Below, piece after piece: positions 1-64,000 of a stretch of 64,000 nucleotides of DNA. Made by a program: the position numbers and the translations under genes. This DNA is from Coffea arabica (taxonomy: Eukaryota > Streptophyta > Magnoliopsida > Gentianales > Rubiaceae): positions 13,703,557 to 13,767,556 of the forward strand of contig NC_092320.1 in assembly GCF_036785885.1 (NCBI RefSeq). The letters are read 5' to 3'. The notes under the pieces are model-generated. The model had not been told where the DNA came from. It saw nothing but the letters and a program-made list of their open reading frames with translations, and made no database searches. The first letter of the stretch is position 1. Each line of letters begins with the position of its first letter.

Positions 1-1487
1 GGAGAGATACCGCAAACTTTGGAGGGATCAACAACTCTAGTTCAGCTCAATTTCTCCTACAACAACTTTTCTGGAAATGTAACAAATAAAGGGGCATTTT
101 CATCGCTAACTATTGGTTCTTTCCTGGGGAATCCTGGTCTCTGTGGTTCACTTATAGGTATGCCAAATTGCCACAGAAAAAGGACTCACCATTTTCCAAT
201 GGCAATGCTCGTTTCTCTAATTGTAGCTGCCATAATTTTCATGGTTGGGTATCCTATAATACTGAAGTCAAAATTTGGGAGGCACTTAGCAGTTGCTAGT
301 GCTAAGGACACAGAAAGTGAAGAGAAGGAAAATAAAGAACTAAATTTGCCCCGGATATCTTATAATCAGCTTATTGAAGCTACCGGAGGGTTTAGCAGTT
401 CAAGCCTTATCGGTTCAGGTCAGTTTGGTCACGTATACAAAGGAACTCTTACAGATAATACATGTATAGCTGTAAAGGTATTGACTCCAATAGCAGCTGG
501 TGAGATTTCAGGCAGCTTCAAACGGGAATGTGAAGTCCTGAGAAGAACAAGGCATAGAAATTTGATAAGGATCAAAACAATCTGTAGCAGGCCAGACTTT
601 AAGGCTCTTGTTCTTCCACTGATGCCAAATGGGAGCCTTGAAAACCATCTTTATCCAAGCCCCGAAATGAAGCATGGTTTGGATTTGATTCAGCTAGTGA
701 GCATTTGCAATGATGTCGCAGAAGGAATGGCATATCTGCATCATCATTCTCCTGTTAAAGTTGTCCATTGTGACCTGAAACCAAGCAATATTCTCCTTGA
801 TGTTGACATGACTGCTATGGTCACTGATTTTGGCATTTCAAGATTAATAAAAGGGGTTGATGAACATACTTCAATCAATGATTCTGCCTCTTTCAGCTCT
901 ACACAGGGTTTGCTTTGCGGTTCAGTTGGCTACATAGCTCCAGGTACACACTTTTTCAAAATTCCTAACCCGTATGCTTGTATGTTCATCTGGCTTTCTC
1001 AAATATAACCCTGATGTAGTGTTAGAGTTGACTTAATTTCTAAGTTCATGACTATGGTTTTCCAAAATGTGCAGAATATGGAATGGGAAGACGGGCTTCA
1101 ACCCAAGGAGATGTATACAGTTATGGAGTTCTTCTATTAGAGATTGTGACAGGAAAACGTCCAACAGATGTCCTTTTCCAAGAAGGCTCAAGCTTGCATG
1201 AATGGGTTAAAAGTTTCTATCCTAACAAGTTTCAGCCAATTGTAGAAGAAGCAGTAATGAGGCTTTCTCCTAGTTATGCTCCTCCTATCACTAACGATCA
1301 AAGTAAAAGATGGCGTGAGGTGATTCTGGAGATGCTTGAACTAGGCCTTATTTGCACCCAATACAATCCTTCGACCAGACCAACCATGCTCGATATAGCA
1401 CATGAGGTTGGTCAGCTGAAGGAGTATCTGTCTTGCTCTTCATCCCAGCTCATTGAAGAAGATCCTACTGAATTGAGGTACCTTTGA
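1..1487 (+). CDS. LRR receptor-like serine/threonine kinase, 3' part
   Basis: This is the C-terminal part of a membrane receptor kinase of the LRR-XII/At2g24130-like group, cut by the window start. Exon 1 is 1-943 and exon 2 is 1075-1487. The intron 944-1074 is GT-AG and keeps the frame: CCA G joins AA TAT to give P-E-Y. In order one sees the end of the last leucine-rich repeat (QLNFSYNNFSG), a cap with NPGLCG, a transmembrane segment (about 198-272), a P-loop (GSGQFGHVYKG), the catalytic lysine in AVKV, HCDLKPSN, DFG and the GYIAPEYG segment, which is split by the intron. Cysteine replaces arginine before the catalytic aspartate, so this is a non-RD kinase, a type common among pattern-recognition immune receptors. 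The family is known to sense extracellular ligands at the plasma membrane; the ligand here is unknown. The reading frame looks intact. Confidence 0.93.
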
Positions 1488-1499
1488 CAGTGACATGGC

Positions 1500-2458
1500 A
1501 GCAGTGATCATGAAGATGTTCACTGTGCGTGAATTTTTGTTTTCTCCTTTCTAGTGAGCAATTGAAGATTAATTTTAACCCATCTATTTCTGGCAGATTA
1601 GATATTGGATACCAACAATTCGTTGTGACTCTCTGATGTCCTTGAAAGCGTACAGTTTTGCTTGTGTGGCTGGTTTAAATTTTACCACAAGGCAATGAAA
1701 AGGAAATCATTGTTTTGGGCATTTTTATTCTTTATAATAGAGCAACAAATCATGCTTTCCAGAGTCGAAATGCACTCATAGGCTTCTTTCTGCCTACAAT
1801 TAATATCTAATACAGCATCAGAGTTGGCTAGTGGAAGGTCAGGGATACCAAACTCACTAACTCTCAACAACAATGATCAACTGCACTCAAAACACTTTCA
1901 TGTTTGTGAAGCCAATATTTTGGCTGTATAAGTTCCAAGACATGCACTTCATTCTGGAATTATCCCCTTCCTGGTTTTATATTACCATTAAAATGACAAA
2001 ACCAGAGAAAAGGAAGATGAGAGACAACAAAATGATTGACTAGATTAATGCTTGTTTAGTAAGTAGTGCTGAAGATGAAAATGACTGCAGGAGGTGCGTG
2101 CCTCATTAATATCATTTCCATAATGCAATCTTCTTGATATTAGTTAGGATATATTTAAGGACAATAAAGGACCACGCTCAACCAATAGCCAACTGTATTC
2201 ATCTATCTATCCGCTCAACAATAATTTATTTAGCAACTTCATAATTTCATAAGTGAACAAATCAGTTTCCGCTGAATGCTAAAAATATCATCCCTTTTCC
2301 TAATTCAACCTAAATTCATGTTCTCATTATCACTTAATTAGCCTTCCAACCTTCTCACTTCCAATGAAGAGCTTGACTCACCATACCAGACAATCAGTGA
2401 AAAATGCAATATTATGAAGCAGAATTCTGCCATATTCTTAAATTCATTGTCTTTTGCA
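1500..2458. other. Intergenic region after receptor kinase gene
   Basis: The 3' flank of the receptor kinase gene. I see no convincing gene, RNA or repeat here. The short open frames lack splice signals and recognisable motifs. Confidence 0.5.
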
Positions 2459-5400
2459 TCATTTGCTAGCTGCTTCCACTTCTTTAAATGGATGCGAGGA
2501 TCCCCATTCATAACAAGTTATATGACCTTTCTGGTCTACTTTTGCAACCGTTGCTGATTCCAACAATGAAGTTTTAAAAGAATATGCAGTGTAACGTTCC
2601 TTCATTTGGCATATAATTGCACAAAATCACCTGCCATAAGAGACAGAAAGTTGAAAAGAATAGAGCCAGTGTGCAACACCTTTGGAGCTACCAGTGTTCC
2701 TATGGTGCTAATCACATAATTATTACGTTTCATCTATAACGTGGATCCAGGCTTGAAATCCTCAAGGGACATGACAACTCAGTCATTCTGCATTCTGTCT
2801 TACTCTATGCAGAACTTCTGGGGCGAGAAAAATATAAAACACATATACGAATAATCTATTGCTGATAGAACTACAAAAGACTAAGGAAATTGAGGCAGAT
2901 GTCAGAGTTCTACCGTTAAAAGTTTAGTTCCTGACACTGACAAAGAACATTTTTGGCATGGATATCGCATCTTCTTTACTTATTAAACATGAATATAAGC
3001 ATTCCTGGTGGACAAAACACCAATGTCCAGGGAACTCTTTCACAGGATTTATTAGAAGGATACTTTTGCTGGTATTATCTATCACCTTTGGTGGGCAAGA
3101 AATCAGAAAATCTATCAATCATCTGACTTACCAACAAGTTTGGCCTATACTAGCACTCTAACTGATGTCATGGCATTACCTGCCAGTTTGAGAGGGTTTC
3201 AAATGAAAGAAGAAAACTGGGATCTCTATACTGAGTGGATGCTTATCGTTCATATTTTTATTAGCACTTATGCACCTAGTGGAGCTTTGCACTTGAGGAC
3301 TAAAAAGGATGTACTGCTTTTCCACCTTTACTGATTGTTCAGCTCAGGAAAGTATACCCCTTTAACTGGTATAAACTGTAATTCTCTATGATAAAATTGA
3401 CAGCAACTTTTAGGGAATAGACAATCACCACATAAGCGAGGACAAAGCAAGCTCATAGATAATTTTTTTTTTTGGTAGGGTATGGCCCGTGTAGGTAACA
3501 TCACCGAAAGAAGAAAAAGTAGTAGTCCTTTTCATCATTTTTTTATAATTAAACTAATGATCTCAGATGCGGTCTTCAGGCAGTTTTGTGATGTAGGTAC
3601 TCCTTTATGTGGCCTAAAACTAGTCTAACAACTGCTAGAAGAAAAGAGAATGATTTAACAAATAGACTCTTAATTCAGTGAAGCGAACTCAATTCTTACT
3701 GATGAGACAAGCTGATTAATTTGTAAAACTTATAACCGCAATAGGAAGAGTTTCTAATAGTGTTACAAATCATAGTGCAACTGAAGAATGGATTTTGACA
3801 TAATGAAATCCAGTTTAAGAGTTTGTGCACAAAAAGACATACATTGTCTCAGGGAAATGCTCCCACCTGAGTACACAATTTAATATGAAACTCAAACTTT
3901 GATTTAAAGTGGTCCTAAAAACTCAGACATCATTGAGTAAATGGAGTAGCTACTTGACAGAAATATGTATGGTAAGCATTTGTTGGATGTTGTAAAAAAT
4001 TTTCATCAGAATGGTGAACTCTGCTCTCAAGAATTAGATTAGGATAATCCAACATTTAAAGTGTGAGGCTTAAAAGCGAGGTTTCTTATTTTTAAAATTT
4101 GAGGAAAAGAAAAGGATTAGCAAAATGATGATAAGAGAGACATGTTCGAGGAGAACTCCACAGCTTTCCTCTAAAAAATTATCACGTTCTTACTTCTTAA
4201 ATCTAGGAGTAAAAGCATTATCAATGGTCTAACAAAGAGTTGCTGCAATCCCCTCTCTTTTTTATTAGTTCTTATATATGAAAATAGATACTGGTGAAAA
4301 GAATCTAGAACGCTATCAAAATACCTGGGAGATACAAAGATTGCATTGGCAACAGCAATTTGTTATAGAAGGAAACACTAACCAATTTCACACTTGCACA
4401 AAAACACTTGTTCAGTAAGATATTATCTTGTAATGACTTAACAGTGTAATCTTTCCCAGGGCTTCTGCAATCGTCGATATTTCTTAAGAAGGTATCAAGT
4501 TTTGCACAGTTAGTCAGGTCTCGTTTAAAGAGTTTCTTATCAATAAAAAGTGCTGAGACATATTCCAAGAGGCAACTCCTAAGTTAAGTTTTATATGTTT
4601 TGATTAAAAGAATGCAGGGGCTCTATAGAAGATTGGGAATGGACTTCTGTGCAAACTCTTGAAGTGCTTCAGTTAGTCCATATCATCACAATCTTCAACG
4701 ACATGGATTAGTATATAATGAATCGGATACCCTCCTCCCATCTTAATATACCCCTACAATTTTTATTAACCATGTTCCTGAATCTTGACTAAACTAGCAT
4801 ACAAATGCATAACCTTCTACAGGTTGGAAGATAATTGGTTCTATAGTGCTTATATGTCTTTCTACATGGTTCAGAGACTGATACTTACTGAACAAAAGAA
4901 AATAACAGGCTCAGTTAAAAATATGGTTGATCAACTTTTGTCATCAGAGACAACAGAAGTCCTCCTGGATAAGAAATTGGAGAAGTATGCTCCTAAACAT
5001 TGGGGTCACGCTGAACTTAGAGATTTCACTATAAAAGGCAAAAACCATTCAGTACCCTTTGAAATTTTCCAAAAGCTATTGACTGAAAAGGACCAAATTT
5101 GTTCCATGAAATTGAAACATTTATATTACACGATTTGACACTGAAATCAAGTCCACAAACATCAATCAAAATTTTAAAATCACTGCCTGACTGTTCCATC
5201 GAACTTCCACATACTACACAATGTACATAGACAAGCATATTTTTATAAGGTTATTGCCAGAAGAGACGTGGTTGTGTACTACATGTCCACCTGCAGTCAA
5301 ATGGATTAGGAGATATTACAAACAAAAGATAAACAAACTGTCATGTTTCCTAATGTTTTATGTTTGGTTAATCCCAAGAGAGTCTCCTTAACCTCATTTT

Positions 5401-6267
5401 GTGCTCCATTAGTGAGTTCAACAATTAGTCTACTTCCAATGCCTTTGAACTCTATGAAGTTTTATAAAACTATAGCACATAAAAATCAAATTCATACTAA
5501 TAAAGTAGTGGACTAAACTCTTAATTTTGCTGTGCTAGGACACAGTGCTCAGCTAAAACCTTTCAATGCTTGGAGCCAACTGCAAAAACCTTTCCTACAT
5601 TCCAACAATTCATTGCATATAGGGAGCCCACGTTTGATGTTTTTCACCTGTAGGGTGTCAACAGAATTAAATACACGCTTAAGGAGCTTAGACTAGCATT
5701 CCAACATAAATATGTGTAAACCATCTTAAATAAAGATGAATTGAGTATCAAAAGAAGTCTTTCAATACAGATCAAAAGAATTTGGAAGCTGTCACTGATT
5801 TTGAAGCTTAATCCTTGCTTTAAGTTCAACAATATTTTAAACTAATCTTCAACACGAGCTGATTTTCCTCAATGCTTAAATTTCTTCTTTTGCCGTGCGA
5901 CATAGGACTTCCAACAACTTTGGGTATTTCAGAGAAGTAGTTGTGGACTAGGGAGAGGACATTTACAAAATAATCCCAATGTCCATCTGCACACTCCACA
6001 TCCAGGATGCACAAAGAAAGTAAGCGGACAGATTACATAACTATACTTCCTTTTGTAGTCAAGAAGAGTATCCTTGCAGATAATTTATTTATCATCTGTT
6101 GAAGAATTTTCACACTCCAACTATGGGTATACATTTGAATTTAGTTAGAAATGCTATAGTGCCAGAGAACTTTCGAGCACCAATAGCACTTGATCTCTAT
6201 GCAACGAATGAGGGGTTATTTTCTTCTGCAGAATATGATAAATGATATCAACAGAAATGCTAGTCAT
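2459..6267 (-). CDS. Putative multi-exon gene, unrecognised
   Basis: Several minus-strand blocks read like exons, though I do not recognise the protein. Read 5' to 3' they are: 6267-6154 (starts MTSISVDIIYHIL); about 6010-5855 (contains GHWDYFVNVLSLVHNYF); 5451-5393 (FKGIGSRLIVELTNGAQNE, after a CATAG acceptor and before GAG/GTTAAG); about 5230-5060 (contains VSISWNKFGPF); 4578-4325 (starts SCLLEYVSALFIDKKLF; acceptor ACTTAG, donor CAG/GTATTT); 3299-3180 (contains KHPLSIEIPVFFFHLKPSQ; acceptor TTTTTAG, donor CAG/GTAATG); and a terminal block 2605-2459 (contains KVDQKGHITCYEW, ends EAASK and a stop). The 254-nt and 120-nt blocks are open throughout in their one frame. I could not join all blocks in phase, so exons may be missing or the gene may be decayed. 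It lies between the receptor kinase and the GTD-binding gene. Confidence 0.42.
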
Positions 6268-6473
6268 TTTAGAAAAATGGACATAAGCTGTGACTTGCTT
6301 CCATTAATCTGAAAAACTCCTGGGCAGTTCTATACTAGCAAAGGTCACATTTATTTTTGTGTACAACATGATTTTGGTTGAACAAATATAGAAATCATTC
6401 TCTTGCAAGCTCACAAGTCACAATTAAAAGATGAAAGCAAACTTAGTGCTTGAAAAGGGCTTGATCTCAGATC

Positions 6474-6504
6474 ACTGAGAGAGAGAGAGGGGGGGGGGGG
6501 GGGA
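6474..6504. repeat. GA microsatellite joined to a poly-G run
   Basis: A short (GA)n run passes directly into about 13 consecutive G. It lies downstream of the GTD-binding gene's stop codon on the minus strand and is a likely slippage-prone site. Confidence 0.85.
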
Positions 6505-6923
6505 CTTGGACCAGCCAAGTTGGAAACTTAATATGATAAATGACTAGTTATGTGTGAAGATGTAATGGAAGAAAATGTAAAATATATTAGCATAAGGATT
6601 ATCTAGAAAATGATTGAATGCCTGTGTATGTATATAGATATATACACTTAATGTACAATGAAGATTAACTGATTCTTCAAAGATCTTGGATACAGAAATG
6701 TCGGATGTGCAGACAGAAGAAAACACACTTTTCCACTACTGTGTTAGCATACAAGTATATACGCTGTTCACAATATGCATGGCCTTAAACTTTGCAAAAG
6801 ATCATGTCACACTGCAATCAAACTATTCATGTCAATCCATGTAAACAACCATCAACAATTCTGGAAGCAAGAATCTGACAACTTTGATCCTCTTACTGGA
6901 AAGAAAGTGGTCATATTGCTGGT

Positions 6924-8531
6924 TCAGAGCCAAAAATGAAGCATTGCCTGCTCACAATATCAAGACATCAGAAAATTGTTTGTCTGTTGTTTGACTAAAA
7001 GAAGGTCATAGATGAAATCTAGGAAAAATTTGCACTAAATTTTAATGTCCAAGTCAGATCCTGTTGTCTTGTGTTTGCCAGGACACAAAGGTACATGGAG
7101 AAGTTAAAGTTACTGCAACTTTTAGCTACAGTAATGAAGGCAAAGACTAAACAAGTTGAAGAAGATTACCTCTGCAAGGGTGGCAATCGGTACCTCATCT
7201 CTATGTGAAGACTCCTTAACTTTCCAACTTCTGATCTCACACTCTATTGAATTCAGCTTCTCTCTTATCTCTTTCAATAGTTTCCGTTCTTCCTCTCTGT
7301 CTGCAGATACTAGTCTACCAGCCTGTCTATCAATCTCAACTATTTCTGAAGTCTGATTGAACTGTTGCAGCAACGGTTGAGATATAGAAACTTTTCCAAT
7401 AGGATGAACCGTTGCAAAGTTGCAATCAACTTCAATGGCACTACTTGGTTTACAAAATGTTTTCTGTTGCTGGGAAGATTTTAGCACTTTCTGTAGCCAG
7501 TCACTTTCTTGTTCTTGAATGTATGGCTTAACAATCTCCTCAGAAATGGCATCTGGTTTTTCAACCTTGTTCTCATCTTGCAAAACCATCTTCTTCTGAT
7601 TTTTTCTCTTCAATCGGCAATCATCATAACTCTCTTCCACCTGGGGGACTTCAAAGACATCAAGGACACCTGGGGAACAAGGACATTCAGTTGTTATTTC
7701 ACTTTCCTTCACATTTCCTGGATGTTTGACCTTATCCATGTCATATGCTGTTGGTTCTCTTGTCAGATCATAGGGGTTTCCAGAGCTTTGTGAAAGCGGT
7801 GAAGGAGACCTCGTTGAACTTTGTAAGTTTGCATAGCTTACTCCTGCTATCTCTTTAACACGACCATCTAACTTTCTGATCTGCTCCAGATATGAGTTGA
7901 TGTCACCCATATTAGAATTATCTGTCTTTTTCTCCCAATCAGAACTCGATTCATTCATGTCGTGTGCTGTGCAATCTTCGACTGTCTTATGAACCAGATC
8001 TGTTTTGGGGCTTAAACAACTCTCTCTCTCAGTCACACCTTTCCTCATGCATGATATCAAAGTTAGGAGGGGTGCAGAATTTCTCCTTCCGATCCTTTTA
8101 AAATTCGTTTCCCCTACAAAAGATTCATTTCTTTGTAAGAGGTCTTCTGGAGACGTTGTTTCACCAATTCCTGGATCTTCACAACCCATGCTTAATAGCT
8201 TATACCTGTAAGCCTGCACTTGAGAATCCAAAGCTGCCATCTCCATATCTTTCTGATACATAATATCTTCAAAAATTGCTAATGATTCCTCTGCATATCC
8301 CATTTTTTCCTCTGCCAATCTTTTGTATTGCTCTGCTTCCATTTGCACAGCAGCTTTTTCTCCTTGTAGGCGCAATATCATAGACAAAGCTTCACTGGCA
8401 GCAGAAGAAGAGGCCTCTCTCTCTGCTTCCAACTCATTGTAAAGCTTCTGCAGCAACTGTTGCTGAGCGCAGAGGGTTTCTTTGAGGATATCTATATCAA
8501 AATTGTGTCTCCCCATGCCACTTTCGGCCAT
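6924..8531 (-). CDS. GTD-binding (zein-binding/DUF593) myosin-binding protein
   Basis: This encodes a coiled-coil protein of the plant GTD-binding family (floury1/MyoB type), whose members act as vesicle-membrane receptors for myosin XI. Exon 1 is 8531-7170 (454 codons) and ends at GCAGAG/GTAATC. A 24-nt last exon, 6947-6924, follows a CAG acceptor and adds AMLHFWL and a stop, giving 461 aa in phase. The GTD-binding coiled coil covers roughly residues 10-115 (LKETLCAQQQLLQKLYNELE, then the EREASSSAASEALSMILRLQ core). A low-complexity middle follows, then a second short coil near residues 410-445. The terminal AMLHFWL matches the usual end of this family as I recall it. A 5'-UTR intron is likely, with acceptor near 8548 and donor at 9042. 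No long N-terminal transmembrane segment is seen, so this resembles the soluble or short subgroup. Confidence 0.88.
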
Positions 8532-8547
8532 GGATTTTTCGACTAAC

Positions 8548-9042
8548 CTGATTTGTTAGTAAGGGTGAAATTTAGAAAAACAAGAAGTTTAATACAGGAA
8601 TGTAGTTAAAGTATGCATGTCTAAGTAAAATAACTAAAACAGCAAATTAAATCATCTTTATCTTCTTTGACAACAGATTTTTGCGACAATGACAACGACG
8701 AGTCTTTAAATGAAATTGTTAGGCTTTTCCTTAGCCCAGAGAATTGAGAAATTGGATAGACTAGCATGTAATATACATGGACTCAAAGACTTACCTCTCC
8801 TATCCCCAACCTAAACTTAATGATAACCAGCAACTTCAAATTCAAGAAATGCAGGATACTGATCATAATAACATGCGATGCTGCAGAAGGTAAATTGGCA
8901 AGACTTGTGAACTATAATAGTTCCCAACTCATACTGAAAATATAAGGGGCAAAGATTGAATAGCAATTGCTGAGCAACCATATGAAACATGGCAGACGGA
9001 ACAACAAAATCAAGAACAGCAGAGGAACAGCGTGGTTTTCAC
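8548..9042 (-). other. Probable 5'-UTR intron of GTD-binding gene
   Basis: Just upstream of the start codon the minus strand reads AAATCAG/GTTAG, an acceptor. A strong donor, ACCAG/GTGAAA, lies at 9042. No coding sequence is seen between them, and a leader exon would lie above 9042. This is inference from splice signals only. Confidence 0.45.
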
Positions 9043-9599
9043 CTGGTTGAGGCTGAGGAGACTGATATCAAAGCTCAAAGGAAGACCACACCGAGGCAGA
9101 GAAACGACCACGATGATGACAATCAATCAAACTCCAGTAAAAATATCCCTTAGGAAACAAGAAAATCCCCGTAACTAACTCCAAAATACCAAGAAAAAGA
9201 TGATCAATAAATGCTCATCTTTTGAATCCCAAATAAGATTCCAATCGCAGAATTTCAAATTTGAAACAAAAAGCGAGGAAAGGGGAAGAGAAAGATGTTG
9301 GCCGTCTAAAATACTGGCGAAAAAGAAAAAAGAAAGAAGATGCAAAAAGAAGACCCCACCAAAACAAAATCAAATGAAATGTATATTCTTTTGCATGACA
9401 AAAAGAAAGAGCGCCAGATCATGTCAGCGTGATGTTCTGGGAAGGTTTTGACAGTTTAAGAAGCTTGCAAAGAGATGGGATCATTTTGTCTTTGTAACGG
9501 TTTCTTGATTTGTCTTTTACACGAAGGAGTTGGCTTTGGCTTGGCTTCTCGAACCAGGTTTCCAACCTCCAACTCCAAGCTTTCTTAATCTAAACGTTC

Positions 9600-10110
9600 C
9601 CACGCACCAGTGAATTTGATTATTAACAGGATTTCATGTACCTGTAGGCAAAAATTTAACTTACAAGCTACACATACGAGGTAACAGGTCCAAATCCTCC
9701 ATGATGTGGAGTATTTGACTCATATTAACGTTCAAGCGGCTATTGACCTTTTTGTACTGTATAAGGTGTAAGGTCGTAGACAGCCTGATCTAAGCAGTGA
9801 TTTTAAAATGTGATTTGGTTGAGGATATGAATATGAGGACAGGCAAACTTGGACCAGAAATGTCTTATATATGCTTACAAAATGAAACGACAAGCAAAAA
9901 ATAACTTATTTGGGAATTGGTGGTGATGCTTACAGTGTTTGATTTAGTCAAATATGAGGCTTGTTTTGGCATTCATTTCCTGGTCCCTCACTTGTTCTCC
10001 GAGTTATCTAGTTTGATTGTCGGGATAACTTTAAAATTTTCAGTTATTAGACAATATCAGGATGAATAAAAAAAAACATCATAGTTCGAAAGATTACGTG
10101 AAAAAATAAA
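9600..10110. other. Intergenic region upstream of GTD-binding gene
   Basis: Presumed promoter side of the minus-strand GTD-binding gene. I see no gene or clear repeat. A purine-rich A/G stretch lies at 9240-9370, within or near the likely leader. Confidence 0.4.
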
Positions 10111-10120
10111 GTGAGATAGG

Positions 10121-10357
10121 GTAAATTGGATTTCTCTAACCCTGCTTAATTAAAACTCGTTAAGATAGGGTATGGGCATTAAGATTTTAGAAAAAGTGAA
10201 GTTAATTACTTTTAAAAAAACATAAATGTAACTGCATGCATTGGAATTATATAGTTAGGTGTATAATCACTTTTTTTTTTTTCTTATATTCACTTTTTCT
10301 AAAATCTTAACGCCTATACCCTATCTTAAGGAGTTATAATTAAGAGGCAAATCCAAA
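10121..10357. mobile_element. Foldback/MITE with about 80-bp inverted repeats
   Basis: The left arm (about 10121-10200) and right arm (about 10285-10357) are inverted copies. AAGATAGGGTATGGGCATTA on the left pairs with TAACGCCTATACCCTATCTT on the right, and the match extends outward through TTAATTA and AATTGGATTT with a few indels. The short loop carries a T-rich run. No clear target duplication is visible, so the superfamily is open. It is non-autonomous and has no coding capacity. Confidence 0.75.
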
Positions 10358-10394
10358 TTAGATAACTATTAGATAACAGACAGACACCTCATGC

Positions 10395-10640
10395 GCCATC
10401 TTTTTTTTTTGGATGGGAGTGTTTTTCAAAAACTAGTTTTTCAAATATAATAAAAGTTGTTAAAAAGTACTCTAAAAGGTTATCTAAAAATTAATTTAAT
10501 TTATTTAAAATTTTAAAAAATATCTCAAAATATATTCTAAAAACTCTTCTACTCTTAAATAACCCAAAATATGATCTAAAAACTCTGCTACAGTAAAATT
10601 TTTCAAAAACACCCCCAAAAACAGTCAATCCAAATGGAGG
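10395..10640. mobile_element. MITE-like foldback element
   Basis: The left end (TTTGGATGGGAGTGTTTTTC) and the reverse complement of the right end (CATTTGGATTGACTG, then GGGGGTGTTTTTGAAAAA) share a terminal inverted repeat. The interior is AT-rich with repeated CTAAAAACTCT and ATCTCAAAATAT motifs in both orientations. This is the architecture of a short non-autonomous DNA transposon. It sits about 40 bp from the previous foldback element. Confidence 0.6.
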
Positions 10641-11514
10641 ATCGCGAAATAAAAACATTTATTATCTATAATTAGACTAATAAATAAATCTTGAACGATA
10701 AATTGTATTCTCACTGTGAAAGGTACCATTTTGATTAGGGTATTATGCACTTACCATTTTACCTATTATTTGTCATCATGATGGTTTTGCCCTTTGAAGA
10801 TATGCCGTTCTTCTTTCTATTCTTGTAACAGATGTATGCCTTCTTTTTGTTTTCTTTGCAAGTAAAAGTTAAAGTAATTATTGGTTGGATTTAAGGCGGT
10901 TCAATTTGATTAATCATCATTCCGCGTGGGGCCTAATCTAATCTAATGGGTAAAAAAGTCATGAGAAGAAAGTTAAAAGGATTAACCTTGATGATTACTT
11001 TGGAATCTTTTAAAGGAGTTGTCATGGCAGCTTCAACGGCTTTGCTGAGGCAGGGTCCAGTCTTTGCCGCCCATTACTGCTTAAATACGCACACGTTTTA
11101 CTACGTTTCCGGGTTTGATTGATTGAAGGACCAAATATTTGACTTTAACGAGTTCCAGAAGTTTGTAATCACTGATGTGACCAAATTGTCTTTTTTTGTC
11201 ATTATTTTTTGTCTTTTTTGTCATTATTGAAAATGAAGAAATTGAACTGAAATCACCAGAAAAGGGACTAATGCACCCTTAAGAACTGTTTAGAAGTGCA
11301 AGCAGTAACTGCATCTGCCATGCAGTGTGGTATTTAAGCATAATTTTACTGAAAGAAGAAATCAATTGTCATGAAGATGAATTAGAATGGGAAAGAAAAT
11401 GAAAGGGCTAAGATTACACTTTGATCTCCAAGTCAAACGTTGTTCTAACAAGGAAAAAGACACATACATACAGCTTTGTTCAAACGATACATTAATTGTT
11501 GTTAACCCCATTCT
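10641..11514. other. Intergenic region between the foldbacks and the calcineurin-B-like gene
   Basis: No gene is supported. The part near 11240-11514 probably holds the 3' untranslated region of the minus-strand calcineurin-B-like gene. Confidence 0.4.
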
Positions 11515-14500
11515 TCAATCTACTGGAACTTCAACTTCCATTCTTAAACCAGAGTTGCCAAGAATCTGCAAGAATTATCAAAAATGTATGAACAGGAGGT
11601 TGGAATCCATAATAATAAACTTGTATAGTCTTTCTTGCACTCACGACAGTGACATATCCAATGAAGTCGCTTAAATGGACCTGAATAACTAGCAATCAAA
11701 GAGTTGCTTAGGCAATAATATTAGCAATCATAACCGGGTTTTGTTACCAAGCAAACATTTCAGAAAGTGAAATGGCTTATGAGTACTCTTCACCTGAATA
11801 AAGCTCTAACCACTTGTTAAAAACAGAAGCCTCAAAGTCATTGATTGGTTTAACTCAGTAGGTAATATGGAGCAGTCATATCCACGTTGTATCACATTTA
11901 AGCAAACGTTTCAGGAAGTTGGTTTGTGAGCACTCTTCACTTGAATAATTTCTAACCACTTGTTGGACAAAAGCTTTAAGCTTTTTCATTGCATTCCCCA
12001 AAATGGATCTCAGAAAACTACCTAACACGTAGTACTCCATGTCCTGAAATCCACCAGGCATGGTAATTCAGCCTCTTGTGATCATTCAAGCTACTGCCAA
12101 ACCTATGGTTACCAATAAAAGCATGTCATAGGTCATAACCCATTTCTACTAAAATGATATTAGCGGCGATGATCGTCAAAGATTACTGCAAAGGAACTAT
12201 TAGCAGTCTAGCATGGACCATAATACAAATAATTAACTCGGAATCTTTTGTGTATTAAAAATCCATGGGTGTTTGAGAAAACTGAGCTCGTAAATGGTTT
12301 TAGTATTGCTAATGTAAGAGGAGAAGGTAACAAATTCACATCCTGCCGAGCGGTAAGGCTAGAGCTATGACATCTGCTAAAAGCACCATCTAACAGGCAA
12401 TTTAGAAAAAGGTTTAGCTTTCCTTTTTGGCAACTGCTGATTGTATGGCACATATTTGCCTTCTTTGTACAGGTTCAAGTTCAACTGCCAAAGGCAGTAA
12501 AACAGAGAAGAAAAAAATAAAAAATAAAACTGTGAAAGCATTGAGTTCCCATGCACGTAATGGTTACATAAACTCGCTACCAGAAATTACAATGAAGAAA
12601 CGTTATCAGAATCACATGATATATAAAGGTCACATACAACTTCTTCGGACAAGCTCCAACCTTGGTTAAATGAAGAAGGTTCCATGTAACAAGAAACTAA
12701 CACCTAGAAATCCATTATTTCACAATACATAAAAAGAACCAGAACTCCCAAAAGAAAACAAAGATGGTATACTAGGTATCAAACCAAAATCCTTCTGTAT
12801 AGACTACCATGCACCAACAAAGATGCCTCACTGTTTCACCAATAAGAACTGCTAATATCATAAAAGAGCAAAAAATTGTCACATTATTCTAGCTAAATTT
12901 GACTGTTTTGAATATAAAATACCAAAAAATGCTTAAGAAAAGTGTCTCTTAGTCTTATAAGGCGCATAGAGGTCAAAACAAGATATTAGTTTTAGAGCTG
13001 CAGTGAAGCAGCATTTTAGTCCACTTCACACTTGCTAAAACCCTTTTCAAATCAAAATCATGAAAGCTTTCTGAAATTTTAATGGCGAAGAACAGAAAGT
13101 ATATCATAGTAAATAGTATACACTGTATGGATTGAGTATAACAAAGATCTTTTAACATAAAATAGTTCAAAAATCACAACAAAGTGATGCAGGAGCAATC
13201 AAGTTCAAGCAAAACTGTGTAACAAATGAAAATAATTCTGGCAGCATTTATCGAACATTCATCGAGGCATGCATTCATATTACCCTCATCTCGTAATGTC
13301 AGAAAACTAAAAAAGCATTCTTTTCTATTTTAGCCATTTGATGCTCTAAAAGTTGTTTTAGTTTAGGTCATTCTCATCCTTTTGATAATTATGCTAAACT
13401 TAAGTCAAATAGTTATAACAGATGTTGAAACCTAGTATACCTTTTCATAATATGTCTATACAGATTGTTAAGAGGAGACTTTGATACTTAAACCCCTGAA
13501 TCTCTAATTTTGGTCCAGTCTCTCTCTCTCTCTCTCTCTCTCTCAAATGCAGAAAGACACTCATACCAACACCCACACACCCATAGAAAAGCATTTTCCA
13601 TTTCTTAACATTCAATATCTTTCCAATTCTTATTTCTGCAGAGGTACTCTCAGAGGTTACAAAACATAGTTGGCCATATAATATGGAAAAGCATATCCGC
13701 CACTATCTGCAAAAGTAAACTAAATAATAGGGATAGTCTTACCAACCACGAGCTCCAGCATAGTGATTTAAGGAATACATTCAAAAGGTGCAGTCGTGTC
13801 CTTTTGCTATTCTTATCTTATTATTACAATATATGTGAAACAGAACTTCAAGCAATTACAAGTCAGGCACCAAGCATTAATTGAACTGAACATAACTATA
13901 TAGAAGACAAAATTAAACAGTGATCATTACTCTTCGTTAAATAATTCAGTCCAAACGTTTCCACAGCACCGCATGACAATTAAAAGTTTTGGGCTTTTTA
14001 GAGTAAGTGCCTCATTTAACATGCTATGTGTATCACCAGTGCCCTAAAGAACTCCGAAAACTACACAACGCATAAAGGTTTTCGAAAAGCTATTTGAAGA
14101 TGCTTTGAGCATCCGTTTAGTACGGATGTTAATCCAACATCTACATCATGTTGATACAAATAACAAAATCTTTTGAGGACATCATTGTAGCAAACTATAA
14201 AAGGAGGTTTGTAATTGAGAAGGACAACTTTCAATAAGTACCACGAGTCATAGAAACTACCATCAAGAAGGATGTTTACCTGATAATTTCTGAAACAATT
14301 CTACTTCATCACAGGATGAGTTCTACTTCATTGAAGGACCAGGTTTTCTTTCTTTTCCCTCTTTTTTTTTTATGCCTCTGGTCGCTTCCTTTTCTCTGTG
14401 TTCTTGTCCTACATTTTTTCCCTACTATGTGCTCTTCCTAGGACAGTTTTATTCCTTTTATACATAATAGTTTTGAAACATTCACCATCCATGCACAGAC

Positions 14501-16877
14501 ATCAAGGATGTTTTTTGGTCATACCTACCAAAATTGTACTTGATTTTTCAATTCGACATGCCAAAAGAGGCGTCTGCCACAACACTACCAGGCCAATGGC
14601 AGGAAGTTAAAAAGGTCAAAGGTCTATGAGCGTTGAATGCCAATTAATATTCTAAATAACCATTATAAAGGAGATTAACCATTCATCAAATTTATGTACC
14701 ATAAATCTCATATCCTACTTCAAGAAGGGAAGCAACCTTGAAGCCCTTCCAATTTGTCTTCCATCAATAACTACCATGACATCACCAAATTCACCAAAAT
14801 AGGTCTAAGTCACATCATATTGCAAAAATTTTCTTGGATTTAATCTATTGGAATAATATTTCAATTTTGGTAGAAACAACTGGTGAAAAATCACTCTTGT
14901 AAAAACAATAAAAGATAAACCATGCACAGACATAGTACTTATTGCAAAAGGATGTGACGTGCATGTACACCTCAATATGAACCTTTTCTTAGAAGGGTAT
15001 AATATAACTTAAAAATGAAAATGTATGTGTGTGTGTGAGAGAGAAAATTTGAATTTACATGTTGAGCACAAGTTTTTTCATTTAAAGTAAACAAAATTTG
15101 ACAGTAATATATGGCTGCCAGAGCAGACAGTGAATAATTACCTTCATAAAATCAGATTGTACCAGAAAAGAATCCTTATTGTAGCCTGCTTCTTCTAGAA
15201 CTCGGGTGAGAACTTGCTGCAAGAACCAAATTGCAGATAAAAAATGAATTATAACACCAGGCCTCATTTTGTTGTTCAAATGATTTATTAGTGTTTTCCA
15301 AGTTTTAGCCTCAGTGCAAGAGGGGAAAAAGATAAATTGCGAGGAAACAATTCCATTTTGAGGCAGTGACAAACCAACCTCTCTTTGCTGTTCTGATATA
15401 AATTGTCCAGTTAAGTCTCGCAAAATGTCCAACATATCATGGAATGCGACCTTGCCATTTCCATCAGTATCATAAACCTTAAAAATGACTGGGAAACAGA
15501 AAGTATATGTAAATCAATTGGGAAAAAGGAAAACTGAAACCAAAAAGCTAAAATTTTCAGACTAATTCAGAAAGGTACAAAAAGAAAGACTATTTACATT
15601 CCACTTTCTGCTGCAAGCTTGCACGGGAACTGAATGCTGACAAGAAGGCAACAAACTCCTTAAAGTTCAAACCCTCCAACATCCTTAATAGTCTCTGTAT
15701 TAGCAAACAAATATCAAAAACATAATCAAGCATGAGCAACCATCTTCTTCTTTCAACTGCAGCTAATACCCATAAATACACCCAAAAAAATTAAAATTAA
15801 ATATCACAATGCTTCTATCTTCCCATAAAGAAAATTTTAGATAACCAGCTATTTCTGCACATAAATTGCGAGTCTGAGATTGAATAAAACCATGTTCAAT
15901 TGGACGGAACCTATAGCAAATGCTTATATGTTAGGCCTGAAAAAGTATTTATCAGCAAAAAAGAACTAATTTCAAATGGCTGTATTTTTTGAACTAAGTT
16001 TGCACGACAGAAAGAAAGGCAGAAATTTCACCTTATGCCACCAACATGGTTCTAAACATAGTAGAACAAGGTTCTCTCATGTAACCAAACAGAAACTTCT
16101 TTTTCCAATTTCATGAGATTTTATTTGAGAAATGCAATCATCCGAACAAGTTTAAACCTTTTCCATAATTTTTCCCAACCATGTGCATAATCCCGTAGGC
16201 ATCACAGTCAGAAAATATCTTTACATAAATCATACACAAGGTTACCTCAGTCTAAGAATAACTAGATCAAGTTGTCTCAGTCCAACAACTTTACCCATGA
16301 AGCAATGTAGCACACACATGTGATGACTAGGCAGTTCAATGTACATAAATGTAATGTTGGATTGGATTCCCACTTATTACTGTATAAGATTGAATACATG
16401 CGACGGAAACATAACCATTTTTTCGCTAACTAATATTGAAACATATTCAACCTGGGAAAGAGGATTAACGGCAAATTCGGGCACAGACAAGAATTCATCA
16501 GAGGAGATGAATCCGATCCCATTTCGATCGAGCTGGCAGAATCTCTGGTAAAGTGCAACTATCTCCTGCTGCGAAACTGCCACCAAATTATAAAAAAAAA
16601 AAAAAAAAAAAAATCGAGGATGAGTATACAAAAATAAGCCAACTAAAACCCAACAAATGGCCTCAAATGCAGACACCCCAGAAAAGAAAAAAGGCCTCAA
16701 TTTTGAGGGATTTGTCTAACATAAACAACCAATTTTGCAGACCATCCAGATAATTAAAACAGAACAAAAAAAACTGGCAATGGAGAAGCAGAATGATATG
16801 TAGGTACAGGTATGATTGCAGTGCTGTTGGACTTCTTCAATGTCGTACTGGGTCAGCATAGAAGAGGAATTTCCCAT
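11515..16877 (-). CDS. Calcineurin-B-like EF-hand protein (At3g18430 type)
   Basis: A complete six-exon gene for a small calcium-binding regulatory protein. Exons run 16877-16808, 16576-16452, 15694-15598, 15488-15379, 15216-15142 and 11565-11515. All introns are GT-AG and all phases agree, giving 175 aa, the length I recall for the Arabidopsis homologue. The protein starts MGNSSSMLTQYDIEEV; MG at the start may be an N-myristoylation signal. The clearest EF-hand loop is DTDGNGKVAFHD, with full acidic coordination; another is DRNGIGFISSDE. It ends RMEVEVPVD. The family resembles the calcineurin B regulatory subunit, although plants lack a classical calcineurin A, so the partner is uncertain. 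The last exon is separated by a 3.6-kb intron. Confidence 0.93.
11566..15141 (-). other. Large last intron of calcineurin-B-like gene
   Basis: A 3,576-bp intron running from AAG/GTAATT to TTGCAG/ATTCTT on the minus strand. It holds no convincing gene. It includes a CT microsatellite near 13518-13546 and a GT/GA run near 15028-15044. Confidence 0.85.
13518..13546. repeat. (CT)n microsatellite
   Basis: About 14 CT dinucleotides in the last intron of the calcineurin-B-like gene. Confidence 0.9.
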
Positions 16878-17061
16878 GGATTTTATCTTCTTCGGAGGAG
16901 AGAAGATCTCAAATCCTAGCTACTAGGAGAAGCAATTGAATATGAATTCAAGAAGGTGAAAAATGTGTTAGATTAGATGGGCTGCTGGGCACTTAAATTT
17001 CTGGTCGAGTGGTTGGGTGGTAGATGGAATCTGGAAAGGAGGACCACGAGGGAAATGCAAT

Positions 17062-18474
17062 AAAACCGTGAAAACGTCTCTAATATTGTGCAAAATAACT
17101 TTTTTCATCTATCACTTTTAAAATATAATTTTATCACTTTTAAAATATAATTTTAAAATATAATTTTACGTTCTTCGTAAATTTAGATTGATCAAATTTT
17201 GTACATTTTTAGGTTCTGACTAGTTTTTTTTGTCGAAATTCACTATATGCCTTGCATTTGATCATTTTTTTAGACCAAAATTGTTAAATCAAATTTTACA
17301 CAATTCGATTTATAATCCCTCATTTTTTATAAAATAAATTTTTTATCCCTTATACTTCACAAAATAAATTTTTTTGTCTCTCATATTTCACAAAATGAAT
17401 TTTTTCATCTTTCATGTATTTACAAAATAAATTTTCATTCCTCATTGATCTGTGTATGAATAATTTTTGTTTAAACTCATGTATATATCTATTTGATTTT
17501 ATCTGAACAATATGAATAGCATGTGTATAACTACAACTAACCTATTTGAACAAAATTAAATAGTAATATATTATATGTTATTCATACATGAAATTAAATA
17601 GATATATACATGAATTTAAAAAAATTGTTAATTTTTCACTCATGTTCATTTCCTTTTACTCAAAAATTGAAAACAAATAAGAGATTTAATCCTAAACATT
17701 GCCGAATGTTTATATCAAATTAAATTTAGACAAAAAATAAACAAAAGAAATGTATGACAAGAAGATGTAAATAATTGGTACTTTTAAATTTTAATACAAT
17801 CACAAGGCAAAAGTAACAAGTATAAATTTTAGATTTAAATTGTAATTTGTTAGCATGACTATAGAATTCGAATTAGAACTCATTAATTAGATGACCTTAT
17901 TATACAATTCAATAAATGAATTATTATCAAAAGAGAAAAGGTCACAAGTATTGAACAAGTTCAGGTGGTGAAATCAAATGGATATATACATGAATTTAAA
18001 ACAAAATTGTTAATTTTAAACTCATGTATACATCTATTGAATAGGATGTGTGCAATTATAATTAATCTGTTTAGGTAAAATCAAATGAAAATATATTACA
18101 TACTATTCGTATTATTCAGGTGAAATCAAATAGATATATACGTAGGTTAAAAAAAAATCTATTCATACACATTGTCAATGAGAGATGAAAAAAATTCATT
18201 TTGTGAAATGTGAGCGGCGAAAAAATTCATTTTGTGAAATGTGATGGATTATGGATCTGATTATGTAAAATTTGATTTGATAATTTTGTCTCTAAAAAAT
18301 AATCATATGCAACGCACGTGGTGGATTCTGACAAAAAACTAGTTGAAAATCTAGGAAGAGGTTAAATTTAATCAATGTGAGTTTGTAAGAGACGTAAAAT
18401 TACACTTTTAAAAGTAAGGAACAAAAAGAGTTATTTTGCAAAATGTGAGGGACGTTTTGAACGATTTTTCCTAA
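17062..18474. mobile_element. 1.4-kb DNA element with long inverted repeats
   Basis: The two ends are inverted copies over several hundred bases. Left landmarks AACGTCTCTAATATTGTGC, GACTAGTTTTTTTTGTCG and CAAATTTTACACAATTCGAT reappear in the same order on the complement of the right end (AACGTCCCTCACATTTTGC, AACTAGTTTTTTGTC, CAAATTTTACATAATCAGAT). Inside are tandem variants of TTTCACAAAATGAATTTTTT and repeated stretches such as AAATAGATATATAC. There is no transposase. Very long inverted repeats suggest a Mutator-like non-autonomous element, but I could not define a target duplication. Confidence 0.72.
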
Positions 18475-19440
18475 ATAATAATTACAAGATCGTTAATAAC
18501 GCTCGAGTTTTTCCATTTTTAATTCATTGCTATTTACATTTTTGTTTTATCCAACATGGGAATAGATCCAGTCGTATGTAATTTAATTTGGGACAAAGCT
18601 TCAAAATTAACGTGGAACAAGATTATGCTAACAATTATATGACTTTTACCTAAGACATTTCATTCTTGATCATCTTTGATAGCATTAGCAAATCGGTCAT
18701 GAGATTGTTAACCAAGAGGGAAAAAAAAGAAGTTAAAGATATGCTAGTGAAAGAAGAATCGAGTTATTATATGCTTCATTTATTTATAGTTAAATATCTT
18801 GTGAATTCAAATTATAGATATCAATGACAGAATTATCAATGGAATTGGAAAGAGTATAAATTATACCCTTTCTTCGCCAAATCAAATATTTATATGTACT
18901 AAAGTGTTGTGTTCTTAGTAAAATTGAAAAATGCTCTATGAACTAAAAATTGAGGATGAACATGTAAATTTAGCTCACCTATTTTATGTCGATTAGTTCC
19001 AAAGATTTATTGGCAAAACAAGAAAAAAAAAAAAAGCTTTAAACATGTTCTTGTAAATAAACAAACAAAATTAATGCATGGACAAAAACAGGTTAAGTTC
19101 GGTACTCGCTTGCTAAATCAAATGCTCTTTTGTTGCTCGTTACTCTTGTACCAGCCACTCACTAATATATGGGGTACTTAAAAATAAAAAAAAAAAAAAA
19201 CTAATCGACACAAAATATTGCAGATCAGACAGGCTGGTCAACGACTTGGGGCCCAAACATTAATTTGTTAGGCTCTGTTAGGATGAGCTGGGCTTCTTTA
19301 CTTAATCATACGGGCTTCTCGAGGGATTTACTAGCCCACAAAAGTGTAACCGAAACTGACGACGTGTAACGTCAATTCGTCAGATTTCGAGAAGAACTTT
19401 TTTTTTTCTTTTTATTTTTTTTTTTGGGAGAAACCATTTG
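18475..19440. other. Intergenic and promoter region of elongin-B-like gene
   Basis: AT-rich sequence without a gene. The last 200 bases precede the elongin-B-like start codon and contain T-rich tracts and an (AC)n run at 19454-19472, typical of a plant 5' leader. Confidence 0.4.
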
Positions 19441-19559
19441 AAGCTTGCACACTTCACACACACACACACACACTGAGACACAGTCCCTCTTCACTCTTCC
19501 AATTTTCTCAAATTCAGAGGAAATCAAGGCCCGTTTCACTTGAATTCCTCTGCAGCAAG

Positions 19560-22500
19560 ATGTCCCAGCAGCCATCCCAGACCAAGAGCCCAGCAGATGA
19601 AAATCACTCGGTTAGTTTTTCCTTTTTCGTTTTTTTTTTTTTCCTGTTTGCTTCAGAATTTGCAATTTTGTCAATTTAAGAAGTGATTATTTTTTGAGCC
19701 TCCTGAAAATGAGTTGAATTTGCTTGTTACTTTATGTGCATGTGGGTTTTTGCTGGTTCTTTGCTCAGTATGGTATTTTTCTTGTTAATTTCAGTTTCTT
19801 GCATTGAACTGTTTCTGTATATTGTAAATTGACCCCTTTTGCTACATGAAAAATTTAGGAACCCCGAATGGTGAATTGAGATTATTGTTTGCTAAAATTT
19901 GACTCTCTGAAATTACTAAATTACCAGGTGTAGTCGCCAAATTAATTGGTGATGGCTTCTGGACACTTGATCGAGTAGTAGAGGGATTTTGTACGAGAAA
20001 TTTCTTTGTATATATAAAAACATGTTTATCTATTAGGGCATTGCTGGAATTTACTGATGTTTTAACTTTGTGAACTAGGATCCATAAATTTACTGGTCTT
20101 TTTGCACTTTTGCTAATTGATTCACGGTCTAAATTGATTTACATTTACCTTTTTCTTTATTACGTTGGAATTCACTGTTGTAATGGATTTGCTTTTGGAT
20201 AATTGTTTGTTTGTTTAATGCAGGAGATGTACATTCGAGTTAAGCGCAGCAAGACCACTTACTTCTTGCAATGCCTTCCCAGTGAAAAAGTTTTACAGAT
20301 CAAAGAGAAGTTGCAGATCCTAATTGATCAACCAGTTAATGACCAGCGATTGATTCTGTTGCCAAATAAAGAAGTACTTGATGATTCAAAGTCATTAGCT
20401 GATCAGAAGGTACTACCTAAATCTTCACAAATTGATAAGACAAATGTTGCATGCATCAATTGTTGTTAGAGTGCACATGGTGTCCATTACTTGGGTTTAT
20501 CATGTGCCATTGTTTGTTATCTACCACTCATTAATTTCTTCCTATATATTTGCCTATTGCGTTCACTGATGTGTATTAAATCTGTTTAATTGAATATCAG
20601 GTTGAAAATGATGCAGTTGTGGCACTAACCTTGAGAAAAGGTTCTTTTCTTCCTTTTCCTTTCCTTTTAGTGTCAAATTTGTTTACTGAACATACTGTTT
20701 GTTACTTGGGGTTTCTGGTGTTATTAGTCCGGTTGTCTGTGGTTATATTGAACCAACCCTTAGTATGAACCATTTAGATAACATCAGGTTGTAAGAATGC
20801 ACAATTAGATATATAATGGCAAAGAAACCAAGAGGCTAGGGGCATTTAAGTGATTGATGGAATAGAAGTTGTGTGACAAATTGCAGCACAAGTAGAGGTC
20901 ATTGGTTTAGTTAATCGGAGAAGTTATTGTATTCTGGTTGTCTGATTTAGCCTTCTTATCACTGTGGGAGATGACTGGGGAACTTTGGTTTTTACAGCTT
21001 TTAGCTTTGTTAGGATGACATACATTTTCTGTCTTGTGCATATCCCTTGTAGGAACTTCTGCAAAGAACTTTCTGTTTGCCGACTGAAAATTACAAATTT
21101 TCTAGTATGATGATAATAAAGAGTGATCTCACCCAGTGAATAACCTGGAAAAGAAATCCTTACTGAAATCTGTTAATTTGTTAATCAGTTTCTGTCTTTT
21201 GTAGTGTTGAGAACATAGATATTTAGATTAGTTATGTTTGACTTCCTTTTGAGGTTTAGGAATAATGTTCTTTTTTCTAGTCAATTTGGAACTAGAAAGG
21301 CAGTTTCACATTATATACTTATCCTTCATCTTCAATATGACATCCCTGCTATATGACACATATGGCCTTATTTTTTGAGTTTCTGTTGCATACAAGTTTG
21401 TCAACTTTGGAAGCTGCATCTTTGTTAGCCTCATGAGGGCACTGTGGAATAGAAAAAAAGGAAGCTTTCGAGTATCTGGAGTTTCGATTAGATGGATTGA
21501 ACTACAGTTGCTTTATTAGCTTATGTTGTGGTGCGGGGAAGAGATTTAGGAAAATACACGACCAAGGTGGTTGTGAACCTGTCATATTTCTTAAAAGCAT
21601 ACCTCTGCTTACCTTTTGCACAGTCATACCCTCTTGCTGCTCTTTATGCCATTCTTCTTGCATACAGAAAAAGAAAATGTTATGTACTTCAACCCTGAGG
21701 GAGTTTCGCTATAGGTATTTGGTAACTCGAATCTCTTTTATCTGTTCTTTGTACATCATACTTTTGCTGCCTTCCACCCCAAGCAACCAAGATTGAGTTG
21801 ATCCCTCTTCCATTTTGAGGCAGTAGTAAACTGGTAGACTGGCGTATGCAATGTTTCCACTGCTATTGCTGTCATGCATAATCATCCTTTGATGCTTACC
21901 TTTGGACAAAATTAGAACTGGTAACTTCTTGTCAAATCTTTGTTCATAAGTAGTAGTAGGATCAGCACAAAGCAACAGTTGTCCCAAACGGATTCAAGCT
22001 TCATTGATGGATATTAGTTGGTTATGGAGCTTGACAGACAGATGATTTTTTGTTTTTTTTTTTTTTCGGGAGATGGTTACATATGGTTGGTAGCATGATC
22101 TTTCAATGATTTAAAGTTGAAGTGAAGTGTGTGGCTGGATGTGTTGTGCCACAGTTTGGACTCTGCTCGATGGAAGGAGAAGATTCAGATGGGGAGAGAC
22201 CTACGCTCTTTGATTTCATGATTTTTTTCTTTGTTTCACATACTTCATAGTATACAAGGTTGGCATGTATTGATTGGTAATAAGCACTTCTAGAATTTGG
22301 TTGAGCGGATGACTTTCCAATCCCAATATGATTTGTTTCTATGATGATGTGGTGACAGGTTAGAGAGGTCCTTGTGATCACTAAAACATTAAGGGATTTT
22401 CCTATCTGTCAAAAGTAGTGATGGGGTTTGTGAAATATCTTTCCTGATGTCATGATTTCTTGGAACTTTAAAATCTGCTCAGCCAGAGCTGTTTACCATA

Positions 22501-22866
22501 TTATGATGACTGCAAGAGTCCTTGTAGTACAAAAATCACCATCTCATAATTGAATCAAGAGCATGTCAGTGAGGATTCTAGAGTATTAAATGAACGAAAG
22601 CAGCCAGTTTAGATGAAATTGAAGCTGTCCTCATTCTTGGGTCAGTTTTCATGTGCTCTAATTAGTTTTCTGCCCAGGATAGTACTTTTGACCTAGTAAT
22701 CTTCTATTTCAAGTATTCTTTCTTGCTTGCTTCTTTGATGTATACCTTTCAGTTAAGTGCTTGCTTACACCTTCTCTTGCTGTCAGATGACAATGAATTT
22801 GAGGATGTGAATATCGCGAGGCCTACTGATTACTACCGTGATGGTGATGGTGGCTCAAATTGGTGA
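19560..22866 (+). CDS. Elongin-B-like ubiquitin-fold protein
   Basis: A four-exon gene with exons 19560-19610, 20224-20409, 20601-20640 and 22787-22866. All introns are GT-AG and in phase, giving 118 aa. After an 18-residue N-terminal extension (MSQQPSQTKSPADENHSE) comes the ubiquitin-like fold MYIRVKRSKTTYFLQCLPSE, then DQRLILLPNKEVLDDSK, VENDAVVALTLRK and a C-terminal tail ending DGDGGSNW. This matches plant elongin-B-like proteins (At5g57860 type). In animals elongin B with elongin C bridges substrate receptors to cullin E3 ligases; the plant role is less defined. A second in-frame ATG at 20227 would yield the short form without the extension. The third intron is about 2.1 kb. Confidence 0.9.
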
Positions 22867-23550
22867 GAAGAACCGTGTTTGGAGCTGCTGAAAGCCTGAA
22901 ACTTTACACTCATATTCACTGCTAATTAACCTGTTGTTGCTGTTTGGACTGCTTTTACAGCACTAGGAGTTGCTTTATTAATGATCTTACGTTGAGGATT
23001 TCAAGCATGCAATGTTTAGACTCCTTTCTCTTTAGCTGTTTTGGATGAAATTTTAAGAGTTGCTCTGGTGTTGGCGGGGCAGAGGGCCTATTTTACTTCG
23101 ATTATTACTCGAGATGTTCTGGAACTTGACAGTCATAATTTCGAAATTTATGAAAAAGGAGAAAATGAAATTGTTGGCAATAGCATAATCAAGCTCCGCA
23201 TAGGAATATTTTCTTCGCTTACCAATGCCTCTCCATTAATCTTCAACAAAATCTTAGGAATTAGAAATTCTGGGCATCGCTTCTTAAATCTCGCTTATTT
23301 CTTATTCAAAAATTAAAAAAAAAAACCTACTATCAGTTTTACCATTGTTCTTCCATGATGCCATTAGGATCACCATCTCAACATGTACCTTTACATTTTT
23401 AAGGCAAATTTGCGGAAAGAGATTATCACGTAAGCTTGAGTTTCTAATGATGATGGTCAAACTGTGATGACCTTTCTATCTTTCAAATAGGCATATATCT
23501 GGAGGGCAACTCTCCATGTACAGCTTTTCAACCAGTTTTCATTATACAAG
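22867..23550. other. 3' flank of elongin-B-like gene
   Basis: Likely 3' untranslated region followed by intergenic sequence. A 91-codon open frame at 23041-23316 has no recognisable motif and no support. Confidence 0.35.
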
Positions 23551-23555
23551 AAATG

Positions 23556-23846
23556 GATTTTTAAACAACAAAATGTAATCTAGTTGGTAAGACGTTTCAA
23601 CTGTAACTGATAAAACACTTCAATTATAACTTATAGATCGCGGGTTTTTGAGTCATCAAGAAATGGATTGTTAGATAACGAAATGTGACCTGAGTCATCA
23701 AGAAATGGATTGTTAGATAACGAAATGTAACCTAGTTGATAAGACGTTTCAATTGTAACTCATAGATCGCGGGTTTTTGAGTCATCGGACAATAAATGGG
23801 GAATCATCGTTGATTCTCTAAATAAAAAAAATAAAATAAAAAAAGA
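23556..23846 (+). mobile_element. tRNA-derived SINE, internally duplicated
   Basis: The sequence has a tRNA-like A-box region (CTAGTTGGTAAGACG at 23579) and a B-box-like region (GATCGCGGGTTTTTGAGTC at 23637). The same pair recurs at 23732 and 23765. A copy of AAGAAATGGATTGTTAGATAACG appears twice in tandem, with a shortened unit between the two larger ones. An A-rich tail (AAATAAAAAAAATAAAATAA) ends the element at about 23846. The layout resembles plant tRNA-derived SINEs that inserted and then duplicated internally. Confidence 0.6.
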
Positions 23847-24736
23847 AATGGATTTTCAGCATCAGCCCTTGTACCTTATACATTTTTGGTAGCATTGATT
23901 TTGACCACTTGGTGCTAAATATTATCCCATTAATACAGTCTTTTAATGCCACATTTTGATGAAGTACACCTTTTAGCTTTATATTGTGATTCAAATGTGG
24001 CGTAGATCTTCCAAGTGGTTCCATGAAATTGAAAGAAAAGATCATTAATGGCATTTCTCCCAATTCATTGACAGATTTTGAAGGCAAATTTGCGGAAAGC
24101 CCTTGCCTTTTTACAAAAAAAAAAAGAAAAAGAGACACAGGCCAACTAGTTGATGTCAGAACAAGTTAAGATAAAGCTTAAAAAACGTAGTGCAAATGCT
24201 CAACTGCCTTGAAAGTCCTTCAACTTTCTCAAAATATTTTTGTTTAGCACTTAAAATATCCAAATATGCTATTTATCCTACAAGTTTTGTCAGGGTAAAA
24301 TTCATACCCAAGTTTTAATCCAATTTTTCTATCTTATTTCACAATAATTTGAAGAACCTTTCCAAGTGTGTCACCTAAGCTAAGAGAGGATGAACTGGAT
24401 GTATTAGTTTAGACCAGCTATTCGCTTGCTAGATGTTGGGATATATGATACTAAATGAAACAATCGACTTTTACAACAAGCAATAAAAATGAATTTGCAA
24501 CATGAAAATTGAAAACCATACTTTTGTTTGATCTACATTTTATGTTGTTAATTATCATTTTACTGGCACAATAGATTTACTGAAGTGTTTTGTTTTTTAC
24601 TTTTCAATGTAGTTTCTGTGTTCTATGTTTTACAAATGGTATTGCAGAATTTCATGCTTTTCTGAATGTCACTGGACGAATAATAAGCCTAGTCAATTTT
24701 CCCCAGTCGGACGTCCTTTCTGGTGGATAAAAATTT

Positions 24737-25251
24737 GGGCAAAATATACTTTACCCCTAGTAGTATAGCTATTTTCACATAACCTCTATATAGTTATATA
24801 AAACCCCCTCATAATTTGAATTAAAGTGTCAAAGTGACGGAAATGATCATTCATAATGAAACATATGAAAATATCAAAATTACCCTTGTTTAAAAACTAA
24901 AATGGTTGAAGTTATCAAAATATATAAATATAATATTTATGACACTCTAACCCCGTATATATGGTTTTATGTTTTACTATATAATCCCCCTTTATGATTT
25001 AGTGCTTCATCATATAACTCCCTTATGATTTTCAAAATATATGCATAACACCCCTGTAGTTAATAAATAATTTTTAACTTCATATACTGGTATTTTTGAC
25101 ATTTTAGTTAACTCCGCTTATGAATTGCAAATTATGTCACTTTGATACTTTAATCTAAACCATGAGGGGCTTATGTCTAGCTTTTCAAATCATAGGGAAG
25201 TTTTTGTTAAAAAAAGCACTAAATCACGAGGGGATAAAGTGTAATTTGCCC
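24737..25251. mobile_element. 515-bp MITE with perfect 9-bp target duplication
   Basis: The ends are inverted repeats of about 120 bp: GGGCAAAATATACTTTACCCC on the left matches GGGCAAATTACACTTTATCCCC on the complement of the right end, and the match continues to TCAAAGTGAC. TAAAAATTT flanks both sides (24728-24736 and 25252-25260), a perfect 9-bp target site duplication. Nine bases and long inverted repeats point to the Mutator superfamily. It has no coding capacity. Confidence 0.88.
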
Positions 25252-25738
25252 TAAAAATTTTCAAGGATCTAATGAACTCTATTCTTCAGTATCCAATCCT
25301 TCGTCGAAAAATATTCTTATTTTCACATATTGTGGGATATCATATGACTACTCTACTACTGTATAATTTGCATTAAAGCTTGTCTCTGAAAGCAAAATAC
25401 GAAGCTAATTTTACGTAAAACAAATATTTATCAAATGTTGACTAATTAATTAGCAGGAAGAAAGTTTTATTAAGATTGTCGCCCGAAAAGCAAAATACTA
25501 AATAGTCTCTTTATTTTCTACTTCTTAGGAGACTATTCTTTGGAATTTTGGATACAGGCTCGTCAATCCTCCTCTAATTGAAGTTACACACGTTTGTACT
25601 GCGTGCAATAGCTGTTGGATCAGTTCTTGATGCAGCCTATCTGTGCTTTCGCTGCCCGATGAATAAGATGGAATTTGTTAGTTGTGAGTAATGTTGGACA
25701 AATATGGGACTAGAAATTTGTTAAGACACTTATATATA

Positions 25739-26062
25739 TTAACATATCCAAGTAGTTAGGGAGACAAAGGTGGAGATAAATGTTGCATTGCCCGAAGTTG
25801 AATTGGCGCTCTGGTGAAGTAAACAGCCATAGTTGCAGAAGAATGATCCATTTGGAGATGGCCCTTGTGGATGACATTTACGTTTGTAACAATTATCAAT
25901 ACAAACATCAACGTTGTTTTGATCCGAACAATCTACTAGGCACTTTGCAAAGCAATGATCATGCCGAACAATTGGATCGTCAGGCCAAGAGAAAGAATCA
26001 TCACAAAATACCAGGTCTGTCATAGCTGTTAGTAGTACTAATGCTAGCCATGCAGTCCTCAT
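25739..26062 (-). CDS. Thionin-like secreted Cys-rich peptide, copy A (divergent)
   Basis: Exon 1 of a secreted cysteine-rich peptide. A signal peptide (MRTAWLALVLLTAMTDLVFC) is followed by C-x3-C-x3-C, then C-x3-C-x4-C and FFCNYGCLLHQ, the ladder shared with the four other copies in this cluster. It is more divergent than copies B-D and has an insertion (SFSWPDDP) before the first mature cysteine. A second exon probably lies near 25600-25660, but I cannot assign it confidently, and the 3' part looks degenerate. The family is plant-specific and thionin-like; a role in defence or reproduction is inference. Confidence 0.6.
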   Translation of the reverse strand: MRTAWLALVLLTAMTDLVFCDDSFSWPDDPIVRHDHCFAKCLVDCSDQNNVDVCIDNCYKRKCHPQGPSPNGSFFCNYGCLLHQSANSTSGNATFISTFVSLTTWIC

Positions 26063-28454
26063 TTTTTAGGTATTTCCTGTGTATTTGATTACCTTAACCT
26101 ATTGCTAAAGTTAAGAGAAGTGTTCATAGGTCTTGTTCCTTGGATCAAGCATGGATTCATTTTTGTCGTCTAAACTTAGCTAATCCTTTGTTGGTTATAC
26201 ATAACTACCATACTTGGGAGTGAAAACACAGTTTTTCGATGACTATATTATGGTTTTCAACTTTTCTATATTCCACCGTATTCATGCAAGATACACATCT
26301 CCGAAATTAATGCAACTTTTATCAGTTCTCAACTGTCATCAAAAGATCACGATTCCTTTCGAAAAGGGTTGAAAAATAATTTTGCGGGTTGATTTAGTCC
26401 TATATTTCAAATTAATTAACTTTTTTTGAGCAAGTAGGGATTATTTTTCTTTGGGGGGTCAGTAGCCAGGGAGTTAAACTCCTATCCGATAGATCAGGGT
26501 CCAAAATCTTGGACGGCAGGTTTGGATAGGGAGGAAGTACGAGAGTGGGGGACAAAAGAGGTGGTTGTCACTCCTAAATTTTCATTCATCATATGATTCG
26601 CAATTCAGGGGGTGCTTTCCAGAGTGATTTTAGCAAAATTTAACTCTTCTTGGAGAGTAATTTGTAGTTTAGTTTAGCAAAACAAAAGTCTAGGTAATTT
26701 TCATTTTTTCAAAAACATGGTAATCTACATGCACACACTCCTAAATTTTTGTCACAATACAAGCAGCTTTGAAGTATCACATGTCACTTGTTGCAGTTTT
26801 ACCAAGAATATTTGGTGCTTGAATGAGGAGTAAGGTAAATTAAGCATTAGTACTAAAATAAGGGAAATTTTCACTTCACACCCTCCATGTTTCCATTTGA
26901 TTTTTTAGTTTTGTCATTTTCTTTTAGACACTTTACACCCTCAACTCATCAAAATGGCCAAAAAAACTCTGACTACTAAAATTATGAACAAAAATATACG
27001 ACCACACACTTATAATTATAGATACACATACTAGTGTAGTTTTAGAAATAGTGTGCGAGATTATGTTAATTTAGGCTATCTGGACTACTTTAGAATGTGC
27101 TTGACTAAAACCAAAAAAAAAAAAGATAAAAGACAGCTTTAGGATATAATGTGAAATTGGTCACAGAAGTAGACCCCTCTCATCTTCATTTGCTCATTTA
27201 CCGGTCCATCTACAAATCCATCCATTAGGAGGATAACTCAATGTGAGGGCTTGATAAATAGCAAGAGTTGGTATCATTATCAATATTTGCTTTTTAGTTG
27301 ATTTGATAAATGAGTCCTCTAGTTCCCTGTCATATATATATAGTAAATGGGAGGGTTTGAATCTGAAATCTCTCACTTACATTCCCTCCTCCGAATCATC
27401 TAATCCGTCCTTCCACCAATCTCTAATTGTTAATGCTTTTTCTCTTCAATCCTTCAAGAGCGCTCATATTATTCAAGATTGTCCAAAAAAAAAAAAAAAA
27501 AGAAAGAGAGAAGAAGAAGAAATATGTTGTATTCAGCAATTGAAATCTTGGTCAATGCCATTATAAATGGATTTTGCTGAAAAAAAATTTCTAAGGCATT
27601 TATGTAACTACCTCGTAATTACCAATATGTACCCCTTTTCCTTCAAGGAGGCTTTATATTAACCAAATAATTGAAGGAAAATAATCTTTTTTTTTGTGGT
27701 TTAAACATTTTCCTTTAAATAGTTTCAACATGATCCATCAAATAATTTCTCTGTTATAAATGAAGTCTTACAATTGGTTGCAAATTAATGCGTACTACTT
27801 TAGGTTGAAACCAACTGCATGCAAATCACTTTCTATTTTGTGATAACAAGTAACAACTTCAATTCCAGTCTAATACAAGCGGTGGTTGGTGATGTACTAA
27901 AATCTGGTCTAAACAATAAGTAGTCCATTTTGTGTTGCATCGATTAGCAGTAAATAAAACGATTGTTGGGCCAGGCAAAAAAAAAAAAAAATTCTGAAAT
28001 TTAACAGGCTCGCTCACGTACATCAATTAAGTGACCTTTGCATTAAGTGGATTTTAATCAAAATAAAGAGACTTTTGCATCCAGAAAAATATAGCCTATC
28101 GATCGTTATTTTTATGCTTTCTTAATTAAAGCCACTTTAGAAGTAACTCTTGGGAAAACAGTTGATATCAGTACAAATAAGCAATAATCTTGGGAGTGAT
28201 TCGGGAACCACGTACGCATTGTGTATAAATAAAATCATATGTACTGGACAGCAAACTAATTGGAAGGGTTTTGGTTTTGCAATCTGGACCATAATTCAAC
28301 ACTCTCAAAAGTTACTATCAATGGCTTAATAATCAAAATTTTCGAAAGTTAAGTTAATTATCTCAAAATGATATGTCATTTAGTTTGTCGGCCGCAAGAA
28401 ATGTTGAGTTAAAAATGAGAAAACTTAGAAGCCTTTGAGATAGGTCATAACTTA
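26063..28454. other. Intergenic region inside peptide cluster
   Basis: No gene is supported. The stretch 27340-27505 contains GGGTTTGAATCTGAAATCTC, resembling a tRNA-type B box, and ends in a long A run, so it may be an old SINE. Other A and T runs occur. Confidence 0.35.
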
Positions 28455-28549
28455 TACATGTACACAGGAGCCAGAATGCCACAAATATTATTGAAGACAT
28501 AAAGGTGACGATTAATTAGAAATTTCACCAACTTACTTCAGGCGACTAA

Positions 28550-28552
<3 letters not shown>

Positions 28553-28584
<32 letters not shown>
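28553..28584. repeat. (AT)n microsatellite
   Basis: About 15 AT dinucleotides downstream of peptide copy B. The run is absent at the corresponding place in copies C and D. Confidence 0.9.
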
Positions 28585-28587
<3 letters not shown>

Positions 28588-28816
28588 CGGATCGGAATTT
28601 GGAAGAAAGTTTCATAAGGATTGACTGTCTTTCTTCGCTTCATTCTTTTAGTAATCCAATATACAGAAATAGAAAATACATCGTAAAGTTCATATTTGTG
28701 AAGTTCAAACGAATAGTCCCTTTATTCCTATTAGTAACTAATATATAGGAGACTATTTTGGACTCCATTGTCATACTACTGGCTATGGCTAGCCTCACAC
28801 CAGCTTGGCTGGCTAC

Positions 28817-29259
28817 TTAATTGCGATGTGGTAGCTTGCAGTAGCTCTCCCCACAGTTGTCCATGCAGCTGCGAAATTTCGCCTTATCTGTCCAAGATCA
28901 AAATATAATCATTAAGAAATTGAAGTGTTTTTCTTTTTTTTTTTTGCCCCCTTGCAAATGTGTATAAACTTTGTGCAGACAGAGTATTTGAGAGAACTGG
29001 AGAGATGACTAAGTCGTTGTTTACCTGTAGAAATGTGAGAGCATTGACGAAGGGAACAGCCAAGCTTGCAGAAAAATGGTCCATCCAGAGTTTTTGGAAC
29101 CTTATCAGAGCAAACGGATTCACAGTGGAGCTTACAGTCCTCAGAAAGAGTATCTGAGCAGAAGTGCATGCAAGCCTCAGAACAATCATCGTCATCAGAA
29201 TGAGCACTGAAAACCAAGAATGCCATGATAAACACTGCTGATATCCACTGGTTTCTCAT
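28817..29259 (-). CDS. Thionin-like secreted Cys-rich peptide, copy B
   Basis: Exon 1 is 29259-29025 and exon 2 is 28887-28817. The intron runs from ACAG/GTAAAC to GACAG/ATAAGG, and the product is 101 aa. A signal peptide (MRNQWISAVFIMAFLVFSAH) precedes a 12-cysteine mature region with spacing C-x3-C-x3-C-x7-C-x3-C-x3-C-x13-C-x3-C-x4-C-x12-C-x3-C-x4-C. The end reads MDNCGESYCKLPHRN. The peptide should be secreted and disulphide-rich. Its family is plant thionin-like, with tapetum- or defence-type relatives known. The coding part is almost identical to copy D. A TATA box lies 96 bases upstream of the start. Confidence 0.85.
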
Positions 29260-29354
29260 CTTTTTTTTTTTTTTTTTTTAAAGGATGCTGATCCCTAGTG
29301 AAAAACAGAAAATGACAAAGAACTCTGTACAACGAAGTAAAATCTAGAGGTGGG

Positions 29355-29363
29355 CTTTTATAG
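29355..29363 (-). promoter_or_regulatory. TATA box of peptide copy B
   Basis: CTATAAAAG on the minus strand, 96 bases upstream of the start codon. It is conserved at the matching position in copies C and D. Confidence 0.65.
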
Positions 29364-29707
29364 ATTTTTCCCCCCTTGGCTCATGGGATCATTCTTGTCT
29401 GTTCATCTAACAAACTTCAGGTTTGACTAACGTCTTCGCCACAAAAAAGGACACGAATGTTGAATGACTATCTTATAATATGCATGGACTAAGTTTCAGT
29501 TCGAAATTTATGTTTAAGAATATGTTCACCACACGTTTACTACTTTTCAACCAGCACTAGGCTTGAAATTTGGTTGAGGGTAAACATTGGAAGAATTTCC
29601 TTCCAGTTCCAATCTGGTCCAAACTCTTGCATATTTTCAGATAACATCAAATCACACATGGATTAATTTGTCCGGTGAACACTAATAAGCCTGCCTTTTA
29701 GCTAATG

Positions 29708-31331
29708 GGTGAATTCTTAGTTTATGATGGAAAAAAAAAAAAGAATTCTACAACGAGGACGTTTCCTGGAGGGGTTTCTGTAAATGGAAGTCTTCGCATT
29801 TCCAAAATGCGAGCTCGAATCGAGCTCGCATTCCGGAAATGCGAGCTCAGTGAGCTTTTGGTATCAATTGATTGGTGGGGTGAAGGGAGAAGTGGGCAAC
29901 AGAAGGGAAGTAGTAATTTTGTTTTTCTTGTTGGGCTCTTAAATTTGGGGGGGCGATTAGCATTTCCGTTTGGGTTCTTCTATACAAAAATAATCTTAGA
30001 TGGGTTATTGTACAGACTAAGAGAGGATGAGGGGAGCGAGTTAAATGTTTCCTGGTGAACAGAAGTTGCTGGAAGAAAGCAATCCCAAAAAAAAAAAAAA
30101 AAATTGAAGAAAAAAATAATCAGTTCCGAGTATCTATTTTTTCTTAGGTGCCTATTTCACTGCCTAGATTGATATGACTTTGCCTTCGGATAAATTACAA
30201 TTTGGTTGAAGACGGACGAATGCAGTTTCCTTGTTCTCAGCCTTTTAACTTATGTTTTCCAACCTAAGTTTGAATTTTGGATGGATGGATGGTAATTGGT
30301 GAGAGAGTCTGAGAGATGGTAAACAAGTCGGTTGCCAAGACCCCATTTCAACTTCAGTATGTCAAATGTTGAGTAACCGGTGATTTTCATCTAAAAATAT
30401 CTACATTCGCATCAATTGTAAAAGGTAAAACACGCAAGATTTAATCGCTAGATATTTGATTTAATTTTTTTCTTTTCCTTTTCAACTACCAAACAAATAA
30501 CATGCACCTCATAAAAATAACTTATATAATTTTTAATTAGCATTGCGTTATGGAATTTCTAAAATTACAATAAAAAAATTGTAACAGATATTAATGACTA
30601 TTAATTATTAGATTCTTATAACTAATATTCATCGGTGTCAACAAATAAATACGATTCATTAATAACAAAGGAAAATTAGAATTTGATAAATAAATTTATT
30701 TCACAAAAAAGGATCAAAAGTTAGTATTTTATTCATAAAATATAGTCAACACCTTACATGTTAATAATTTCATTCTATTTTTACATTGATCTAATTTATT
30801 TCCACCATTTAAATGTATTATAATAAAATAACGTATTTCATAAATTTTTTTTAAGGAATGCGAACGCGCATGCGACATCTTAAAACATTTTGTTTTAATA
30901 CAAAAATATAAATCTCTGCCTCCAAAAAAAAAAGCAAAAAAATTTGCATCTCTGTAATGCGAGAAAGTAAATTCAGACTACTAAAGAATGCATTGAAAGT
31001 TTACCTAACACATAATATCTGATGATGGATGTTAACACATAAGATGAAGGAAAAGCGCTGGCACCTCAAATATTAAAACTGGGGACACTCACTAATACCT
31101 GCAACTAATAAAGTAATTCAAGACCTGGTGACAGTTGAGAATAGCTTACCAGTCTTTTAGAATGCGAGCTCAACAGAGCTCGCATTTCACGAATGCGAGC
31201 TCTCAACAGAGCTCGCATTCCTCTCCTGAACTCGCATTTTACGAATGCGAAGACCTCCGACAGAATTCCTCGCTACAATCACCCCTTTTGTAGAATTTTT
31301 TTAAAATTCATCACAAACTTAGAAATTTCTC
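29708..31331. mobile_element. Mutator-like element with palindromic GCGAGCTC motifs
   Basis: TTTAGCTAATG flanks both sides (29697-29707 and 31332-31342), a direct repeat of 9-11 bp. The ends inside it are inverted repeats: GGTGAATTCTTAGTTTATGATGG on the left, and GAGAAATTTCTAAGTTTGTGATG on the complement of the right, then ATTCTACAA and AGTCTTCGCATT. Just inside both ends are repeated AATGCGAGCTC units in both orientations, forming near-perfect palindromes. I see no transposase, and the 117-codon frame at 29705-30058 resembles nothing known to me. Size, target duplication and structure suggest a non-autonomous Mutator-like element. It is inserted upstream of peptide copy B and is absent from the duplicated units of copies C and D. 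Confidence 0.8.
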
Positions 31332-31996
31332 TTTAGCTAATGCATTAGCACTGGCCAGGAGCACTACCAACTTCTGACAACTTTTCATATTTGTCGCTTC
31401 AAATAAATCAAACGTTTGCACCTTCATATTATTGTATAATCTTGTGATCTAATGGTGCTTTTGATAGTACTTTGTACATATAATTCGCAAGCCACTTTGT
31501 GGAATAAAAAAAAGAGAGAAATGGATACTATATAGTAAGACTAAGCTTAAACTTCAAAGTGTTTTTGAGTAAATTACTAGCTAATCTTTGTCTTTTCAGC
31601 AAAAGGGTAATTTTATATGGCAAATTTTTAGTCTTCTTGGTGAGTAAAATGTAGTGAACTTTCCTGGCAATTTATCTTTCTTCAAAAGACAGTAAGATAA
31701 TATGGCTTGTTTATACTCTATAGCGCACTGGTGCTTGGTTGGGGGATGGATACGATTAGATTTCTTATGCTATACACGGATAGATGGTGAACAGCTTCAA
31801 TAGACTCTCAACTTTTATTGATCATACGCTTTGGGCCCTCAACTTTAAAAGTTTCTATTAGATCTTCTAATTTTCGAATTTGATTTTAATTGGTCCATAC
31901 GGGCAAATGTGCCTAAGATTATTTTCGATTTACCCACTAAGATTTAGTACAATGTTAGCATGACCCCACCTAAATTTATAATGAAGAAGAAAAACA

Positions 31997-32387
31997 ATGG
32001 TGATAGTAAGGGAGGCAGCTCAATGCAAAGATGGGATTCAAGAATTTCTGTCATATTCCATGAAACAATTTCTACCAAACACTGCCAACAATCTCTCCAT
32101 GTTTTTGCCTATAGACAACTTGCTTGACAATCCAACATCGACCGATAAGGACTACGAAGGCGGGGATGGTATATGGAATTTTGTGGACTATGATTCTAAA
32201 GAAGTCGATACTGACACTTGGGATAACTGCAATGAGGATGAAGAAGACGAAAGACGGTCAAATAATGTTGCAGAGGAAGCTGGGGACCTCCACAATTATC
32301 TTCTCGGCCTTGAGAATGGAGGACATATGTGCTATTTGTCTAGATGGTTTTGTTGAAGTTGATCATGAAGACGATAGTATTGATTAA
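31997..32387 (+). pseudogene. RING-type relic R1
   Basis: An open frame of 119 codons (31997-32356) starts MVIVREAAQCKDGIQEF and continues through an acidic region (DEEDERRSNN) to LLGLENGGHMCYLSRWFC and a stop. In the next frame the same DNA reads ICAICLDGFVEVDHEDDSID and then stops. This is the first half of a RING domain (C-x2-C) like that of the intact gene at 44376. The RING is therefore out of frame with the N-terminal part and lacks its second half, so it cannot bind zinc as a RING. It is a relic, or possibly a short novel protein. Confidence 0.7.
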
Positions 32388-33566
32388 TTTCCACCATTAA
32401 TTACTTGCTGCTAAAGAAATATCACTTCTAACCTGCCCAGTGATTCTGCAATTAATCTTATCAATTATGAACTTGTTTGTAATATTTTATAGACATAATG
32501 TTAATATCTACTGACTACTGTTGTACGTATAGGCCTAATTTCAGCTTTTATATAAGTAATTTTGCTATTGATTGATTTTGTAACCTTTTAGGAGTTTTTG
32601 TTTGCTTCTCTTTCTCCACACACATGGTAGGGTTAATCTAACTATTAGTCTAAGAGTTTTTTTGGCACAAGCAAGTTTACCTGTATGATATTAGTTTCTC
32701 TCGTGGTTCTAAGTTAAAACTAAGTGAATGCTAATTTTTTGGTGTACATTGTTACTTTGCACACTGAAATTAGTGAAGCAAGGATAGATAACTCAATGTG
32801 GGGAAGATGAAAGGTAAAAATCTTGACAAATCAAAATCAACATCTCTTTCTTCGCCAATATATACATCATCGTAACGAACATTTTCACTTTTTTTTCCCG
32901 TAAAGATCCTATTTATGTGTTAATTAATTGTCTCTTCTGCTTTTAGATTCAGTCCTATTGCACACTATAGCTCTCCCAGTAATTGTGACGCACCCTATAC
33001 AATTGCGTAGCTGCATTCATGATGTTTCTGAGACTGAGAGCTATGACGCACCCTATCTTTAAGCGTCACACTATTTTGATCGTAGCAAAACCTGTTCTGG
33101 CGACAAATAGGGATGATATCTACTAAATCTGCATTTATTTTTTGGCTGATAAATGCTAAATTTTGCAGTTTGATAGAAAGAAAATGAAGGTCCGGAATGG
33201 AATAGTTACAAGCGGTGATACACAGTGAGATTCATTGGAGCGAGAATGCCATAATTATTGAAGAAATCGAGGTGATAATTTAGAAATTTCCCCAAGTAAT
33301 TCAGACGATTAATGGTAAACTTTCGTGATAAATAGATCGGATTTACGAAGAGAGTTTCATTAGGATTGACTTTGTTTCTTCACTTATGTATTATTACAAT
33401 CATTAAAAGTTTAAAACCAAAAGACAGAAACAGAAAATACATCATAAAGTTCATATTTGTGAAGTTCAAATGAGTAGTCTCTTTATTCCTTTAAGTAACT
33501 AATAGGAGACTATATTGGACTTCATTGTCATGCTGGCTGTAGCCTTCCACCAGCTTGACTAGCTAC

Positions 33567-33997
33567 TTAATTTCCATGGTATTGCTTGCAGTAGCTCTCC
33601 CCACAGTTGTCTGTGCAGCTGCGAAATTTCGCCTTATCTGTCCAAGGACAGGTCAAAATATAACCCGTTAAGAGATTGAAGTGTTTTTCTTTATTTTTTT
33701 TCCCTTGTAAAAATGTATATAAACTTTGTGAGAAATGGAGAGATAACTAAGTAGTTGTTTACCTGCGGTAACGTGAGAGCATTGATGAAGGGAACAGCCA
33801 AGTTTGCAGAAAAATGATCTATCCAGAGTTGTTGGAACTTTAAGAGAACACGCAGATTCACAATGGCTCTTACAGTCCTTAGAAAAAGAATCTGTGCATT
33901 GGTGCATGCAAGCTTCATAACAATCATCCTCATCAGAATGAGCACTGAAAACCAAGAATGCCATGAGAAACACTGCTGCTATCCATGGGTTTCTCAT
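33567..33997 (-). CDS. Thionin-like secreted Cys-rich peptide, copy C
   Basis: Exon 1 is 33997-33763 and exon 2 is 33637-33567, with the same intron position and phase as copies B and D; the product is 101 aa. The signal peptide is MRNPWIAAVFLMAFLVFSAH, and the twelve cysteines have the same spacing as in copy B. The mature part differs at many non-cysteine sites (for example HQCTDSFSKDCKSHC), and the tail is ESYCKQYHGN. The reading frame is intact. Its likely role is a secreted disulphide-rich peptide, with target unknown. Confidence 0.85.
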
Positions 33998-34095
33998 TTT
34001 TTTTTTTTTTTTTTGGTCTTTGGATGCTGATCACAAGTTAAGAAAACAAATAAAAGACAAAGAACTGTGTACAACCAAGTAGAATCTTGAGGTGG

Positions 34096-34104
34096 GTTTT
34101 ATAG
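34096..34104 (-). promoter_or_regulatory. TATA box of peptide copy C
   Basis: CTATAAAAC on the minus strand, 99 bases upstream of the start codon, in the same place as in copies B and D. Confidence 0.6.
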
Positions 34105-34635
34105 ATTTTTTTCCTCTGGTTCGTGGGATCATTCTTGTGTTTCATCTAACTAACTTCAGCTTTGATTAACGTATACGCCATAAAGTGAAAACACGAACAT
34201 CGAATGACCGTCTTATAATATGTATGGACTAAGTTTCAGTTTGAATTTTGTCGGAGAATGTTAATTTACCACACGTTTAATACATTTCAACCAGAAATTC
34301 TGTTGAGGTTAAGTGTTGGAAGAAAAATCCTCCAATTCCAATCCGGTCCAAACTGTTGGATATTGTCAAATAACATCAAATCAGACATGTATGAAAATTT
34401 GTCCTGTGAACACTAATCCGCTTCAAACAAACAAAACATATGCATCTACATATATCACATAATTTTGCGATTCAATGGTGCTTCTGATGGTACCTTCAAG
34501 TATATTGTATGCCACTTTGTGGAAAAAATCTAGTAAGACTAAGCTTACAATTCAAGTGTTGTTAAGCAAATTACTATTCTTTATATTTTCAGCCAAAAAA
34601 AAAAGTGGTAATTTTAGCAAAGTTTAACTATTCTT

Positions 34636-35870
34636 TATGGACTTGCCTGTTTCCTTTTCGACAAGAGTCATAAAATTTTTGAAAGTTGAAAATGCTTCAG
34701 ATTTTTTCTGCAAAAAATAGACTCTAGTTTTCGACTATAATCATCAATAAACATCATAAAATAACATTTTTCACCATTAGATGATGGATTTATGGGTCTG
34801 CATAAATCAAAGTAAACCAGCTCCAACATAAATACACAATGTTTGCCAACGACACACTCTTGGGAAGTTATCCCGATATTGTTTGCCAACGACACACTCT
34901 TCACAAACTTCTGATGGAATTGTGATTTGAGGTAGATTAGCCACCATATTTTTCTGCTGCAAAGTTTTAAATCCACCAAAATTCAGGTGTCCATAACGAA
35001 AATGCCATAATCATGCCACATCTTTCGATTTTTCTATACAGCATACAACAAAATTAAATTTTGTTGTCATTGATCGAAGAATCTTCTCGACAATGGTGAC
35101 GTCTTCCAAATTCTCTCCATGGATTCTCATCTTGTTAGTGATTGCCATCGTTCTTGCAAAATAATCTGTGACTGACTCCCTTGACTTTATGCGTAAAATC
35201 TCAAATTCGGTCTGAAGAGGTTGAAGCTGCACCCGCTTTGCCTTTGCATTTCCTTGATACTTTTTTCATGGAGTTCCAAATCTGTTTAGAGGTATTTTTG
35301 CTAAAAATTGTCTCCAAAATGACTCGAACAAAAACTTGAAAAAGATAATTTTTGGCTTTAAGATCTTTCAGTTTCAATGCTTCCAACTCCATTTTCTGCA
35401 CCTATGACAATACTACTATGGCTGTTGGCTCTGCCACTCCAGATTCGACAACTTGCCAATAGGCCCAATACTCCTTAGATCTCAAGAAGTTCTCCGTTAG
35501 CATGCTCCAATGATCATAGTGACCATAAAGCAAAGAATTGCTGGCTGCACAAAATTGTCGGTGGCCATCATAATTTACTAATACAATTCTCACAACTCAT
35601 TTTTGTTTTCACTCACGAGCCTAGCTCTGATGCCATTGTTACAATTATTGAGAAAAATAATAAGAGAAGCAAAGGACGAGTGTTTATTTCTTTGTAAAAC
35701 TGACACAACTCATAACATGAAATTTCTCTATTTATAGAATTCAAAACAACTCCACTAACTATTCCACTAACATTATATACTTGACTTGTAGCCAAAAACC
35801 TATCATTGCTACTAATAACTAATAGTGATTAACTATTAACTTTTTCTGCTATTTTCACTCTTTAATTAAA
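34636..35870 (-). mobile_element. Ty1/copia LTR retrotransposon fossil
   Basis: A truncated element of the copia family on the minus strand. One LTR lies at about 35637-35870. Just inside it is a primer-binding-type site resembling the complement of initiator methionine tRNA (ATGGCATCAGAGC). Next come gag-like frames, then a piece resembling the zone leading into integrase. The second LTR, most of pol and the other end are missing. It is broken in several places and no longer codes for a whole product. It sits exactly between the two tandem units. Confidence 0.8.
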
Positions 35871-35881
35871 GAAGAAAAACA

Positions 35882-36247
35882 ATGGTGATAGACTGATAGT
35901 AAAGGAGGCAGCTTATTGCAAAGAAGGGATTCAAGAATTTCTATCAAACACTGTCAACAACCTTTCCCTGTTTTTGCCTATAGACAACTTGCTTGACAAC
36001 GCAGAATCGACGGATAAGGACTACGAAGTCGGGGATGGTATATGGAATTTTGTAGACTCTGATTCTAAAGAAGTCGATATTGACACTTGGGATAACTACA
36101 ATGAGGACGAAGAAGACGAAAGACGGTCAAATTATGTTTGCAGAGGAAGCCGGGGACCTGCACAATTATCTGCTCGGCCTTGAGAATGGAGGGCATGTGT
36201 GCTATTTTTCTAGATGGTTTTGTTGAATTTGATAATGAAGACAAGTA
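35882..36247 (+). pseudogene. RING-type relic R2
   Basis: The second copy of the RING relic. It matches R1 from ATGGTGATAG onward but meets stops after a few codons. The longest remaining frame starts at 35974 (MPIDNLLDNAESTDK) and runs through the acidic region. The end still carries the half-RING sequence (equivalent to CAICLDGF) out of frame. It is more decayed than R1. Confidence 0.75.
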
Positions 36248-37371
36248 ATTAGTTTCCACCATTAATTACTTGTTGCTAAAGAAATATTACTCCTAACCAG
36301 CCCAGTGATTTTGCATTTACTCTTATCAATTATGAACTTGTTTGTAATGTTGTACAGACATAACTAGGTTAATATTTACCGGAATGGTTCAGCCTCAGGG
36401 GTGGAACGTTGCATGTTATACGTATACCTAATTTTAGCTTTTTATATGTAATTCTGTAACCTTGTTAGGAGATTTTATTTGCTTCTCTTTCTCAACATAA
36501 TGGTAGGAATAATCTATCTATTAGTCTAAGAATTTTTTGGCACAAGCAAATTTACCAGTATGAAGCAAGGGTAGATAAATCAGTGTGGGGAAATCAAAAT
36601 TAATATCTCTTTCTTTCCCCTGTAAAAACTTGAAAAGGAATACAACATCGTAAGGAACTTTTCATTTTTTTATGCATAGACCCTACTGAAGTGTTAATTG
36701 TCTCTTCTGCCATTAAATTCACAAGACTATTATTCGTCGGAATATTCAGTCCGATTACATGCTACTTATAGCTCTCCCAGTAATTGTGATGCACACTATA
36801 CAATTGAGCAGCTGCATGCATAATGTTTCTGAGACTGAGAGCTATGGCACCTATCCTTGAACGTCACACTATTTTGATTGAAAGAAAATCTCTCTTCTGG
36901 CGACAAATAGGGATGATATATGCTAAATTTGCATTTGTTTTTTGGTTGATAAATGCTAAATTAGCAGTTCGATAGAAAGAAAATGAATGTCTGGAATAGT
37001 TACAAGGGTGATACACAGTGAGATGCCTTCGAGCGAGAATCCATAATTATCGAAGAAATGAAGGTGAGAATTTAGAAATTTCACCAATTTAATTCAGGCA
37101 ATTAATGATAAACTTTCGTCATAAATAGATTGGATTTATGAGGAAAGTTTCATTACGATTGACTTTCTTTCTTCACTTATGTATTATTACATTCATTAAA
37201 TGTTTAAAGCCAAAAGACAGGAATAGAAAATTCATCATAAAGTTCATATTTGTGAAGTTCAAGTGAATAGTCCTTTTATTCCACCAGCTTGACTCGCTAA
37301 TAGGAGACTATTTTCGACTTCATTGTCATACTGCTGGCTATAGCTAGCCTCACACCAGCTTGGCTGGCTAC

Positions 37372-37812
37372 TTAATTGCGATGTGGTAGCTTGCAGTAGC
37401 TCTCCCCGCAGTTGTCCATGCAGCTGCGAAATTTCGCCTTATCTGTCCAAGATCAAAATATAATCATTAAGAAATTGAAGTGTTTTTCTTTTTTTTTCCC
37501 CCCCTTGCAAATGTGTATAAACTTTGTGCAGACAGAGTATTAGAGAGAACTGGAGAGATGACTAAGTAGTTGTTTACCTGTAGAAATGTGAGAGCATTGA
37601 CGAAGGGAACAGCCAAGCTTGCAGAAAAATGGTCCATCCAGAGTTTTTGGAACCTTATCAGAGCAAACAGATTCACAATGGAGCTTACAGTCCTCAGAAA
37701 GAGTGTCTGAGCAGAAGTGCATGCAAGCCTCATAACAATCATCGTCATCAGAATGAGCACTGAAAATCAAGAATGCCATGATACACACTGCTGCTATCCA
37801 CTGGTTTCTCAT
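37372..37812 (-). CDS. Thionin-like secreted Cys-rich peptide, copy D
   Basis: Exon 1 is 37812-37578 and exon 2 is 37442-37372; the product is 101 aa. I chose the ATG at 37812, aligned with copies B and C, rather than the in-frame ATG 12 codons upstream, because the signal peptide MRNQWIAAVCIMAFLIFSAH starts there. The twelve cysteines and tail (MDNCGESYCKLPHRN) are the same as in copy B; the mature peptide differs from B at about one residue (CYEAC versus CSEAC). The flanking DNA, in contrast, resembles copy C, which suggests gene conversion. Confidence 0.86.
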
Positions 37813-37909
37813 CGTTTTTTTTTTTTGGGGTCTTTGGATGCTGATCACTAGTTAAAGAAACAAATAAAAGACAGAGAACTGTGTACAGCCAAGTAGAATC
37901 TTGAGGTGG

Positions 37910-37918
37910 GTTTTATAG
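37910..37918 (-). promoter_or_regulatory. TATA box of peptide copy D
   Basis: CTATAAAAC on the minus strand, 98 bases upstream of the start codon, conserved with copies B and C. Confidence 0.6.
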
Positions 37919-38440
37919 ATTTTTTTTGTTCATCTAACTAACTTCAGCTTGATTAACGTATACGCCACAAAGTGAAAACACGAACATCGAATGACCATCT
38001 TATAATATGTATGGACTAAGTTTCAGTTTGAATGTTAATTTATCACACGTTTAATACATTTCAACCAGAAATCCTGTTGAGGTTAAGTGTTGGAAGAAAA
38101 TTCCTCCGATCCGGTCCAAACTGTTGGATATTGTCAAATAACATCAAATCAGACATGTATTAAAATTTGTCCCGTGAACAGTAATCTGCTTCAAATAAAC
38201 AAAACATATGCATCTACATATATCATATAATTTTGTGATTCAATGTTGCTTCTGATCTAGTACCTTGCAAGTATATTGTATGCCCCTTTGTCGAAAAAAA
38301 TCTTGTAAGACTAAGGTTAGAATTCAAGTGTTGTTAAGCAAATTACTATTCTTTGTATTTTCAGCCAAAAAAAAAAAGAGGTAATTTTAGCAAAGTTTAA
38401 CTCTTCCTGGTAAGTGGAATGTAGTTTTGTATTATAAATT

Positions 38441-39480
38441 TCTTGGTAATCTGTCTCACTTCAAAACATAATTTTGTTTGGTTGAAGCACTCAATGTTTT
38501 TTGGGGCAATAGATGCTCTTAGATTTGCTTATTCTGTATGTATACTTCAATTAAGCAGCTATGTTGTCTCACTTATGGCAGTATCACTGTGTCTAGATTG
38601 TGTACAAATTATACTAGACCTTGGAGCCTTGAGTTGAAAAGGTAAAAGAAGAAGAAAAAAGTTCACAGGCAAAAAGGGTAAGGTAAAAGAAGAAGAACAG
38701 AAATGGTACTCATTTCTTGATTCGTATGCGACTTCTATTTCAAGACTGAACTCTAAGAATATTTACCTTGCGTTTTGTACTTTAAAACCAGCACTGGATG
38801 TGTGTTAAGGGAAAGGGTTGGAAGAAAATCAGCCTCTCACGCTACTCTTTTTGTGGCACTGTATTATTCATTGTGTTTTTCTTAACTTCAGAAATGCAAG
38901 GAAATACATGTCCAGGCTCTAAATGCAGAAGAAGGGGAAATAATTGAATCAAAGATGTTCAATTGGGCAAATTTTTTCTTTCTCTTTTTTTTTTTTTTGC
39001 AACATTTTGAACGGTGCGAGGGGGGAAGAAAAAGAGAAATCAAAGGGAGAAATGAGTAACAGAAAATTGTAAAGTGATTGGCACAGAAAGGAAAAGGTGG
39101 AAGGAATGAGATCAAAGAAATAAAATGTTTAAGCCGAAGTGTATTACTGGCATCAAATTAATGGAGCGAATCAATCTTTGTTTATCCTGAAATCCTAATA
39201 TGTTACCATTTTGAGTAACAAATATCCTGTGCCGTGATCCTTTTTTGTGCGCCAATCTTGAAATTTAATTTGCTGGATTGTATGAATTATTTCATGGATA
39301 TATGGGTGCTTATTGGGCACTTGTTAAGATATATTTTAGATGTTATATTTCTAGAAACATAAAATTAATTATAAAAAGTAAATAAATAAAAATTAATGGA
39401 CAATGTCAAACACAGCAACGAATCTCTTTATTGCTAACTATATATGGCTTTTTACATTCCAGCTATGAATTGCTGCAGAT
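38441..39480. other. Intergenic region between peptide copies D and E
   Basis: No supported gene. Short frames on both strands are low-complexity (K-rich or L-rich) and coincide with A and T runs. Confidence 0.35.
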
Positions 39481-39520
39481 TACGAGTTGAGGTCCGAAAG
39501 CCTTATGATCCGAAAAATTG

Positions 39521-39940
39521 CTAACTCTTCGAACAATTGTTCAAGCAAATGGCCAGTTGCTCCTTATCTGCAAATAACAAACAGAATCAGCTGCTAAAGC
39601 GAAAAAAAAAAAAGAGTCTGTTACACTAAACCTTTCAAATTTTTTTTTTTTTTTGAAACTGAATCCTAAACAGAAGTGTAGAGAGATCGAGCAAGAGATT
39701 ACCAGAATGAAATTTGCTGCATTGGTTAACAAAACAGCTATGCTTATTCTGGGAGGATTCATCTGCAGGTGGATGGCACCTTCTTAGGCACTGCTGAATG
39801 CAGAAATTAACCCGAGGTGGAGGCACGTCCGCGCATTCTTGAAGGCAATCATCCTCGCAATCATTGGCAGCTTCTACAGATACAAAATGGAGAAGTAGTG
39901 CCAGGGACATGATGATAACTACTGGTGCCAGCCTTGCCAT
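39521..39940 (-). CDS. Thionin-like secreted Cys-rich peptide, copy E
   Basis: Exon 1 is 39940-39703 and exon 2 is 39567-39521, with the intron CTG/GTAATC to TTGCAG/ATAAGG at the same place and phase as in copies B-D. The product is 94 aa. The signal peptide is MARLAPVVIIMSLALLLHFV; the mature part shows C-x3-C-x3-C, then C-x3-C-x3-C, then C-x4-C and a final CLNNC. It is diverged in sequence from B-D and has a shorter tail. A TATA box (CTATAAATA) lies about 70 bases upstream. Confidence 0.8.
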
Positions 39941-40010
39941 TGTTATGAAGCTTCACTTTTTTTAATATAATGGAAAACAAAATGGTAGAGAAGAAACTAG
40001 ACAATGGACT

Positions 40011-40019
40011 TATTTATAG
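40011..40019 (-). promoter_or_regulatory. TATA box of peptide copy E
   Basis: CTATAAATA on the minus strand, about 70 bases upstream of the start codon of copy E. Confidence 0.6.
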
Positions 40020-40409
40020 GTAGAAATGATTATTCACATATAAAGTGTTTACTCTATTAAAAGAGGAGAATTTGGTTAATGATTAATTGATAGATACGGG
40101 AATTGAATGACTTACCATTTACAAGCGTTATAATCATTTATTCGGCTCTTCATTTTTATTTTTTTTAGAGAGATTTTAAATTTTACAGCTGAGATACTTA
40201 AACTGCTAGACGATGCTCTAATGCAGGAAAGTTTCTAGCGAAGCATCCAACTTGGGCTCTTTGAAATATGGGCGTGGAATCGCAGCTTACACTTTGGGTT
40301 TTTTTTTTTTGGGGGTAATCTTTTATGTTTTTTTTTTTAATTGTGGTCCTTACAAATCTGCCACTATTCATCTTGTTTTTTTTTTTTTTTTTGGCTTTTA
40401 TTTTTTTGT

Positions 40410-40640
40410 TGAGTCAAACATATTCCAAATGACTAAACTTAACCCGACCACTTTTTTTTTTTTATTTAAAGATGAAGTTTGAAAACTCTGTCAATCATTA
40501 TGTGATCTTTTTTTATATAATTTTTTTAAGCATTATGTGATCAAAACATGGATTAACTGGAAGGATGCCAGTGAACTTAATCAAGTTGAACACTATGGTG
40601 TTGAAATTTCTTTGTTTATTTTAACATGCTTAAAATTATA
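40410..40640 (+). repeat. Diverged direct repeat, first copy
   Basis: CATATTCCAAATGACTAAAC, then GTTTGAAAACTCTGTCA, ATGATC-like stretches and ATCAAGTTGAACA reappear in the same order and orientation at 41045-41240. The identity looks moderate, with small gaps. The element type is unknown. Confidence 0.6.
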
Positions 40641-41044
40641 TATGAATTTAACTTGTTTATTTCTAGAGTTAAATTCAAACGAATTTTTATAAAGTTGAAC
40701 ATAAATTGTTTGAATATTTTACATGTGAATGTTAAATTAAATGCTAATTGACAACTAGCATTTTATTTTGCAATTCGGTTTTCATTTTTCTTTTATGAAA
40801 TTTTGTCCAACCTAACATTCACATGATCTATCGTGTACATATACATATTAACAATTATTACTCTCCCTTGCATTTATATACTTTCCCTATTTAATCTTAC
40901 CTAATATACTTTTTCTATTTAATCTTACCTACCCCTTTGTATTTAGTTACTTTCTCTAATTAATCTTACATTTTAAAAAATATGACGCATAACATATATT
41001 TTAACAAGTACCCATAGGGCACCCTTTAGATAAACTCTTCATTT

Positions 41045-41240
41045 TTATCGAGTAAGTAAAAAATATTCCAAATGAGTAGACTTAACTCGACCACTTTTTG
41101 CTGATTTAACGATGAGTTTGAAAACTCTGTCATGCATTATATGATCAAATCATGGACGAACAGAAGGACTGTGACTGACCTAATCAAGTTAAATATTTTG
41201 ATGCTTAAACTTATTTGTTTATTTTAAAGTGTTTAACATT
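41045..41240 (+). repeat. Diverged direct repeat, second copy
   Basis: Counterpart of 40410-40640: ATATTCCAAATGAGTAGAC, GTTTGAAAACTCTGTCATGC and AATCAAGTTAAATA. The two copies are about 640 bp apart. They could be terminal repeats of a small element or a local duplication. Confidence 0.6.
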
Positions 41241-42121
41241 ATGTATTGATGTAAGAGAAGTAAAAAAAATGAAAAATAAAAGTTGATTACTGGAAGAGAA
41301 AAAATGAAGGAACGAATAAACAAGGAGAAAATAAAACAATGTACAGTAATAAGGGTAGTTTTGTCCTAAAATATCAAGTAAGGGCAAAGTTCCCGTTTGA
41401 TGAGTTTAGGGGGTAAAGTGCAATTGAGGGTAAAATTTAGGGGGGGGGGGTTCAGTGCCTTTAACTAGAATTAAAAAGAAGAAAAAGAGAAATCAAAGAG
41501 GTTATTGCTAGGAGTTAAAGTGAAAAAAATTAGAGAAGAAAATTGAACTGTACAAAACCAAAACTTAAGGAAGGAGGAGGGGGGGGGGGGATTAAGTGTT
41601 CCAATTCCATGTCAAAATTCAATGTAATATTCCATCCAATTACGCGTTCCTAAAGAATCCTAAACACCCTCGTAAAAGTTGTTTAACAGACTTTTACTAT
41701 TTAAATACAGGATTTGTAACCTAACCTGGCATTAATGATTTTTTTTTTTCTCTGTACGCTTCATACTTTTATTGATAAGCTGATAAGTTTACACGAAGAT
41801 TGGGAGCTCCCCATACCAATTTATATCACAGATTGAATGGTAATCCAAACCTGACATTAATGCTGCTAATAAACAAGTAATTCTTCGGTTGCTAATAACA
41901 ATGAAGTAGTTCTTCTGTTTAGCCAATAGCCTCTTGGGCTCTTGGTACCACCAAAATATTTAAGTTTTGGTGGGGGTGGGAAGTCATCCGATAGGAAAAT
42001 CTCGTCGGCTTCTCCTTCCTTTAAACTAAATTAAAGTAGGTTATACAAATATTATTGTTGCGATAAAAAAAGACTCTCTAATCGAGTAATTGTTCACTTC
42101 CCAAGCTCAAAAAAAAAAAGG

Positions 42122-42532
42122 ATGATGACAATTGTGGAGGCAGCTCATTGCAAAGAAGGGATTCAAGAATTTCTATCGTATAGCGTCAAAACCCTCAACG
42201 AAAATCAGAAATCCGTCAAACAATTTCTATCAAACACTGTCAACAATCTTTCAGGTTCTCGCCTACAGACAACTTCCCTTGTGATCCAGCTGCAGCGGAT
42301 GAGGAAGATGAAGATGATGATATATGGTATTTTATAGATTACAATCAAAAAGAAGTTGAGAATGATACTTGGAATGGTTACAGGAAGGTGGAAGTAGATG
42401 AGAGACTGTCTTCTTTAGATTATATTACAGAGGAAACCGAGGACATCCACAATTACCTGCTCGGCCTTGAGAATGGAGGATCAATGTGCTATTTGTCTAG
42501 ATGGTTTTGTTGAAGTTGATCATGAAGATAAT
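42122..42532 (+). pseudogene. RING-type relic R3
   Basis: The third RING relic. It begins MMTIVEAAHCKEGIQEFLSY, similar to R1, with an extra segment (NENQKSVKQF). The frame then shifts near 42260-42300, after which the acidic region and LLGLENGGSMCYLSRWFC follow in another frame. As in R1, the half RING (CAICLDGFVEVDHED) lies out of frame with that end. It is not part of the recent 2.6-kb tandem duplication. Confidence 0.75.
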
Positions 42533-43128
42533 ATGTTATCAATATTAAGTGTTACTTTTTTGTTTTAAAGGAATGCTATTCATAATCAGTATAATGATTT
42601 TGCCTCTCATGTAAAAGAATTCAGATTAATCTTTCCCTTCAATATGATAGATTCGAAACTTTTTTGTAGTGTTGAATAGAAATAGCTGGATAGGTTAATG
42701 TTCTACTTGTATGTACATACCCTAATTTTAGTTTTAACTCAATTGATTTTGCCTTTTATCTATTTTGTAACCTTTAGGAATTTTTATTTGCTTGAATACT
42801 AATATTTTGGTCCATCATGGGGCTTTGCCAACTCAACTTAGTGAAGTGAAGATTGTCATCTCATTGTGGGGACGATGGAATTTGAAAAAATAACTTGAGA
42901 ATCAAAATAAAGATATCTATCTTTGCCCCATAAAATAGTTCAAAGACAAGAACTGAAAATGAATTATAACATCGTCAAGAACTTGATTCATATTCTTTTA
43001 CCCAAAACGATCTTATTCATTTGTAAACTGTCTCTTCGAACTTTTACAAGATTATTTTTCTCTTGAATATTCATTATTCAGTCCTCCACAATAATCAACG
43101 GTTCAAAGCTGTGCATTGCATGCGATTA

Positions 43129-43552
43129 GGCCCGCCAACAGGTCAAGTTTGGGTCGAAATCATTATTCCGACCGAACCCGTCATGCTATACCGGATCCGA
43201 ATTCGGTCCGCAGGTCTTCTACTCTATATCTTTGAACCGGGTCCGACGGGTCTCGGATCCGAGTTGAGTCTACCTGGGAATTCGGGCTATTATATTCATA
43301 AATATATATTGGATAATAGTCATACTGAAAATTGAAGTAAATCTGGGTATTATATTAATAAATATATATATTAAATTATTAATTCATTTATATTTGGATT
43401 TGGGTTGAAATACTATATTCCACATCCGATCTACATTTTTGTTTGAAAAAACGAATCTGAATCCAAAGAACGAAATTATATCCCTACTCGTACTCGAAAT
43501 AATTTGACGGATCCGGTCTAGGTCTTGATCCAGACCCGGACCGTTGACAGGC
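43129..43552. mobile_element. Probable MITE with GGTC/GGGTC-rich ends
   Basis: The left end (GCCCGCCAACAGGTCAAGTTTGGGTC) and the complement of the right end (GCCTGTCAACGGTCCGGGTCTGG) form an imperfect inverted repeat. Subterminal zones are rich in CCGGATCC, GGGTC and ACCCG words, and the centre is AT-rich with TATTATATT repeats. No clear target duplication is seen. A non-autonomous DNA transposon is the best guess. Confidence 0.5.
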
Positions 43553-44375
43553 GTACATGCCATAGTTCTCTAACAATTTTGAGGCAGCCTAAACAATTGT
43601 TTAGGGGTTCTCGGAGATATGGCATCCAAGTAAGCTTATTTAATTTTTTTTTTGCCTGGCCTACAAACAAATGGCATACAAAATGCAATTTTGAGCCAAA
43701 TTAATTCTTTAATTAAGGTTAATTTCTTATAGTTGTTTAAGAAATAATTCTACAAAAAGAGCTGTTTGGTCTAATTATCTCTCATTGAGTTGGTAAGGTC
43801 ATTAATCTCAAAAAAAAAAAAAAAAAAAAAAGAGAGAAAGTGTCTTATAAGATCATGATTTACCACTTATTGCTTAATTCAGTTATGTATTATAAAGTTT
43901 GGAGATTCACCAACCAAAATTTTACCACAAAAATTATTTATTTATTTATTGTACGAAAATTTATTTATTTTTTTAATTCATATTTTTGAATTAGAATTAT
44001 ACCTTCTTTTTAGTTTGTAAATTTAGCGCCTCCCCCTCCTCCCCCCCCTAGCTTTATTATAATTGGCTCCATGACTGCAAATTTCATTTTGTGCAAAACT
44101 TATATATTTAGGCTCCTAAATATCAACCGGTTTAAATTGTTGAAAAAGTACAACACCGTACTTGATGTCAATGTTATTACCCTCAACATTTCTTAAGGAT
44201 TATTGGAGTCCCAATATTATCAATCAACATTCAATTAGGAAACACTCCGAATCCTCCTATGAATCGGTGGGAAACAGTAACGTGCTATACGTGTATTATA
44301 AATATATTAGACTACTACAAGGCAAAAAACTCCGTACCTATTTCCCTTTTCTGTTGAAGGAAAGAGCCAAGAGCA
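43553..44375. other. Intergenic region before the intact RING gene
   Basis: No gene is supported. There is an A run of over 20 bases at about 43810-43831 and a poly-C stretch near 44031-44048. The promoter of the RING-H2 gene must lie in its last few hundred bases. Confidence 0.4.
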
Positions 44376-45275
44376 ATGGCGGTGCTGGAGAGAGTTGAAT
44401 GTTGTAACGTGCGTCTCTTCAGGTGGAATGAAAATCTTTTCAAGAACAAAAAAGTATCAGATTCTCAAGGTCTAGCCCTGTTTGTTATCACAACCGTTTT
44501 GGAAAACTCCAAAAGCTATGGATTACCTAAAAATCATCGTCATGAATGTATTGTCTCTTTCAATCTCCCGGACCTATTCGCCCGAGACAAGAATTTAGGA
44601 CTGAAACTCGTACAGGCTACTCAACAATTTTCATCGTCGGAAGACACTTGCAAAACTCTTGGAGACTCGATTTCGGGTTTCTTGTTTACACGTTTCGACT
44701 TTGATGATGATCCCCAAGCCAAGATTCAACCGGATTCTCCTAAGACAGTCATTGTTGTTGAAGTTTCGCGTTCTTGGTTCGTTCTTTCGGACGGCACGCG
44801 TCGTTCTAAAGTTGCAATCTCCCGGCTTTTGCCTCCGCCTACGATGATTCCCCCTCCTCGAGGGACTTCAGAGGATGGAAACGAGGACAAGGACGACATA
44901 GCTGATCATGAGGGAGTCGAGAAGAATTCGTTTCTACGCTGCTTAAGGGACTGTTTAGGTGTGAGGATGGGAAGGCAGGGGAGGATGGGAAAATCCCTTA
45001 CTCGGGATGACCCTGGAAGAGGAGGTTTTGTGGAAATTTCGCCGGCCGTAGTCGGGAGAAAACGGAAGTGGGAGGATTTTGACAAATCAGTGGATACTTG
45101 CGCCATTTGTTTAGAGGGCTTTGTTGGAGTGGTGGACGAGAAAATTTCCATTACCAGTTGTTCTCACGTTTTCCACAAGAATTGTATATTAAGATGGCTG
45201 ATGTTCAACAGCAATTCTTGTCCAACCTGTAGACTTGTGCTGCCTCTGGGCTTTAATATGATGAAGATGAATTAA
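44376..45275 (+). CDS. RING-H2 finger protein, probable E3 ubiquitin ligase
   Basis: An intronless frame of 299 aa. The C-terminal RING-H2 has all ligands: C242, C245, C262, H264, H267, C270, C282 and C285 (TCAICLEGF, SCSHVFHKNC, SCPTC). The N-terminal 180 residues are not recognised; a basic stretch GRKRKWE (227-233) could be a nuclear signal. RING-H2 proteins recruit E2 enzymes and ubiquitinate partners; the substrate is unknown. It is the only intact RING gene of the cluster: the three relics upstream (R1-R3) carry a related first half (CAICLDGFV versus CAICLEGFV), but their N-terminal parts do not align clearly with it. Confidence 0.86.
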   Translation: MAVLERVECCNVRLFRWNENLFKNKKVSDSQGLALFVITTVLENSKSYGLPKNHRHECIVSFNLPDLFARDKNLGLKLVQATQQFSSSEDTCKTLGDSISGFLFTRFDFDDDPQAKIQPDSPKTVIVVEVSRSWFVLSDGTRRSKVAISRLLPPPTMIPPPRGTSEDGNEDKDDIADHEGVEKNSFLRCLRDCLGVRMGRQGRMGKSLTRDDPGRGGFVEISPAVVGRKRKWEDFDKSVDTCAICLEGFVGVVDEKISITSCSHVFHKNCILRWLMFNSNSCPTCRLVLPLGFNMMKMN

Positions 45276-46741
45276 GAACTTGTACTAGTACTACTGATCT
45301 ACACAGCTTTATAGTTAAGTTTAGCAGTCTAATTTTAACACTTTCTTTTAGTTAATTCTCTCATTTGTATTGATTTTGGGATTATGTATTATGGATTCGG
45401 AGTTTCACACGTTGAATTCTACCTAGTTCAAAGCGATTGATATAGTTTTTACAATATTTTATGTAAACTTATGCAATGCGAGCGTAAACTTGTACAATTC
45501 AGAGTCACATTCTATATTTTAAGAGCCACGGATGATGAGAGTGACGCTGAAATCAATTGTCCAACGAGGTTGGGGATAAGATGATACTGTGATAATTGGA
45601 TATGGATTCTGTAAAGGCTAAAACATCAGTAACGTTAGTAGCTGCTCATAAGATTCTGTTGAGCGGAGTTATGTTGATGATTTTCACAAAAGAAACCAAC
45701 TTCTTCTGACATGCAAACCAGCCACCAGCCCAGAAAAATCACCAGTAGATTGTTAGGCAGAAATAGAATAGCTCATTATTCTCTTACAGAAATGACCTTC
45801 TGAATACTGGGGGGAGGGGGGTGTGTGGGGTGTTATTCATGAATGCATTAAATTGTTATTCGCAGTTATCTTTCCAGCACAAACTATCATTCTCACCTCA
45901 CTTCTGCACATTTTCAGGCAGGACCAATATTACAATCCCATTAGCATGATGTAATTATAGTGCTTCAATATATTCAGTACATGTATGTATAATGGTGAAA
46001 AACAAAAAAAAAAAAAAAAATCGTACTTCTCTTCTCTCATAAAAAAAATTAGAAATAAATAATTTTCTTATTGCAAATGTAATCTAATCAAAGAAAATTC
46101 TAAAACTTAGGCCCCATACAGTTTGTGTGAGACTTTGTGCCAAATAGATGGTTAAAAATAATTAACCAAAATGATGTAACTGAAAAATGCCAGGACCAAC
46201 TTGGTGCATTGCTAGTGGTAAGGAAAATTTTATCTTTTTTTTTTTTTTTAAGCAAGAAACCATTCCAATGATTTGCAATTATGTATGTTAACAATGCAAT
46301 TTGATAACTAGTGGTACATGAGTTTCAAGAACACATTTAATCAGCTCATTATAACGTCTGTCTTCCCCTAACTTTTATAGGACAAAGAATTTAAAAATGA
46401 AATTACTAGTGTATGAAGTGTAGGAGCTCAAAATGACAATGAATATATTAATCACCAATTTTTATAAGACAAAGCTTTTGAAGAAAAGAAAAAATTACTA
46501 GGATTAATTGTCAAATATTCAAACAAAATGCCTAAAAAAATATGCACACAAAACAGAAGATGCTATAATTACTGGAAATCCAATTTTAAAACCAAAAGTG
46601 CAACTCCCATTAATTAAGTCCCAAGATAAAAGGTTAAAATTCCTTTTCTTGTACACAAAATAAAAAGGTTAAAGATCCTTCAACATCCATTATCCTGTTT
46701 TCCTGCCTCCCAGACTCTCAGTTTTCCACAGGCCCACAACC
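45276..46741. other. Intergenic region before FAD oxidoreductase gene
   Basis: The 3' flank of the RING gene and promoter side of the oxidoreductase gene. A G-rich tract (45813-45840) and several A runs are present. I see no gene. Confidence 0.4.
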
Positions 46742-49700
46742 ATGGCTTCTACTAAGCTTATAGCCCCTCTTCACGTCTCCTTTTACAACCCCATTTCAAA
46801 ATTCTCTTGGTCCAACAGTAAAGACACTGTCTTTCCTTCAAAACCACTCACCATAGTTTCTGCCAATAAAGCAAAAAGGAGGGGAAAATTGAGGTACCCA
46901 TCTGAGAAAAAGAAGCTAAAACTCCAAAGACAATACGAAATCGATGAAAGAAACAAACTTGAAGGTGTTTGGAGGCTTTTCAAGCTTGAAGTCTCGGTTG
47001 ATAAAGACCCTGGAAAAGATTTTCTTGGTGTTTCGGATGCTTTGCTTGAAGAAATTGCTAAAGTTCTCAAATTTCCGGTATATGGTTTTTGGATTCTTTA
47101 ACCCTTTTGAAATTGAATCTGATTGTTTCCCTTTTCGTTCTTTTGTAGCATTTATGGTGCAAAGTTTTAACTCTCATTAGCTACTCAGTTTCTATTTTTT
47201 TTTAAGTGGTGTAAACTTTGACATATTATGCTTTTTAGTTTCAATTTTAGATTTTGCGTTCTGGATTTTTCTCATTGCTAAAATCTAAAAAATAAAATAA
47301 GAAATTATATTTTGGAATTCTATGCCTATAGTTTAAGCTGCTGTATACTTCTCGGAAATGTCCAAGTAGTGAGTGGTTTGAAGTTGTTTTCATGATTGCA
47401 GGTTGCTTCAATGTTGCCACCAGAGGCTTTCACAGTTCTTAGAAAGTCTTTTGATGCTCGAAAGGTTTGTACATTGCAGGCCTTATTTGTTCTCTTCCTT
47501 TTGTATTTGGAATATATTGGCTTATTTTGAAATGGAATTCCGTTGCTATAGAGATATGCATTGAGCTGCTTAGAATATAAGTTCATTGCTCTAAAAAGAC
47601 TGATTTCTCTTTTTGTATCAATATCTCAGTATTGCCAAGTCTTAACACCAATGCCTACATGCACCACACAACATAAAGAAGAACACTGTCTTTTCAATTG
47701 GTCTGTATTTATCATCGATGGTTTAGAAATTGGCCAACTATGACTTTTTGAGCTAGAGCTGCATGATGAACAGAATGGTCCTTCTTCTTGCGCTTTTATC
47801 TCTGCTTGTTGTTGGCAATCTCATTGTATTACACTCACAAAATTTTCTAATTTGTTCACAATTGTTTGCTGCATTTCACCTAATATATTTTCATTAATCA
47901 AATTTCAGAAGGAACCAAAGTTTGTGTACGCAGTGAATATGGATGTCTCCAAACTTCTGAGCTCAGAGCCTCGTACTTTAGACTTTATTTCTGATCTGGA
48001 GCCGAAGACTGGGCTTATAGAGCATCTGACTGATCAGAGAGATTCTGGAGATTTTGGTGATTTAATAAGCCTAGTTAAGAATTGCAAAAAGAATAATGAA
48101 ACAGAAGGTGTGGGGCCCAGAAATCATTATGGGGGATCACTAGTGTATCCCTATGCTCGAAAACCAAAAGTTGCAGTTGTTGGTAGTGGGCCTTCAGGCT
48201 TGTTTGCTTCTCTTGTACTTGCTGAATTTGGAGCAGATGTTTCATTGATAGAGAGAGGGCAACCAGTTGAAAGAAGGGGGCGTGACATTGGAGCTTTGGT
48301 AGTTCGACGAATGTTACAAGAGGATAGCAATTTTTGCTTTGGGGAGGTGATCTCCTAATCCACTTAGTACCTTCAAGATTTTTATTGTGTAATGACTGTT
48401 AATTTTGTCCTACCAACTTTCATTTTGATGAATATTGTTTGAACTTTTGTACAACCATCTGCACAGGAAAGTTCAAATTTCTGGTGATTTATTTCTTTGT
48501 GTCTTTGTTGTAAATTTATTTAGGACTTATGGGTCACAGGGTGGTGCAGGTACTTGGAGTGATGGAAAGCTAGTAACAAGAATTGGGAAAAATAGTTATA
48601 GTGTTACAACAGTAAGTGTCCTCCATCTGAGCATTACATGAGGTTGGTTAGTACAAAATGATACTTGATCCATTCATGTACTTAATAATCTGGCCTAATT
48701 CCAGGTTTTGAAGACATTGATTCACTTTGGAGCTCCAAAAAACATATTGGTTCATGGAAAACCTCATCTGGGAACTGACAGATTGGTTCCACTACTTCGC
48801 AATTTCCGACAATACCTACAAGAGTTGGGTGTATGTTGCATTTTAAACTTGTAGTTTTCAGAGAAATTTGCTGTTAATCTTTTCAATTTTTGTCACTCTA
48901 TTAATCTTGTCTCTTGAACATATCTATCTAGGTCATTGTTAAGTTTGGAACCAGGCTGGATGATCTGCTTGTGGAAGGTGCACATGTTGTGGGTATCAGT
49001 GTTTCTGATTCAATAGGCAACCTGGAGTCCACTAGCCTGAAGTTAGGATTCGATGCAGTAGTTATTGCTGTTGGGCATTCTGCACGTGATACCTATCAAA
49101 TGCTTCTTTCTCATAACGTGGACATGGTTCAAAAAGATTTTGCTGTGAGTTTTTCTTTATCTCAGCTTGCAGATAGAAATTTTCTTTTCTTCCTCCTGGT
49201 ACTATATTCTTGGGTATAGGATTTGAGTTTGCCTCCAAATTTTGCTGTCATAATATATACCTGCCTCATATTCCTGTATTCTATTTTATGCTCTAAAGTT
49301 TCCTCCACTTCCTGAGGGTTTTTTTTTTGGTTGGGGGGGGGGGGGGGGGTGTTGGGAGAACCTTGGCAAAGATGGGATGCAGGGAGTCAGGCAACAAGCT
49401 CTGAAGCTGTTGATGTGTGTGAGTTGCCAATGTTTCCATGCTCTTAAAAGGAGCTGACCATTTATTTATCTCTTCAGATATAGAAGACATTAATCAACAA
49501 TTTATTCGCCTCTTGAGTTTACGCAGATGATTATCACTCATACCGCTGATAAATTTAAATGGGATCTAGTCGTTTATCAAATAAAAAATGTTGCTCTTTG
49601 TTTTTATGCTCATATGTCTTCAACAGTTACCTGGGTTTACACAGAAAGAGTGACGCCCAAAAGAGTGTATTCAGACCTCCCAGTATAATATGCTTAAGGT

Positions 49701-52700
49701 GGTTGTGGTATTTGGTTGTTTTGTCTGCGGATATATTTTGTACGTGTCATATGTACGCTTACATGTGGATCTAAGGGAAGGAAATGTAACAGTGAGGATG
49801 TATAAACTCTACATTTAACCAGGATGATGAAATGTGGTTAACGGATAAGACGTTACCAACTGAGAAGGGGAGAAAATTATGAAGTCATCTAATTTATTAT
49901 GCCTAAGCTTCTAGACCATCATTGGCATTAAGTTTCTGTGATTGGGCCTTAGAGTACAGTAATATATGCTTTATAAAGCTTTAAAGGGCTTAGGATTGTT
50001 CTGCTGATATCAAATTCATATAGTATGTCACATGTTGGTATAAACAATTAGCATATTTAGATATAGGCCTTTCCTTCTGCAATGAGAGAATCATGAATTC
50101 TTCCTTCACCATCGTAACTTGTGTTAGGATTAGTTTTATGTAATCTTGGATGTATATGTCCTAGCAAATTGATCTTCTTTTTCTGTATCTACTCATGGTT
50201 ATCACAGGTAGGTTTGCGGGTTGAGCATCCTCAAGAATTAATAAACAGTATACAGGTGAGTAATATAGCTGTGTTTTTTGGACGTATAGCATCTTTGAGA
50301 CTACTAGTCTTTTGCTTGTGTAAATTATGATTTTAAGGGGTGATTTACGATTTTGAGTTTTAGGACTGACAAATTCAACCTGTTGGATCATTGGAGTGCA
50401 TGAGCTGTACTTCAAGATCCTCCTTTTGTTCAAGACTTTTGTGATGGTGTGACTTCATTAGATTCAAGTAGATATTGGATAACAATTTGGTGTGATAGGT
50501 GTCTTTATCAAGATGTTCTGGTTCACTTGGTCGTCTATAAGAGAGTTCCTCACCCGCTAAACAGTTCTGAAGCACACTGTACATTCCCAGTACTACACTA
50601 GAAAAAGCATGAAACATTAGATTGTTGGTTACTTAGAGTTCTGTGTCCCATGTAGATGCATTTTCCCATATCGGTTGTTTGGTGGTTCAGGAAAGATAAC
50701 TATATGAAAGAATCCATGTTTTGTTTAATATGTAGTTGGCACTTTGACTCCTGTTTTCATTGGCTAATGTTTTGCTGCTTTGACTTTGGGGATCCACTTA
50801 GCTTTTAGCTCTTCTTGTCAATTTTTCAATTTTTATATGCTATGCTACTATTTGCTTTTTACTCTGGTTTTCATTAAATATCATGTTGTACAAGGGTGCA
50901 GTACTCTGAATTGGCGAATGAAGTTCAGAGTGGAAAAGGCAAAGTACCAGTTGCAGATTACAAGGTTGCTGCATATGTGAGTGGAGAATATGAAGATGCA
51001 CCCTTAAGTTTAGGATCAACAAACCGTAGCTGCTACTCCTTCTGCATGTGTCCTGGAGGTCAGGTACGTATTCATTTTTCTTCTCTCTTATTGAATGAAG
51101 TGTCTGATGTAGTACTCTTGTTGCCCAGTCGAAGTCTTTGCAACTTTCGAAGTTTTCTTGAATAGTTGTGACTTTCTTTCTTCTCAAAGCACTGAATTCC
51201 ATCTTTTTGTCAATATATATGGGTTTTTTCCCTTTAATTTGTTCTTCCCGAAGACTCCTTTCACAATTAGTTTTTGCAAGAAAGGAAAGATGAAACTGAG
51301 ATTGATGGGTGCAGCATTTCTAGAAATCAGATTCAAGTTTATTATCTGGAAGTAGAGATGTGTTGTGCAATATTTGCTGCATAGTTTAAATATATGACAA
51401 AGAACTTTTTGTTTAGGGCCTAAACAGCACATAAAACTAATCACATTAGAAGATTCACTTGCAAGGTTTTTGCAGGTGGTCCTCACTAGTACTGATCCAT
51501 CAGAACTTTGTATCAATGGCATGTCTTTCTCTCGACGTTCATCTAGGTGGGCAAACGCTGCGCTTGTTGTCTCTGTATCATCAAAAGATTTTGATGCTCT
51601 AAATTTGCATGGACCACTTGCTGGTGTTGAATTTCAGGTGCCTGTATTCTTTCACCTTGTTTTGGCAAAACTTCTCTTCTAATGCATTTTTACATCATTG
51701 AATAAACGATGCTGCAAGTTTTTGTTGGATAAGCATTGATGAAATAAGGAAAGGTTATTATGTTGGACGGAAAAGCATTTCTGGGGTCTTGGTTTTCTTA
51801 TTCTTTTTGTGTAAAATTAGTGAATGTTAGGTCTTTGTGGCATCCTTTCCAATTTGTACTAAACCTTTTTCTTAGAATTGACAGTATAATTTCATGTTCC
51901 TTAAATTCCTTGTCACGTTGCATTTGATTTTGGATCGACTATCTTCTCTTTCTGTTCAGAGGGAATTTGAAAGAAAAGCAGCTATAATGGGAGGTGGAAA
52001 TTTTGTGGTGCCTGTTCAAACAGTTACCGATTTTCTAAATAGCAAGTTGCCAGGTAAATCTTCACTTTAGATCCTCGTTCTGAAAAGTTGTATGAAGATA
52101 TCATCACCTAGTTTTCATATTTCTCTCCTTCAATTGCAGTAAAATGCATACCATCATCAAGTTATCGTTTAGGAGTGAAAGCAACCAGTCTTCATGAACT
52201 ATATCCTCCACACATAACAGAGGCTTTGCGGCATTCAATTCTGATGTTTGAGAAAGAGGTTTTCTGCCATTCTAGTTTGCTCTTTTTACACCTTATCCTT
52301 TTCCTAATATTTCTTCTAGCCATGATGTTCTTCTCTCATACTGTTTAGATGTTTTAAACAATATCTCAATATAATTATTTCATAAACCCGAATTCGCAGC
52401 TACCAGGATTTATCTCCAACAGTGCGCTTCTCCATGGAGTGGAGGTACTAATTGATTTGCTTCGTTTAATATACTGTTAATTGAAACGTTCTCGCTAAAT
52501 CTAATGATTCAGAAACTGGAACCTTGACTTGAAAGCTAGACATCTGTCCATCGTCGTTGCATTGTTTTTTTTATGTTTTTCCTAGATGGTTTGGATTTTT
52601 GCCAGAATTGTGTATTTCTATTAATTTTTAAAATATTTTGAGTCGTACATTAAAGTTTATTGTATTGGCCCCAGACAAGAACCAGTTCTCCTGTCAGGAT

Positions 52701-52908
52701 ATTACGAAACTCTGATACTCACGAGAGTACATCGCTGAAGGGGCTATATCCTGTTGGTGAAGGAGCAGGTTATGCTGGTGGAATTGTTAGTGCAGCTGTG
52801 GATGGTGTGTATGCTGGTTTTTCATTAGCAAAAAGTTTAGGCCTTTACAGGGGAGGTATAGAAGATGTGCTGGGCAAGGATCAAAATGTTGGCTTCTTTA
52901 AATACTGA
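46742..52908 (+). CDS. PDE327: Plastid FAD-dependent oxidoreductase (At4g30720/PDE327 type)
   Basis: A complete gene of 13 exons: 46742-47077, 47402-47464, 47909-48346, 48540-48611, 48705-48830, 48932-49144, 50208-50255, 50902-51063, 51476-51637, 51960-52053, 52140-52258, 52400-52444 and 52675-52908. Every intron is GT-AG and every phase agrees, giving 703 aa, close to the Arabidopsis protein as I recall it. The N-terminus is a serine- and lysine-rich probable chloroplast transit peptide. Residues 219-247 form the FAD-binding Rossmann motif (VAVVGSGPSGLFASLVLAEF), followed by GGAGTWSDGKLVTRIG. The C-terminus has GLYPVGEGAGYAGGIVSAA, the usual second FAD contact. The reaction is unknown; loss in Arabidopsis is associated with pigment defects. 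The ATG context (ACAACCATGGCT) is good. Confidence 0.92.
49319..49351 (+). repeat. T run followed by poly-G tract in intron 6
   Basis: Ten or so T, then TTGGTT, then about 17 G, inside intron 6 of the FAD oxidoreductase gene. It is likely polymorphic and could form a G-rich structure. Confidence 0.85.
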
Positions 52909-53579
52909 GGCCATGTTTCTGTTGAGGAGTATCGAGCGATTAGTTTTGAGTACAAGGAGCTTATATACATTGTTGAGGACTAGAACAAACCACTTCAACA
53001 ATTTTGTAGACAGTCAACCTGCGAAAATGTGTACATGATACATATAAGCTACTTTTAACCCCCAGTTGTAATTGCTTTTTCATAATATAATTGCTTCTTC
53101 ATTCATTCTTAATTGTGTAATAATCGGTGGTAGATGATGGTCGGTGACCCAGATTATGGCGAATTTTTGCAGTTTTAGCTAGTTTTGTAGTTTTCCATGG
53201 TAATTACTTCGTTGTCATGTTGACTTATATTTGTCAAATTTTAGCTTTGTGTTAGGTTTTTTATGCATATTTTTAGTTATTTTTCTTAGCAAATGATTGG
53301 GTATGTCCGGATTGGATTTTCTATAGAGGTGTCTGTTATAAACTTTATTGGACGAGCGTCTTGAGGGTACTCAACAGATCACTCCATCCCTCTTTCCACC
53401 ATCCGCCACCCCACCCTGGAAAGCTCCCCGGCACCCTCCTCCTTCCCTACCACAACCATGCAGCCTCCCTCTCTTGCCCCCTCCACCCTAAGTTTTGAAG
53501 GTCCGACCTAATTCTTCTGGGCCGGTCTTGATGCAGAATTTTTAGTAGGTTGTTGGACAAAATATGATTCTACAAAAAT

Positions 53580-53580
<1 letters not shown>
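52909..53580. other. 3' flank of FAD oxidoreductase gene
   Basis: Likely 3' untranslated region to about 53120, then a C-rich stretch (53380-53500) without a supported frame. Confidence 0.4.

Positions 53581-53621
<41 letters not shown>
53581..53621. repeat. (AT)n microsatellite
   Basis: About 19 AT dinucleotides in a row. Confidence 0.9.
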
Positions 53622-53624
<3 letters not shown>

Positions 53625-56600
53625 AGGGTCTGGTCCATTACTGTGTAATTGCATCATACAGGGATATGTTTATTTGGGTAAGCTCCGTTCTCTTGGGCTA
53701 AAACAGTAGAATGAAAGCAAAGCATCCCAAGATTAAACCTAACACAGGCTGGCCGAAATACTAAATCAAAGTACGTGCTTGCTCCAGTCGAGTGTACTAG
53801 TTTCCTGCTGACACCCTTGGCATTTCTCCTCGCTTGCAGTCACCATCATTTTGCCTATCTCCCACAGCGAACGGCTAGATACACAATTCGAACCCTAAAA
53901 TTGACAGTAGAAAATATTTTAAGAGTTCTCTTCTAACCATTGGACGACCTCGAAGGTTACTTGCAATCACTACTTGACATGCAGAAGAGTAATATTAGTT
54001 TATGTAGCTACGAAAATTTTCAAATTTTCGAAGGAAGATTTCCGAAATTCTTATAGGCTACATTGTCTTGATAGTAAGCAGCAGTTGCTCAAGTTAAATC
54101 AATGTTCAGAATATGAAATACACGGTCGCAGTATTATAATTGCGTTTTCCCATCATCTCATAATTGTTATAAGATCATATGATCCTTTAATGTTACCTAA
54201 TGAGTACTTAATGGCTTCTCAAAATCTTGCAGTCATTATTAAGATTGTAACAACAAGAAGATTGAAAGATGATGTTACCTTGTATATATGGCTTTCAAGG
54301 TTTCACACACTACCAATGATAAGAAGATTTTTCTTAGTCAATGCATCCACGGCTTTTGACAAGGAAAAATCAAGGAATTAATTACAAAAAGTAATAGCCA
54401 AAATTTTACTTAGGAACAGCAACCACACAAAACCTTACAAAGTGCACAACTGAGATTTGAAATGCAACAAATCTGCACCCACAAAAGTATCTTGTTTCCA
54501 AGATTAACATTCTTCTTCCAAAGAATCTAAGCCCCACTTGATGAAGCAGGACAGAGTTTTATGACTACTCATTAGTTGCTTTATTCTGTAGTGAACATGT
54601 AGCAGGCATGGGGGTGATGCTGATAATGATATTGATTTATACTAATTGGTTTGGTCCCCATTGAGCATAACTATCAAGCACATGAGTGCCCATCATTTGC
54701 TTCTTTCTTTAGCTACCTACTGCAACATTTTTTATGCAAAGCAAAGTGTGGCTACAACATGCTTGCATGTATCATTTACTAAAACTAGTGATAGTATGAA
54801 ACTTTATCCGCTGTGTTTTCTTACACCAATTCTTTCTTTAATTATCCAGTGAGCTAAGGAAGTGAGGAAATCCATCTATACTTGTTTAGTCTTCATGTTT
54901 TTCATTTTTTTTTTGGGCTAAATGTGCAACTCATACAGAATTCAGCCCAAACATGTACTCTTGCTGTACTTTCATTGATGGTTTCTGCTCTTGAGTTTTT
55001 GGCTTTAGGTTTCTTTGTCAGTAAATTGGTATCGTATTTTAGCTGATGATTTATCCACATGATCATTTTTTATTTGGTTTCTTCCACAAACCAAAGCATT
55101 TAACTTCATAAATTTACCTAGCATCCTCTTACTCGGTCATCCTAGAAGTATTAGGAAAATGATAGTACAATTCTCCATGAGGATGGATTTCGGAAAACCC
55201 CCCCCCCCCCCCCCCCCCACGTTCTGTGAGTATTTGAACAGTTTATGATCATCAAGATCCTTTCCCATTAATTATTGTTGTGGAGAATACTTGATTCCTT
55301 TCTTTCCCTCAAACACTAAATCTCACGATAGTCCAAGTGGAATATGATTTGTTTTCATGCTTGTCCTTGCCAAGAGATAATTGTTGGGATTTGTTCACTT
55401 GGTGTTATTTCTTAAAGCAATTCACTTGAGCTCACAAAAAAAGTTTTCTATGCAGATGTTGAGATTTGAGAGACAATATATAGAAAGTTTCACCATAAGC
55501 AGTCGATATTATATATATATAATTTCTTTGAATCAATCAGTCTTCTTTTGGTTATGCAACTACAATTAATTTGTGGATGATGGATTGCTTGACTAGAAAT
55601 TCCAAGAAAACTCTTCTATATGTTATGTACTCTATAAACATGCTCATGTCATAAGTAGATAAGAAATACAGGCAACTTCTATAGTTTTGTGACTTGTAAT
55701 TGGTTTTGTTCAAGTGGTTAAAGTCGAGGTACACTATTTTGGTAGGTAGATTATCTAATAATCTTTTTTAACGAGTACTCAATGACAACAGATTTGTTGC
55801 GTTCACATTTATGATTCGGATTCCTCTTATATTTACCTACTCTCATAACCTAATTATTTTTATTTAAAAAAAAAATTCTAGTAGAGAAGAGTGAAACTTA
55901 AGAAGCCAGGAGGAAACAGAGAGATTTGAATCCAGAACCTTTAATTCCTAATATCATAATTTAATTATACTTTCATAAAAAAAAAATTAATCTTCAACCC
56001 CTCTAAACAGCCCCTGCAAACCCATCTTCCAAGTAATTTACATGACAATTCATACTGTCTGTCGAAAAGATAAGCCTACCGACACCCTAATTTCTATGCA
56101 AGTGTATAATTTACTTAGTTGAATTACTAAGCTGGAATTCTTATATAGTCAACTTCGCAATCAACAAGAGAGAAACAAACCACCTTTCAATTAAATTCAA
56201 AAACATGTAGGCTAAGCAAGTCCAGGAAAAGAAACATATCTAACTAGAAACATCCATACTCAAGAAGTAGACAAAGATACACTTGAGAAGATGTAGACAA
56301 CACTTGTAGGCCTAATGAGAATTGAGATCTAGAAACCTTGGGACAAAGTACCCGGGCCCTTGGAAATATTGAGATCCCTAGCAATAGATGCGTCTGCTTC
56401 ACCATCATTTTCACTCAAGCCACGAAAGCATCCCTAGCTATTTGGATTTATCTATATATGCAATGCAACTTAGAAGAATCAAAATGTAAATTGCCTATAT
56501 CATTCTTTATCATTCTGCCTCACCAAAAAGTTGGGAACCATTTCAACTGCAGTTAAAGATTTTTTTTTTTAAAAAAAACTCATATTTTTGAGTTGCATTG

Positions 56601-57795
56601 GGTCTTTTATTTGTACTTTTTTTGATGTTCATGTTTTAAAGTGACAATTATTTCATCGCCGTAGACACGTTGAATTTATATAAAGGGACAAGTATCACTT
56701 TAAAATACAATGTAACATGAGTGTAACATCAAATAGAGGATTCAAAGTCACTTTTGAGGTGAAATTCCATAAAGTAATGAAAAATAAGTCACCCGTATCT
56801 TAGGTATTTCAATTTTCGTGACCCTACAAGCCCAAAAATATATATTTGAAACATGAAACCCTCGTTAGTGATAGTCATTATTTGAATACTTATCGATTTA
56901 AACATTTTTTACGACGTATGTTTACCGATATTAATAACTTTAGAAAACATAATTGGTGGCTTTGGATTCTTTAATATACTTTTGGATTTTACATTTACAC
57001 TACACCATGTTTTAGGTAAATTTTCTTCATATCAGTTCTTTATACTTCATTTAAATAAAGGGACTATTGTGGACACTGCTAGGTTGGAAAACTACGTTTT
57101 GCAGCAGATGATGGTTATACCAAATATGACATATTAGTGCATTAATATTCTCCCTTTATTGGCCCTCCTCTGACATAAAAAAGACGCAAGAAAACTTTTT
57201 GATTCTGATCATTAACGTATTGAAATATTCAACAAAAAGGTGAAGTTGTAAACTGCCGCAACAAACTGTGGGTCTCAACACATAATGAGAAGAGCTTGAC
57301 GTTGGGTCTCCTTCAGCTATTGTATGGATGGAAAGAGCCTCAAAACCTAAAATGTTGTAATATATATATATATATGTATGTATGTATTGTATACACATTC
57401 ATTAATGTGGGACACTATTTTGTTTGACATAACATAGGAACTAAAAATCACAAGGCTTCGAACCAGCAGCACAAGTGGTAGTGGCATGGGCTGCCCCTCC
57501 ACCAAAAGAAGAAAAGAAAAACTAAAATTCATGGAAAGCACTAAGGCTACGTCTGAATGATAGTTGTGTGGTAAAGTGGAGTGCAAGAAAGGGAAGTGAA
57601 GGAAAAATTAAAATTAGTTTTTCATACAAGTTTATTTACCACTATCTAAATGAATTTAAAACAAAAAAAATTAAATATCGTTCAAAAAGTGTTAAAATCT
57701 AACTCAGTTGGATAAAGATATTAGCTATAGCTAACCGTGAAACTCTTGAATCGACTATCTAACTTTTTCCCTTTCACTCCCTTTACTAAGGCTTA
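53622..57795. other. Intergenic region
   Basis: No gene is supported. The longest frame (53974-54381 +, 135 codons, containing FSKEDFRNSYRLHCLDSK) has no recognisable domain and no splice or codon support. A poly-C tract of about 22 C lies near 55198-55219. An AT/ATGT microsatellite lies at 57360-57388. The stretch 57450-57510 contains, on the minus strand, CTGGTTCGAAGCC, a tRNA-type B box that may mark a SINE remnant. Confidence 0.4.
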
Positions 57796-58448
57796 GGTTC
57801 CGTTTGATAAAACTGAATATGAATTCTGAATTCTGAAATCTGAATACTGAAACAATTAATTTGTTCAATTTTAAGCACTGAAAAAAATATATGAATGTCT
57901 GAATTTTAATGTTAAATCTATTTATACTATTTGATAAATATTTATAACTGAATGCTTAATAAGTTTAATTTGACAAATTTGCCCTTATATCCTTTCATTC
58001 TAAAAAAGGAATAGAATCTATGATTTAATTAGTTTAAAATTGTTAGGTATGAAAATGACAATATTTATTTTTAAATCAAATTAATATAAAATGTGAAATA
58101 TATTATATGAGGAGTATGGAGAAGATGTGAAAGCCATTAGAAAGGGAGAAAAGAGAAACTAAAAATTGTTAGATAGAGAATATTATATTGTTTAATTAGA
58201 TAAGAATTTTGAACATAATTAACAAACAATGGTAGATTTGGTAGATAAGATAAGGTAACTGAAGTAATTCTATTGATTCTTATCAGAATTAAGCATTCAG
58301 TTAGGATTCTTGTGCTGAAAAAAATACACACAGGTTCAGCACTTCTTAACAAATTCAGCAAATAGATTTTCATTTATCAAACACTCAAAACATCTGAATG
58401 TCTGAAAAAATTCAGATTCAGCATTTTTTTATGTTATCAAACAGACCC
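57796..58448. mobile_element. Tourist-like (PIF/Harbinger) MITE, 653 bp
   Basis: The left end GGTTCCGTTTGATAA matches the complement of the right end, GGGTCTGTTTGATAA, and the inverted repeat continues through CTGAAT- and TCAGA-rich subterminal zones. The element is flanked by TTA on both sides (57793-57795 and 58449-58451). A 3-bp TTA duplication and a GGNNCTGTTTG terminus are the signature of Tourist-type elements mobilised by PIF/Harbinger transposase. It has no coding capacity. Confidence 0.82.
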
Positions 58449-58451
58449 TTA

Positions 58452-60540
58452 GACTCTCAATCGAACCAACAAGAAAAAAGAAATTGTTCAAAGGATCCAT
58501 TGCCAATTGAAAGATTTTGGAACAATCCTTCTCCTCTTCGGGGACTAAAATCCAGTTCTAACAATTAGGATTATTATCTGCTTAATCGGAAGTACGTCAT
58601 AAAATTAAAAAAAAAAAAAAAGTCCATTTTGAAGAGCATGAAATCCTCTGAAAATGAGTATTCCCAGAAGAAGTATCCAGACGATACTCCTCGAAAGCCA
58701 CTGACGACAGATATTATCAGGCTGAAATCGACTGCCTATATAGTACGTATTTATGAAATGATGACCAGGAAATTATCATCGTTTCTTGGCTGAATTTTAC
58801 TACATTAATCATGGAAAAAAAAGGTACTTAGCTCTTACTAAGAGTAATTAAACATATTATCAAAATTAAAAATGCATAGACGTCAGGTTTTATATTATTT
58901 TATCAGCCAACTGTGTTCCTATTTATTGTTTTAAACTAATTTAATAAAAGTGCTATGATCATGAAGAATCAACCACTCTACTTGAGTACTAGTGGCAAAA
59001 ATATTCTCCATGAGCAATGTTTGTGAAATTATTGATTGTATTCACGGAAAAAGTTTGAGACATAATCATGTGTTAAGCCATAAAATGCGACAAGAGGAAC
59101 ATAATAATTAATTCTTCTTATAGGAATAAAGTATAAAGGAAAAGATGAAGGACATGATCAAGGGGACTGTACCAAATTGATTACACATGATCACCATTTT
59201 TTTGGCTAAGAAGTTCAAGCACATGACTTTATCCATGGCTTTTGCATTCTTAATTAGCTTAATATAATACCCCATCTGCCATTTTACGATTACAAAAAAT
59301 TCCGTTTAGGTTTTCTTTCTTTTTCTTCTTTGTTGTGCACTGGTGTTGGCGGTGGGGGGAGGAAAATGGCGGTTCGTAAATTACTGTTGATAATCCTCCA
59401 ATTGTATGTTAGTCAATAAAATGCACATAAGGGCTGGATTTGCTTCGACTAAATAATTAAAATTTCAATCTTTACATAATAAAAGTTGTTTCAAAGTGCT
59501 TTTTCAATTTTCTTTTGTCTCGTTTATGTATACCTTTTGACATCATTAAAATAAAAATAGAAACAGAAACAGGATACAGCGATGAAATGGAACAAGAACA
59601 TCCGGACACTCTGAGGGAGGATTGAGTTGAATGATAAGGAGGGAGAGATTTCTGAATTCAAAACCTTTCACTTGTTAAAAAAAAAAATGTCTAGATACCA
59701 CAATTATATGTTCCATCATCAAGATTTACAACTTTTTTTTCTGAAATACCTTTTGTTCTTAGCTTGATTTCGCTCAAAAGAAACACAATGATTTTGATGT
59801 AGATGCTTCAGTTTCCTAACAACCCTAGAGTTGTTAAACTCAGAATAGTCCTTATTTTGAATGGTTTTAGTTTAGTTCTGCAAAGACTGCACCACAGTAC
59901 TAAATAAACCAGATGTAACCTTAAATGAGCCAAAAAAGAAGTCCCACATTTCTACCAGAGGTCAACAGCTATTAAAGTCTGTAAGCCAAAAGGACACCTG
60001 CATGGACTTTTCTTTTTCTTTTTATTTTTAAAATTAAAACCGCGATAGTGCACAGATTAGGTTTTTACTCTCGTAAACAATACAACATGGGAGACACAGA
60101 GTTGACCAAGTCTATTGCCCACGTTTCTGCACAGTTTCTCTGGAATCTGCTACAGCGTATCACTACAAAACTCCAAGTTCTTCTTGAATATTGACCTTAA
60201 TTGCACGAATTATTGCGTCGACATGGTATAACTTTTTGTTACCCAGATTTGTCGTCATTCTATACAAGGCTTTCAAGATTAAACGGATTTAGTTATCAGG
60301 AGAAAAGTAGTTAAGGCAGGCTTGGCTGGCCATTATTGACTAACGTATGTAATCTGTAGTTGGATGCAAGAAAATTTTTTTTTTTTTTGCGTGGAAAAAG
60401 TCTGGTGTTACATAAATAAAGATGAACAGTACATGATGATATAAAGTCGAAAAGGACAACTCTTCATGCGTCTAGTGGTGACTTCGATTGGATACAATCA
60501 AAATTACTCAAGTGGTAATTAAAATCAAATTTGCTGAATA
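58452..60540. other. Intergenic region
   Basis: AT-rich sequence with no supported gene. Several A or T runs occur, for instance near 58606 and 60376. Confidence 0.4.
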
Positions 60541-60555
60541 ATTCACCCATGAAAA

Positions 60556-60722
60556 GCGATTTTAAAAATATGATATCTCTGAGCGAGCATAGACACAAAT
60601 ATAAAAATTTCTAAAAATTATATCATGATATGGATTATTAAAAGTAATTTTAAAAGCATGATACCTCTAGGCTTAGATATAAATATAAAAATTTTTTAAA
60701 ATCATATAATAAAGTGGGCTAT
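60556..60722 (+). repeat. Two-unit tandem repeat of about 82 bp
   Basis: Unit 1 (about 60556-60638) and unit 2 (about 60641-60722) share TTTTAAAA, ATGATA(T/C)CTCT, TAGA-ACAAATATAAAAATTT and AAAATTATAT/AAAATCATAT in the same order. Divergence is moderate. Confidence 0.6.
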
Positions 60723-60779
60723 CTTTTTTTTGGTAAATTGGAACATACCCCGAGTTAAATTCTTTAGACTCGAACCGAC

Positions 60780-61015
60780 ACACCAAACCGAAGGCAACGT
60801 CACAGCCCCACGCAATGTTTACTTGGACAAGTCACAAGGTGCTTCGAAGAGCAGTTTCGATTTCGAACCTTTGTGTCCCAAAGGGTCGCTGTTATCATTG
60901 GACCAACCTCGTGGGGGCGCATTCCTCACCGACGCCGGCGTCACACGAGGTCGACGAGTCCAAGGGGACGTGACGTCTCGAGACGACAACGACAGTCATA
61001 AGCAGGCTATCTTTT
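60780..61015 (+). other. GC-rich island of unknown origin
   Basis: This stretch is much richer in G and C, with many CpG, than all surrounding DNA (for example CCGACGCCGGCGTCACACGA). It lies in a 95-codon open frame (60730-61017) that resembles no family I know. It could be a piece of a larger transposon or captured sequence. Confidence 0.4.
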
Positions 61016-61017
61016 AG

Positions 61018-63640
61018 ACGTTGTTTAATGTAGGATTTTCCTTTACTGAAATACCGAAGGCAGATTAATTTTTCCATTTCACAGTATACTAGTTCTTGAT
61101 GTGTAATGTTGGTGCAGCCCAACACCAAGTCAACTTCCATAGGAATTTTTCCACATTAGTACACCTTTTTGAAAGCTGCCCGCAAGCTATATAGGAATCA
61201 TGGGATGAACAAAGATTGCATTATAAATTAAGTAGTTATAAAAAAAATGATGAAGGTCAAAAAGTATGATCATTGGAATACTTAGTGTATCGCTTTCTCG
61301 CCCTTTACAATTGGTTTCTCCAGCTGCCTAGTCATTCCTCCCAGAGCTCCCGCGCCAGCAGATTAAATTAAAGCATGCGTTTGCTTCCTTTTCAAAGAAT
61401 TCAAAAGTTTTCCTACCATTTTTTTAAACTATTCTTTAGACATCACTGACCTAGTTGTTCTTCTTTTCTATGTGACCTGATTGGAATTGACATGGAATTT
61501 CCTGAATAAAAGAACGAAGTTATTGTAGAAAAAAAAAAAGAAAGTGTTTATTAACTTTAAAGAAATAATGTGTAGGCAAAAGAGCATGAAAAATGTTGTT
61601 GAATTGTTATACACCAACTATATTCTAATGGCCTTGGTTATCTGTGATGAGTATAATTTCATTAATTTCGAGCTTTATTTTAGTTCATAATTAACTGTAC
61701 AAAGAAAAAAAAGGAAAAAAAAAAAAACGTTTTTCCTTTACAAGTATGATGTCTTATCCCTCAAAGACCCGAACGGGACCTTAGATTTCATCTGTAATCA
61801 ATTGCTCCAACTCTGCCCCTCACCCATAAAAAGGTAGAGAAATTGAATCATCAATAAATGGAAGTTTATCAAGTTCGCGATATTGCATAAGAAGTTTTGA
61901 TTTAGTAGCTAAAATTAAGATCACAGGGCGTTGCGGTAATGGATTTAATCTCTCTTCACTCGCTTTGCTTCTTAAATCCCACGAAAATTTAAAAAAAAAA
62001 AAAAAGATTGCTATTTGACCTTTTTTGTACAACTAGAAAATTCAGTTATAGTAAGAAAATTTGTGGAGAGGGCGCTTTTTTCTCTAATTTCAATATGATA
62101 TAAATGAGACATTTAACTTTATTCTTCAAGACAAACAACAGAATGATGCAAGTTAGACTAGGCCATTGAGTTCATTGCACAAGAAATTGAAGCCACTTTA
62201 GGACCAATCAAATTAACCATTGAATTTGTTGCCTGATCAAAATCATTAGCAAAAGGGAGTTATATAACATGTTTGAGGAGGAAAACTTGGGTTGAATAGG
62301 AGGGTTCTCCACTCTACAAAAGGAAGACAATTAAAATAACTACATCTTCACAAACATGTTGATAGCCCTATGATATATTTTGAATTTATTTGGTATGCAT
62401 GAAAACATTTTATTGTAAAAAATTTTACACCAGATACTTAACCAGTGTTATATATAATATCATCATCCTACGGCCTAAAAAATCTAACAATAATGTTTTT
62501 CAATGCATTTGCTGCAATAAAAGCATGGGAAGTGGAGAAGAAAACCTGCGCAGAACAAATTCTTTTTCCCCTGCCTGATATGGACCAGTCCTACACTCCT
62601 ACTCCTAACCGAGTTGAAGCTTTAATGCAAGAATTAAACGCAAGCGAGGCTAGGCAGTCAATTAAGGTTATGATCCTCATTGTGGAGTTGTGGACCTTGA
62701 AATAATTGAGATTTCTAAACAAAAATGATGATCATCAATAGCAACTCATGATGGTTGAACTTAAAAAGCCAAGGCAAACCTCTTTCTCAACACCATTTTA
62801 AACTATTTTTGTTACACTTTCATTTCACATGGAATGCTAAGAAAGATTTTCATACAATTTCATGTGATCTATCATAACTCGTCACGTTCAATGCTCCAAC
62901 AACAAATGAGAAAACTATGCTATTTTCTTTAGATGAATTGTTGAAATTTACCAAAATTTGATTTTAGCTCTTAAAATGTGAATTTAAGTAATTTCGTTCC
63001 TGGAACCTTTTTAGTATACCAGTGAAGTCATTAGTCACATCAATCTTAGTTGTTGAGAGAACAATGTGCTACTGATTCTGCTACATTTATTTTTAACAGC
63101 AAAGTTAATGAATCAACAAAGTGCAGATGTATGAATCTCATACAAGCCATCTCCAATTGATTGAGTGAAAGATAATGTGATTGTGGACTGACAAATCTTG
63201 AAATTCTTAACTATGAATAGTCTCAATATGTCAATGCTGCAACTTTATTTGACTGGGAGTGGGTTTGACAAAACTGAAGTCTAAAAACTAAAATATGAAA
63301 TCTGAATTCAATTCGCAACTGAGGAGAGAGTTATATGATAATATTCCACCCAAATTAGTTTGTAGTCCTTCAATTATCCTCAACTAATCGAAATTCTGAC
63401 ATTATGAAGACGAAATACGTTTTGATTTAGACTTTAGAGATAAAATTAGTTCACACCCCTAACATTAGGCACAAAAAGTGCATTTTTCACATTTGCCAGT
63501 GCTGTGCAATTAGATTAGTGTCTGTGACTCCTTCCCTACACTTAACTGCTCCCTCCATTTCCTCCACAAAAAAAAAAAAAAAAAACTGTTCCCTCCATTC
63601 CCAAGTGCCAACTCAGCAAAATGGCAAATTAGTAAAAAAA
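61018..63640. other. Intergenic region
   Basis: No supported gene. A frame at 62445-62705 (containing MDQSYTPTPNRVEALMQELN) is unrecognised and unsupported. A stretch at 63252-63308 (TTTGACAAAACTGAAGTC, ATATGAAATCTGAATTCAA) resembles an end of the Tourist-like element at 57796. Confidence 0.35.
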
Positions 63641-64000
63641 GAAGACTAATCGACAGAGTAGGTGGCGCGAAAATAACGTCGTCGTAGTCGACCTGTTCCT
63701 CGGTCTACTCCAACGTCCTTTTAACTGAAAGTTCACCTCTTTCGTATTTTTTTTCTTATTTCTTTATTCAATTTGAATTAACGTTTAAAAAACTATTTAT
63801 TCATTTTCAATTCTAATTAAAAATAACTCTTCTTCCTTCCCTCTCTCCATAAATTTTGATCTCAGTTGTAAAAATCTCCCCGCTGCTGATTCAATAACCT
63901 TCTTCCCTTGTCAATCTTTCTCGCCGGAAAATTTTCTTCCGACGGCTTACCGACAAACGATCTTTGCCGCTTCCGACTATTTCATTGTCCTATAACCGGT
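63641..64000 (+). promoter_or_regulatory. Probable promoter and 5' leader of a gene beyond the window
   Basis: The last 150 bases are C/T-rich (CTTCTTCCTTCCCTCTCTCC, then CTTTCTCGCCGGAAAATTTTC), as in plant leaders, with ATAAATTTT near 63850. There is no start codon with a long frame, so any coding part lies downstream. The strand is inferred. Confidence 0.4.

What the first reader, a model, noticed from the sequence alone, without database searches (positions are those of the whole stretch)
25739..45275. Interleaved cluster of secreted 12-cysteine peptides and RING-type genes
Five secreted Cys-rich peptide genes (all minus) alternate with three RING relics and one intact RING-H2 gene (all plus): A, B, R1, C, R2, D, E, R3, R4. 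The opposite strands and repeated pairing suggest that peptide and RING ancestor were a linked pair and expanded together. Linked pairs of a secreted peptide and an intracellular E3 are not something I know as a described plant system. This is the best candidate for a new system in the window, but co-function is only inference.
Basis: partly seen in the sequence, partly recalled or inferred. Interest (0 to 1): 0.72.

Follow-up and report, generated by a model that had tools for sequence, protein, structure and literature searches.

The report
Duplicated peptide genes, hitchhiking RING fragments
A small cluster of plant genes for secreted, disulfide-rich peptides was copied in tandem and carried along pieces of a long-dead RING gene, so the alternating pattern looks like a passenger of duplication rather than a new two-part system.

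Summary
The order A, B, R1, C, R2, D, E, R3, R4 and the strands are real and recur on a homologous chromosome (C12) of the same assembly. Details need correction. B, C and D encode intact 12-cysteine peptides (two exons in the models). A is broken in the window, with an intact copy on C12. E has 10 cysteines and its C12 copy has a stop. R1-R3 keep only the start of a RING (R2 not even both first cysteines), in the same wrong frame in all six copies, so truncation most simply predates duplication. R4 is an intact RING-H2 gene whose detected likeness to R1-R3 is limited to a short RING stretch.

The alternation comes mainly from tandem block duplication: R1+C (31984-34633) and R2+D (35869-38406) are 82-85% identical, and B's unit is an older third copy. 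R3 shares only the R segment, and E split off much earlier, so E-R3 is not shown to be a copy of that pair. B and D share a gene-conversion tract. There are three R fragments for five peptide loci here, and for six on C12.

I read it as ordinary birth-and-death evolution of thionin-like/Ole e 6-like peptides with a hitchhiking pseudogene. Co-function was untestable and lacks sequence support.

The parts
25620..26062 (-). Peptide gene A (exon 1 25781-26062, exon 2 remnant 25620-25651): broken in this window; intact 12-Cys copy on C12 (exon 1 12549750-12550031)
28817..29259 (-). Peptide gene B, intact model, exon 1 29025-29259, exon 2 28817-28887, 101 aa, 12 Cys
28780..29200 (.). Gene-conversion tract shared by B and D (approximate): B-D 96-99% inside; outside B-D 75-88% and C-D 81-97%
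29706..31332 (.). 1.6-kb insertion between B and R1, absent from C12, flanked by an 11-bp direct repeat
31984..32688 (+). R1, truncated RING-gene fragment; 119-codon open frame upstream, RING kept only to CAICLDGFVEVDHEDDSID then stop, in another frame
31984..34633 (.). Duplicated block U1 (R1 + C)
33567..33997 (-). Peptide gene C, intact model, exon 1 33763-33997, exon 2 33567-33637, 101 aa, 12 Cys, coding sequence identical to its C12 copy
34636..35868 (-). Segment between U1 and U2 with an integrase-like (rve, below cut-off) fragment; lies within the stretch that aligns as one block to C12
35869..36563 (+). R2, truncated and frameshifted RING-gene fragment (first motif CAIF, not CAIC)
35869..38406 (.). 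Duplicated block U2 (R2 + D), 82-85% identical to U1
37372..37812 (-). Peptide gene D, intact model, exon 1 37578-37812, exon 2 37372-37442, 101 aa, 12 mature Cys plus one in the signal segment
39521..39940 (-). Peptide gene E, 94 aa, 10 mature Cys, divergent; C12 copy has an internal TGA
42109..42793 (+). R3, truncated and frameshifted RING-gene fragment; 71-73% identical to R1/R2 over the R segment, plus a short downstream piece
44376..45275 (+). R4, intact single-exon RING-H2 gene, 299 aa; full-length match found only here and on C12

Best explanation
This is a birth-and-death cluster of small secreted, acidic, disulfide-rich plant peptides of the thionin-like kind. A peptide gene lay beside a fragment of a RING-type gene whose RING had already been lost. 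Unequal crossing-over copied that peptide-plus-fragment segment in tandem, giving B-R1-C-R2-D; B's unit split off first, then U1 and U2. Later gene conversion made the B and D genes alike, insertions broke up the array, A lost function on this chromosome and E on the homologous one. R1-R3 are therefore passengers (pseudogene fragments), and R4 is a neighbouring RING-H2 E3-type gene with no shown link to the peptides. The intact peptides (B, C, D, and A' on C12) are most likely secreted and fold as helical, Cys-x3-Cys-bridged domains that act outside the cell in defence or reproduction. Shown: anatomy, duplication, shared truncation, conversion pattern, conservation on C12. Inferred: order of events, splicing, secretion, fold and function.
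For: U1 and U2 are direct repeats of 2.65 and 2.54 kb, 82-85% identical in the aligned pieces; B's unit matches both at 78-81%. Divergences (K80): R1-R2 0.108, R-to-peptide spacer 0.139 (confidence ranges overlap), B-C flank 0.203, R1-R3 0.362, E-D gene body 0.73, homologous chromosome 0.005-0.039; the fragment is thus not clearly more conserved than its spacer. The CAIC frame runs to a stop without another Cys in five of six copies and with one stray Cys in the sixth (R3 on C12); all six have the same frame offset and R1-R3 have alignable downstream DNA. Three R queries found six places each, all in this cluster and its C12 copy (only the best candidates are scored). The B-D conversion pattern is on both chromosomes. 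Order is conserved on C12, 31332-38431 aligning as one 7.1-kb block at 96.7%. Peptides: 12 Cys at spacing 3-3-7-3-3-13-3-4-12-3-4 in B, C and D, hydrophobic N-terminus, net negative; none of 12 Cys columns changed between B and C or C' and D'. The second half has 3+3 Cys as in the thionin acidic domain (PMC8279376, passages); the first half is closest in the PDB to Ole e 6 (E 0.046).
Against: The upstream frame of the R fragments shows past constraint: R1-R3 dN 0.278, dS 0.684, p 0.007; R2-R3 p 0.029; R1-R2 p 0.159. If the truncation is older than the R1-R3 split, the RING-less product was under selection for a time. R1 has the same 119-codon open frame on both chromosomes. The peptides' own constraint is weak in close pairs (C-D p 0.088, B-C p 0.094, C'-D' p 0.034; B-B' dN/dS 0.97 from 1 synonymous and 4 nonsynonymous changes), and in the deeper pair A'-D' 3 of 14 columns with a Cys differ (signal-segment Cys and alignment included). 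C-D 5' flanks (0.052) are more alike than the rest of the block (0.10-0.14), so more than one event shaped it. No expression data were available.
Confidence: 0.85

Rival explanations
1. A true linked system: secreted peptide and intracellular E3 co-function (as ligand or toxin and its degrader), kept together by selection; R1-R3 are older E3 copies and R4 the present partner.
For: Order kept on both homologous chromosomes with R4 intact on both. S-RNase/SLF shows that such linkage exists in plants (abstract starts).
Against: R1-R3 lack a complete RING in all six copies. R4 has no blastn match to R1-R3 at E 1e-6. Three R fragments for five peptide loci, three for six on C12. R4-R4' differ by 7 nonsynonymous and 1 synonymous changes, which shows no constraint (p 0.69). 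Conserved order between such close chromosomes is expected without selection.
Confidence: 0.04
2. R1 is not a relic but a live gene for a 119-aa acidic protein without a RING, born when the RING was lost; R2 and R3 are its dead copies.
For: Open frame with ATG on both chromosomes; dN/dS about 0.4 in R1-R3 over 73 codons.
Against: R1-R1' dN/dS 0.98 from 1 synonymous and 4 nonsynonymous changes; R1-R2 (0.108) do not clearly diverge less than the spacer (0.139), the ranges overlap; R2 and R3 are frameshifted on both chromosomes; no Pfam match.
Confidence: 0.08
3. The fragments serve as upstream regulatory DNA or divergent non-coding transcripts of the peptide genes.
For: B-R1, C-R2 and E-R3 are head to head.
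Against: The fragment diverges about like its spacer between U1 and U2; distances differ (about 1.9 to 2.7 kb) and include insertions; no fragment was found between D and E.
Confidence: 0.03

Closest known systems
Thionin-like peptides of plant transcriptome surveys (FuThi1 of Filipendula ulmaria, PMC11050963; SlThi1-3 of tomato, PMC8198727)
   Same: FuThi1 is described as acidic, without the typical thionin sequence, with the six-Cys C-terminal domain of thionin precursors (passages seen). The second half here has the same 3+3 Cys arrangement.
   Different: None of those sequences was aligned here. The tomato mature peptides are reported as basic (passage), unlike these. The six-Cys first half with Cys-x3-Cys-x3-Cys repeats was not compared with theirs.
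Ole e 6 pollen polypeptide (PDB 1ss3)
   Same: Six Cys as C-x3-C-x3-C ... C-x3-C-x3-C, acidic, reported as two antiparallel helices (passages of PMC8198727); all six Cys align.
   Different: Weak match (E 0.046, bias 7.7; the next hits, Ara h 1 and a potassium-channel toxin, are at 0.37 and 3.4). Ole e 6 is about 50 aa; the record matched (50 aa) has no room for the second 6-Cys part.
S-RNase/SLF self-incompatibility locus
   Same: Two tightly linked genes, one for a pistil RNase and one for a ubiquitin-ligase F-box protein (abstract starts; secretion recalled).
   Different: There the F-box genes work and the locus is highly polymorphic (abstract starts); here the R neighbours of B-D are truncated, and polymorphism was not examined.
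RING-H2 E3 ligases of plants
   Same: R4 has a complete RING-H2 domain.
   Different: Residues 1-176 of R4 matched nothing else in the assembly among the 131 candidates scored of 314.

Membership tests
Thionin (PF00321) | Mature thionin domain matching PF00321 | tested here: not met
   No PF00321 match in any of the five peptides at E up to 10; in the whole assembly 5 matches, none over the cut-off
Thionin (PF00321) | Two consecutive Cys at positions 3 and 4 (PMC8279376, passages) | tested here: not met
   No CC pair in mature B, C, D, A' or E
Thionin (PF00321) | C-terminal acidic domain with three plus three Cys (PMC8279376, passages) | tested here: met
   C7-x3-C8-x4-C9 ... C10-x3-C11-x4-C12 in B, C, D and A'; E has two plus two. 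Judged on the number and grouping of Cys; no thionin was aligned
[quoted passage not shown]
   One small intron (125-141 bp) between the two Cys triplets in the seven models B, C, D, their C12 copies and A'; E and its C12 copy also have one (models, no transcript)
Ole e 6-like | Six-Cys C-x3-C-x3-C-xn-C-x3-C-x3-C motif | tested here: met
   Spacing in B, C, D and E; A' has x3-x4 in the second triplet. The motif was taken from the alignment
Ole e 6-like | Sequence similarity to Ole e 6 | tested here: inconclusive
   Profile E 0.046; Ole e 6 not hit with one sequence at E up to 10
Ole e 6-like | Two-helix hairpin fold | tested here: inconclusive
   Helices at residues 23-37 and 40-50 of exon 1, but mean pLDDT 58, pTM 0.34
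Snakin/GASA | 12-Cys motif with a CC pair (PMC8198727, passage) | tested here: not met
   No CC pair; different spacing
RING-H2 E3 ligase (R4) | Complete RING-H2 domain | tested here: met
   PF13639 48.1 bits, profile 1-44 of 44
RING E3 ligase (R1-R3) | Complete set of zinc ligands | tested here: not met
   Only the first Cys-x2-Cys, of which R2 keeps one Cys, then stop
Linked secreted-protein/E3 recognition locus | Intact E3 component beside each secreted gene | tested here: not met
   Three of four R elements truncated
Linked secreted-protein/E3 recognition locus | Co-expression or genetic interaction | not testable with these tools
   No expression or accession data

The most novel reading that the evidence does not exclude
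The R family is a lineage of proteins that lost its RING yet stayed under selection for a time as an acidic RING-less product (R1 open on both chromosomes), co-inherited and co-duplicated with secreted thionin-like peptides and acting with them, with R4 as a present E3 partner.
Probability: 0.04. Interest if true: 0.6.

Novelty: new member of a known kind. Interest (0 to 1): 0.15.

Why it matters
It shows how tandem block duplication can give a convincing but passive alternation of two gene types. The cluster is a compact record of birth, gene conversion and loss among small secreted peptides, with two homologous chromosomes to compare. If the co-function idea were true it would be a second kind of linked secreted-protein/ubiquitin-ligase locus in plants, but the evidence here points the other way.

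Tried and rejected
Rejected: R4 as intact ancestor of R1-R3 (no blastn match at E 1e-6). E-R3 as a copy of the same peptide-R unit (only the R segment and a short downstream piece are shared). Snakin and thionin membership. An intact R ancestor elsewhere in the assembly (none found; only the best candidates are scored). Further peptide relatives elsewhere: exon-1 queries found 11 places, all on C11 and C12 in this cluster, and at E up to 10 added only one weak hit on C3 (E 3.2), whose translation showed no such Cys pattern by eye.

Led nowhere: structure prediction of exon 1 (pLDDT 58), so no fold search was run; PDB search with one sequence; literature searches for this peptide family and for a linked peptide/RING cluster (six papers held at least five of six terms; titles and abstract starts seen, none about such a plant cluster). 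One search looked for Coffea arabica because the matches all lie on contigs C1-C22, often in pairs of neighbouring numbers, which would fit an allotetraploid with 11 pairs. Nothing here tests the species, and phased haplotypes are equally possible. No plant genome other than the window's own was available, so comparison with other species was not done.
Full report
What is there. The window lies in an assembly of 1.198 Gb in 131 contigs, on contig C11 at 13703557-13767556. Repeat and self-similarity searches show two direct blocks, R1+C at 31984-34633 and R2+D at 35869-38406. They are 82.0% identical in the R piece and 84.9% in the peptide piece, and the B unit (28467-29686) is 78-81% identical to both. 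A stretch right of C and of D also occurs, at about 68%, left of R1 (31396-31687), beyond a 1.6-kb insertion, so B, C and D sit in three units of one array.

The second chromosome. Contig C12 has the same order: A', X', B', R1', C', R2', D', E', R3', R4'. The stretch 31332-38431 aligns as a single 7.1-kb block at 96.7% identity. The array therefore predates the split of the two chromosomes, whether they are homeologues or phased haplotypes. The matches all lie on contigs C1-C22, often in pairs of neighbouring numbers, which fits either. X' (C12:12551245-12551481) is a further peptide-like locus with no counterpart found in the window; after its first six Cys no second-half Cys motif was recognised by eye in the 600 bases translated.

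The peptides. Splicing at a phase-1 intron gives 101 aa for B, C and D, with 12 mature cysteines (D has one more in the signal segment) and introns of 137, 125 and 135 bp. Mature spacing is 3-3-7-3-3-13-3-4-12-3-4, net charge -3 to -4, with a hydrophobic N-terminus (secretion is inferred, no signal-peptide predictor was run). C and C' are identical in coding sequence. A in the window has lost one cysteine, has a GC donor and an early stop; A' is intact with 12 mature Cys. E has 10 Cys, and E' has an internal TGA. By alignment and spacing E lacks the first Cys of the seven-to-nine group and the last Cys of the protein, which would fit a bridge between those two; this is inference only. Pairwise dN/dS among B, C and D is about 0.5 for B-C and C-D and only marginally below 1 (p 0.094, 0.088 and, for C'-D', 0.034). 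B-B' is at 0.97 from five changes, D-D' at 0.23 from six. In A'-D' and A'-C' dN (0.56-0.58) is well below a saturated dS.

What the peptides resemble. No Pfam family reached its cut-off. The PDB profile search gave Ole e 6 first, at E 0.046, with all six Cys of the first half aligned; a single-sequence search did not find it. The second half has three plus three Cys, as in the thionin acidic prodomain (PMC8279376, passages seen). A published thionin-like peptide, FuThi1, is described as acidic, without a typical thionin sequence but with that six-Cys C-terminal part (PMC11050963, passages). They are not thionins: no PF00321 match, no CC pair, one intron instead of two in the models. An AlphaFold model of exon 1 was of low confidence and only suggests helices over both Cys triplets.

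The R elements. R1-R3 and their C12 copies align over about 600-700 bp. In all six, the conserved acidic frame (ending LLGLENGG) is out of register with the RING-like frame (CAICLDGFVEVDHED; CAIFLDGFVEFDNED in R2), and that frame ends without the other zinc ligands; the only later Cys is a stray one in the C12 copy of R3. The simplest reading is one truncation before all these duplications. R2 and R3 carry further frameshifts. Three R queries covering the acidic part, the N-terminus and the RING stub each found six places, all in this cluster and its C12 copy. R4 is an intact 299-aa RING-H2 gene. Of its 118 matches two are R4 and its C12 copy, and the other 116 cover only the RING domain and at most the stretch just before it, from residue 177 on (131 of 314 candidates scored).

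Timing. K80 distances are: homologous chromosome 0.005-0.039; U1-U2 0.108 (R) and 0.139 (spacer); B versus C or D 5' flank 0.20; R1-R3 0.36; E-D gene body 0.73. E-D synonymous distance is 1.6, E-C saturated. Between R3 and the other units only the R segment and a short downstream piece matched at E 1e-6, although flanks of that age should still be detectable in part. So the peptide-R pair was copied together within B-D, but E-R3 is not shown to be an older copy of the same pair.

Gene conversion. Over about 28.78-29.20 kb B and D are 96-99% identical (97-100% on C12) while C-D is 82-89% (80-89% on C12). In the other 100-column windows C-D is 81-97% and B-D 75-88%, leaving out the ragged ends where B-D falls to 59 and 41%; in one of these windows the two are equal at 81%. 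Gene bodies: B-D 0.028, C-D 0.146; 5' flanks: B-D 0.209, C-D 0.052. Conversion between B and D over the gene, before the chromosomes split, explains this.

Results against the plain reading. The acidic frame of the R elements shows past constraint (R1-R3 dN 0.278, dS 0.684, p 0.007; R2-R3 p 0.029; R1-R2 p 0.159), and R1 is open on both chromosomes with dN/dS 0.98 from five changes. A RING-less product may therefore have been used for a time. R4-R4' differ by seven nonsynonymous and one synonymous changes, which shows no constraint either way (p 0.69). Three of 14 Cys-bearing columns differ between A' and D', and one of 13 between A' and C' (the signal segment is included).

Verdict. The alternation is real but is best explained by tandem block duplication that carried an already truncated RING-gene fragment along with a peptide gene. 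Co-function was not testable here, and what the sequence shows speaks against it. Interest is low.

Noticed in passing
29706-31332: Insertion of 1.6 kb present on C11 only, flanked by the 11-bp direct repeat TTTAGCTAATG (single copy at the C12 empty site), with short degenerate inverted ends by eye and AATGCGAGCTC palindromes near 29.8 and 31.2 kb. A repeat of that length recalls MULE-type elements (recalled, not tested).
   Followed up: partly
34636-35868: Fragment with an integrase-like (rve) match below cut-off (E 0.0035) between U1 and U2; it lies in the block shared with C12, so it is older than the chromosome split.
   Followed up: partly
L007 / C12:12551245-12551481: Sixth peptide-like locus X' on C12, first six Cys kept, second half not recognised; no counterpart found in the window.
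   Followed up: partly
C12:12562858-12576366: About 13.5 kb of extra sequence between D' and E' on C12 compared with the window.
   Followed up: no
31997-32356: R1 open frame of 119 codons kept on both chromosomes; the acidic frame shows dN/dS about 0.4 against R3, odd for a family with the RING already lost.
   Followed up: partly
39521-39940: E lacks two Cys, one in the C7-C9 group and the last one, a hint that these two are bridged in the 12-Cys relatives.
   Followed up: no
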